41,011 nt of DNA from Sulfurihydrogenibium subterraneum DSM 15120. Its GTDB lineage: Bacteria > Aquificota > Aquificia > Aquificales > Hydrogenothermaceae. The translations under genes were made by a program, and so were the position numbers. The notes below the pieces were generated by a model. The model did not search any database. It worked only from the letters and a program-made list of their open reading frames with translations, and was not told where the DNA came from. The stretch covers positions 1 through 41,011 of the forward strand of contig NZ_JHUV01000017.1 in the NCBI RefSeq assembly GCF_000619805.1, in the 5' to 3' direction. Positions 1 through 41,011 of the stretch are shown here, one piece after another (position 1 is the first letter of the stretch; each line of letters starts with the position of its first letter).

Positions 1-238
1 TTTTAATTCTTGACTTTCTAAATATGTGATAAGACTTTATAGAGTCATCAATAAATTGTCTTGCTATTTTCAAAACAGGCATTCCAGTCATGTATGATAA
101 GATGAAAGCTGCTGCTATTTCTTCATCGGTAATTTTTGGTTTTCTACCAGCATTAGATTTAGCTGTATTTTTATAAAAAGAAACTTTAAATGATTGAAAA
201 TTTTTGAGAAGTATGTTATAAAACTTTTCCAGTTGCAT
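1..238 (-). CDS. Transposase-like protein, N-terminal part, cut by window edge
   Basis: An open frame runs leftward from an ATG at 238 to the window edge without a stop, giving 79 residues. A strong Shine-Dalgarno, GGGAGGTC (250-243), lies 4 bases before the ATG. The protein begins MQLEKFYNIL and carries a basic stretch (NAGRKPKITDEEI) followed by a predicted helical segment. This resembles the helical N-terminal region of DDE transposases of the IS4/IS5/IS982 type. The catalytic domain lies outside the window, so neither the family nor whether the gene is intact can be judged. The reading frame and RBS are seen directly; the transposase call is a similarity judgement from memory. It could instead be another small DNA-binding protein. 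Confidence 0.5.
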   Translation of the reverse strand, partial: MQLEKFYNILLKNFQSFKVSFYKNTAKSNAGRKPKITDEEIAAAFILSYMTGMPVLKIARQFIDDSIKSYHIFRKSRIK

Positions 239-248
239 TTTTGACCTC

Positions 249-296
249 CCAAAAGTAGTTTGGGTATATTATAACCCGAGCTACTTTTGGCTTTTT
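249..296 (+). terminator. Strong hairpin at head of transposase-like gene; terminator-like on plus strand
   Basis: Arms 249-265 and 274-290 pair over 17 bp around an 8-nt loop, ATATTATA. The two non-Watson-Crick positions (259/280 and 261/278) are G-U pairs only in plus-strand RNA; in minus-strand RNA they are A-C mismatches. TTTTT follows at 292-296. This favours a terminator of rightward transcription, that is antisense to the transposase-like gene. On the minus strand the same arm overlaps the GGGAGG ribosome site, so it might also mask translation. Confidence 0.6.
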
Positions 297-386
297 ATTA
301 GAAATAAAATTGAAAAAATGAATTTCTCACTCAAGGTATATACAAAATAATTTTAAATATACTATCATTTTTATTCTCAAAAATTT

Positions 387-436
387 TTGATAAAAATCAA
401 TGATTAAGTTAAAACTTATCAAATAAAATATAAATG
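387..436 (+). promoter_or_regulatory. FNR/DNR-type promoter upstream of candidate sRNA
   Basis: TTGATAAAAATCAA (387-400) is a perfect TTGAT-N4-ATCAA palindrome. A TAAAAT -10 candidate at 424-429 predicts a start near 436, putting the box centre at about -42. That is the class II FNR activation geometry. It points into the hairpin-terminated element at 436-508, not directly at napA, because a terminator intervenes. Confidence 0.6.
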
Positions 437-508
437 TAAGTTCCACCACACCTCCTTTTACATTTGTTTTCTCCCATGGGAACCTCCTCCGGTTCCCATT
501 TTTTTTAA
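436..508 (+). ncRNA. Candidate small RNA with CCUCC (anti-Shine-Dalgarno) loops
   Basis: This stretch of about 70 nt lies between an FNR-type promoter and a strong intrinsic terminator, with no usable ORF (the only ATG near its start, 434-436, is followed at once by TAA). A weak 5' stem (432-439 with 458-465, partly lost if the start is 436) encloses a C-rich loop containing ACCTCCTTT (450-458). That string matches the usual 3' end of 16S rRNA and is complementary to AAAGGAGGT ribosome sites. The terminator stem displays a second loop, TCCTCC (485-490). Known parallels are FNR-controlled sRNAs (FnrS, AniS) and CCUCC-loop sRNAs of Alphaproteobacteria (CcsR, cuckoo RNAs). The structure is seen; expression and function are inferred. 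The alternative is an untranslated leader of an upstream transcript that simply ends here. Confidence 0.5.
476..508 (+). terminator. Intrinsic terminator of the candidate sRNA
   Basis: ATGGGAACC (476-484) pairs perfectly with GGTTCCCAT (491-499), 9 bp around a TCCTCC loop, and is followed by an unbroken T tract to about 507. This is a textbook rho-independent terminator. It isolates the napA promoter, whose box begins only 20 bp downstream. Confidence 0.9.
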
Positions 509-527
509 CTCGATAAAATTAGATGTC

Positions 528-575
528 TTGATTTAAATCAATGACTAAAATTATATAAAGATATAAATTAACATT
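528..575 (+). promoter_or_regulatory. napA promoter with perfect FNR/DNR box
   Basis: TTGATTTAAATCAA (528-541) matches TTGAT-N4-ATCAA on both sides. A TATAAA -10 candidate at 562-567 gives a start near 574, so the box is centred near -40, as for class II FNR-type activation. The resulting leader to the napA ATG is about 88 nt and contains the structures noted separately. Confidence 0.75.
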
Positions 576-582
576 GAAAGTA

Positions 583-656
583 AGTTAGAACTAACTAATA
601 CCGCCGGTTCGGTGGCGGAATAAAAATAACCGAACCCGTTAAATACGGAAAAGGAG
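583..656 (+). promoter_or_regulatory. Structured nap leader: hairpin plus possible H-type pseudoknot
   Basis: After a small hairpin (583-587 with 592-596), CCGCC (601-605) can pair with GGCGG (614-618). The eight bases between them, GGTTCGGT (606-613), are exactly complementary to ACCGAACC (629-636). The A-rich linker AATAAAAATA (619-628) would lie along the first stem. This is an H-type pseudoknot layout, or two mutually exclusive hairpins. The RBS AAGGAG (651-656) begins 14 nt later. It does not look like the larger Moco riboswitch. The complementarity is seen; a regulatory role is inferred. Confidence 0.5.
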
Positions 657-662
657 AAGAAT

Positions 663-3467
663 ATGGAGGTCAAGGAGAACACAACATTAGAACTCTCCCG
701 TAGAGACTTTCTGAAAACTGTTGCTGCAGTTTCTGCTGCTACTGCCATAGGAATGGAAGTGCCTGAAGAAGTTTTAGCAGCTACAGAATCTCAAGCTGGT
801 TGGAGATGGGATAAGGCTGTTTGTCGTTTTTGTGGAACAGGTTGTGGAATAATGATCGCGACTAAGGATGATAGGATAGTTGCAGTTAAAGGCGACCCAA
901 AAGCGCCTGTAAACAGAGGATTGAACTGTATTAAAGGATACTTTACAGCAAAAATTATGTATGGGGAGGACAGGTTAACAACACCTCTTTTGAGAGTAAA
1001 CGAAAAGGGCGAATTTGACAAAAAAGGAAAATTTAAACCTGTAAGTTGGCAGAAAGCATATGAAGTAATGGTTGAACAGTTTAAAAAGTATTATAACCAG
1101 CTTGGTCCTACTGGAATTGGCTTTTTCTCATCTGGACAACATACAATAATGGAAGGATACGCAGCTGTAAAACTTATGAAAGCCGGGTTTAGAAGCAATA
1201 ATATAGATCCAAATGCAAGACATTGTATGGCAAGCGCAGTTGCCGGTTTTATGCAAACATTTGGTATTGACGAACCTCCTGGATGCTACGACGATATTGA
1301 ACTTACAGACACAATCGTTGCTTTTGGATCAAATATGGCAGAGATGCATCCAATCCTTTGGTCAAGAGTGAGTGATAGAAAGTTATCAAATCCGGATAGA
1401 GTAAAGGTTGTTGTTCTATCAACATTCAGACATAGAAGTATGGATTTGGCTGATATTGATATTGTGTTCAGACCAAATACTGACCTTGCTATATTTAACT
1501 ACATCGCAAGAGAAATAGTTTACAATCATCCAGAAGCAATTGATAAAAACTTTGTTGATAAATACTGTGTATTTACAACGGGTTATGTAGATATTGGATA
1601 CGGTATGAGGGAAGATGTTGATAATCCAAAATACTCATCTTTAGAAAAGGAAACAATGATAAAACAAAAGAAAAAGGTTATCTCTGAAAGAGAAGCTCCT
1701 GCATTAGCTTACCTTGGTGTTAAACCTAAAGATGTTCTTGAGATGAAACATTCTGGCCAAGCAGATGCCCATTGGGTTATATCTTTTGAAGACTTTAAAA
1801 AAGCTCTTGAACCATACACACTTGATTATGTAGCAACAATTTCTAAAGGCGATCCTGATGAACCATTAGAAGAATACAAGAAAAAACTAAAAGCGTTAGC
1901 TGACCTATACATTGAAAAAGGAAGAAAGGTTGTTACATTCTGGACTATGGGATTTAACCAGCACACAAGAGGTACTTGGGTAAACGAACAAGCTTATATG
2001 GTTCACTTACTCCTTGGAAAAATGGCTAAACCGGGAGATGGGGCGTTTAGTTTAACCGGACAACCTTCTGCCTGTGGTACAGCAAGAGAAGTGGGAACAT
2101 TCTCTCATAGACTACCGGCAGATATGGTTGTTAATAACCCTGAACATAGAAAAATATCAGAAAAAATATGGAAAGTTCCGGCAGGAACAATAAATCCTGT
2201 TCCAGGATCTCATATCGTTCAGATTATGAGAGATTTAGAAGATGGAAAGATAAGATGGGCATGGGTTCAAGTATGTAACCCTTGGCAAGATACAGCAAAT
2301 GCAAATCACTGGATAAAAGCTGCAAGAGAGATGGATAATTTCATAGTTGTTTCAGAAGCTTATCCGGGAATATCAGCAAAAGTGGCAGATTTAATTTTAC
2401 CTTCTGCAATGATTTATGAAAAATGGGGTGGTTATGGAAATGCAGAAAGAAGAACTCAACTGTGGAGACAACAAGTAACACCTGTTGGAGAAGCAATGTC
2501 TGATACATGGCAGGTTGTTGAATTTTCTAAATTCTTTAAATTAAAAGAAGTGTGGAAGGAATGGAAACTGCCAAATGGAACTATTCTTCCTAACGTTTTA
2601 GATGCAGCAAAGGCTATGGGTTATAATCCTGAAATGACTCTTTACGATGTATTATTTGCAAATGAAGAAGCAAAAAGTTATAAATGGCCGGATCCTATAG
2701 GAAAAGGATTCCTAAATACAGAGGCAGAAGGTGATAAAAGAAATGTAATAGGTGTTGATGGAAAACCATGGAAAGGTTATGGATTCTTTATACAAAAATA
2801 CCTTTTTGAAGAGTACAGAAAATTTGGACTTGGACACGGACACGACCTTGCAGACTTTGATACATATCATAGGGTAAGAGGATTAAAATGGCCTGTTGTT
2901 GATGGCAAAGAAACACTTTGGAGATTTAACGCCAAGTATGACCCATACGCAAGAAAAGCAGGGGCAGGAGAATTTGCATTCTACGGTCCTGCATTTAAGA
3001 AAATACCAAAAGGAAATCTTTTTGGTCCATCAACAGAGGTGGTAGAACTTAAAAATAAGACAAAAATCTTTTTCAGACCTTATATGGATCCACCTGAAGT
3101 TCCAGATGAAAAATATCCATTCTGGTTATGTACTGGTAGGGTTCTCGAACACTGGCATAGTGGAACAATGACAATGAGAGTTCCTGAATTATATAGGGCA
3201 GTTCCTGAAGCACTCTGTTATATGCATCCTAAAGATGCTGAAGCTATTGGAGTTAAGGATGGGGAGCTTGTATGGGTTGAAAGCAGAAGAGGAAAGGTTA
3301 AAGCCCGTGTATCTACAAGAGGAAGAAACAGACCACCAAGAGGGCTTGTATTTGTTCCATGGTTTGATGAAAGGGTTTATATAAATAAAGTCACTCTTGA
3401 TCAAACCTGTCCTATATCTAAACAAACTGATTATAAAAAATGTGCAGTTAAGATTTACAAAGCATAA
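663..3467 (+). CDS. napA: Periplasmic nitrate reductase catalytic subunit NapA
   Basis: This protein reduces nitrate to nitrite in the periplasm using a Mo-bis-MGD centre and one [4Fe-4S] cluster. A twin-arginine signal (S-R13-R14-D-F-L-K) precedes a hydrophobic stretch. The cluster cysteines are C54, C57, C61 and C89 (C-x2-C-x3-C-x27-C). The molybdenum ligand is C188 in [10 protein letters not shown]. The C-terminal MGD-binding domain is complete, and 934 aa fits the epsilonproteobacterial NapA size rather than the shorter (~830 aa) proteobacterial form. The ATG at 663 has AAGGAG 6 nt upstream. It is the first gene of napAGHBFLD, 13 nt before napG, and is driven from the FNR-type promoter at 528. 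No napC is present, so electrons should come through NapGH and NapB. Confidence 0.97.
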
Positions 3468-3480
3468 GGTATAATAAGCT

Positions 3481-4272
3481 ATGGAAGAGAAAAAAATAAA
3501 CAGAAGGAAACTTATAATAACTACTCTACAAGGTTTGGGAATCTCCTTCTTGGGAGGTTCCCTTTGGGCTGGTTTTGTTTATGAGGCAAAAAGTGATCCT
3601 CTTATACTCAGACCACCTGGAGCTTTACCTGAAGAGGAGTTTATAAAGAAATGTATAAAATGTGGTTTATGTGTAGAAGGTTGTCCCTACGATGTTTTAT
3701 ACCTTGCAAAACCTGGAGATAACAAACCTTTAGGTACACCGTATTTTATTCCACGAACTAATCCTTGCAGAATGTGTGAAGATATTCCTTGTGTTCCTCC
3801 TTGTCCCACAGGAGCATTAGACATTAAATCTGTTTCCTCTATAAAAGACGGTAAAGAAGTTTTAGATATAAACAAAGCAAGGATGGGAGTAGCTGTAGTT
3901 GACCATGAAAATTGTATAGCGTTTTGGGGAATACAGTGTGATGCTTGTTATCGTGCTTGCCCGTTGATGGATAAAGCTATTACCCTCGAGTACGAAAGGA
4001 TTGAAAGAACAGGGAGACATGCTTATTTAAGACCTGTAGTTCATGCTGATTATTGCACAGGTTGTGGTCTTTGTGAAAAGGCATGTGTAACTGAAAAAGC
4101 TGCAATTTTTGTTCTTCCACGAAATATAGCTTTGGGTAAGGCAGGAAAACATTACGTCAAAGGATGGGAAGAAAAAGACGAGTCAAGACTGCAGGGTTCC
4201 AAAGGTATTGAAACACAGAAAACAGAAAAAACTCACAAAAAAGCTGAAGATTATTTAAACGAGGGATTATAA
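3481..4272 (+). CDS. napG: Ferredoxin-type quinol dehydrogenase subunit NapG
   Basis: NapG is a 263-aa iron-sulfur protein that works with membrane-bound NapH to carry electrons from the quinol pool towards NapB and NapA. A twin-arginine-like start (NRRKLIIT) and hydrophobic stretch lie at residues 7-33. Sixteen cysteines form four [4Fe-4S] motifs: C58/61/64/68, C96/99/104/108, C145/153/156/160 and C192/195/198/202. The tail after about residue 215 is charged and lysine-rich. The ribosome site is weak (AAGGT at 3466-3470), suggesting coupling to napA. The stop codon overlaps the napH start by one base. Confidence 0.95.
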   Translation: MEEKKINRRKLIITTLQGLGISFLGGSLWAGFVYEAKSDPLILRPPGALPEEEFIKKCIKCGLCVEGCPYDVLYLAKPGDNKPLGTPYFIPRTNPCRMCEDIPCVPPCPTGALDIKSVSSIKDGKEVLDINKARMGVAVVDHENCIAFWGIQCDACYRACPLMDKAITLEYERIERTGRHAYLRPVVHADYCTGCGLCEKACVTEKAAIFVLPRNIALGKAGKHYVKGWEEKDESRLQGSKGIETQKTEKTHKKAEDYLNEGL

Positions 4273-5147
4273 TGGAAGAGGCTGTTAGATTAACACAGGA
4301 AGAAGATAACAGAACATTTTTTCAAAAGTACAAATTCCTTATTCTTAGAAGAATGACACAAATTACTATTCTGACTCTCTATATAGGCGGTAATATTTAT
4401 GGATGGAAGATTTTACAGGGCAACTTGAGTCAGTCAAGGCTTTTTGAAAAAGTTCCTTTATCAGATCCTTATGCAGTTTTACAAATATTAGCATCTGGAT
4501 CTCTTGTGGCTATTGATACGATGATAGGTGCATTGATCATTCTTTTCTTTTACGCAACAATTGGTGGGAGAGCGTTTTGTTCTTGGGTTTGCCCGATGAA
4601 TATGGTAACAGATTTGGCTAATTTTATAAGGAAAAAGTTCCAACTTGATAGAGATGAGTTTCATCCCCTCTATATAAGCAGAAATGTTCGTTATTGGATT
4701 TTGGGTCTTAGTCTTGTAATTTCTTTTATAGTTGCTACTCCAGCGTTTGAATTGATAAGTCCTATCTCTATTCTTCACAGAGGATTAATCTTTGGAATGG
4801 GACTTGGCTGGACTGTTGTTGCTGCTGTTTTCTTTTTTGATCTGTTTGTAGTGAAAAACGGATGGTGTGGACATCTGTGTCCACTGGGTGGATTTTATTC
4901 TTTAATTGGTAGAAAAAGTTTGATTAGGGTTTACCATAACCACGACAAGTGTACGTTGTGTATGGAGTGTAAATCTGTATGTCCTGAAAAACCTGTTTTA
5001 CATATGGTAGGAAAAGATGGATTTAATGCATTTGTTAGAGGGGCGTGTACAAACTGTGGTAGATGTGTAGAAGTTTGTCCGGCAGAAGCTTTAAACTTTA
5101 AATTTTCATTAAAAAATCCAAATAAGGAGGAAAAAAACCATGGTTAA
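4272..5147 (+). CDS. napH: Membrane quinol dehydrogenase subunit NapH
   Basis: NapH is an integral membrane iron-sulfur protein proposed to oxidise menaquinol and pass electrons to NapG. About four hydrophobic segments are visible (roughly residues 23-46, 68-98, 141-160 and 172-196). The two conserved CxxxCP motifs are C103-S-W-V-C107-P and C199-G-H-L-C203-P. A C-terminal ferredoxin domain holds two [4Fe-4S] sets, C227/230/233/237 and C259/262/265/269. At 291 aa it is of normal length. It begins on the last base of napG, and its 3' end contains the napB ribosome site, so translation is probably coupled. Confidence 0.95.
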   Translation: MEEAVRLTQEEDNRTFFQKYKFLILRRMTQITILTLYIGGNIYGWKILQGNLSQSRLFEKVPLSDPYAVLQILASGSLVAIDTMIGALIILFFYATIGGRAFCSWVCPMNMVTDLANFIRKKFQLDRDEFHPLYISRNVRYWILGLSLVISFIVATPAFELISPISILHRGLIFGMGLGWTVVAAVFFFDLFVVKNGWCGHLCPLGGFYSLIGRKSLIRVYHNHDKCTLCMECKSVCPEKPVLHMVGKDGFNAFVRGACTNCGRCVEVCPAEALNFKFSLKNPNKEEKNHG

Positions 5148-5793
5148 AAAAATTAAAACTATAGTAGCTTTAGCAACAATTGGGGGTGCAATATTTTTAA
5201 CCGAAGTTTTTACAGATAAAGTTGTAGCAAAAGAGCAAAAGAAACCTGTGAAATCTGAAATTGCACCGGAGGATATAGGATTAAGACAGGCACCTGTTGA
5301 AGAAGAGGAAAAAACAGCACCACCTCCGATAATAGACCCTGAGTATGCACCAAAACCTCCACCTGGTGCATCTAAAAAGTATAAAAGAGCATACGAAAAT
5401 GCACCTCCACAAATACCACATAGTACAGAAGGATTATTACCTATAACAAAAGAAAACAATGCTTGTCTGGGGTGTCATATGCCAGAAGTTGCAAAAACAG
5501 TAAAAGCAACTCCTATCCCTCCTACCCATTTTATTAATTTCAGAACAGGTGAAAAGCTTAATCATCTTTATCAAGGAAGATACAACTGTACCCAATGTCA
5601 TGCACCTCAGTTAGACGTTCAACCACTTGTTAAAAACAAATTCAATCCGGAATATAGAGACCCTAAGGCAAAAGAAAAATCCAAACTTATTGAAAATATA
5701 ATGGAAGGTACAGATTTAGGTGGAACAGCTATAGAAAATGAGAAATTTAGTGGTCCTCCAAGTGATAAAGTACCAGAAGGAGAACATCACTGA
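5140..5793 (+). CDS. napB: Diheme cytochrome c NapB, electron donor to NapA
   Basis: NapB is the periplasmic diheme subunit that delivers electrons to NapA. Two heme c sites are present: C109-L-G-C112-H113 and C150-T-Q-C153-H154. An N-terminal signal segment spans about residues 4-30. At 217 aa it is longer than typical NapB (~150-170 aa). The extra length is a Glu/Pro-rich linker (about residues 38-82) before the heme domain and a charged tail after residue 165. The start is supported by AAGGAGGAA just upstream, inside the end of napH (8-bp overlap). The stop overlaps the start of the next gene by one base. Confidence 0.95.
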   Translation: MVKKIKTIVALATIGGAIFLTEVFTDKVVAKEQKKPVKSEIAPEDIGLRQAPVEEEEKTAPPPIIDPEYAPKPPPGASKKYKRAYENAPPQIPHSTEGLLPITKENNACLGCHMPEVAKTVKATPIPPTHFINFRTGEKLNHLYQGRYNCTQCHAPQLDVQPLVKNKFNPEYRDPKAKEKSKLIENIMEGTDLGGTAIENEKFSGPPSDKVPEGEHH

Positions 5794-6317
5794 TGGATAA
5801 GATAAGTAGAAGAGGGCTATTTAAAGCCCTCCCTTCTTTAATATCAGAAAGTATAAAACCTGTGGAAAAGGAAGAAGAAAAGTCCGAAAAACCATTACTT
5901 GTTAGACCTCCTTATCTATCTGAAAACTCTGATTTTTCCCTTTGTAAAGAATGTGCAGGAGATTGTGTATTTTCCTGTGAAGAAAACATTTTGTTTAGAC
6001 ACGAAGATGGTAGTCCGTACATATCTTTTAAAAAATCAGGTTGTACATTTTGTGGAAATTGTTTATCTGCTTGTCAAAAAGGAGTTTTAAACAATCCTTC
6101 AAATAAAAAAGTTTATGGAGAAACAGTAATAGATACTCAAAGATGTTTATCATGGAATGGAACAATGTGTTTTTCATGTAAAGATCCTTGTATAGACGAT
6201 GCTATAAAGTTTCAGGGTCTATTTAAACCAATAATTTTGTCAGATAAGTGTACAAACTGTGGATTTTGTCTAATCTACTGTCCGGTTGATGCAATTTTGA
6301 TAAGAGGTTTATCATGA
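5793..6317 (+). CDS. napF: NapF-type polyferredoxin
   Basis: This is a 174-aa soluble iron-sulfur protein in the NapF position of the napAGHBFLD order. NapF interacts with cytoplasmic NapA and is thought to help in its maturation. An SRR motif (residues 5-7) opens the protein without a clear hydrophobic signal, so a cytoplasmic location is likely. Four cysteine groups are seen: C51/54/58/62 (unusual C-x2-C-x3-C-x3-C), C84/87/90/94, C118/126/129/133 and C153/156/159/163. Classical NapF has three [4Fe-4S] clusters, so a possible fourth is notable. It overlaps napB by one base and napL by four. Confidence 0.88.
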   Translation: MDKISRRGLFKALPSLISESIKPVEKEEEKSEKPLLVRPPYLSENSDFSLCKECAGDCVFSCEENILFRHEDGSPYISFKKSGCTFCGNCLSACQKGVLNNPSNKKVYGETVIDTQRCLSWNGTMCFSCKDPCIDDAIKFQGLFKPIILSDKCTNCGFCLIYCPVDAILIRGLS

Positions 6318-7273
6318 AAAAGATAATTTTTTTAATTCTACTTATTTTTATGGAATCTTTCTCTTTTGAAGTAAAGCAGGAAAAGCAAATAAAAGTAGAA
6401 GGAGGAGTTTTAGATATTGTTGAATACAAAGATAAAATTATTGTTTCTACTGAAAAAGGAACGGTAGAGTTTATAAATATTAAAAATGGAAAAGTTGAGA
6501 AAAAAATAACCCTTCCAAAATTTCAAGACTTTATGGGAGATTATCAACTTCCAAAAGTTTTTTCTGTTGATGTGTCCCCAAACGGAGAAATATTGGCAGT
6601 AATTACGGAAGCAACAGGAGGAAATAGAGAGTTATATTTAGAAAGGAAAGGTAATCTACAGAAAGTAATATCTACCCAGCAAAGATTACAGCTTACAAAA
6701 GTAAGATTTTGGAACGATAACTATATTCTATTATCAACAAAAGGTTCAGAACTTTTCCTTTACGATGTTAAAAATAATAAAATAATCTATAAAAAACAAG
6801 TTGGAAATTACTCTTTTGGTGATATGTCCATATGTGATGATAAAAACAATCTTGTAATCGGTGATGAAGGTGGAACCGCAATTCTTGTTGATATCAAATC
6901 CGGTAATGCTTACAAAAGGTTTGATAAAGTAAATGTTGATCAGATATATAGGGTAGATTGTAAAGCTGGAAAAATATTAACCGGTGGGAGAGACAGAAGG
7001 GTAGCCCTTTACGAGATTAAATCCGGAAGTTTTAAAAAGGTAGAAGCCGATTTTATCGTGTTTTCAGTAGCATTATCTCCCGACGGTAGATACGGTTCTT
7101 ATCAGTTAAACGAATCAAATGATATTGGTATTTATGACTTTCAAAACGATTCTTTAGTTGCAAAATTAAAAGGTCATAAATCAACTATAGGAGTGATGCT
7201 TTTCTTATCAAAAGATAATCTAATATCAGGGTCAGATGATGGAAAAATTATTGTATGGAGGATAAAACCATGA
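6314..7273 (+). CDS. napL: NapL, periplasmic WD40-like propeller protein
   Basis: NapL is an accessory protein of unsettled function found in epsilonproteobacterial nap operons. It has an N-terminal signal peptide (MKKIIFLILLIFMESFSF) followed by WD40/beta-propeller-like repeats. The last repeats are clearest: SVALSPDGRYG near residue 255 and a final blade ending DDGKIIVW. No heme or metal motif is visible. The assignment rests on the fold together with its position between napF and napD. It overlaps napF by four bases, and its stop overlaps the napD ATG (ATGA), so it belongs to one translationally coupled operon. Confidence 0.85.
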   Translation: MKKIIFLILLIFMESFSFEVKQEKQIKVEGGVLDIVEYKDKIIVSTEKGTVEFINIKNGKVEKKITLPKFQDFMGDYQLPKVFSVDVSPNGEILAVITEATGGNRELYLERKGNLQKVISTQQRLQLTKVRFWNDNYILLSTKGSELFLYDVKNNKIIYKKQVGNYSFGDMSICDDKNNLVIGDEGGTAILVDIKSGNAYKRFDKVNVDQIYRVDCKAGKILTGGRDRRVALYEIKSGSFKKVEADFIVFSVALSPDGRYGSYQLNESNDIGIYDFQNDSLVAKLKGHKSTIGVMLFLSKDNLISGSDDGKIIVWRIKP

Positions 7274-7632
7274 ACGAAATTAAGAATATTTCCGCAATTG
7301 TAGTTCAAACCAGACCAGAATACCTTACTCAAGTATTAGAAGATTTGGAAAAAAGTGGAGTATGCGATATACATTTTTACGATGAAAAAGGGAGAATTAT
7401 TGTAACAGTAGAAGGTAAAGATGCAGACGAAGAAATATCAAAAATAAAAAAGATAGAATCTATTCCTCACGTAATTTCTGCAGAGATGCACTTTACTTAT
7501 ACAGCAGAAGAGTTAGATCAAGCTTTAAGGAAAATTGAAGAGAATCAGCAAAAAATTATAGAGTTTTTAAACGATGATTCTATACCAGCAGAGAAGATAA
7601 ACTACTCAGGACATATGTATAAAAAATATTGA
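7270..7632 (+). CDS. napD: NapD, chaperone for NapA signal peptide
   Basis: NapD binds the twin-arginine signal of NapA in the cytoplasm and prevents export before the cofactor is inserted. The ferredoxin-like fold is recognisable from ISAIVVQTRPEY at the start and IPHVISAEMHFTY in the middle. I chose the ATG at 7270 (120 aa) rather than an in-frame ATG at 7255, because GGAGG (7257-7261) sits 8 nt before it and would be consumed by the longer frame. At 120 aa it is longer than usual NapD, owing to a charged C-terminal helix and tail after about residue 78. Its TGA stop lies inside the next FNR-type box (7629-7642). Confidence 0.9.
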   Translation: MNEIKNISAIVVQTRPEYLTQVLEDLEKSGVCDIHFYDEKGRIIVTVEGKDADEEISKIKKIESIPHVISAEMHFTYTAEELDQALRKIEENQQKIIEFLNDDSIPAEKINYSGHMYKKY

Positions 7633-7642
7633 TACAAATCAA
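7629..7642 (+). promoter_or_regulatory. FNR/DNR box before the porin gene
   Basis: TTGATACAAATCAA is a perfect TTGAT-N4-ATCAA site. The TGA at 7630-7632 is also the napD stop codon. A class II start would fall near 7677, about 28 nt before the porin ATG. A good -10 is not obvious (TAACAA at 7665 or TATTAA at 7672), so the promoter is less certain than the box. Confidence 0.65.
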
Positions 7643-7704
7643 TGACTTAATTTAAACAAAAAGTTAACAATTATTAACATAACTTTATTTGGAGGTTAAG
7701 GAAT

Positions 7705-8994
7705 ATGAAAGTCAAAACAAAAAAAGTACTATTAGCAGCATCACTTTTAACACTCTTTTCACCTGTGGTTATGAAACATCAAGCATCTGCTCTGGACATT
7801 CAAGCTCCTACATTCATTGATGACGTAAAGGTAAAACTTCTTTTTAGACCAAGGTACGAGTACGTTGATGACCATTCTCCAAATAAGAATGCAAATGCTC
7901 TTACAATTAGAACATCTATAGGTGTTCAGATTAACAAAATATTTCAAGTCAACGGCTTAAAAGCCTATATTGAAGCAACAGATGTAGGAGCTTTAGTGGA
8001 TGATTACTCTCCACAAAAATCAGGGTATGCAGTAGTAAATGACCCAGATATAGCAAGGATTACAGAAGCTTACTTAAGCTATACATTAAATAAAACAACA
8101 TTTATAGCAGGAAGAACAAGAGTAAACTTAGATGATGAGAGATTTATAGGTTCAGTTGATTGGAGACAGATGCCTCAAACCTTTGGAATAATAGGTATAA
8201 AAGACAACACTATAAAAAATCTTAACGTTCTTATAGCAGGAATCTATGAAAGGAAAGGCGTTACAAATACTTTAAATGCCCATTGGAGACTTGATAAGAT
8301 GCCAATAGTACTTCACGGAACCTACACATTCATACCACAGCTAAAAGTTACAGCCTACGGTTATCTAATTACAAATATTAGCAATACATATGGTATAAAT
8401 GCAAGAGGTGATATTGGTTTAACGAAAGATGTAAAATTCTCCTACCTTGGAGAGTACGCTATCCAAAAAGACCCATACACTAAATATAATCTAACCACAA
8501 AACCAAAAGTAGATGCTGATTTTTACAGAGTGGAAGCTAAACTTTCAGGTTATGGATTTTTTGGTATTGCAGGATATGAAAGATTTCAAGGGGCAGATAA
8601 AGGAGAGGATAAGGGATTTACAACCCCTCTTGCAACACTACACAAATGGGAAGGATGGGCTGATAACTTCCTTGGATATATTGCTAACACAGATACATTT
8701 GGTTTAAAGGATGCATACTTTACACTGGGTTATACACATAAAGATTATGGAACAGCTACCATAACATATCACAAATTTGACGCTGATAAATCAACTGGAT
8801 ATGTTGGTAATACATTAAAAACGATTTCAAGTAAAAACTTTGGTAGTGAAGTTGACGTCTTATACACAGTTGATTTAACAAAAAGATTAAACTTCCTTGC
8901 TAAAGCTGCATTTTATGATGGAAAAAACATTACAGGTTCACCATCCCTTAAAGATTTAACAAAGTACTGGATACAGCTAACTTACAGATATTGA
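7705..8994 (+). CDS. Outer-membrane beta-barrel porin in the denitrification cluster
   Basis: This 429-aa protein has a signal peptide (MKVKTKKVLLAASLLTLFSP, cleavage near ALD at 30-32) and alternating amphipathic strands typical of a beta-barrel. It ends in an aromatic outer-membrane signature (TYRY). Strands such as YLSYTLNKTTFIAGRTRVNL and the arginine-rich early barrel suggest the alginate-export/Opr-like porin group. GGAGG (7691-7695) precedes the ATG at 7705. Its place between nap and nir, behind an FNR-type box, suggests passage of nitrate or nitrite across the outer membrane. The substrate is inferred only from context. Confidence 0.75.
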   Translation: MKVKTKKVLLAASLLTLFSPVVMKHQASALDIQAPTFIDDVKVKLLFRPRYEYVDDHSPNKNANALTIRTSIGVQINKIFQVNGLKAYIEATDVGALVDDYSPQKSGYAVVNDPDIARITEAYLSYTLNKTTFIAGRTRVNLDDERFIGSVDWRQMPQTFGIIGIKDNTIKNLNVLIAGIYERKGVTNTLNAHWRLDKMPIVLHGTYTFIPQLKVTAYGYLITNISNTYGINARGDIGLTKDVKFSYLGEYAIQKDPYTKYNLTTKPKVDADFYRVEAKLSGYGFFGIAGYERFQGADKGEDKGFTTPLATLHKWEGWADNFLGYIANTDTFGLKDAYFTLGYTHKDYGTATITYHKFDADKSTGYVGNTLKTISSKNFGSEVDVLYTVDLTKRLNFLAKAAFYDGKNITGSPSLKDLTKYWIQLTYRY

Positions 8995-9004
8995 TTTAGA
9001 TTAA
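8991..9004 (+). promoter_or_regulatory. FNR/DNR-like box before nirS
   Basis: TTGATTTAGATTAA differs from TTGAT-N4-ATCAA at one position. The TGA at 8992-8994 doubles as the porin stop codon. TAAGAT at 9027-9032 is a possible -10, giving a start near 9039 and a box centred at about -41. Confidence 0.55.
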
Positions 9005-9023
9005 TGAATTGATTGGATAAATA

Positions 9024-9047
9024 AATTAAGATTTAAAAAACTTTAAT
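9024..9047. promoter_or_regulatory. Degenerate 9-6-9 palindrome at nirS promoter
   Basis: AATTAAGAT, six bases, AACTTTAAT. It matches 15 of 18 fixed positions of the ATTTAAGAY-N6-RTCTTAAAT palindromes found at 23146-23169 and 23198-23221. It covers the presumed -10 and start of nirS. The AT-rich setting makes a chance match possible. Confidence 0.3.
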
Positions 9048-9057
9048 TGGAGGTGCC

Positions 9058-10725
9058 ATGATGAAGTTAAAAGTCGCTACGGCAGTTTTATCAGCATCTT
9101 TATTGGCTTCCTTTGCATTAAAGGCACAGGAACCGGACTGGAAACTTTCTGATGAAGAAATGAAAAAGGCTTCTCAGATTTACTTTGACAGATGTGCAGG
9201 ATGCCACGGAATGCTAAGAAAAGGTGCAACAGGTCCAAACCTTGAACCAGAAAAAACAAGAAAAATGGGGACAGAAGCTTTAAAAGCAATAATTTATTAT
9301 GGAACGGCGGGTGGTATGCCAGACTGGGGAGCTTCTGGTGAGTTAACTCCGGATGAAACTTTACTTATGGCAAAATTTATACAAAATGACCCACCACCAC
9401 CTCCTGAAACATCGCTTGATAAAATAAAAGCTACGTGGAAACTTTACATTCCAACGGAAAAAAGACCAACAAAGCCAATGACAAATAGAAATTGGAAAAA
9501 CTACATGGGTGTAGTATTAAGAGATGTTGGTAAAGTTGCAATAATAGATGGAGACACAAAAGAGGTAGTTAATATTGTTAATACAGGTTTTGCTGTTCAC
9601 ATCCTTAGAATGTCAGCTTCAGGAAGATACATGTACTCAATAGGTAGAGACGGAAAGGTAACCCTTATCGACTTATGGATGGAAAAGCCGGATGTTGTTG
9701 CAGAGGTTAAAACGTGTAACGATGCAAGAAGTGTCGACACAAGTAAGTATAAAGGTAGCAAAGGAGATTTCCTTGATAAGTACGCTGTAGTTGGATGTTA
9801 TTGGCCACCTGCAATAGTCACATTAGATGGACAGACCCTTGAACCTTTAAAAATTGTATCTACTTCAAGTTATGCTTACGATAAACCTAACGAATTTATT
9901 AGAGAAGCTCGTGTAGCGTCAATAGTTGCGTCTCATCATAATCCGGAGTGGGTTATAAACATAAAAGAAGCAGGACAAGTCTGGCTTTATGATTACTCTG
10001 ATCCATTGAATCCAAAGATAAAGCAATTAAACGCTGAAAGATTTCTCCATGACGGTGGTTGGGATTCTTCAAAGAGGTACTTCCTCGTTGCGGCAAATAT
10101 GAGGAATAAAGTTGTTGCGGTTGATACAGAAGAAGGAAAAGTTGCAGCAATAGTAGAAACTGGAAATAAGCCACACCCAGGAAGAGGTGCAAACATAGAC
10201 CATCCTAAGTATGGTCCTATATGGTGCACAGGACATTTAGGAGAAAATACAATTGCTTGTATAGGTACAGATCCAAAAGGTCATCCAGAGTACGCATGGA
10301 AAGTTGTTAAAAAGATAACACTTCCGGGTGATGGCGGGGGTAACTTGTTTGTAAAAACACATCCAAACTCTAAGTATATGTACGCAGACAGACCATTAAA
10401 TCCTGATAAAGAAGCTCAATCAAAAATTTACGTTATAGATAAAGATAAGTTAGAAGTTGTGAGTGAGTTGAAAGTTCCAGAAAAATATCTCCAACCAAAA
10501 ACTATTAATGGTAAAGAAGTGAAACCAAGAGGTCCTGTACATCTTGAGTTTAACGATAAAGGAGATGAAGTATGGGTAGCTGTATGGGGTAATAAATTAA
10601 TTCCTTCTGCTATCTTAGTATTTGACGATAAAACTTTAAAACTTAAAAAGGCAATAGAAGGTGATTGGGTGAGAACACCTACTGGACACTTTAACGTATT
10701 GAACACACAGAAGGATATATACTAA
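9058..10725 (+). CDS. nirS: Cytochrome cd1 nitrite reductase NirS
   Basis: NirS reduces nitrite to nitric oxide in the periplasm. The layout is signal peptide (about residues 1-23), heme c domain with C46-A-G-C49-H50 and likely Met ligand M87 in GGMPDW, a proline linker (PPPPPE, 112-117), then the eight-bladed d1 propeller. The proximal d1 ligand is H181 in GFAVHILRMSASG. The two active-site histidines are H293 (ASHHNPEW) and H331 (FLHDGGWDSS), matching His327 and His369 of the Pseudomonas enzyme. The ending TPTGHFNVLNT is also conserved. The ATG at 9058 follows GGAGGTGCC; the second ATG (9061) is an alternative. It heads the heme d1 operon, two bases before the NirN-like gene. Confidence 0.97.
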   Translation: MMKLKVATAVLSASLLASFALKAQEPDWKLSDEEMKKASQIYFDRCAGCHGMLRKGATGPNLEPEKTRKMGTEALKAIIYYGTAGGMPDWGASGELTPDETLLMAKFIQNDPPPPPETSLDKIKATWKLYIPTEKRPTKPMTNRNWKNYMGVVLRDVGKVAIIDGDTKEVVNIVNTGFAVHILRMSASGRYMYSIGRDGKVTLIDLWMEKPDVVAEVKTCNDARSVDTSKYKGSKGDFLDKYAVVGCYWPPAIVTLDGQTLEPLKIVSTSSYAYDKPNEFIREARVASIVASHHNPEWVINIKEAGQVWLYDYSDPLNPKIKQLNAERFLHDGGWDSSKRYFLVAANMRNKVVAVDTEEGKVAAIVETGNKPHPGRGANIDHPKYGPIWCTGHLGENTIACIGTDPKGHPEYAWKVVKKITLPGDGGGNLFVKTHPNSKYMYADRPLNPDKEAQSKIYVIDKDKLEVVSELKVPEKYLQPKTINGKEVKPRGPVHLEFNDKGDEVWVAVWGNKLIPSAILVFDDKTLKLKKAIEGDWVRTPTGHFNVLNTQKDIY

Positions 10726-10727
10726 TC

Positions 10728-12380
10728 ATGAGAGTTCCTGCTGCTGCGTTGGTCTTACTTTTTTCAATTTTATTCCTCTCCCCTGTCGTGGGAGAGGAAC
10801 TTTATAACAAGTACTGTGCTTCCTGCCATCATCCTCAAAAAATAGGTGTATCCGCCCCTCCTTTGATTCCAGAAACGCTGAACAGATATAAAGATGAAGA
10901 CTTAAAAAAAATTATAAGAGATGGGCTTCCATCAACACAAATGCCTTCTTTTAAAAATCTTACAGATGAAGAAATAAACAGGATAGTAAGATTTTTAAGA
11001 GAAGATATTGCATATAATTGGAGTTCATTAGATATTCAAAATTCAAAGGTGGTTATAGAAGAAAAACCAAAACCTTTACCAATAAAAAATGTAAAAAATC
11101 TAACGTTTGTAGTTGAGAGAGGAAACAATAAAATCTGGCTTATGGAAGGTAGTGATATATTAGATAAATTTGAATTTCCAAATGTTCACGGCGGAATAAA
11201 GTACACATTAGATGGAAAAAATTTTTATATTCCAGCAAGAGATGGATGGATAGCTTACTATAGGATTAATGAGAAAAATGAAGGAAGTTTACATTCCAAA
11301 GTAAGAGCTTGTATATATCTTAGAAACATAGCTTTAACAAATGATGGTAAATATCTAATTGTAGGATGTATTCTTCCTCAGACTATAGAAATTCTTGATG
11401 CAAAAACATTGACACCCGTTAAGGAGATAAAAGTAGAAGGTAAAATCTCTGCCGTTTATGATCTGTATAAAGAAAATAAAGCAATATTCACTTTTAGAGA
11501 CAAACCACAAATAGGAGTAATAAATACTCAGGATTTTACAATAATTTACAAACAATCAGTAGAACCTGTAGAAGACTTTTTTATAGATCCTTTTGATAAA
11601 TTTTTAGTTGGAACATCAAGACAGGGTAAAAAATTAGTCGTTTATGATTTAGAAAGATTTTCTCTCGTTTTTGAAGGCAGTATGGAAAGTATGCCTCATC
11701 TTTTTTCGGCTTCATACTGGTATAAGAATGGCAAATTTTACTTTGCTACTCCTCATGTAGGTAAAACATACATATCTGTTTGGCAGATGTACGACTGGAA
11801 ATTTATAAAAAATGTTGATGTAGGTGGAATTGGATATTTTGTAAAAACACATCCTGCAACTGATTATTTATGGGTAGATAACTCAACTGATCAGCTGGTT
11901 TTGATAAACCAAAATGATTTTTCTAAAAAAATCATCTATCCAGAGAAAGGGAAAAAATTTACCCATACAGAGTTTAACGGAGACGGAAAATTGGCATATT
12001 TAAGTATATACGATAAATATGGTTCTTTAATAGTGTATGACACTTACTCTTTAGGAGAGATAAAACGTTATCCTGCAAATCAACCTGTTGGTAAGTATAA
12101 TTTTGTAAACAAATCCAGAAATTTTTATCCAGGACTTTTTGGAGAAGAGATATTTAAAGAAAAATGTTGGGGCTGTCATCATCAAACTCAAGAAGCTTTT
12201 GGACCTTCTTTTAAAGAAATATCAAAGAAAAGGACAGAAAGCCAAATAATAGCTCAGATTTTAGATCCTAAAAACAGTTATAAGTTATTAGGGTACAAAA
12301 GAAACTCAATGCCAGCTTTTAATTTTAATGAGTATGAGCTTGAGGCAATTGTTAAGTATATAAAAAGTTTTGGAGAGTAG
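10728..12380 (+). CDS. NirN-like d1-propeller protein with two heme c domains
   Basis: NirN is a periplasmic cytochrome that performs the last dehydrogenation in heme d1 maturation and hands the cofactor to NirS. This 550-aa protein has a signal peptide (about 1-22) and an N-terminal cytochrome c with C30-A-S-C33-H34 and Met ligand M72 (QMPSF). A NirS/NirF-like propeller follows (about 95-470; VKTHPATDYLWVD is the clearest match). A second cytochrome c closes the protein, with C480-W-G-C483-H484 and M528 (SMPAF). Ordinary NirN is about 490 aa with one heme c, so the extra C-terminal heme is unusual. The NirS HDGGW motif is missing, which argues against a nitrite reductase. It follows nirS after 2 nt with only a distant AAGGA, suggesting coupling. 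A divergent cd1 family member is the alternative. Confidence 0.75.
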   Translation: MRVPAAALVLLFSILFLSPVVGEELYNKYCASCHHPQKIGVSAPPLIPETLNRYKDEDLKKIIRDGLPSTQMPSFKNLTDEEINRIVRFLREDIAYNWSSLDIQNSKVVIEEKPKPLPIKNVKNLTFVVERGNNKIWLMEGSDILDKFEFPNVHGGIKYTLDGKNFYIPARDGWIAYYRINEKNEGSLHSKVRACIYLRNIALTNDGKYLIVGCILPQTIEILDAKTLTPVKEIKVEGKISAVYDLYKENKAIFTFRDKPQIGVINTQDFTIIYKQSVEPVEDFFIDPFDKFLVGTSRQGKKLVVYDLERFSLVFEGSMESMPHLFSASYWYKNGKFYFATPHVGKTYISVWQMYDWKFIKNVDVGGIGYFVKTHPATDYLWVDNSTDQLVLINQNDFSKKIIYPEKGKKFTHTEFNGDGKLAYLSIYDKYGSLIVYDTYSLGEIKRYPANQPVGKYNFVNKSRNFYPGLFGEEIFKEKCWGCHHQTQEAFGPSFKEISKKRTESQIIAQILDPKNSYKLLGYKRNSMPAFNFNEYELEAIVKYIKSFGE

Positions 12381-12382
12381 TT

Positions 12383-12862
12383 GTGTTAAATGAAATATCA
12401 CAAATAAAAAGACCTATTTTAGGTGAAGAAATTCCTATAGTCATATTCAGAGCTTTTAGACATTTTAGTGCAAACTATACAAACGATTTAATAGGAGAAA
12501 GGGGTGCTAACATAATCTTTCAAAATGCGGGTAGAGATTTAGGAAAGGAAGTAAGCTTATTGATAAAAGATGAAAAGTTAGATAAATATTTGGAGAATGT
12601 TCAAAAGTTCGTTAGAGATGCTAAGATTGGAATCATTATTCCTGTTGAAGTTAGTCATAACCACATTATTCTTCAACTTGATGAGTGTATTACTTGTGCA
12701 GGTATGCCAAATATAGGTAAAAGAATATGCCATTTTGAAGTAGGATTTGCTGCAGGTCTTGTTGAGTCTTTCATGGGTAAAAAAGTTAAGGCTTTTGAAT
12801 CAAAATGTGGAGCAAATGGCGAAGGAATTTGCGAGGTTACCTTGGAGTTAAATAATGTTTAG
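12383..12862 (+). CDS. V4R-domain protein in heme d1 operon
   Basis: A 159-aa soluble protein with a V4R (4-vinyl reductase-like) domain over most of its length. V4R domains bind small ligands and occur in the chlorophyll-pathway protein BchJ and in sensory regulators. Visible features are a C-terminal cysteine set (C102, C105, C116, C142, C150) and the typical ending KCGANGEGICEV. No DNA-binding or enzymatic domain is attached. The GTG start at 12383 is chosen because GGAG (12372-12375) lies 7 nt upstream; TTG at 12381 is possible. It sits tightly between the nirN-like gene and nirJ, overlapping nirJ by 8 bp. A role as tetrapyrrole carrier or heme/NO-responsive partner is inference; no function is proven for this position. 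Confidence 0.7.
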   Translation: MLNEISQIKRPILGEEIPIVIFRAFRHFSANYTNDLIGERGANIIFQNAGRDLGKEVSLLIKDEKLDKYLENVQKFVRDAKIGIIIPVEVSHNHIILQLDECITCAGMPNIGKRICHFEVGFAAGLVESFMGKKVKAFESKCGANGEGICEVTLELNNV

Positions 12863-13982
12863 ATTATCTAATATTATAAAATCAACTTTTGAAGAAGAAA
12901 AAGTAAAGACATTAGATGGAGCGATAGCCATATGGAACTTTACAAATAGATGTAATTTATCTTGTTTACATTGCTATTCAAAAGCAACGGTTGACAGTAG
13001 AGATGCTCTCTCTACCGATGAAATCGTAAAAACTTTAGATTCTATGGTTAAAGCCGGAATAAAATTTATAATCTTTTCTGGAGGAGAGCCTTTACTTAGA
13101 AAAGACATTTTTGATATAGCCCAGGAGTGTAAAAAAAGAGGAATTTTTACTTATTTGTCAACTAACGGATTATACATAGATGACAAAAATTTAGATAACG
13201 TGGTAAACAACTTTAATTACGTAGGAGTAAGTATAGATGGTGAGCCAGATATACACGATAAATTTAGAGGAATGAAAGGTTCTTATCAAAAGAGTTTTGA
13301 AGCTGTGTTAAAGTTGATGGGAAAAACAGAGAAAGTTGGTATAAGATTTACACTTACAAAAGAAACAGTTAAAAGTTTGAAATTTATTTTTAATTTAGTA
13401 GAAAAATACAGAATTCCGAAACTTTATATCTCTCACCTTGTTTACTCTGGAAGAGGTTTAGAAAATCAGAGTATGGATCTATCTAAGAAAGAAAGGAGAA
13501 GGATAGTAAACTTTATTTTAGACAAAGCATTTTTTTACTATAAGTCAAAAAGAAAAACGGAAATAGTAACAGGAAATATGGAACAGGATGCGGTTATGCT
13601 TCTTCAAAGATTTATTAAAAATTATCCTGATCTAGTTGAAAAACTTTACGAAAAGTTAGTAAGATGGGGTGGGAACTCTGCTGGCGTTAAGCTTGTAAAT
13701 ATAGATAGTTTTGGAAACGTAAAACCAGATCCTTTCTTTCCTTTTTCTTTAGGAAATATTAAAGAAAGAGATTTTTATGATATATGGAACGATAAAAACA
13801 ACCCAATACTTAACTTTTTAAGAAGTAAACCAAGACCTATAGAAGGAAGATGTAAAAAATGTGTGTTTTTAAACATATGTAATGGAGGCTCAAGATCAAG
13901 AGCATTTTCAGTTTACGGAGATTTATCTGCAGAAGACCCTTCTTGCTATCTTTCAGATAAAGAAATAAGGAGTTTTTTATGA
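12855..13982 (+). CDS. nirJ: Heme d1 biosynthesis radical SAM protein NirJ
   Basis: NirJ acts on didecarboxysiroheme, replacing propionate side chains by oxo groups on the way to heme d1. The radical SAM cluster motif is C33-N-L-S-C37-L-H-C40, followed by the GGEP motif (FSGGEPLLRKD). A C-terminal SPASM-like region holds C333, C336, C342 and C364 (CKKCVFLNIC, then DPSCYL) for an auxiliary cluster. At 375 aa it has normal length. It overlaps the V4R gene by 8 bp at its start and nirF by 4 bp at its end, so these genes are probably made together. The related heme-pathway enzymes AhbC and AhbD are the main alternatives; context favours NirJ. Confidence 0.92.
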   Translation: MFRLSNIIKSTFEEEKVKTLDGAIAIWNFTNRCNLSCLHCYSKATVDSRDALSTDEIVKTLDSMVKAGIKFIIFSGGEPLLRKDIFDIAQECKKRGIFTYLSTNGLYIDDKNLDNVVNNFNYVGVSIDGEPDIHDKFRGMKGSYQKSFEAVLKLMGKTEKVGIRFTLTKETVKSLKFIFNLVEKYRIPKLYISHLVYSGRGLENQSMDLSKKERRRIVNFILDKAFFYYKSKRKTEIVTGNMEQDAVMLLQRFIKNYPDLVEKLYEKLVRWGGNSAGVKLVNIDSFGNVKPDPFFPFSLGNIKERDFYDIWNDKNNPILNFLRSKPRPIEGRCKKCVFLNICNGGSRSRAFSVYGDLSAEDPSCYLSDKEIRSFL

Positions 13983-15046
13983 GAAAGTTATTTTTATTTA
14001 TTTTACTAATACCTTTCATAACTTTTGCAAAAGAGAAGTACTTTGTAATAGAAAGAGAAACTTCTTCTGTTGCTACTGTTGAAAATCATAAATTTAAATC
14101 AAGACTTGAAAATCTTCATAATTTAAACCATGCAGTTATAAAATTTTATGAGAAAGATGGGTATTTAATAACAAGAGATGGATATTTAATAAAGTTTGAT
14201 CCTATTAATGAAAAAATTTTAAAAGAGATAAAAGTAGGAGAAAGCTCTATAGGGATTGTTATAGAAGAAGATTATGTAGCAGTAGCTAACTACTCTAACA
14301 AATCTGTAATAATTTTAGACAGAGATCTTAATATAAAGCAAACTATTGAAACTGGCTCAAGAAATGTAGGGATAAAAAGTTATAAAGATTATTTAGTATT
14401 TTCTTTAATGGATAAAGACCAAATATGGGTTCTTAAAAAGAGTAAAGAAAAATTTGAACGTTTTAAAACCTTTGAAAATGTTGGAGAGGTTCCTTTTGAT
14501 GCAATGCAAAAAGACAACCTTTACATTGTAGGATTTTTTAACTCACCATTTATAGGTGTTTTAGATCTTCACAATTTTAATTATAAACAGATTAAGCTCT
14601 TTAATGAAAACAGTGAGCCTGTGTTAAAAGTTCCTCACTTTGGAACATGGAGTATCTATAAAGATAAAATCATTATTCCAGCTGTAGGAGATAAAAAGGT
14701 GTATGTTTTTGATGAAAACTTTAAACCTATTAAAACCATAAAAACAGTTGGTTTACCTGTTTTTACATCTATAAGTCCAGATGGACGTTTTATGGCTGTA
14801 ACTTTTAGCGGAAAAGAGTTCCCTTATCTTCAGATTGTAGATATGTCAAATTTTGAGATAGTTAAAGTTAAAACATTAAATTTTGATGGAAAAGTTTTAC
14901 ATGTAAGATGGTCTAAAGAAGAGCCTTTACTTTACGTATCTGTAAACGATTCTAACAAAGTTGTTGGAATTAGTATTGATAAATGGAAAGAATCGTTTTC
15001 TGTAGAAGTAATCAAACCATCTGGAATATTTATTTATGAGGAGTGA
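13979..15046 (+). CDS. nirF: Heme d1 biosynthesis protein NirF
   Basis: NirF is a periplasmic d1-propeller protein essential for heme d1 formation; its exact reaction is still debated. The 355-aa protein has a signal peptide (MRKLFLFILLIPFITFA) and then a propeller without any CxxCH. SPDGRFMAVTFSGKEFPYLQ near residue 270 and VPHFGTWSI near residue 220 match conserved NirF regions; the histidine in VPHFGTW is a plausible d1-site residue. No lipobox cysteine is seen, so it is probably soluble periplasmic. It overlaps nirJ by 4 bp and ends 3 nt before nirE. Confidence 0.88.
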   Translation: MRKLFLFILLIPFITFAKEKYFVIERETSSVATVENHKFKSRLENLHNLNHAVIKFYEKDGYLITRDGYLIKFDPINEKILKEIKVGESSIGIVIEEDYVAVANYSNKSVIILDRDLNIKQTIETGSRNVGIKSYKDYLVFSLMDKDQIWVLKKSKEKFERFKTFENVGEVPFDAMQKDNLYIVGFFNSPFIGVLDLHNFNYKQIKLFNENSEPVLKVPHFGTWSIYKDKIIIPAVGDKKVYVFDENFKPIKTIKTVGLPVFTSISPDGRFMAVTFSGKEFPYLQIVDMSNFEIVKVKTLNFDGKVLHVRWSKEEPLLYVSVNDSNKVVGISIDKWKESFSVEVIKPSGIFIYEE

Positions 15047-15049
15047 GCC

Positions 15050-15811
15050 ATGGGAAAAGTTTACATTGTAGGAGCAGGTCCAGGGGATGTTGAACTTTTA
15101 ACCTTAAAAGCCCTAAAGATAATTCAAAATGCAGATGTTATACTCTATGACAGACTAGTCAACGAGGAGATTTTAAACTTTGCAAAAAAAGATGCACAAC
15201 TTGTATACGTTGGCAAAGAAGATGGAAAACACACAATTCCACAAGAAGAGATAAATAGATTACTGTATAAGTACGCACTTACTTATGACACAGTTTTAAG
15301 GTTAAAAGGGGGAGATCCTTTTGTTTTTGGTAGAGGCAGTGAAGAAGCTTTATATCTTTCTGAAAGAAATATAGAATATGAAATTGTACCTGGAATCACC
15401 TCTGCTATTGCAGTTTTAGCTTATGCTGGAATTCCTGTAACCCATAGAGGAATATCTTCTTCCTTTAGAGTAGTAACTGGGCATGAAGCTCCTGATAAAG
15501 AAAATTCTTCAATAGACTGGGAAAGTATGAAAGCAGATGAAACTTTGATATTTTTAATGGGACTTCATAACATTGAAAAAATAATGAAAAAACTTATTGA
15601 AATAGGTAAAGATTCTAAAACACCTGTTGCCGTTATTCAATCAGGAACAACTTTAAATCAAAGAGTTGTAGTAGGAACTATTGAAAATATTGTTGAACTT
15701 TCAAAAGATTTACAACCTCCTTCTATTATTGTTGTTGGAGAAGTTGTAAAACTTAGAGAAAAAATTGCATGGTTTGAGAAAGTTATACATTATCAAAATT
15801 TCGGAATTTGA
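15050..15811 (+). CDS. nirE: Uroporphyrinogen-III C-methyltransferase (NirE/CobA type)
   Basis: This enzyme transfers two methyl groups from SAM to uroporphyrinogen III, giving precorrin-2, the branch point for siroheme and heme d1. The 253-aa protein has the SAM-binding start VGAGPGDVELLT (residues 7-18), RLKGGDPFVFGRG (84-96) and VPGITSAIAVLAYAGIPVTH. It is a stand-alone methyltransferase without the CysG N-terminal domain; that activity is supplied by the gene at 19932. Placement 3 nt after nirF with its own GAGTGAGCC site argues for NirE duty, though it may serve siroheme as well. Its last 29 bp overlap convergent nrdG. Confidence 0.93.
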   Translation: MGKVYIVGAGPGDVELLTLKALKIIQNADVILYDRLVNEEILNFAKKDAQLVYVGKEDGKHTIPQEEINRLLYKYALTYDTVLRLKGGDPFVFGRGSEEALYLSERNIEYEIVPGITSAIAVLAYAGIPVTHRGISSSFRVVTGHEAPDKENSSIDWESMKADETLIFLMGLHNIEKIMKKLIEIGKDSKTPVAVIQSGTTLNQRVVVGTIENIVELSKDLQPPSIIVVGEVVKLREKIAWFEKVIHYQNFGI

Positions 15812-16472
15812 TATTGATAAGGTCTTTTTTAATTTTCGTAATATCAAAATTTTTAGAAGGTTTCCCTAAATTTCCTATGTTTGGTGTGTGGATATAATTT
15901 TGTATGTAATATACTTTACGAAACCCTCTGTTATATAAATCTAAAATTATTTCATTTACATCTTCTTCAGTTATCAAATCAGAATGAACTGTTGTTCTAA
16001 CTTCAAAATTAATATTAGAATTTATCAAAATTTCTAGAGTTTTTCCAAATCTATCAAATGTATTAGTTTTGGTAATTTCTTTGAATTTATACTCTGGTGC
16101 TTTGTAATCCAAAGCTACATAATCAATAATTTTCTCTTCTAATAAAATTTGCACCACATCAGGATTTGTTCCATTTGTATCAAGTTTTATTTTAAACCCT
16201 AAATTTTTTACTTTTTTTGCAAAATTTTCTAAATTTTTATAGAAAGTTGGTTCTCCTCCACAGAATACAACTCCATCGAGGAGACCAACCCTTTTCTTTA
16301 AAAAATCTAAAACTTGTTCTTCTGTTATTCTATCCTCTTTTGAGAAAACTATATCTGGATTATAACAGTAATCACATCTAAAATTACAACCTGTAAACCA
16401 AACAATAGCACTCACATTATCAGGATAATCCAGCAATGTAAATGGTGTTAAATCGTAAATAAAACAAGGCAT
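15783..16472 (-). CDS. nrdG: Anaerobic ribonucleotide reductase activating protein NrdG
   Basis: NrdG is the radical SAM activase that abstracts a hydrogen to make the glycyl radical of the anaerobic reductase. The cluster motif is C29-N-F-R-C33-D-Y-C36 and the SAM-contacting GGEP lies at residues 72-75 (VVFCGGEPTF). The start YDLTPFTLLDYPDNVSAIVWFTGC is typical of the Thermotoga/archaeal NrdG type (PflA-like, 229 aa) rather than the ~154-aa E. coli type. It follows the small glycyl-radical gene after 4 nt and completes nrdD-nrdD'-nrdG. Its 3' end overlaps nirE by 29 bp in the convergent direction, with no visible terminator between them. Confidence 0.93.
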   Translation of the reverse strand: MPCFIYDLTPFTLLDYPDNVSAIVWFTGCNFRCDYCYNPDIVFSKEDRITEEQVLDFLKKRVGLLDGVVFCGGEPTFYKNLENFAKKVKNLGFKIKLDTNGTNPDVVQILLEEKIIDYVALDYKAPEYKFKEITKTNTFDRFGKTLEILINSNINFEVRTTVHSDLITEEDVNEIILDLYNRGFRKVYYIQNYIHTPNIGNLGKPSKNFDITKIKKDLINIKFRNFDNV

Positions 16473-16476
16473 TTTC

Positions 16477-16641
16477 TTAAACTTTAAAATATACCCTCTC
16501 TTTAAATTCTCCCTTTTTACCTTTGTTAAAACTTTCTATAGGTCTGTAGTATCCAACAACTCTTGTATATTGTAGTGTCTTTGTTCTTTTACCTTCTAAC
16601 ATTTGTAAAATCTCTTCTTTTGTTTTTGCTGTTTTAACCAT
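16477..16641 (-). CDS. Stand-alone glycyl-radical segment of class III ribonucleotide reductase
   Basis: A 54-codon gene between nrdD and nrdG. Its second half, RVVGYYRPIESFNKGKKGEF, is the conserved C-terminal glycyl-radical region of NrdD; the radical glycine should be G30 in RVVGYYRP. The first half (KTKEEILQMLEGKR) looks helical. The main NrdD protein encoded just upstream ends after its zinc motif and lacks this region. The ATG at 16641 has a strong AGGAGG (16656-16651) 9 nt before it and overlaps the last codons of nrdD in another frame, pointing to translational coupling rather than a pseudogene. I infer that the two chains assemble, and that NrdG activates the small one. Confidence 0.88.
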   Translation of the reverse strand: MVKTAKTKEEILQMLEGKRTKTLQYTRVVGYYRPIESFNKGKKGEFKERVYFKV

Positions 16642-18745
16642 TGCTATCTACCTCCTGTAAATATTTATTAATTAATTCTTCATCACATTTAGGACAGTAT
16701 TCATAATTTTTATCTAATCTACCGTGAATTGGACATACTGTTATTAAAGGAGTTAGTGTTATGTACGGGAGTCTGTAATTGGTTAATATTTTTTTAAGTA
16801 AATTTCTACAAATTTCTGGGTTTTGTATATGCTCTTTTAAGTATACATGTAAAACTGTTCCTCCTGTATATTTACACTGTAAGTCATCTTGTAGAGATAA
16901 AACTTCAAAAGGGTCATCAGTGTAATTCGCAGGAACTTGAGAACTATTTGTGTAGTAAATATTTTCTCCTTCTCCAGCTGTAATAATATCAGGAAATCTT
17001 TTTTTATCTTCTTTTGCAAATCTATAAGTTGCTCCTTCTGCTGGAGTTGCTTCAAGATTATAAAGGTTGCCTGTTTCTTCTTGGAACTTTACAATTTTAC
17101 TTCTAATATAATCTAAAACTTCTCCTGCAAATTTAATTCCTTCTGGTGTTGTAATATCGTATTCATCGTTTGTAAAATTTCTTATCATTTCATTCATACC
17201 ATTAACACCTATTGTCGAGAAGTGATTTTTAAAAGAAGGTAAGTATCTTTTAGTATATGGATATAAACCTCTATCGTACATATCTTGAACAAACTTTCTT
17301 TTTCTTTCTAACGTATCCTTTGCAATTTCTAACAGTCTATCTAATTCTTTGTAAAAACCTTCTTTGTTACCTTTAAACCTGTATCCAAGTCTTGCCATAT
17401 TTAGAGTTACAACTCCTATAGAACCTGTCATTTCAGCACTTCCAAAAAGCCCATTACCTCTTTTTAAAAGTTCTCTTAAATCAAGTTGTAATCTACAACA
17501 CATACTTCTAACCATATATGGTTGGAATGCATCTGGATTTCTCACTCTATTTCCATTTTCATCAATTGTATACTGACTACCTATAAAATTTTGGAAATAA
17601 GCGGTTCCTAATTTTGCCGTATTTTCAAAAAGTATATCTGTATTTTCTCCATACCAGTCAAAATCTTCGGTAATGTTGACTGTTGGGATTGGAAATGTAA
17701 AGGGTTGTCCTGTTTTGTCACCTTCTGTCATTATTTCAAAAAAAGCTCTATTTATCATATTCATCTCTTTTTGGAAATGTTTAAATCTTAAATCTGTAAG
17801 GGTTTTAATATTTTTATCTCGTTTTTTGCCTTCTTCTAAAAGTTGTTCATCATGTATACCTTCAAAAAGGTGTCTATCGTTAACAGTAGGCCATTGGTCT
17901 TTTAAATCTTCTGGTACAGTCCAATCTATCGTTATATTTGTAAATGGAGATTGACCCCACCTTGATGGAACGTTTAAATTGTAAACAAAACTTATTATGG
18001 CTTTTTTTACTTCTTTGTAAGACAATTTATCTTTAAAAACGTATGGTGCTAAATAAGTATCAAATGAACTAAATGATTGTGCCCCTGCCCATTCTGATTG
18101 TAAAACACCTAAGAAATTTGCCATCTGACCAAGTGCTTCCCTAAAATGTTTAGGAGGTTTGCTTTCAACCCTACCTCTAACACCACCAAATCCTTCATTT
18201 AAAAGTTGTCTTAAACTCCAACCTGCACAATACCCAGATAAATTATCTAAATCGTGAATGTGAATATCTCCGTTCCTATGTGCATATCCTGCCTCTTTGC
18301 TATAGACTTTGTCTAACCAATAGTTAGCTATAACTTTTCCTGCAAGATTGTTAACTAAACCAGCATGAGAATAGCCCATATTAGAATTTGCATTTACTCT
18401 CCAATCTTTGTTAAAGATATACTCTTCAACTGCTTGAGTTGTGTCAATATAAGTTGTATCATCGTTAAGACCAAGAACATGTTCCCTTTGAAGTTTTCTT
18501 GTATGTCTGTATAACATAAACGATCTCATAACTTCAAAATAACCAGCTCTAAATAACTCTTTTTCTATCAAGTCTTGTATCTCTTCAACAGCCCATACAT
18601 CTTTTTGTTCTAACGTTTTGATAACTGCATTATAAATATTTTCATCATATTTTTGATTAACACTTTCAAAAGCCTTGGTTATTGCATCTTTAATTTTATA
18701 AGGCATAAATTCTTGAATAGAACCATCTCTTTTTATTATTAACAT
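16634..18745 (-). CDS. nrdD: Anaerobic (class III) ribonucleoside-triphosphate reductase main subunit, lacking the glycyl-radical loop
   Basis: This protein reduces ribonucleotides to deoxyribonucleotides without oxygen. The N-terminal ATP-cone (residues 1 to about 95, starting MLIIKRDGSIQEF) is followed by the ten-stranded barrel. The conserved catalytic-cysteine region is RSMCCRLQLD. The C-terminal zinc site is C671-P-I-H674 with C684 and C687. The chain stops 16 residues after C687, before the expected RxxGYxRP glycyl-radical motif, which is on the small overlapping gene at 16477-16641. At 703 aa it is otherwise full size. The ATG has AGGAGGAG upstream. The promoter carries an FNR-like box and two NrdR-like boxes. 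Confidence 0.93.
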   Translation of the reverse strand: MLIIKRDGSIQEFMPYKIKDAITKAFESVNQKYDENIYNAVIKTLEQKDVWAVEEIQDLIEKELFRAGYFEVMRSFMLYRHTRKLQREHVLGLNDDTTYIDTTQAVEEYIFNKDWRVNANSNMGYSHAGLVNNLAGKVIANYWLDKVYSKEAGYAHRNGDIHIHDLDNLSGYCAGWSLRQLLNEGFGGVRGRVESKPPKHFREALGQMANFLGVLQSEWAGAQSFSSFDTYLAPYVFKDKLSYKEVKKAIISFVYNLNVPSRWGQSPFTNITIDWTVPEDLKDQWPTVNDRHLFEGIHDEQLLEEGKKRDKNIKTLTDLRFKHFQKEMNMINRAFFEIMTEGDKTGQPFTFPIPTVNITEDFDWYGENTDILFENTAKLGTAYFQNFIGSQYTIDENGNRVRNPDAFQPYMVRSMCCRLQLDLRELLKRGNGLFGSAEMTGSIGVVTLNMARLGYRFKGNKEGFYKELDRLLEIAKDTLERKRKFVQDMYDRGLYPYTKRYLPSFKNHFSTIGVNGMNEMIRNFTNDEYDITTPEGIKFAGEVLDYIRSKIVKFQEETGNLYNLEATPAEGATYRFAKEDKKRFPDIITAGEGENIYYTNSSQVPANYTDDPFEVLSLQDDLQCKYTGGTVLHVYLKEHIQNPEICRNLLKKILTNYRLPYITLTPLITVCPIHGRLDKNYEYCPKCDEELINKYLQEVDSNG

Positions 18746-18754
18746 TGTCTCCTC

Positions 18755-18764
18755 CTATATATAG
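18755..18764. promoter_or_regulatory. NrdR-like box 1 in nrdD promoter
   Basis: CTATATATAG is a perfect palindrome resembling the core of the NrdR box. Its centre is 32 bp from that of the second copy (18787-18796), about three helical turns, the known spacing for paired NrdR sites. It overlaps the nrdD ribosome-site region and lies just downstream of the predicted start. Confidence 0.5.
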
Positions 18765-18786
18765 TATAGTTTCTTATAAATATACC

Positions 18787-18796
18787 CTATATATAG
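18787..18796. promoter_or_regulatory. NrdR-like box 2 in nrdD promoter
   Basis: A second CTATATATAG, identical to the first. It lies between the FNR-like box (18807-18820) and the -10 candidate TATATT (minus strand, 18784-18779), so binding there would block RNA polymerase. nrdR itself is not in the window. Confidence 0.5.
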
Positions 18797-18806
18797 GAAG
18801 GATGCA

Positions 18807-18820
18807 TTGATTTTTGTCAA
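18807..18820 (-). promoter_or_regulatory. FNR/DNR-like box upstream of nrdD
   Basis: On the minus strand TTGACAAAAATCAA, one mismatch from TTGAT-N4-ATCAA. With the -10 at 18784-18779 the start is near 18772 and the box is centred at about -41. Its TGA (18819-18817) is the stop codon of the upstream decarboxylase gene. Confidence 0.55.
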
Positions 18821-19818
18821 AGATTTTTAGAAAAATTTTCTTCCCATTCATTAAAAGATTTACTAAAGTACTCTATCCTGGATTTTTTAAATTCCCTTGT
18901 AGAATATAAAGGTTTAAAGTCTTTTATATTGAATTTCTTTGATATTTCTATTATTACTTGATTTACTTCATCTTCTGATTTCCCATGAATCATAGAAAAT
19001 AAGTTGTAATGCCAGTTTTGATACCTTGGTCTTATGTAACAATGGGAAACAGACTTATACTGTGATAGTTCTTCACCTACCCCATTTACAACTTCATCTG
19101 GCACGTTCCATACAACCATTGCATTTGCTGTAAATCCTGCTTTCCTGTGATTTAGGATTGTTGCAAACCTTCTTATGTATCCGGCTTCTAATAAGTTATT
19201 TATCTCTTCAAAAAATGTATCATAATCTATATTTAATGTTTCTACTATTTCCTTAAAAGGTTCTTTTACTGGCATTATGTCTTTTTGAAGATAATACATT
19301 ATATCCTTATGTAATTGAGTTAGATTTATATCTTTATACTCTCTTCTTTTAATATTCTCCTTTTCAACACTACTTGCTGTTGTATCTAAAACAACTCCTA
19401 TTTTAAACATCTTTATTGTAGGAAGGATTATGCACTGTTCAGCATTTGTTACATTAGCAAGAATTTCTATCGTTTTTTCAATTCCGAGTTTGGAATCTTC
19501 AGGTACAGCCAAAGTAAACCATAGATTAAAAATTTCGTGATTTCTTTCATAATTATGACTGACACCCGGATGTGTGTTTATAATCTCTGCAGCTTTTTCT
19601 ATATCTTTTACACTAAAAGCAACCAGTGTAGATTTGTATCCAACTTTTTTTGTTTCTAATATTGCAGATGTCTGTCTTATTATTTTCTCTTCTTTTAAGT
19701 TTTTATATAAATTCAAAATTTCTTCTTCAGTTGAATTTAACCTTTTTGCAATATCTTCAAAAGGTCTTTTTTCAAGAGGAAAAGAAGATTGTATTATTTT
19801 TAAAAATTCGTCCTTCAT
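18817..19818 (-). CDS. Siroheme decarboxylase, fused two-domain (NirDL/AhbAB type)
   Basis: This protein decarboxylates siroheme to 12,18-didecarboxysiroheme, the NirJ substrate in heme d1 synthesis. Two tandem AsnC/Lrp-like halves are visible. The first (about 1-140) has the RQTSAILETKKVGY motif and SHNYERNHEIFNLWF. The second (about 165-330) has RRFATILNHRKAGF, ANAMVVWNVP and HCYIRPRYQNWHYN. At 333 aa it corresponds to a NirD+NirL-style fusion. No separate nirG or nirH is present in the window, so one protein may serve for all. It is divergent from sirC across a single FNR-like box, with a TATAAA -10 on its side. The related Ahb heme pathway uses the same family; nir context favours d1. Confidence 0.88.
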   Translation of the reverse strand: MKDEFLKIIQSSFPLEKRPFEDIAKRLNSTEEEILNLYKNLKEEKIIRQTSAILETKKVGYKSTLVAFSVKDIEKAAEIINTHPGVSHNYERNHEIFNLWFTLAVPEDSKLGIEKTIEILANVTNAEQCIILPTIKMFKIGVVLDTTASSVEKENIKRREYKDINLTQLHKDIMYYLQKDIMPVKEPFKEIVETLNIDYDTFFEEINNLLEAGYIRRFATILNHRKAGFTANAMVVWNVPDEVVNGVGEELSQYKSVSHCYIRPRYQNWHYNLFSMIHGKSEDEVNQVIIEISKKFNIKDFKPLYSTREFKKSRIEYFSKSFNEWEENFSKNL

Positions 19819-19871
19819 AACACTACCTCACTTTTTATAATCATTATTTTATATATTCTTTCTGAAAATCA

Positions 19872-19885
19872 TTGATTAAAGTCAA
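19872..19885. promoter_or_regulatory. Single FNR/DNR-like box between divergent decarboxylase and sirC genes
   Basis: TTGATTAAAGTCAA, one mismatch from consensus. Rightward, TAAAAT (19909-19914) predicts a start near 19921, about 42 bp away. Leftward, TATAAA (minus, 19853-19848) predicts a start near 19841, about 38 bp away. One site could therefore activate both genes. Confidence 0.55.
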
Positions 19886-19931
19886 AACATGCTTTTAAAA
19901 ATCTATTGTAAAATAATACAGAGGTGATAAA

Positions 19932-20501
19932 ATGAATCCATTTCCGATAATCCTAAATATACGAGATAAAAAGTTCTTAGTAATAGGTGGAGGTAAAGTT
20001 GCTACAGAAAAAATTAAGAGGTTATTAAGTTTTACAAAAAATATTACGATTTTATCTCCAGATTTAACTTCGGAACTTAATGAAATAGTTGATAAAGAAC
20101 ATTTAACTTATATTTCACAAAAGTATACTCCTGAGCTTATATCAGATTACGATATTATTATTATTGCTGTAAATGATATTGAACTTCAGAAAGAAATATA
20201 TAAAGACGCAAAAAAAAGTAAAAAGTTATGTAATACTGTAGACGTTGTAGAATACTCTGATTTTATTTTTCCTTCAATTGTTAAAAAAGGTGATTTAATA
20301 GTATCTTTTTCTACATCGGGATCTTCTCCTGCTATTGCTAAATACCTGAGACAATTTTTTGAAAGGATAATTCCTGATGAGATAGAAGACTTTTTGAAAG
20401 AGATGAAAGAGCTGAGAGAGAAAATTCCAAAAGGAAAAGAAAGACAAGAAATTTTAGATAAAAAAGCCAGAGAATTTATTGAAAAACATTTTAATTTATG
20501 A
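19932..20501 (+). CDS. sirC: Precorrin-2 dehydrogenase / sirohydrochlorin ferrochelatase
   Basis: This enzyme oxidises precorrin-2 with NAD and may insert iron, giving sirohydrochlorin or siroheme for the heme d1 route. The 189-aa protein has a Rossmann start (FLVIGGGKVATEK, residues 15-27), NTVDVVEYSDFIFPS with D104 (the position of the catalytic aspartate in CysG/SirC), and SFSTSGSSPAIAKYLR. It has no methyltransferase domain; NirE at 15050 supplies that step. GAGGTG is placed 6-7 nt before the ATG, and the predicted leader is only about 11 nt. It is followed by the regulator gene. Whether it also chelates iron, like Met8p, cannot be told from sequence. Confidence 0.92.
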   Translation: MNPFPIILNIRDKKFLVIGGGKVATEKIKRLLSFTKNITILSPDLTSELNEIVDKEHLTYISQKYTPELISDYDIIIIAVNDIELQKEIYKDAKKSKKLCNTVDVVEYSDFIFPSIVKKGDLIVSFSTSGSSPAIAKYLRQFFERIIPDEIEDFLKEMKELREKIPKGKERQEILDKKAREFIEKHFNL

Positions 20502-20520
20502 CTTAAATCATAAGAATATT

Positions 20521-20534
20521 TTGATTTATATCAT
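20521..20534 (+). promoter_or_regulatory. FNR/DNR-like box before the regulator gene
   Basis: TTGATTTATATCAT, one mismatch. A -10 candidate TATACT (20534-20539) abuts the box, predicting a start near 20546. The regulator would then cover the core promoter, which suggests self-repression rather than activation. Confidence 0.5.
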
Positions 20535-20563
20535 ATACTTTTATTAAAAAATTGAGAGAGTAT

Positions 20564-21238
20564 ATGGGAATGACAATAGAAGATTTAAAAAACGTCTATC
20601 TATTCAAACACTTATCAGATGAAACTTTAAAAGAATTGGCATCAATATCCACTATTAGAGAGTATGAACCAGGGCAGGTTCTCTTTTTTGAAGGAGAAAA
20701 AGCAGAGAATCTTTACATTTTATTAGAAGGAAAATTGAAAGTTTATAAAACTACATTCAAAGGAATAGAAATATTCATAAATCAGTTTGGTCCTGTTTCT
20801 ATGATTGGAGAGCTTGCAAATTTTGAAAAGATCCCTTATCCAGCTACTGCGGAATTTATGACAGAAGGAAAAGCTTTGGCTATCAATTTTAAAGTTTTTG
20901 AAGAAAAATTTTTAAAAAATCCTGATATACTTCTATCTATACTTAAATCTTTGTCAAATAAAATCAGGATGCTAAATAACTTTATAGACTCAACTGTTGT
21001 ATTGAGTGCTGAGGCAAGAGTAGCAAAACTTATACTTGAAAGTCCTGAGATATTTGAAATTTTGAAACATAATCAAATAGCATCTTTCCTAAATATAACT
21101 CCTGAAACATTGTCAAGAGTCCTTTCTAAATTAAAAGATAAAAAAATCATATCTATCGAAGGTAAAAAAATCCAAATAAAAGATAGAGAAAAACTAAGAA
21201 GATTGTCAAAAGATGAACCGTTAATCTTTGTTAAATAA
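20564..21238 (+). CDS. Crp/Fnr-family regulator, DNR-like (no cysteines)
   Basis: This 224-aa transcription factor has an N-terminal cyclic-nucleotide-binding-like sensor fold (about 12-130), a dimer helix and a C-terminal helix-turn-helix. The recognition helix reads TPETLSRVLSKL with E181, S184 and R185, the E-x-x-S-R set that in FNR reads TTGAT half-sites. The protein contains no cysteine at all, so it cannot carry the FNR [4Fe-4S] oxygen sensor. NO-sensing DNR/NnrR-type regulators share this property. The ATG at 20564 is chosen (20570 also possible) because GAGAGAG (20554-20560) serves as ribosome site; an upstream TTG at 20552 would consume it. Its predicted sites occur throughout the window. 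It converges on the DUF59 gene with an 8-bp overlap. Confidence 0.85.
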   Translation: MGMTIEDLKNVYLFKHLSDETLKELASISTIREYEPGQVLFFEGEKAENLYILLEGKLKVYKTTFKGIEIFINQFGPVSMIGELANFEKIPYPATAEFMTEGKALAINFKVFEEKFLKNPDILLSILKSLSNKIRMLNNFIDSTVVLSAEARVAKLILESPEIFEILKHNQIASFLNITPETLSRVLSKLKDKKIISIEGKKIQIKDREKLRRLSKDEPLIFVK

Positions 21239-21530
21239 CACCCAGAGCCTTTTTCACATTCTCAGAAGCTCTATCTATAGTCCAGGGTGGATTCCAGACT
21301 AAATTTATTTCAACATCTTTTACCCATGGTAGCTTTTTCACCTCACTTTCTACCCAACTTAAAATTGTTCCAGATAAAGGACATGAAGGTGTTGAAAGAG
21401 TCATATCTATATTAACGTTTCCCTCGTTTTCTTTAATATCATAAATAAGCCCTAAATCAACGATGTTAAATCCTATTTCAGGGTCAATAACTTTTTTTAA
21501 AGCATTTAAAACTTCATCTTTTCTTTCCAT
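21231..21530 (-). CDS. DUF59 (MIP18-like) iron-sulfur assembly-type protein
   Basis: A 99-aa protein of the DUF59/MIP18 family (SufT, PaaD relatives), which assist iron-sulfur cluster assembly. It shows the family start (LKKVIDPEIGFNIVDLGLIY), the cysteine motif TPSCPL and the ending LVWNPPWT. It is the last gene of a three-gene minus-strand operon after a 17-nt gap, with an RBS (TAGGAGGC) upstream. The NO-handling neighbours suggest repair or assembly of clusters under nitrosative conditions; that is inference. Confidence 0.85.
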   Translation of the reverse strand: MERKDEVLNALKKVIDPEIGFNIVDLGLIYDIKENEGNVNIDMTLSTPSCPLSGTILSWVESEVKKLPWVKDVEINLVWNPPWTIDRASENVKKALGVI

Positions 21531-21547
21531 TGTTAGCCTCCTAAATT

Positions 21548-22783
21548 TTATTCCTTTATTCTATAAGAAATGATGTAAATAAAATTGTAAAGAAAAAGAA
21601 TACTACCTACAAAAAGTAAAAATGTTCCTAAAGAAATTACCAAATCTTGCTTTAAAATGATTCCTAAGGATATAACTACTAAAGAAAATGAATGAACAAT
21701 CAAATGGATGGTCGGTAAATTTTTAGGAAGCATCTGGCTTAAAGTAGGAACAGGAACTTTACCCACAAAAGAAGAAAATCTATGAAACCATGTTAAAAAG
21801 GGAACAATTTTGTAAAGGCTTGAATAAACTAACAATTCTAAAAAACCTAGAAATAAAATTACTGCAAAAAGCTGTATTGAATGAAAAAGTCCAAGAAATC
21901 CCATTGGAATGAATAAAAAAGATAAAAACATTCCATTTAGAGCAAAATCACTTTTCTTTTTTGGCTTATGTTTGTAAATCTCGTAAACTTGAATAAGGTA
22001 AATAAGAATAGAAATAGTTATAACTATAAAAAACAATGCTGAAAAAAAAGGAGAGAAAATCTTAGATATAGAAAATCCAAAAACACCTGATGTTAAAAGA
22101 AAATAACTCACTTTTGAGTAAATGTAATTAAAGTTATGAGATACAGAAAACATGGGAAGTAAAACTAAACCAACACCAAAAATAATACTGAACACAAATC
22201 CAAAAACAACCATTACTGCATGAATAAACAAAAGCTTATTTATATCTAAACCTATACCAAAACTGAAGTTGAGAGCAATTAAAAGACCAAAGAAAGTTCC
22301 AAATATCAGAAAAACTGTTCCTGTTATTATAAAAATTGATGTTATATCAAATTTTTCAATATTCTTTAAACTCATAAAAAAATTAAATGCAAAAATGAGA
22401 AAAGAAGAGAATAAAATCCCCGCAAAGAAAGATAAAAATAAAAATAAAGAATGAAAAAACATAGAAGTAATGAATGATAGTGAACCTATTACATATAAAT
22501 AAGCCTGTAAATAGCCGAGTTTAAAGGAAAAAACGGGAATTTCTAAAGCTACAGGAATAAGTTGGTATAAAGCTCCAAATATAACCATCATAATAAAACC
22601 AAGTAGATATAAATGAGTTAACGCCCCGTTTTCTAAAATAGAAAAATCTAAAAGAATATTTTTTTTGTTGATAAAAAGAAATATTGGAAAAAGAAGTTGC
22701 AACAAAGATGCTGGCACAAAGTAATGTAAAATCAGGCTGAATGGTGGAGCAAACTTTGTTGCTAAACTTCCAACTACTCTCAT
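21548..22783 (-). CDS. Polytopic membrane protein, NnrS / heme-copper oxidase subunit I-like
   Basis: A 411-aa, very hydrophobic protein with about 12 membrane segments. Histidine-bearing helices resemble those of NnrS and NorB/CcoN-type proteins: ALTHLYLLGFIMMVIFGALY (residues 54-73), LFIHAVMVVFGFVFSIIFG (around 185), and later FLTWFHRFSS and HLIVHSFSLV. There is no complete heme-copper active-site set (no HH pair with a partner His), so catalytic oxidase or NO-reductase activity is doubtful. It follows the DUF2249-like gene by 2 nt and lies back-to-back with cytochrome c'. A role in NO tolerance, as for NnrS, is inferred from neighbours. Confidence 0.6.
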   Translation of the reverse strand: MRVVGSLATKFAPPFSLILHYFVPASLLQLLFPIFLFINKKNILLDFSILENGALTHLYLLGFIMMVIFGALYQLIPVALEIPVFSFKLGYLQAYLYVIGSLSFITSMFFHSLFLFLSFFAGILFSSFLIFAFNFFMSLKNIEKFDITSIFIITGTVFLIFGTFFGLLIALNFSFGIGLDINKLLFIHAVMVVFGFVFSIIFGVGLVLLPMFSVSHNFNYIYSKVSYFLLTSGVFGFSISKIFSPFFSALFFIVITISILIYLIQVYEIYKHKPKKKSDFALNGMFLSFLFIPMGFLGLFHSIQLFAVILFLGFLELLVYSSLYKIVPFLTWFHRFSSFVGKVPVPTLSQMLPKNLPTIHLIVHSFSLVVISLGIILKQDLVISLGTFLLFVGSILFLYNFIYIISYRIKE

Positions 22784-22785
22784 AA

Positions 22786-23067
22786 TTACCCTTTTAAAGT
22801 GAACTCTATTTTATACTTTCCTTCATAATCTGAAATGTTTATATTGTATTTGTTTTCAACTTTTTCAAGAAGTCCCATAGGTTTTTTATGATTTATCATA
22901 ATTACTTTTTTACTAGGGCTATCCAATAACTTTAAAACAGCCATAGCATTAACCATTGGTTCAGGTGGTCCAAGCATAGAAGTATCAAATTCAAAAACTG
23001 TGTAACCATTCTCTTCGTAGGTATAAACTGGAACAGTTGCACCTTCTACTTTAATTTCATGTTTCAT
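22786..23067 (-). CDS. DUF2249-like small protein
   Basis: A 93-aa soluble protein with a compact alpha/beta pattern. The conserved-looking stretch is DTSMLGPPEPMVNAMAVLKL, followed by VIMINHKKPMGLL, which fits the DUF2249/SirA-like fold. No cysteine is present, so it cannot act as a TusA-type sulfur carrier. It leads the three-gene minus-strand operon and has GGAGGTGC before its ATG. DUF2249 proteins are recurrent neighbours of NO and denitrification genes, but their function is unknown. Family assignment is moderate. Confidence 0.55.
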   Translation of the reverse strand: MKHEIKVEGATVPVYTYEENGYTVFEFDTSMLGPPEPMVNAMAVLKLLDSPSKKVIMINHKKPMGLLEKVENKYNINISDYEGKYKIEFTLKG

Positions 23068-23126
23068 CTTAGCACCTCCAATTTTTGATTAAAATTAAAA
23101 TTTAATAAAACTTTTTTAAATTCTCA

Positions 23127-23140
23127 TTGATTTGAGTCAA
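23127..23140. promoter_or_regulatory. FNR/DNR-like box for the DUF2249-like operon
   Basis: TTGATTTGAGTCAA, one mismatch. On the minus strand TATTAA (23107-23102) could be the -10, giving a start near 23095 and a box centred near -38. A second, one-mismatch box-like string, TTGATTAAAATTAA, lies at 23085-23098 over that start. Confidence 0.5.
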
Positions 23141-23145
23141 ATTAA

Positions 23146-23169
23146 ATTTAAGATAAAAATGTCTTAAAT
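23146..23169. promoter_or_regulatory. 9-6-9 palindrome, copy 1, in cytochrome c' upstream region
   Basis: ATTTAAGAT, six bases, GTCTTAAAT. It has the same architecture as copy 2 at 23198-23221, with centres 52 bp apart (about five helical turns). It is not an FNR-type site. It is probably an operator for a second, unidentified regulator. Confidence 0.6.
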
Positions 23170-23172
23170 TTT

Positions 23173-23186
23173 ATGATAAACATCAT
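23173..23186 (+). promoter_or_regulatory. FNR/DNR-like box of cytochrome c' promoter
   Basis: ATGATAAACATCAT keeps TGAT-N4-ATCA and departs only at the two outer bases. TATTAT (23209-23214) is a good -10, giving a start near 23221 and a box centre at about -41. It lies exactly between the two 9-6-9 palindromes. Confidence 0.5.
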
Positions 23187-23197
23187 TTTAATTATGA

Positions 23198-23221
23198 ATT
23201 TAAGACCTTATTATCTTAAAT
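23198..23221. promoter_or_regulatory. 9-6-9 palindrome, copy 2, over cytochrome c' -10 and start
   Basis: ATTTAAGAC, six bases, ATCTTAAAT. Its spacer contains part of the TATTAT -10 and its right arm reaches the predicted start point, so a bound protein would block transcription of the cytochrome c' gene. Confidence 0.6.
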
Positions 23222-23249
23222 AAATTAAAACTGAATAGGAGGTTCTTAT

Positions 23250-23681
23250 ATGAAGAAGCTTTTGGTTTTAACGTTGATTCCGATATCTTTGGTATTGGCT
23301 AATGAAAGAACTCCTCAAGAACAAGAAAAAGATATGACCTTTAAACAGGTAATGCAACTTGTAAATTCTGCTGCTATAAAAATACTTCAAGGATTTTTAT
23401 TTAACAATGATGAAATGATAAAACAAGGAGCAACCGAGATAAATGCACATCCCTTACCAAAAGGAGGTGTATTAAGATACATAAGAACGGAAAAGAGAGA
23501 AGAATTTGCTAAGATGATGCCCTCTTTTGAAAAGGCCGTTCATGGTTCGGCTGAAGATATTGTTAAATATATCGAGGCAGGTGATAAAACAAAAGCTTAT
23601 GAAAGCTATACATTTATGATTCAAGGATGTATGAAATGTCATTCCCTATTTAGAAACTATTTAGAAGGAAAAAAAGAATAG
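23250..23681 (+). CDS. Cytochrome c'-like monoheme protein
   Basis: A 143-aa periplasmic cytochrome. It has a signal peptide (MKKLLVLTLIPISLVLA) and then a four-helix-bundle pattern, with the heme site near the C terminus, C127-M-K-C130-H131. That placement is characteristic of the cytochrome c'/c556 family. Cytochromes c' bind NO and protect against it. AGGAGG lies about 7 nt before the ATG. Directly downstream, after 9 nt, comes a DUF2249 gene, and then the nor operon. The promoter has an FNR-like box and an unidentified palindromic operator. Five- or six-coordinate heme (c' versus c556) cannot be decided from sequence. Confidence 0.82.
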   Translation: MKKLLVLTLIPISLVLANERTPQEQEKDMTFKQVMQLVNSAAIKILQGFLFNNDEMIKQGATEINAHPLPKGGVLRYIRTEKREEFAKMMPSFEKAVHGSAEDIVKYIEAGDKTKAYESYTFMIQGCMKCHSLFRNYLEGKKE

Positions 23682-23690
23682 GAGGTTATT

Positions 23691-23918
23691 ATGGAAGAAA
23701 AAGTTTTGGATGTAAGAAAAATTATACCTTTTGAAAGACATGAACTTATTTTTAAAACATTTGAAGAGTTAAAACCAAACGAGTCCTTTATTCTTATTAA
23801 TGATCATGACCCAAAACCACTTTACTACCAGTTTAAATATGAACAAGAGGGTAAGTTTCAATGGGAGTACTTACAACAGGGACCTGATTTATGGAAAGTT
23901 AAAATAACAAAAACTTAA
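23691..23918 (+). CDS. DUF2249 domain protein
   Basis: A 75-aa protein matching DUF2249 well: LDVRKIIPFERHELIFKTF at the start, then LINDHDPKPLYYQF, and the ending QQGPDLWKVKI. The conserved DHDPKPL histidine and acidic residues suggest a metal or ligand site, but no biochemical role is established. It has a good RBS (AGGAGG) and lies 9 nt after the cytochrome c' gene, so the two are probably cotranscribed. Such proteins commonly accompany NO reductase and NO-defence genes. Confidence 0.88.
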   Translation: MEEKVLDVRKIIPFERHELIFKTFEELKPNESFILINDHDPKPLYYQFKYEQEGKFQWEYLQQGPDLWKVKITKT

Positions 23919-23919
23919 A

Positions 23920-23933
23920 TTGATTTAAATCAA
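23920..23933 (+). promoter_or_regulatory. Perfect FNR/DNR box of the nor operon
   Basis: TTGATTTAAATCAA, identical to the napA box, starts one base after the DUF2249 stop codon. TACTAT (23954-23959) as -10 gives a start near 23967 and a box centre at about -40. The first gene on this transcript is the small ORF at 23983. Confidence 0.75.
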
Positions 23934-23982
23934 TGAAAAAGTTAGTAGATCTTTACTATCCTAAATAAAAAGGATTTTAAAA

Positions 23983-24111
23983 ATGAATGGATTAAAGAAA
24001 GCTGTGATTATTGTAGTATTGGCGGGAATACCTATAGTTTTAACAGTTATTTTACTGATAGGTCCATGTATTATTTCAATTATAACTCTCTTACTGAAAA
24101 ACTTGATGTGA
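23983..24111 (+). CDS. Small membrane protein (42 aa), first gene of nor operon
   Basis: An ATG at 23983 preceded by AAGGA (23970-23974, 8-nt spacing) opens a 42-codon frame ending TGA at 24109-24111. The product starts MNGLKKA and is then almost wholly hydrophobic (VIIVVLAGIPIVLTVILLIG, then PCIISIITLLL), enough for one long or two short membrane helices. It ends KNLM, with positive charge at both ends. It sits between the FNR-type promoter and the next gene (7 nt later), so it would be strongly expressed under denitrification. I recognise no family. It might be a small partner of the NO reductase or of the 4-TM protein. Confidence 0.65.
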   Translation: MNGLKKAVIIVVLAGIPIVLTVILLIGPCIISIITLLLKNLM

Positions 24112-24118
24112 GGTTTAT

Positions 24119-24526
24119 ATGGATATTGTTGGATTGATCTGGAAAATTTCATATATGGCTCATATGATAACAAATTCAGCCTTTTTTGGTTCTTCTATTT
24201 TGATGCTTCTTGCTTGTGAATACACATGTGAAAGTAAAGTTTTGTCCATATATAAAAAATTCTCATCTGTTTTTTTGATTGTTTCTTTTCTATCTGGCAT
24301 AGGACTTCTATCTATACTCAGTATTGGTGGTATGGATGACTTAACAACAAATAATGTTGGAATAAGCATACTTTTAATGATCAGCGGTTTTTCTATTTTG
24401 GTATTTATTTTCATATTTTTCCTTTTATATAAAGGAGATAGTTTAAAAATTAAGAAAGTTCTAATACGGGTTATGGTTTTGATTTATTTTTTAGTTTATC
24501 TAAGTAGAGTTTATTTAGTTCATTAA
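24119..24526 (+). CDS. Four-helix integral membrane protein, unknown function, nor operon
   Basis: A 135-aa protein with four predicted membrane segments (about 5-33, 48-70, 80-103 and 113-133) and short loops. TM1 carries H15 in SYMAHMITNSAFFGSS, and TM4 ends YLSRVYLVH, which could provide heme- or quinone-binding residues. It resembles small CopD-like or cytochrome-b-like membrane proteins only loosely. GTGAGG precedes the ATG. It lies 22 nt upstream of norZ in the same transcript, suggesting a function in NO reductase assembly or electron supply. Confidence 0.7.
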   Translation: MDIVGLIWKISYMAHMITNSAFFGSSILMLLACEYTCESKVLSIYKKFSSVFLIVSFLSGIGLLSILSIGGMDDLTTNNVGISILLMISGFSILVFIFIFFLLYKGDSLKIKKVLIRVMVLIYFLVYLSRVYLVH

Positions 24527-24548
24527 AATTCTAATAGGAGGTTTTGTC

Positions 24549-26771
24549 ATGGCTGAAGAAAGGTCTTACAAGAAGTGGTTCGTGACATTTCTGATAGGCC
24601 TGATTGTTGCTGTTTTACTTTTTACAGGCTTTACTGTCTATCAGATTAAAAACGTTCCACCTATTCCACAGGAGGTGAAAGGGGCTACTGGAACGCTTTA
24701 CACTTATGATGATGTAGTTCAGGGAAAAGCTTACTTTCAAAAGTACGTTCTTATGGATCAAGGATCTATCCTCGGCAATGGAGGATACATAGGGCCTGAT
24801 TACACTGCAATGATGTTGGACAAAAAAATAAGACATTTGGAGGAAATTTACTCACAAAAAATGTTATCAAAATCTTTTGATTCCTTAAATCCAGCTGAAA
24901 AAGCTTATGTTGATGGACTTGTTAAAAAAGATATGAGAGAAGTATCTGTATTAAAGCCAGATACAACCCAGATTACTCCTGAGCATGAACAAGCTTTTTT
25001 AAAAGCAAAACAAGAATTAGTTGAATTTCTAACAAAAGGAAATCCTAATTACTCTTTAATTGGAGGAATTATCAAACCGGAAGAAGCAGAAAAGATTGCT
25101 GCATTCGTTGATTGGTCTGCCTTGGTTGCTGCATCACCCAGACCTGGTAGTAACCTAACATACACAAACAACTGGCCGCCAGAACCAAGAATTGGATTAA
25201 CTGCTTCTTTCTCGTCATTAGCATGGTCATTAGTTGCAGTAATGGCTATATGGACATTAACAATAGTGGTTTTATGGGCATTTTATGATTACTTTATGAA
25301 ATTTAACGGGGATAAACCGGAGCCTTCCTTAACTATAACATCTTTAACACCTATGCAACAAAAAGTTTTAAAGTTTGTCCCGTTAGTTCCACTGTTCTTT
25401 TTCTTACAGGTGGTTATGGGAGGATATTTAGCGCACCTATACGCAGATCCTGCTCACAGCTGGATAATTCCACAATCATTATTACCTTTTAACGCAGCAA
25501 GATCTTTCCATTTAAACTTAGCAGTTCTTTGGATTGCTATTGGTTGGTTAGCTGGTGGGTTATTTATAGCACCGTTAGTTACAAAAGGAAAAGACTTTAA
25601 ATTCCCGATAGCTGTAGATATACTTTGGATTGCACTTGTTATTGTCGGACTTGGAGGATTGGCGGGATTATGGTTAGGAGCTTTAGGAAAACTCCCAGAT
25701 AATCTTTGGTTTTGGCTTGGTAATGAAGGAAGAGAGTATATTGAATTAGGTAGGTTATGGGATATTGGAATAGTAGTTGGACTTGTCCTATGGTTTTCGA
25801 TAGTATTCTTTACAATAAGAAAAGCTGAAAAGATTACTCCACCACTTCAGATGATTATATGGTCTTCTTTTGCGATAGCTGTTTTATATCTTGCTGGTAT
25901 GGCACCCCTAACAAAAATAATGCCAAACTTTACTGTTGATGATTACTTTAGATGGTGGGTCGTTCATCTTTGGGTTGAAAATACTTTTGAACTTTTTGCA
26001 GCTGGAACTATGGCATTTTTAACTGTTGCTTTAGGTCTTGTCAGTGTTAGATTTGCAACAATTATGATGTTCTTTGAAGCATTCTTAATAGTTGCTACAG
26101 GTACCATTGGAACGGGACACCATTATTTCTGGATGGGAGAAAATGAGATGTGGATTGCTTGGGGTGGTGTACTTTCATCTCTTGAGCCTTTACCACTTGT
26201 TATACTGATGGTTGAAGCATACAAAGAGTACGCTCATGTATCTCATAAAGATTTTCCATTTAGAATGGCATTTATCTGGCTTGCTGGTTCTGCTTTTTTA
26301 AACTGGTTAGGAGCAGGATTTTATGGAATGATAGTAAATTTACCTATAGTTAACTATTATGAACACGGAACCTACTTTGGAATGGCACATGGACACGTTG
26401 CATTGCTTGGTGCGTTTGGCTATGTAGCAATAGCATTCTTATATTTTATTGTTAGGGCAAATGCTTTAGCAAAAGGTCTTCACTGGGATGAAAAGCTTTC
26501 AAACCTTGCCTTTGGATTAACAACAGCTGGAATATTCTTCTATGCAATTCCTACAATGGTTATTGGAACTAAACAATTTCAATGGGCATACGAAATAGGA
26601 TATTGGGCTGCGAGAACAAGAGAAGTATTAGAAGGTTTAGGATTTTGGATGTGGATTAGAATAGTACCAGATGCGATGATATTAATAGGAAGTGCTTTAA
26701 TTTTAGTGGATATTATTTATAAGCTTTACCTCTCTCAAAAAGAATCTGTATCATATAAGACATCTCCATAA
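24549..26771 (+). CDS. norZ: Quinol-dependent nitric oxide reductase (qNOR)
   Basis: This membrane enzyme reduces two NO to N2O using quinol. The 740-aa single chain contains the N-terminal NorC-like segment (TM1 at about 11-30, then a periplasmic domain to about 215 without any CxxCH) fused to the NorB core. That makes it qNOR rather than cytochrome-c-dependent cNOR. Metal-site residues are H473 in VVHLWVENTFE with E477 and E481 nearby, and H524-H525 in GTGHHYFWMG, for FeB. H614 and H616 (FGMAHGHVALLG) are heme ligand region residues, with H321 (SFHLNLAV) the partner for low-spin heme. AGGAGG precedes the ATG. It ends the operon before a strong terminator at 26782. Confidence 0.95.
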   Translation: MAEERSYKKWFVTFLIGLIVAVLLFTGFTVYQIKNVPPIPQEVKGATGTLYTYDDVVQGKAYFQKYVLMDQGSILGNGGYIGPDYTAMMLDKKIRHLEEIYSQKMLSKSFDSLNPAEKAYVDGLVKKDMREVSVLKPDTTQITPEHEQAFLKAKQELVEFLTKGNPNYSLIGGIIKPEEAEKIAAFVDWSALVAASPRPGSNLTYTNNWPPEPRIGLTASFSSLAWSLVAVMAIWTLTIVVLWAFYDYFMKFNGDKPEPSLTITSLTPMQQKVLKFVPLVPLFFFLQVVMGGYLAHLYADPAHSWIIPQSLLPFNAARSFHLNLAVLWIAIGWLAGGLFIAPLVTKGKDFKFPIAVDILWIALVIVGLGGLAGLWLGALGKLPDNLWFWLGNEGREYIELGRLWDIGIVVGLVLWFSIVFFTIRKAEKITPPLQMIIWSSFAIAVLYLAGMAPLTKIMPNFTVDDYFRWWVVHLWVENTFELFAAGTMAFLTVALGLVSVRFATIMMFFEAFLIVATGTIGTGHHYFWMGENEMWIAWGGVLSSLEPLPLVILMVEAYKEYAHVSHKDFPFRMAFIWLAGSAFLNWLGAGFYGMIVNLPIVNYYEHGTYFGMAHGHVALLGAFGYVAIAFLYFIVRANALAKGLHWDEKLSNLAFGLTTAGIFFYAIPTMVIGTKQFQWAYEIGYWAARTREVLEGLGFWMWIRIVPDAMILIGSALILVDIIYKLYLSQKESVSYKTSP

Positions 26772-26781
26772 TCCAAACTTT

Positions 26782-26808
26782 GAGGGAAGGTTTTACCTTC
26801 CCTCTTTA
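26782..26808 (+). terminator. Intrinsic terminator of the nor operon
   Basis: GAGGGAAGGT (26782-26791) pairs perfectly with ACCTTCCCTC (26795-26804), a 10-bp stem with a TTT loop, followed by TTTAT. The T tract is short but the stem is strong. Confidence 0.85.
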
Positions 26809-26873
26809 TCATAAAGTTTAAAACGTAATAACTCTTATTGCAAAATTCAAATTCCTCGCTCATATTTAACACT

Positions 26874-27725
26874 ATGAAAGTTTTAATCTATGGTTCCACT
26901 GGCTTTGTAGGAAGGTATGTTGTAAAGCAGATGATTAATAAAGTAGAGCTATATTTAGCTGTGAGGAATGAAAGTAAAGTAAAGAGCATTTTTGGAGATT
27001 ACATAAAAGCTATAAAATTAACCGATAAAATCGAAAATCCTATTTTTGAAGTTAATCCAGACGTTGTCATAAACCTTATAGGTATTCTAAAAGAAAGTAA
27101 AGATAACACCTTTGAATATACCCACTATGAAATACCAAAAAGACTTATAGATGCTTCAAAAAGTGTTAATCTTAAAAAGTTTATTCAAATGTCAGCCTTA
27201 GGAGCTGATATAAACTCAAAAAGTAGATATCAAAAAACTAAAGCGATGGCAGAGCAGTATTTAATATCCAGTGGTCTTGATTACGTTATATTTAGGCCTT
27301 CAATAATATTTGGGAAAGAGCAGAAACTGTTTGAAGATTTTAAAAAGTACAGTAAAATAGCACCTTTTTTCTTAGCACCTTGCGACGCAAAAGTTCAGCC
27401 TGTTAACGTTTACGATGTAGCAGAATGTTTTGAAAAAGCCACCACAACAGATGTAAAAAATGAGATTTTTGAGCTTTGTGGTAATAAAGTAGTAAACTAT
27501 AAAGAGCTATTTGAGTTTGCATTAAAATACCTAAACATAAAAAGACCTGTTATACCTGTTCCAAAGAAAGCATTTTTATTTATGATACCTGCATTTTCTT
27601 TAATGCCTGACCCTATAATGACACTTGACCAGTATTATATGCTACAGGAAGATAACGTTTGCAGTGGAAATTATAAAGGAGTAAAAGACTTACTTGGAAG
27701 TGTAAGAGATGCTTTTGTTTTTTAA
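26874..27725 (+). CDS. NAD(P)-binding epimerase/dehydratase-like protein (NDUFA9-type)
   Basis: A 283-aa atypical short-chain dehydrogenase. The Rossmann motif GSTGFVGRYV sits near residue 7, and IVINLIGI-like and SALGADINSKSRYQKTKAMAE segments follow, resembling the complex-I NDUFA9/YbjT-like group. The YxxxK motif is YQKTK. The ATG at 26874 is taken as start, since it opens directly with the Rossmann strand; in-frame codons upstream (TTG at 26838) would add a non-family leader. No ribosome site precedes it, but TTGCAA (26838-26843) and CATATT (26861-26866) spaced by 17 could give transcription starting at the ATG, a leaderless mRNA. It converges with murI (4-bp overlap). Confidence 0.8.
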   Translation: MKVLIYGSTGFVGRYVVKQMINKVELYLAVRNESKVKSIFGDYIKAIKLTDKIENPIFEVNPDVVINLIGILKESKDNTFEYTHYEIPKRLIDASKSVNLKKFIQMSALGADINSKSRYQKTKAMAEQYLISSGLDYVIFRPSIIFGKEQKLFEDFKKYSKIAPFFLAPCDAKVQPVNVYDVAECFEKATTTDVKNEIFELCGNKVVNYKELFEFALKYLNIKRPVIPVPKKAFLFMIPAFSLMPDPIMTLDQYYMLQEDNVCSGNYKGVKDLLGSVRDAFVF

Positions 27726-28504
27726 AGGGAGCATAAATCAGACAGCTCTATCTTTTCTGTCCTTACATCTCCTATTAGGATTTTTTTAAAATTATTAAAG
27801 GCGTGGGATTCGTCTGTAATGAATATTTTTCTAACTCCGTTTCCTTTAAAATTTAAATTTAAACTTTTTATATGGTCAACTATCGCTATAGATGAGTCAA
27901 CTATGTTTAGATGAGGATATAGAGATTTGATTGTATTTTTCAAAAGGGGATAGTGGGTACAACCAAGTATAAGAGTATCTATACCTTTTTCTACCAACTC
28001 TTGCAAGTATTCTTTTACCGTTAGCTTTGCTATTTCGTTATCAGTCCAGCCTTCTTCTACCAGTGGCACAAACAAAGGACAAGGTTTTTGATAGATTTCT
28101 AACGAGTTGTCTAAATTTTTCAGCTCATTTACATAAGATTGACTTTTTACAGTTGCAACTGTACCTATCACTCCAACTTTTTTGTTTTTTGTGTACCTTA
28201 TAGCAGTTTCAGCTCCAGGTTTTACAACGCCTATTATAGGAATAGGTAGGATTTTTTTTAAAGTTTCCAGAGCATAGGAAGAAGCTGTATTACAGGCTAT
28301 TATCAAAAGGTCTACATTAAAGTTATGGTAAAGGTATGTAGCACACTCAATAGAATATCTTATTATTGTTTCTTTTGATTTGTTTCCATAAGGAACTCTT
28401 GCAGTATCTCCTAAATAGTAAATATCTGCACTTGGAAAATTTTCTGCAACTTCTTTAAATACTGTTAATCCACCTATTCCTGAATCAAATATTCCAATGG
28501 ACAT
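27722..28504 (-). CDS. murI: Glutamate racemase MurI
   Basis: MurI makes D-glutamate for peptidoglycan from L-glutamate without cofactor. The 260-aa protein has the family start GIFDSGIGGLTVFKE, the two catalytic cysteines C71 (ACNTAS) and C182 (GCTHYPLL), and YYLGDTARVPYG. It is of normal length. It is the last gene of an rng-bamD-rsfS-murI run on the minus strand, its ATG overlapping the rsfS stop by one base. Confidence 0.96.
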   Translation of the reverse strand: MSIGIFDSGIGGLTVFKEVAENFPSADIYYLGDTARVPYGNKSKETIIRYSIECATYLYHNFNVDLLIIACNTASSYALETLKKILPIPIIGVVKPGAETAIRYTKNKKVGVIGTVATVKSQSYVNELKNLDNSLEIYQKPCPLFVPLVEEGWTDNEIAKLTVKEYLQELVEKGIDTLILGCTHYPLLKNTIKSLYPHLNIVDSSIAIVDHIKSLNLNFKGNGVRKIFITDESHAFNNFKKILIGDVRTEKIELSDLCSL

Positions 28505-28863
28505 TAACTTTCCTTAACTGTTGAGTTAATTTCTACTCTTGGAGCGTCAGACCATAGCCACTCAAGTTTGTAGTAATCTCTTATCTCTGGCAAAAATATG
28601 TTTACCATAATATCTCCATAATCTATGGCTATCCATCTTCCTTCGTTATAACCTTCTAAATGTTGTGGGATTACACCATACTCTTTTAAACCTGCAATTA
28701 TGTTATCACATATAGCCCTTGTATGAACTGGCACACTTCCAGATAGAATAACCATGTAATCTGCAATAGGAGACACTTTTCCTATTTCTAAAGCTACTAT
28801 ATCCTCTCCTTTTTTCTCTTCTGCTTTTTCTACAATCTTTTTTAAAATATCCAACGCTTCCAT
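28504..28863 (-). CDS. rsfS: Ribosomal silencing factor RsfS
   Basis: RsfS binds ribosomal protein uL14 and blocks subunit joining when nutrients are short. The 119-aa protein has the family features ADYMVILSGSVPVHTRAICD and EGYNEGRWIAIDYGDIMVNIF, and ends in DYYKLEWLWSDA. It is of normal length. It follows bamD after 8 nt and overlaps murI by one base, so it is part of a housekeeping operon. Confidence 0.95.
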   Translation of the reverse strand: MEALDILKKIVEKAEEKKGEDIVALEIGKVSPIADYMVILSGSVPVHTRAICDNIIAGLKEYGVIPQHLEGYNEGRWIAIDYGDIMVNIFLPEIRDYYKLEWLWSDAPRVEINSTVKES

Positions 28864-28871
28864 CTCACCTC

Positions 28872-29798
28872 TTAAAATTGAAGTTTTTTTAATAAATTTT
28901 GCAATTTACTTTCATTTTCAAGATTTTTCATTTGCTGTTTGTAAGGAGACTCTGGAAAAGCTTTATCAAATGATGCTATCATCTCTTTTGCTTTCTCTTT
29001 TGAGTTGTTTATTCTCTCTATGAGATTGTTAAGATGCTGTTCTAAAAGCTTTTTTCTGTTTATTAAAACGTTTTTTGCCTCTAAGTCTTTCTCTTGGTCT
29101 ATCTTTTTCTCTAACTCTTTTATCTGTTGTTTGTAGTTTTCAATTTCATGGGTGTACTGATATTGGGAGTTTATTAAGTTGTAAGCGAGCTTGTATATTA
29201 CGTAGTCTTTTTGTATGTAATCTTTGTACTTACTGTATGCTTCTTGATAGTAAACTGCAGCTGAGTAGGGTTTGCCATACTTTTCATAGGTCTCTGCTAT
29301 GTATAATGTATGCTTTGCCTTTATTTCGTTTACTTTCTTTATTATTTCTTTCGCAGCTGCTACATATTTGCTGTCTGGATAACTGTCTATTATCTCTTGT
29401 GCTTTTTCTTCTGCTTTGTTTACGTATGTTAAGTCCCTTTTGTAATCAGGGGATACAAACATATAGGACATTGCAAGTTTGTATAGAGCTTCTGGGATTT
29501 TAGGTGAAGTTGGGAAAAGGGCAATAAACTCTTCAAACTCAACTATAGCATCTACATACTCCTCTCTGTTGTAATAAGAGTCTGCCAAAGCAAATCTTGC
29601 TTCCATAAGCTGTGCAGGTGTAAGACCTTCCGACTTGAATATTGCGTTTTTTAACTCTTCTTTTGCTTTTTTGTAATCTCCTTTTTGATATAGAGTTAAA
29701 CCTTTTGATAACTTTTCTTGACCTATGTAAACTTCTGTTTTGCTACCGCAAGAAAACATAAAAGCCGATAAAATGCCTAAAAAAACAATTTTTTTCAT
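28872..29798 (-). CDS. bamD: Outer-membrane assembly lipoprotein BamD-like
   Basis: A 308-aa lipoprotein with a lipobox (signal 1-16, lipid-bearing C17 in FMFSCGS), followed by tetratricopeptide-like helical repeats typical of BamD/YfiO: KGDYKKAKEELKNAI, REEYVDAIVEFEEFIALFP and KPYSAAVYYQEAY. BamD helps BamA fold beta-barrel proteins in the outer membrane. A long charged coiled-coil-like stretch (about 215-270, rich in K, E and Q) is added relative to the usual ~245 aa protein. It overlaps rng by 4 bp. A general TPR lipoprotein is the alternative. Confidence 0.85.
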   Translation of the reverse strand: MKKIVFLGILSAFMFSCGSKTEVYIGQEKLSKGLTLYQKGDYKKAKEELKNAIFKSEGLTPAQLMEARFALADSYYNREEYVDAIVEFEEFIALFPTSPKIPEALYKLAMSYMFVSPDYKRDLTYVNKAEEKAQEIIDSYPDSKYVAAAKEIIKKVNEIKAKHTLYIAETYEKYGKPYSAAVYYQEAYSKYKDYIQKDYVIYKLAYNLINSQYQYTHEIENYKQQIKELEKKIDQEKDLEAKNVLINRKKLLEQHLNNLIERINNSKEKAKEMIASFDKAFPESPYKQQMKNLENESKLQNLLKKLQF

Positions 29799-31207
29799 AA
29801 TACTTTTTCAACCTCAAACTTATCTATGTGCATTTTATTATTATACTCTATTTCTACAAACTCCTTAAGGTTTAGACTTTCTAAAAGTTGATTTACTCCG
29901 TTTGATAGCTTTGGGTTTATCATAAGTTTTAATTTAACAAATGGTTTGGCTTTAAGCAACGTTTTTTCAAGTTCAAAAAGTAATATATCTTCAGACCTTA
30001 AATATCCTTTTCCGTAGCATGTTTGGCAAGACTGAGAAAGTTGTTTTACTATACTTTCTTCTAACTTTTTTCTTGAAAGTTCTACTAAACCAAGCTGGGT
30101 TAATCCTTTTATTTTTACAGGTCTTTTGTCTTTTCTAAATTCTTCTTTTAGTAATTCAAGAAGTTTTTCTTTATGGTCTTTCTCTGTCATATCTATAAAG
30201 TCTATTATTATTATTCCTGCTAAATCTCTAAGTCTTATTTGCCTTACTATCTCTTTTACAGCTTCTGTGTTTATTTTAAATGCTGTTTCTTCAAGGTTTT
30301 TTTGCTTATGACAGCTTCCACTGTTTACATCTATAACAACCAACGCTTCTGTCTCTTGTATTACAAGGTAAGCTCCGCTTTTTAGGTATGCGTAAGGTGA
30401 AAGTATTTTATTTATTAGTTTATCTATACCGTATGCAAAGTATAGAGATTCTTTTCTTTTTCTGTATGGTGTGATTTTTATGGTATTGTTTGGGAAGTTG
30501 TTGTTTAAAAACTCTTTTATCTGTTTTAGAAGTTTTATGTCGTCAGATATTATCTCTGAAAAGTTTGCTGCATAGTCTCTTAAGATGGTAAAAGCTTTAA
30601 ATGGTTCTTCGTAAATAAGTGCTGGCGCTTTCTTTTTTTCTGCATCTTTTTGAATGTTGCTCCATAACTCTTTTAAAAACTCAAAATCTTCTAATATCTC
30701 TTCATCTGTAGAATTTATTGCAGAAGTTCTTATTATTATTCCATAATTATCAGGGTTGTAGTCTTTTATGAGATTACTTATACGATTTTTTAAGGAATCT
30801 CTTATTTCTTGGTCTTCGTATTTTGAAGATATTGAAATTTTTCCTTTATTTTGTGGGAGTAAAACTAAAAACTTTCCTGGCAGGGAAAGTTTACAGGATA
30901 GTTTTGCTCCTTTTGTACTTACAGGAGACCTTTTTACCTGAACGAGGATTACAGAGCCTTTTTTTAGATTTTTACACTCTTCTTCACATACGTCTTTACT
31001 GGGTAAAAAAGCCTCTTTGTCTTCTCCTATGTCTACAAAGTAGGCTTCCATTGCTGAGCTGTAAGATAAAACTTTTCCTTTATATATGTTGCCTGTTTGT
31101 TTTGATATCTCTATATCTTCAATTTTAAGTTCAACAGGAACGTTATCTTCTAATATAAGGTAAAAAATTTTTTTTGTTCCTGTTGTAATGATAAGCTTTC
31201 TATCCAA
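29795..31207 (-). CDS. rng: Ribonuclease E/G family endoribonuclease
   Basis: This enzyme cleaves single-stranded, AU-rich RNA and matures rRNA. It contains an S1 RNA-binding domain (about 25-105, GNIYKGKVLSYSSAMEAYFV), RNase H-like and DNase I-like parts, catalytic-site aspartates in VVIDVNSG and IIIDFIDM, and the zinc-link CQTC pair (CQTCYGKGYL). There is no long RNase E scaffold. I start it at TTG 31207 (470 aa, MDRKLIITTG) because GGAG lies 8 nt upstream and the region before it (VKH, IINVFVIIAY) is non-family. An upstream ATG at 31267 would give 490 aa. It overlaps bamD by 4 bp. Confidence 0.9.
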   Translation of the reverse strand: MDRKLIITTGTKKIFYLILEDNVPVELKIEDIEISKQTGNIYKGKVLSYSSAMEAYFVDIGEDKEAFLPSKDVCEEECKNLKKGSVILVQVKRSPVSTKGAKLSCKLSLPGKFLVLLPQNKGKISISSKYEDQEIRDSLKNRISNLIKDYNPDNYGIIIRTSAINSTDEEILEDFEFLKELWSNIQKDAEKKKAPALIYEEPFKAFTILRDYAANFSEIISDDIKLLKQIKEFLNNNFPNNTIKITPYRKRKESLYFAYGIDKLINKILSPYAYLKSGAYLVIQETEALVVIDVNSGSCHKQKNLEETAFKINTEAVKEIVRQIRLRDLAGIIIIDFIDMTEKDHKEKLLELLKEEFRKDKRPVKIKGLTQLGLVELSRKKLEESIVKQLSQSCQTCYGKGYLRSEDILLFELEKTLLKAKPFVKLKLMINPKLSNGVNQLLESLNLKEFVEIEYNNKMHIDKFEVEKVL

Positions 31208-31302
31208 GTGTTTTACTCCGTAAGCAATAATAACAAAAACGTTTATAATTTTAGCATAAATACACATGATTTAGGTGAGGTAGTTTTTATTAAAAGGTGA
31301 GT

Positions 31303-32076
31303 TTACAAATAAACTCTCGATGATAGGAGTTTTTTGGTGTATTCTGATTTTGGGTTGTCAAATATCTGGTAAACATCACCCTCTTCCATAATCTCTCCTT
31401 TATACATTACAACAACTCTATCAGCTATCTGGGCGACTACTCCAAGGTCATGGGTTATAGACAGTATTCCAATGTTGTATGTTTGTTTTAAATCTTGAAA
31501 AAGGGATAAAATGCTAGCTGCTGTTGTGACGTCTAAAGCTGTTGTTGGTTCATCTGCTAATATGTATTTAGGTTTGTTTACTACAGCTGTAGCTATTACG
31601 ACTCTTTGTTTAAGACCTCCAGATAATTCGTGAGGGTATTGGTAAAATCGTCTTTCTGGGTCTGGAATTTTTACAGCTTCCATAGTTTTTAAAACTAAAT
31701 CTTTTGCTTCTTTATAAGACATGTCTTTGTGTGCCAACACTGTTTCTAATATCTGTTCTCCTACTGGAAGTAGTGGATTTAAAACTGCTGATGGCTCTTG
31801 AAAAACCATTGATACAACACTACCTCTTAATCTTCTAATTTCCTCTTTTGATAGGTCTTTTATGTTTTTGCCGTCTATAATTATATTTCCTTCAACCTTT
31901 GTATAAGAAGGAAGAAGACCCATTATGGCATTACAGCTTACACTTTTTCCAGAACCTGACTCTCCAACGATTGATAGAATCTCACCTTGATTTAGATGAA
32001 AGGAGACTCCTTTCAGAGCCTCCACTGTTTGATTGTCAAGAGTAAACTTTACTTTTAGATTTTCAACTTTTATCAC
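31303..32076 (-). CDS. ABC transporter ATPase, OppD/DppD-like, short form
   Basis: A 257-aa ATP-binding subunit of the peptide/nickel ABC importer family. It has Walker A GESGSGKS, the Q-loop FQEPSAVLNPL, a signature that reads LSGGLKQR, Walker B YILADEPTTALD and the switch His SITHDL. Typical OppD/DppD proteins are about 320 aa with a C-terminal oligopeptide domain and often a cysteine cluster; both are absent here. No permease or binding-protein gene is adjacent. It overlaps dsbC by 4 bp. The substrate is unknown. Confidence 0.88.
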   Translation of the reverse strand: MIKVENLKVKFTLDNQTVEALKGVSFHLNQGEILSIVGESGSGKSVSCNAIMGLLPSYTKVEGNIIIDGKNIKDLSKEEIRRLRGSVVSMVFQEPSAVLNPLLPVGEQILETVLAHKDMSYKEAKDLVLKTMEAVKIPDPERRFYQYPHELSGGLKQRVVIATAVVNKPKYILADEPTTALDVTTAASILSLFQDLKQTYNIGILSITHDLGVVAQIADRVVVMYKGEIMEEGDVYQIFDNPKSEYTKKLLSSRVYL

Positions 32077-32966
32077 TTTAAAGCGTCTATAAGTTTGTTT
32101 AAAGTTTCTGCTGGTATTGCACCTGATACTGCGATACCTTTATTTGGAAAAACTATCGTAGGTGTTCCGTTTATTCCTACTGATTGAGCGTACTGAAGAT
32201 TTTTATCTATTGTTCCTTTAGCTGATTGACAAGATTTATCTATAGAAGATAATCCTGCTTCATCTCCCTTTGCTACACTTTCAAAAGATCTGTTAAGTAT
32301 ATTTTGTTTTGCGTTGTTATCTTTTTGACACTCTATGTTTTCTGATATACCTCTTGCGTGCTTATGGAATGGTAGAGGATACAGCACCATTTCAAATTTC
32401 ACATCTTTTCTGTTTTTTAAAACTTTTTCTATCTCTTGATGTAATTTTGCACAGAAAGGACATTGTGGGTCTGTAAATACGTAAACTATATTATTACCAC
32501 TACCGTAGGTAATGTTAGATTTAGGTAAATTTTTTGTGTCAACAAAGTTTATAAGGTCTATAAGTCCTTCCTTTTTTAGCATTTCTACTTTATCTTTACC
32601 TAAAATTTTTGCCAATTTAGCTTCTTTTTCAGAGTTTACTTGAGATTGGAGTTGTTGAAATCTTTCTCTTGTAAGACTTACTTTTTTGTTTACGTCTATA
32701 ATTTCACCATTTACTAAGTATTTAAGATTGCAATCAACGTAAATAGGCACTTTTTTGTTGCCTGTTTCTATTACAACTTCGTAAAGTCCAGATATAGGTG
32801 AGTCAGAAACACTTACGACTTTTGCATTTCCTAAAATTCCAGATAATGCTTTTTGTACTTGAGCAGTACTTACTTTACTACTTCCACCTCCAAGACAACT
32901 TTCTGCTGCAAAAACAGTTGTTCCTGCGGTCATTAGTCCAACTAAAAACATCTTTAACTTCATCAA
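32073..32966 (-). CDS. dsbC: Thiol:disulfide interchange protein, DsbC/DsbG-like
   Basis: A 297-aa periplasmic disulfide isomerase. It has a signal peptide (about 1-21), an N-terminal dimerisation domain (about 30-95), a charged helical linker and a C-terminal thioredoxin fold. The active site is C169-P-F-C172 and the cis-proline is P269 in GTPT. The second, structural pair, C213 and C246, matches the DsbC arrangement. The CPFC redox pair differs from the CGYC of E. coli DsbC. Cytochrome c and other cysteine-rich exported proteins are plentiful here and are likely clients. It overlaps the ABC ATPase gene. Confidence 0.88.
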   Translation of the reverse strand: MMKLKMFLVGLMTAGTTVFAAESCLGGGSSKVSTAQVQKALSGILGNAKVVSVSDSPISGLYEVVIETGNKKVPIYVDCNLKYLVNGEIIDVNKKVSLTRERFQQLQSQVNSEKEAKLAKILGKDKVEMLKKEGLIDLINFVDTKNLPKSNITYGSGNNIVYVFTDPQCPFCAKLHQEIEKVLKNRKDVKFEMVLYPLPFHKHARGISENIECQKDNNAKQNILNRSFESVAKGDEAGLSSIDKSCQSAKGTIDKNLQYAQSVGINGTPTIVFPNKGIAVSGAIPAETLNKLIDALK

Positions 32967-33042
32967 TTCTCTCCTTAAGATTAGATTTTTTATATATTAT
33001 ATCCTTGTTTCTAATTTTGTGTGTAAATCTTTTGTAAATCTG

Positions 33043-33657
33043 CTAATTTTTTGAATTTAATTTTAGGAAAATTAGTCCAGTCATTATTGCATCGTTTAAA
33101 GCGTCGTGTTTTCCAAAAGATGGAATGTTTAGGTCTTTTAGTATTGAATCAAACCTTAAATCTACAAATCCTTGTGGTATTGTACCTATTTTGTAATCGT
33201 AATACATTCCAGATACTTCTATTTTTTCGTTTGGAAGTGGTATTCCTATAATCTTTTTTGTGTATTTGTTTATCATTGCTACATCAAAATCTATGTAATA
33301 ACCAACAAGAGGTCTACTTCCTATAAACTTTAAAAACTCTTTTATGGCTTTTTTTAATGGGATACCGTTTTCAAGGTCTTTTTTTCTAAGCCCGTGTATT
33401 TTTATTGTTTCTTCGTTAATATCTTTTTCAGGTTTTACTACTGTGTAAAATCTATCTTTTAGAAGGATTCTATTTTGTTTAATCTTTACAGCTCCAATAG
33501 ACAGGATATCATCTGTTTTTGGGTTTAAGCCTGTTGTTTCTGTATCAAAAACTACGTATTCATCTTCTGGTGGGTTATCAAAAAGAAATAAGAACTCTTT
33601 GTCTTTAAGCTTTTTCTTTAAAAGTTCTTTTTTTAAGCGTTTTAATAAATCTATCAT
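33043..33657 (-). CDS. DnaQ-type 3'-5' exonuclease
   Basis: A 204-aa DEDDh exonuclease. Exo I is VFDTETTG, Exo II is VGYYIDFDVAMIN, and the ExoIII-type motif is KHDALNDAIMTG, containing the catalytic H and D. An N-terminal basic helix (about 1-25) precedes it. It is not the polymerase III epsilon subunit by context. It overlaps the DUF294/CBS gene by 4 bp; the pairing of such an exonuclease with DUF294-CBS, ActP and Acs genes recurs in many bacteria. The substrate (DNA or RNA oligonucleotides) is unknown. Confidence 0.88.
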   Translation of the reverse strand: MIDLLKRLKKELLKKKLKDKEFLFLFDNPPEDEYVVFDTETTGLNPKTDDILSIGAVKIKQNRILLKDRFYTVVKPEKDINEETIKIHGLRKKDLENGIPLKKAIKEFLKFIGSRPLVGYYIDFDVAMINKYTKKIIGIPLPNEKIEVSGMYYDYKIGTIPQGFVDLRFDSILKDLNIPSFGKHDALNDAIMTGLIFLKLNSKN

Positions 33658-35462
33658 CTTAAATAGTTTAGTTTGTAATGGTTTGTTATAAAATCTTTAA
33701 ATTTATTTACAATTTTAAACGACTCTTTTAGTAAATCTTTCTCATAGTTTGTTAGAGAGTTTACATTTATATAATCGTCAGGTTGTTTTTTCATCTCTAT
33801 CTTTTTAAGTCTTTCTCTAAGTCTTAAAGTTAGCATAAATTCTAACGACTCTATTAATTCTTTACCAAAATCTTTGTTTATTACATTTAAGTTAACGAGT
33901 TCTTTTATACGATTGAAGGTGTTTGTTTCAGTTATTCTATTCTCAACCGATAAAGACCTAATACCGTGGATTATCGGGAATATACCACCTTTTTTTATGT
34001 CTAACTCTCCTTTGTGTTCTCCTTTTTCTGTTTCAAATCCACCAAAAAAGTTTAAAGGTGTTTTAAAACTTATAGTTGGTAGTGCAAACCAAGATAGAAA
34101 TGTTTTATTGTCTGATATTTTTTCAAAAAGATAATCTCTAAGTTTTTCTGCCAGCTCTGTTTTTCCATCAATAGGTCTTAAATCTACAAGTATTGCAAGG
34201 TTCAGCATATTTTCTGGGTTTATGTTGTTTGTATACTCAAAAATAGATTCTTTAAACTCTTTTAAAGGTTTTCTCCAGTATGGGTTTGTAAGCATTACGT
34301 TTCCTTTACACTCTGGATAACCTAACGTTTTAAGAGCTTCAATAAAGTTTATTGAAAAGCTTTCTAAAACTTCTTTATCAATCTCAAAACCATCGGATAA
34401 GATTAAGCCGTTGTCTTGGTCTGTTTTAAGTATCTGTTCTTGTCTGCCTTCACTTCCCATAACTATGAGGCAGGTATTTTCTTTTATTTTTTCATCTGCA
34501 AGGAGATTGAATATTTTTTTGAATATCTTTTCGTTTATCTCTGATACAAACTTCATTATATGACGGGTTCTTATTCCTTCTTTGTGCAGGAGTTTTACTG
34601 TGTTTATCATTGAGTCTGATATAATTTTTAATTCATCTATTGTTTTTGCTCTTTCTACTTGTAGAGCTAAAAATTGAGGTTGATTTGAGTACTGGGTAAG
34701 TATATCTACTTCGTTGAGTACTCCAATTATTTGGTTATTTTCATCTTTAATTACAACTCTTTTTATGTTGTGTTTTATCATCGTTATTATTGCATCAAAT
34801 AAGAAAGTGTCTGGATTTACGCTTATAATGTTTTTGTTCGCTATATCGCCTATGGAATCTTCTACGCTTTTCTTAGAAAGAATAACTTTTTTTCTTAAGT
34901 CTGAGTCTGTAACGATGCCATAAGAATCTGGGTATTTAACTATTATACTTAATGCCTTTTCTTCGGTCATCTTCTTTACAGCTTCGTATATAGATAAATT
35001 TTTTTCGACTATCAAAGGTTTTTGATACTTTATATCTTTAACTTTTGAGAATAGATAAGGATTTTCTGAAGCTATAGAAGAGAGTTTTTCTTTTGTAGAC
35101 TTCTTAAAATAACTTGCAAAATCATAATTTTCAGAGATTAGTTTTAGTAATATGTTTGATGGAAATCTGTAAAAGATACATTCTTCCACAGTAAAGAACT
35201 GATTTTCATTTTGACCTAATATTGATAGGTAATCAAAACTGTCTTTTTCTCCAAAGTAGCTCACTTCATTTCCTGCTAAATCCTTTTCAACTACTGCTCC
35301 TTTTAGAATGATACAGTAAAACTTTGAAAGATTTGGCACAGTTTGATTTGGTTTTAGATATACCATTTCTGTGTTGTCTATAATCTCGTTTAGTTGAGAA
35401 TCAGTCAGTAGCTCAAAAGGATAGCAGGTTTTTAAATACAGTTTTATGTCCGCTATACTCAT
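33654..35462 (-). CDS. DUF294/CBS/cNMP-binding signal protein
   Basis: A 602-aa cytoplasmic regulatory protein. The order is a cyclic-nucleotide-binding-like domain (about 1-130), two CBS motifs (about 150-265; SIYEAVKKMTEEKALSIIV and DAIITMIKHNIKRVVIKD), a DUF294 nucleotidyltransferase-like domain with GSEGRQEQILKTDQDNG (about 330-350, the GlnD-like metal/NTP site) and the DUF294 C-terminal helical domain. The G-S-x-G-R-x-E and D-x-D residues are intact, so NTP transfer to a protein is possible. It sits behind actP after a terminator-like hairpin. A role in controlling acetate uptake is inferred from the conserved neighbourhood. Confidence 0.88.
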   Translation of the reverse strand: MSIADIKLYLKTCYPFELLTDSQLNEIIDNTEMVYLKPNQTVPNLSKFYCIILKGAVVEKDLAGNEVSYFGEKDSFDYLSILGQNENQFFTVEECIFYRFPSNILLKLISENYDFASYFKKSTKEKLSSIASENPYLFSKVKDIKYQKPLIVEKNLSIYEAVKKMTEEKALSIIVKYPDSYGIVTDSDLRKKVILSKKSVEDSIGDIANKNIISVNPDTFLFDAIITMIKHNIKRVVIKDENNQIIGVLNEVDILTQYSNQPQFLALQVERAKTIDELKIISDSMINTVKLLHKEGIRTRHIMKFVSEINEKIFKKIFNLLADEKIKENTCLIVMGSEGRQEQILKTDQDNGLILSDGFEIDKEVLESFSINFIEALKTLGYPECKGNVMLTNPYWRKPLKEFKESIFEYTNNINPENMLNLAILVDLRPIDGKTELAEKLRDYLFEKISDNKTFLSWFALPTISFKTPLNFFGGFETEKGEHKGELDIKKGGIFPIIHGIRSLSVENRITETNTFNRIKELVNLNVINKDFGKELIESLEFMLTLRLRERLKKIEMKKQPDDYINVNSLTNYEKDLLKESFKIVNKFKDFITNHYKLNYLR

Positions 35463-35482
35463 CGTTTTTCTCCTTAATATCT

Positions 35483-35504
35483 AAAAAAGGGGCTTAAAAG
35501 CCCC
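35483..35504 (-). terminator. Terminator/attenuator after actP-type gene
   Basis: On the minus strand GGGGCTTTTAAGCCCC (35504-35489) is followed by TTTTTT (35488-35483). It lies between the symporter stop and the start of the DUF294 gene. It could lower expression of the two downstream genes relative to the symporter. Confidence 0.8.
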
Positions 35505-35513
35505 ATCTCTATA

Positions 35514-37247
35514 TTAATGTTTAACAGCTCCTTCTGCACCTATTCCAGTTTGAGATCTAAAGTATTGAGCTTCAAAGCCTTCTTTGTCTTCTTTAGCCCT
35601 TTCAGAGTTGTCAAGTTTAGAGATTAGTATTGTTAAAACAAATGTAGTAAGCATTGAGAATAATGCAGGGTTTTTAAGTTTTATTATTGGCTCTGGATTT
35701 TTAAGTACATCAACCCATACAGTAGGGGATATAACGATTAATACTAAAGCAACAACTAATCCAGCTAAACCGCCCCAGAATGCACCCTTTGTAGTAAGGT
35801 TTTTCCAGTAGATAGATAAAAGAAGAATTGGGAAGTTTACAGATGCAGCAATAGCAAACGCTAGTCCAACCATAAACGCTACGTTTTGTTTTTCAAAGAT
35901 TATACCTAAGATTATTGCCAGTATACCGATTACAAAAGTTGCTATTTTTGAAACTTTCATTTCTTTCTGTTCGTCTTTTTCTTTTGCTATAACATTTGCA
36001 TACAGGTCGTGGGATAAAGTAGAAGCTCCAGCCAACGTTAATCCAGAAACAACCGCTAATATTGTAGCAAATGCAACTGCTGATATAAATCCCATAAACG
36101 CTGATCCACCTACAGCTTCTGCAAGATGGATAGCTGTCATGTTATCTCCACCAATTAATGCTTTTTTATCTCCTATCAGGTTTTTAGTTTCGTCAGTAGC
36201 ACTAACTATTTTTGTTATTCCATCAACAACAATCTGTTTTACGTTTTGGAAGTATTCAGGATGGTTTACAAATAAAGCAATAGCTCCAAAACCTATTATG
36301 AAAGTAAGTATATAGAAGTAGCCGATAAATCCTGTTGCAAAGAATACTGATTTTCTTGCTTCTTTTGCGTTAGGCACTGTAAAGAATCTCATTAAGATGT
36401 GAGGTAATCCTGCCGTTCCGAACATTAAAGCAAGTCCTAAAGATATAGCATTTAACGGGTCTGATACAAGTCCACCTGGAGCCATAATAGCTTCAGCTTT
36501 TGCGTGAACTTTTGTAGCTGTTGAGAATAATGATTCAAAACTAAATCCAAAGTTTAGAAGAACCATAAATGCCATAAAAGATGCACCACCTAAAAGTAAA
36601 ACAGCTTTTACAATCTGTATCCAAGTAGTCGCAAGCATTCCACCAAACGCAACGTAGGTTATCATTAATACACCTACTACTATAATAGCTGTGGAATAAG
36701 GTAATCCAAATAAAAGCTGTATTAACTTACCTGCACCAACCATCTGAGCAATAAGATAGAACGTAACAACTGATAGAGAACCTATAGCTGCAAGGATTCT
36801 TATTCTTTTTTGTTCAAGTCTGAAAGAAGTAACATCAGCAAATGTGTACTTTCCTAAGTTTCTAAGTGGCTCAGAAAGTAAGAACATAACTATAGGCCAG
36901 CCTACTAAGAAACCAATTGAGTATAAAAGTCCGTCATATCCTGACGTGTAAACAAGTCCTGCAATACCTAAGAAAGAAGCTGCAGACATATAGTCTCCAG
37001 CTATAGCAAGACCGTTTTGAAATCCAGTGATACCGCCGCCTGCTGTGTAGAAATCTTTTGCAGTTCTTGTCCTTTTAGCTGCCCAGTATGTAATACCTAA
37101 AGTAGCTAAAACAAACAGTATAAACATTGAAATAGCAGTCATATTAACAGCCTGTTTTTGAACGTTTCCTTCAACACTACCAGCTGCAAAGGCTAATGAA
37201 ACTAAAGCAAAACTTAAAAACCAGAAAAACAATCCCCTTTTTGTCAT
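35514..37247 (-). CDS. actP: Sodium:solute symporter, ActP-like (acetate permease)
   Basis: A 577-aa polytopic transporter of the SSS family with a signal-like first helix and about 13 more membrane segments. Family motifs are [20 protein letters not shown] near residue 64 and the helix [12 protein letters not shown]-like [14 protein letters not shown], and it contains [14 protein letters not shown]. The best-known relatives import acetate with Na+ or H+. The DUF485 partner gene 1 nt upstream, the acs gene and the porin support acetate or another short carboxylate. AGGAGG precedes the ATG. The substrate is from context. Confidence 0.9.
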
Positions 37248-37248
37248 G

Positions 37249-37563
37249 TTATACCTCCTTTAGATACTTTTTCTTTATTTTTTCTGAGAATTCGTCGTAA
37301 TCTTTGTTTGCGATGTAGACGTATACTCCTGTTAAGATGAAAGATAAAACTATAACGCCAATACCAATAGGTATACCGATTGTTGTTACACCTTCTCCGA
37401 TTTTTTGAGCTAAAAATTCCTTGTTAAATGCAACTAGTAGAATGAAACCAAAGTAAATTATCAACTCTAACGCCGTGAGAATAATCATTACCCTGTTTCT
37501 TTCAGATACTAACTTTTGAAAGTCAGGGTCGTTTTTGATTTTTTCAATAAGACTTCTGTCCAT
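37249..37563 (-). CDS. DUF485 membrane protein (YjcH-like partner of ActP)
   Basis: A 104-aa protein with an N-terminal hydrophilic helix ([15 protein letters not shown]) and two membrane segments (about 27-46 and 62-88). The pattern matches DUF485, the YjcH family found with ActP in E. coli. It ends 1 nt before actP and starts 15 nt after the porin gene. Function is presumed to support the symporter. Confidence 0.88.
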
Positions 37564-37578
37564 AACGCTTACCTCCTG

Positions 37579-38937
37579 TTAAAAGTCGTAGTTTGCTATT
37601 AGTCTATATTCTGTAAAGTTTTGTCCTGGAACAAAGTTCCAAGTGTATATTCCCCTTGCTTTTAGCTCTAAATTCTTGATTAATCTACACTTCCAAGTTA
37701 AGTCCCAATCAGTCTCGCTTGCGTCGTGAGTTGTTGAAGCATATTTTGCATTATTTCCAACATTAAAATAAGAGTATGCTAAATGTAAGTTTAATCCTTT
37801 TATTATGTCAAAGCTTGTTCCAACCTTCCAAGCTGTTGTGTCTGCTACGTATCCAAGCCTTGTAACTGTTCCTTGTACAAATCCAGGTGTTCCACCCCAA
37901 GGAGTAATAAGTCCACCATTTAATAGTTTGTTTGTATTACTACCAGTTATTGAGTACGCACCGTAAAGGTTAAAGTTTTGGACTACTGGAGTTAGAATAT
38001 TTAAGTTAATTTTTGCTCCAAAAAGGTTTGCTCCAACTTCTTTACCAAAAACCTTTTTAACGTTATCTCCTATGTTTGTTTCATTTATATACTGTGCTGA
38101 TACTGTAGTTTTTACATCAGCCATTTTCACAGTGTAATCACCTTGTAGGTATACAATGTTTAACATATCCCAAGCGTAGTAATCCCAAGCTTGAAGTTTT
38201 AAGTTGGGTATTCCTTCGTAAATCGCAGCTAAAACTGTTACTCCCGCGTTAGACTTTCCTATAGCCTGCTTACCCATATTCATAAAGTTTCCTGTATCGT
38301 ATTTAGCTAATCCTTGATTTAGACTTGAGTATCCTCCGCAACCATAACCTGATTGTAATCCAAGATAACTACACGCTGAATATGCGTTTGCAAATGTTCC
38401 ATAAGCCATGTTCCAGAAGTGAGCTCCTATTAAGGTTGTTTTAGGTAAGTCCTTGTTTGTAATTACAACACCTTCAAAAAGGTTTGGAAGCATTCTTGCA
38501 TCGTCCATACCAGCCATAGGAGTGTTTATTTCCTGTCTTCCGATTTTTAAGTTTGTGTTTTTATAAGTGTAGTTAAGATAAAGTTGACCTATGTAAGTAA
38601 CACCTTTTCTATCTTTACCGAATAAAGATGGGTCCATATGTGAGTTTGGAGTCCCGTCATCATTAGTTCTATTTGGGTTTATTGCATTAGTCGTGTAAGT
38701 CATAATACCAAATTTCAAACCGTTGACAGCTGCAGTTTCAAATCCAAACTTACCACCAATTGCAAAAGCTGAACGGTCATTTTTTGAGAACGCAGTGTTG
38801 TAATCCCTATCAATGTAAAAAGCCCTAAACTGACCCATAACCTTGCTTTCTTTGAAAGCTGACTCAAGGTCGTTTGCTGCAAATACCTGAGTTGAACCTA
38901 CTGCCAAAAGTGCTGACAGTGCCAAAACTTTTTTCAT
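37579..38937 (-). CDS. Outer-membrane porin, OprD-like
   Basis: A 452-aa beta-barrel with a signal peptide (MKKVLALSALLAVGSTQVFA) and many alternating strands. GRQEINTPMAGMDDARMLPN and the tail EYRLIANYDF with terminal Phe are typical of the OprD/Campylobacter-type porin family. The operon with DUF485 and ActP suggests it passes acetate or another small carboxylate. It has AGGAGG before its ATG. The upstream region carries two TATAAC-N3-GTTATA palindromes, also found before acs. Confidence 0.82.
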   Translation of the reverse strand: MKKVLALSALLAVGSTQVFAANDLESAFKESKVMGQFRAFYIDRDYNTAFSKNDRSAFAIGGKFGFETAAVNGLKFGIMTYTTNAINPNRTNDDGTPNSHMDPSLFGKDRKGVTYIGQLYLNYTYKNTNLKIGRQEINTPMAGMDDARMLPNLFEGVVITNKDLPKTTLIGAHFWNMAYGTFANAYSACSYLGLQSGYGCGGYSSLNQGLAKYDTGNFMNMGKQAIGKSNAGVTVLAAIYEGIPNLKLQAWDYYAWDMLNIVYLQGDYTVKMADVKTTVSAQYINETNIGDNVKKVFGKEVGANLFGAKINLNILTPVVQNFNLYGAYSITGSNTNKLLNGGLITPWGGTPGFVQGTVTRLGYVADTTAWKVGTSFDIIKGLNLHLAYSYFNVGNNAKYASTTHDASETDWDLTWKCRLIKNLELKARGIYTWNFVPGQNFTEYRLIANYDF

Positions 38938-38966
38938 CGTTTAACCTCCTATAAAATTAGATTTAT

Positions 38967-38981
38967 TAAAACATTGTTATA
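38967..38981. promoter_or_regulatory. TATAAC-N3-GTTATA operator, copy proximal to porin
   Basis: TAAAACATTGTTATA, a palindrome with one mismatch, 30 bp before the porin ATG. Centred 25 bp from the copy at 38992-39006. Confidence 0.5.
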
Positions 38982-38991
38982 TTCAAATGTT

Positions 38992-39006
38992 TATAACATC
39001 GTTATA
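38992..39006. promoter_or_regulatory. TATAAC-N3-GTTATA operator, perfect copy
   Basis: TATAACATCGTTATA, a perfect six-base inverted repeat with 3-bp spacer. The surrounding bases also match the acs copy (AATAWAACNATGTTWTAA on the minus strand). Confidence 0.55.
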
Positions 39007-39025
39007 TTTGCTTATTTTTAGCCAA

Positions 39026-39055
39026 TAAAAAAACCTCTCCAAAAACGGAGAGGTT
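39026..39055 (-). terminator. Intrinsic terminator after acs
   Basis: On the minus strand AACCTCTCC (39055-39047) pairs with GGAGAGGTT (39040-39032) around GTTTTT, followed by seven T residues. It ends the acs transcript just upstream of the porin promoter region. Confidence 0.88.
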
Positions 39056-39069
39056 GGATTTAAAAAAAC

Positions 39070-40962
<1,893 letters not shown>

Positions 40963-40975
40963 GTTTGACCTCCTT

Positions 40976-40990
40976 TATAACATAGTTTTA
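40976..40990. promoter_or_regulatory. TATAAC-N3-GTTATA operator before acs
   Basis: TATAACATAGTTTTA, one mismatch from a perfect palindrome, 13 bp before the acs ATG and directly upstream of its ribosome site. It matches the two copies before the porin-actP operon. Confidence 0.5.
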
Positions 40991-41011
40991 TTATGAAAAA
41001 TAAAACAGTAT

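Follow-up and report, generated by a model that had tools for sequence, protein, structure and literature searches.

The locus immediately upstream of napA in Sulfurihydrogenibium subterraneum DSM 15120 raises the question of whether a promoter of the FNR type, followed some 70 nt downstream by a terminator, delimits a small RNA (sRNA) gene, a regulatory part of the napA leader or a transcript devoid of function. The window, i.e. the whole stretch of 41,011 nt analysed here, is a nap-nir-nor denitrification region encoding NapA, cytochrome cd1, a NirJ-type radical SAM protein, a NorB-like protein and a Crp/FNR regulator, and napA is located at 663..3467 on the forward strand, like all window features given below (NCBIfam TIGR01706, 1410 bits). 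We consider it rather likely that positions 387-506 constitute an sRNA gene activated by a regulator of the FNR/DNR family, the product of which would be a trans-acting RNA of about 70 nt occluding Shine-Dalgarno regions.

The promoter of this unit (P1) contains an FNR/DNR-type box, TTGATAAAAATCAA, at 387..400 and a -10 hexamer, TAAAAT, at 424..429. The perfect box and the hexamer had both been claimed in the preliminary description and both are present, with the class-II spacing expected of an FNR-regulated sRNA: the box is centred near -41.5 and the predicted start is about 435-436. The box occurs at the same place in two relatives, G098 (10/10) and G100 (9/10), where the equivalents of the hexamer are TAAAAT and TATATT, respectively. 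A second perfect FNR-type box (P2, 528..541), with a -10 TATAAA at about 562-567 and also at class-II spacing, sits 3' of the sRNA terminator and serves napA; it is kept in G098 and G100. In the whole genome, 20 TTGAYNNNNRTCAA sites were counted, of which seven lie inside the 41-kb window (2.5% of the genome), between 387 and 23933, and the reversed control pattern gave 10 sites genome-wide. As a set, the FNR boxes of the window are far beyond chance, and the seven TTGAYNNNNRTCAA sites mark a compact FNR/DNR regulon. The candidate activator of P1 and P2 is the Crp/FNR-family regulator encoded at 20552..21238 (Pfam cNMP_binding and HTH_Crp_2), which carries an ETLSR recognition helix, as expected for TTGAT/ATCAA half-sites. 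No obvious N-terminal Cys cluster could be detected in its translation, which suggests equal likelihoods for FNR and a DNR-like NO sensor.

The predicted sRNA extends from the start to the U-tract (435..506). The 74-nt RNA 434-507 folds with an energy of -16.5 kcal/mol versus -7.7 +/- 2.1 kcal/mol in shuffled sequences (z = -4.2; 0 of 200 shuffles). Terminator scanning and folding both identified an intrinsic terminator at 476..506, consisting of a stem (476-499), a UCCUCC loop (485-490) and a U8 tract (499-506); a scan of 3 kb found six terminator-like sites versus 1.6 expected. The body of about 70 nt contains no usable open reading frame, one ATG running straight into TAA, and an ATG at 476, inside the terminator, opens a frame of 10 codons without a Shine-Dalgarno sequence. 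The earlier claim of about 70 nt free of coding sequence before a strong terminator was therefore confirmed, and its own promoter, its own terminator and the lack of a frame together give the locus the generic features of an intrinsically terminated sRNA gene. In Hfq-dependent sRNAs, a U-rich stretch before the terminator and a U-tract form the Hfq-binding 3' module. A 3' end of this form is present here as the U-rich UUUGUUUUC, the stem and the U8 tract, a U-tract of at least 7 being taken as the threshold, and two distinct Hfq homologues are encoded in each of the seven genomes of the genus (e.g. G000:C9:41327-41515 and C12:64078-64257 in the genome of the window). Judged from their sequences, the 3' end and the Hfq genes would fit an Hfq-type trans-acting sRNA. 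We infer that the sRNA is transcribed, that the regulator described above drives it and that it is bound by Hfq.

The C-rich stretch at 449-458, CACCTCCTTT, matches part of the 3' end of the organism's own 16S rRNA, GGATCACCTCCTTTA, in agreement with the identity to the 16S tail put forward previously. Within it, the putative seed CACCUCC (449..455), part of the CACCUCCUUU common to the 16S 3' end, is identical in G098 and G100, as is UUUUCUCCC (467..475), which directly precedes the terminator and may act as a second seed and/or as a U-rich Hfq site. Two CCTCC motifs occur in 44 of 2000 shuffled transcripts of such composition, so the repeat alone is mildly unusual and no strong evidence. The preliminary description had proposed two exposed C-rich loops. 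The CACCUCC of the first is conserved as sequence, but no equivalent hairpin presents it in G100, in which ACCUCC falls outside the counterpart of hairpin 1, and the UCCUCC of the second is lost there, the terminator loop being ATAAAAAG, without a C-run. Moreover, hairpin 1 (434..463; pairs 434-440/457-463), A-U rich in the window and in G100, forms in the fold at 37°C and is predicted to be melted at 65°C, a temperature at which the terminator hairpin alone remains; presentation of the first loop by this hairpin at growth temperature is thus not upheld, and at the temperatures of a thermophile the seed would in any case be unpaired. The repeated C-rich motifs could also be read as a device for titrating a C-rich-binding protein instead of pairing mRNAs. 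This we hold to be most improbable: no such protein was identified, and the loss of the terminator-loop motif in G100 leaves two conserved C-runs.

Among 112 genomes of the order searched for homologues, one gave a full-length match, G098 (1,640,877 bp), with 99% identity from promoter to terminator; the gdh genes of the two genomes are 93% identical, so the value for the sRNA exceeds expectation only slightly. In G100 (1,838,442 bp), the stretch upstream of napA contains the FNR box, a correctly spaced TATATT, GCACCTCC, TTTTCTCCC and a terminator, which is kept but has a different stem and loop. For this sRNA, which MAFFT misplaced, Smith-Waterman alignment was used: the score of the 42-nt window body against its G100 counterpart exceeded those of all 2000 shuffles, and CACCTCC and TTTTCTCCC are identical, so that both motifs are conserved across the three genomes. 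The carriers belong to one genus and two of them are nearly identical; two distinct sequences offer no compensatory changes that could be scored. A search of the 112 genomes for an FNR box combined with ACCTCC recognised no further locus with the sRNA anatomy beyond these three, its match rate being about that of the reversed control. Persephonella-type BLAST matches obtained with the G100 promoter, with E values as low as 4e-7, correspond to FNR promoters of protein genes and not to sRNA homologues.

This narrow distribution is compatible with a fortuitous or decaying promoter-terminator pair yielding a functionless transcript, or with an FNR box that serves the divergent gdh gene, and we regard such an origin as rather unlikely. 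C-rich stretches, like AT-rich promoters, come about readily, as the shuffles containing two CCTCC illustrate, and in G098 about 60-75 bp separate the first box from the start of gdh. Nevertheless, G100 keeps the box, the -10, the C-rich motifs and the terminator together beside nrdB and not beside gdh, and the similarity of the bodies is beyond what shuffling produces. The left neighbour, gdh in G098 and in the genome of the window, nrdB in G100, points away from the sRNA in all three cases, so a rightward terminator can only end a short transcript begun at the intergenic FNR box. In the genome of the window, gdh and, after it, an insertion sequence form the end of contig C9; the assembly break (window 1-372 and the end of contig C9) corresponds to an insertion sequence that separates gdh from the sRNA. 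The same 31 bp (ATATACAAAATAATTTTAAATATACTATCAT) occur at the two contig ends beside inverted AATTTCTCACTCAA ends, which resembles a long target duplication.

The element adjoins napA in both nap-bearing genomes, and this position suggests another role, in cis: P1 would be an additional nap promoter, the hairpin an attenuator and the short RNA a terminated by-product, UUUUCUCC pairing with the napA Shine-Dalgarno sequence in the read-through leader. In the fold of 434-662, GUUUUCUCC indeed pairs with the napA ribosome site, and in G100 UUUUCUCCC could likewise pair with GGGAGAAGG at that of its own napA. This pairing is, however, not above what composition gives (z between about -0.6 and -0.8), the analysis revealed no alternative antiterminator structure and, in both genomes, napA possesses its own FNR promoter, P2, between the terminator and the gene. 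Furthermore, G098 retains the unit without napA, transposon sequence being found at the place where this gene is expected. On these grounds, the cis role appears unlikely. The retention of promoter and sRNA in G098 has itself to be read with care, since an orphan nap FNR box is kept as well and the loss of nap may be too recent for sRNA retention to prove selection. This orphaned box, still perfect, lies beside an insertion sequence (L010 1290-1620).

If the locus is an sRNA gene, as we favour, its targets would lie among ribosome sites. For 38 genes of the window, the duplex energy between sRNA and ribosome site follows that of the duplex with the 16S tail (r = 0.81), i.e. Shine-Dalgarno strength. 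The targets named earlier, which are the porin, cytochrome c', DUF2249 and norZ genes, turned out to be ordinary (z = -0.4, -1.2, -0.8 and 0.0, respectively, versus shuffled sRNA). More conspicuous were acs, with the best score in the window (z = -3.8), and actP (z = -2.6). The acs site was rejected because it pairs about as well in genomes of the genus lacking the sRNA. The longest complementarity in the genome, obtained by DNA search, is with the ribosome site of an fccB-like flavoprotein gene (20 of 21 nt) and was also discarded, being missing from the G100 gene. From the 38 window genes and the DNA search of the genome, no specific target was retained, both of the best candidates failing the comparative tests. 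The acs gene of G100 (G100:C1:1579449-1581648) is split in two parts, matching query residues 1-118 and 109-299 and separated by about 1.3 kb.

Each element of the proposed sRNA has a precedent, anti-Shine-Dalgarno pairing in NfeR1 and dependence on FNR in FnrS. NfeR1, of the alpha-r14/cuckoo family of alphaproteobacteria, silences ntrB at its ribosome site via anti-Shine-Dalgarno motifs; it shares with the present candidate a short length, unpaired C-rich anti-Shine-Dalgarno motifs, the covering of ribosome sites (proposed in our case) and a tie to nitrogen metabolism (PMC10746234). It differs by its three hairpins, each with CCUCCUCCC, and its control by LsrB/NtrC, whereas the candidate has a single conserved CACCUCC plus UUUUCUCCC, an FNR-type promoter and belongs to another phylum. 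Instead of the three CCUCCUCCC hairpins of the family, the candidate has two hairpins with a different motif, and no ar14 Rfam match was obtained in the window. FnrS of E. coli is part of the FNR regulon and NarS is another FNR-dependent sRNA; an FNR-type promoter, a host with Hfq and an intrinsic terminator expected to yield a short trans-acting RNA are common to both and to our locus (PMC8139620). Unlike them, the candidate has other seeds and neither sequence nor covariance-model similarity to them (no Rfam match to the FnrS family at gathering scores, no FnrS model in permissive scans), and the window encodes a DNR-like Crp/FNR protein without the N-terminal Cys cluster. RoxS/RsaE of Firmicutes, induced by NO via ResDE/SrrAB, is likewise linked to respiration and NO and has conserved C-rich regions (PMC4409812). 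These are four in number and its activator is of another class; no homology to the window sRNA was detected, the Rfam model giving no match in gathering or permissive scans. Sub-threshold Rfam matches (RefA1, Moco, suhB and others) were far below the gathering cut-offs and probably due to AT-rich composition, and were discarded. The locus probably encodes a real FNR/DNR-dependent sRNA, one that is restricted to the genus and belongs to a known kind of regulator.

The mechanism that we propose is as follows. Under low oxygen or in presence of nitrogen oxides, an activator of the FNR/DNR family would bind 387-400, and transcription would run from near 435-436 to about 506, where the terminator stops it. 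The resulting RNA would be trans-acting and probably bound to Hfq through its U-rich stretch, terminator and U-tail. Its single-stranded CACCUCC, and perhaps also UUCUCCC, would pair with Shine-Dalgarno regions and block ribosome entry on some mRNAs. It is with moderate confidence that we infer this occlusion as the mode of action. A habitat at 60-70°C favours single-stranded seeds over seeds presented by loops, and anti-Shine-Dalgarno riboregulation of respiration would, if the proposal is correct, reach a deep-branching thermophile. Within the literature found, Aquificota would thereby gain their first candidate for a small RNA under FNR/DNR control; the sole genome-wide ncRNA survey of Aquificales in that literature gives, in the part of its text available to us, candidates for A. 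aeolicus only and mentions no FNR-dependent sRNA (PMC4227106).

The locus would also be a case of a small-RNA gene arising beside a respiratory operon. In most nap leaders of the Persephonella type the FNR box stands between about -254 and -291, and the P1 box here stands at -276; in 20 further genomes of the family, the napA leaders have an FNR box and no intervening terminator. The one mock terminator match, in leader L138, proved to be the leader pseudoknot itself. It is conceivable, albeit quite doubtful, that this Sulfurihydrogenibium-specific sRNA originated in the nap leader: a terminator would have cut off the ancestral FNR promoter of nap while napA gained a new FNR promoter at -135, and the leader left without its gene would have turned into an anti-Shine-Dalgarno mimic damping the translation of many mRNAs with strong Shine-Dalgarno sequences during nitrate/NO respiration.

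The H-type pseudoknot of the napA leader (600..636), formed by CCGCC/GGCGG plus GGTTCGGT/ACCGAACC and showing strong covariation, is a neighbour and not a part of the sRNA. Its core, ACCGCC..GGCGGAATANAARTA, is accompanied by a covarying second helix and often by an outer helix too (L264-L283, L235-L263). Besides GGTTCGGT/ACCGAACC, the covarying second helices include GTATG/CATAC, GCTAAA/TTTAGC, GCCGGAA/TTCCGGC, GCAGACC/GGTCTGC, GTTGGGG/CCCCAAC and GCTGGGG/CCCCAGC, and their class-level length is 6.7 versus 3.9 when the 3' strands are dealt anew (0 of 1000). No family of Rfam 15 matches the pseudoknot. Copies precede unrelated Aquificota genes (by eye, rpsM, adk, guaB, metE, ftsH, lexA, clpX, leuB and others), with up to 14 per genome and almost none in the reversed control. 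The outer-helix sequences are common to the copies within one genome, which suggests a 5'-leader RNA element that may be spreading.
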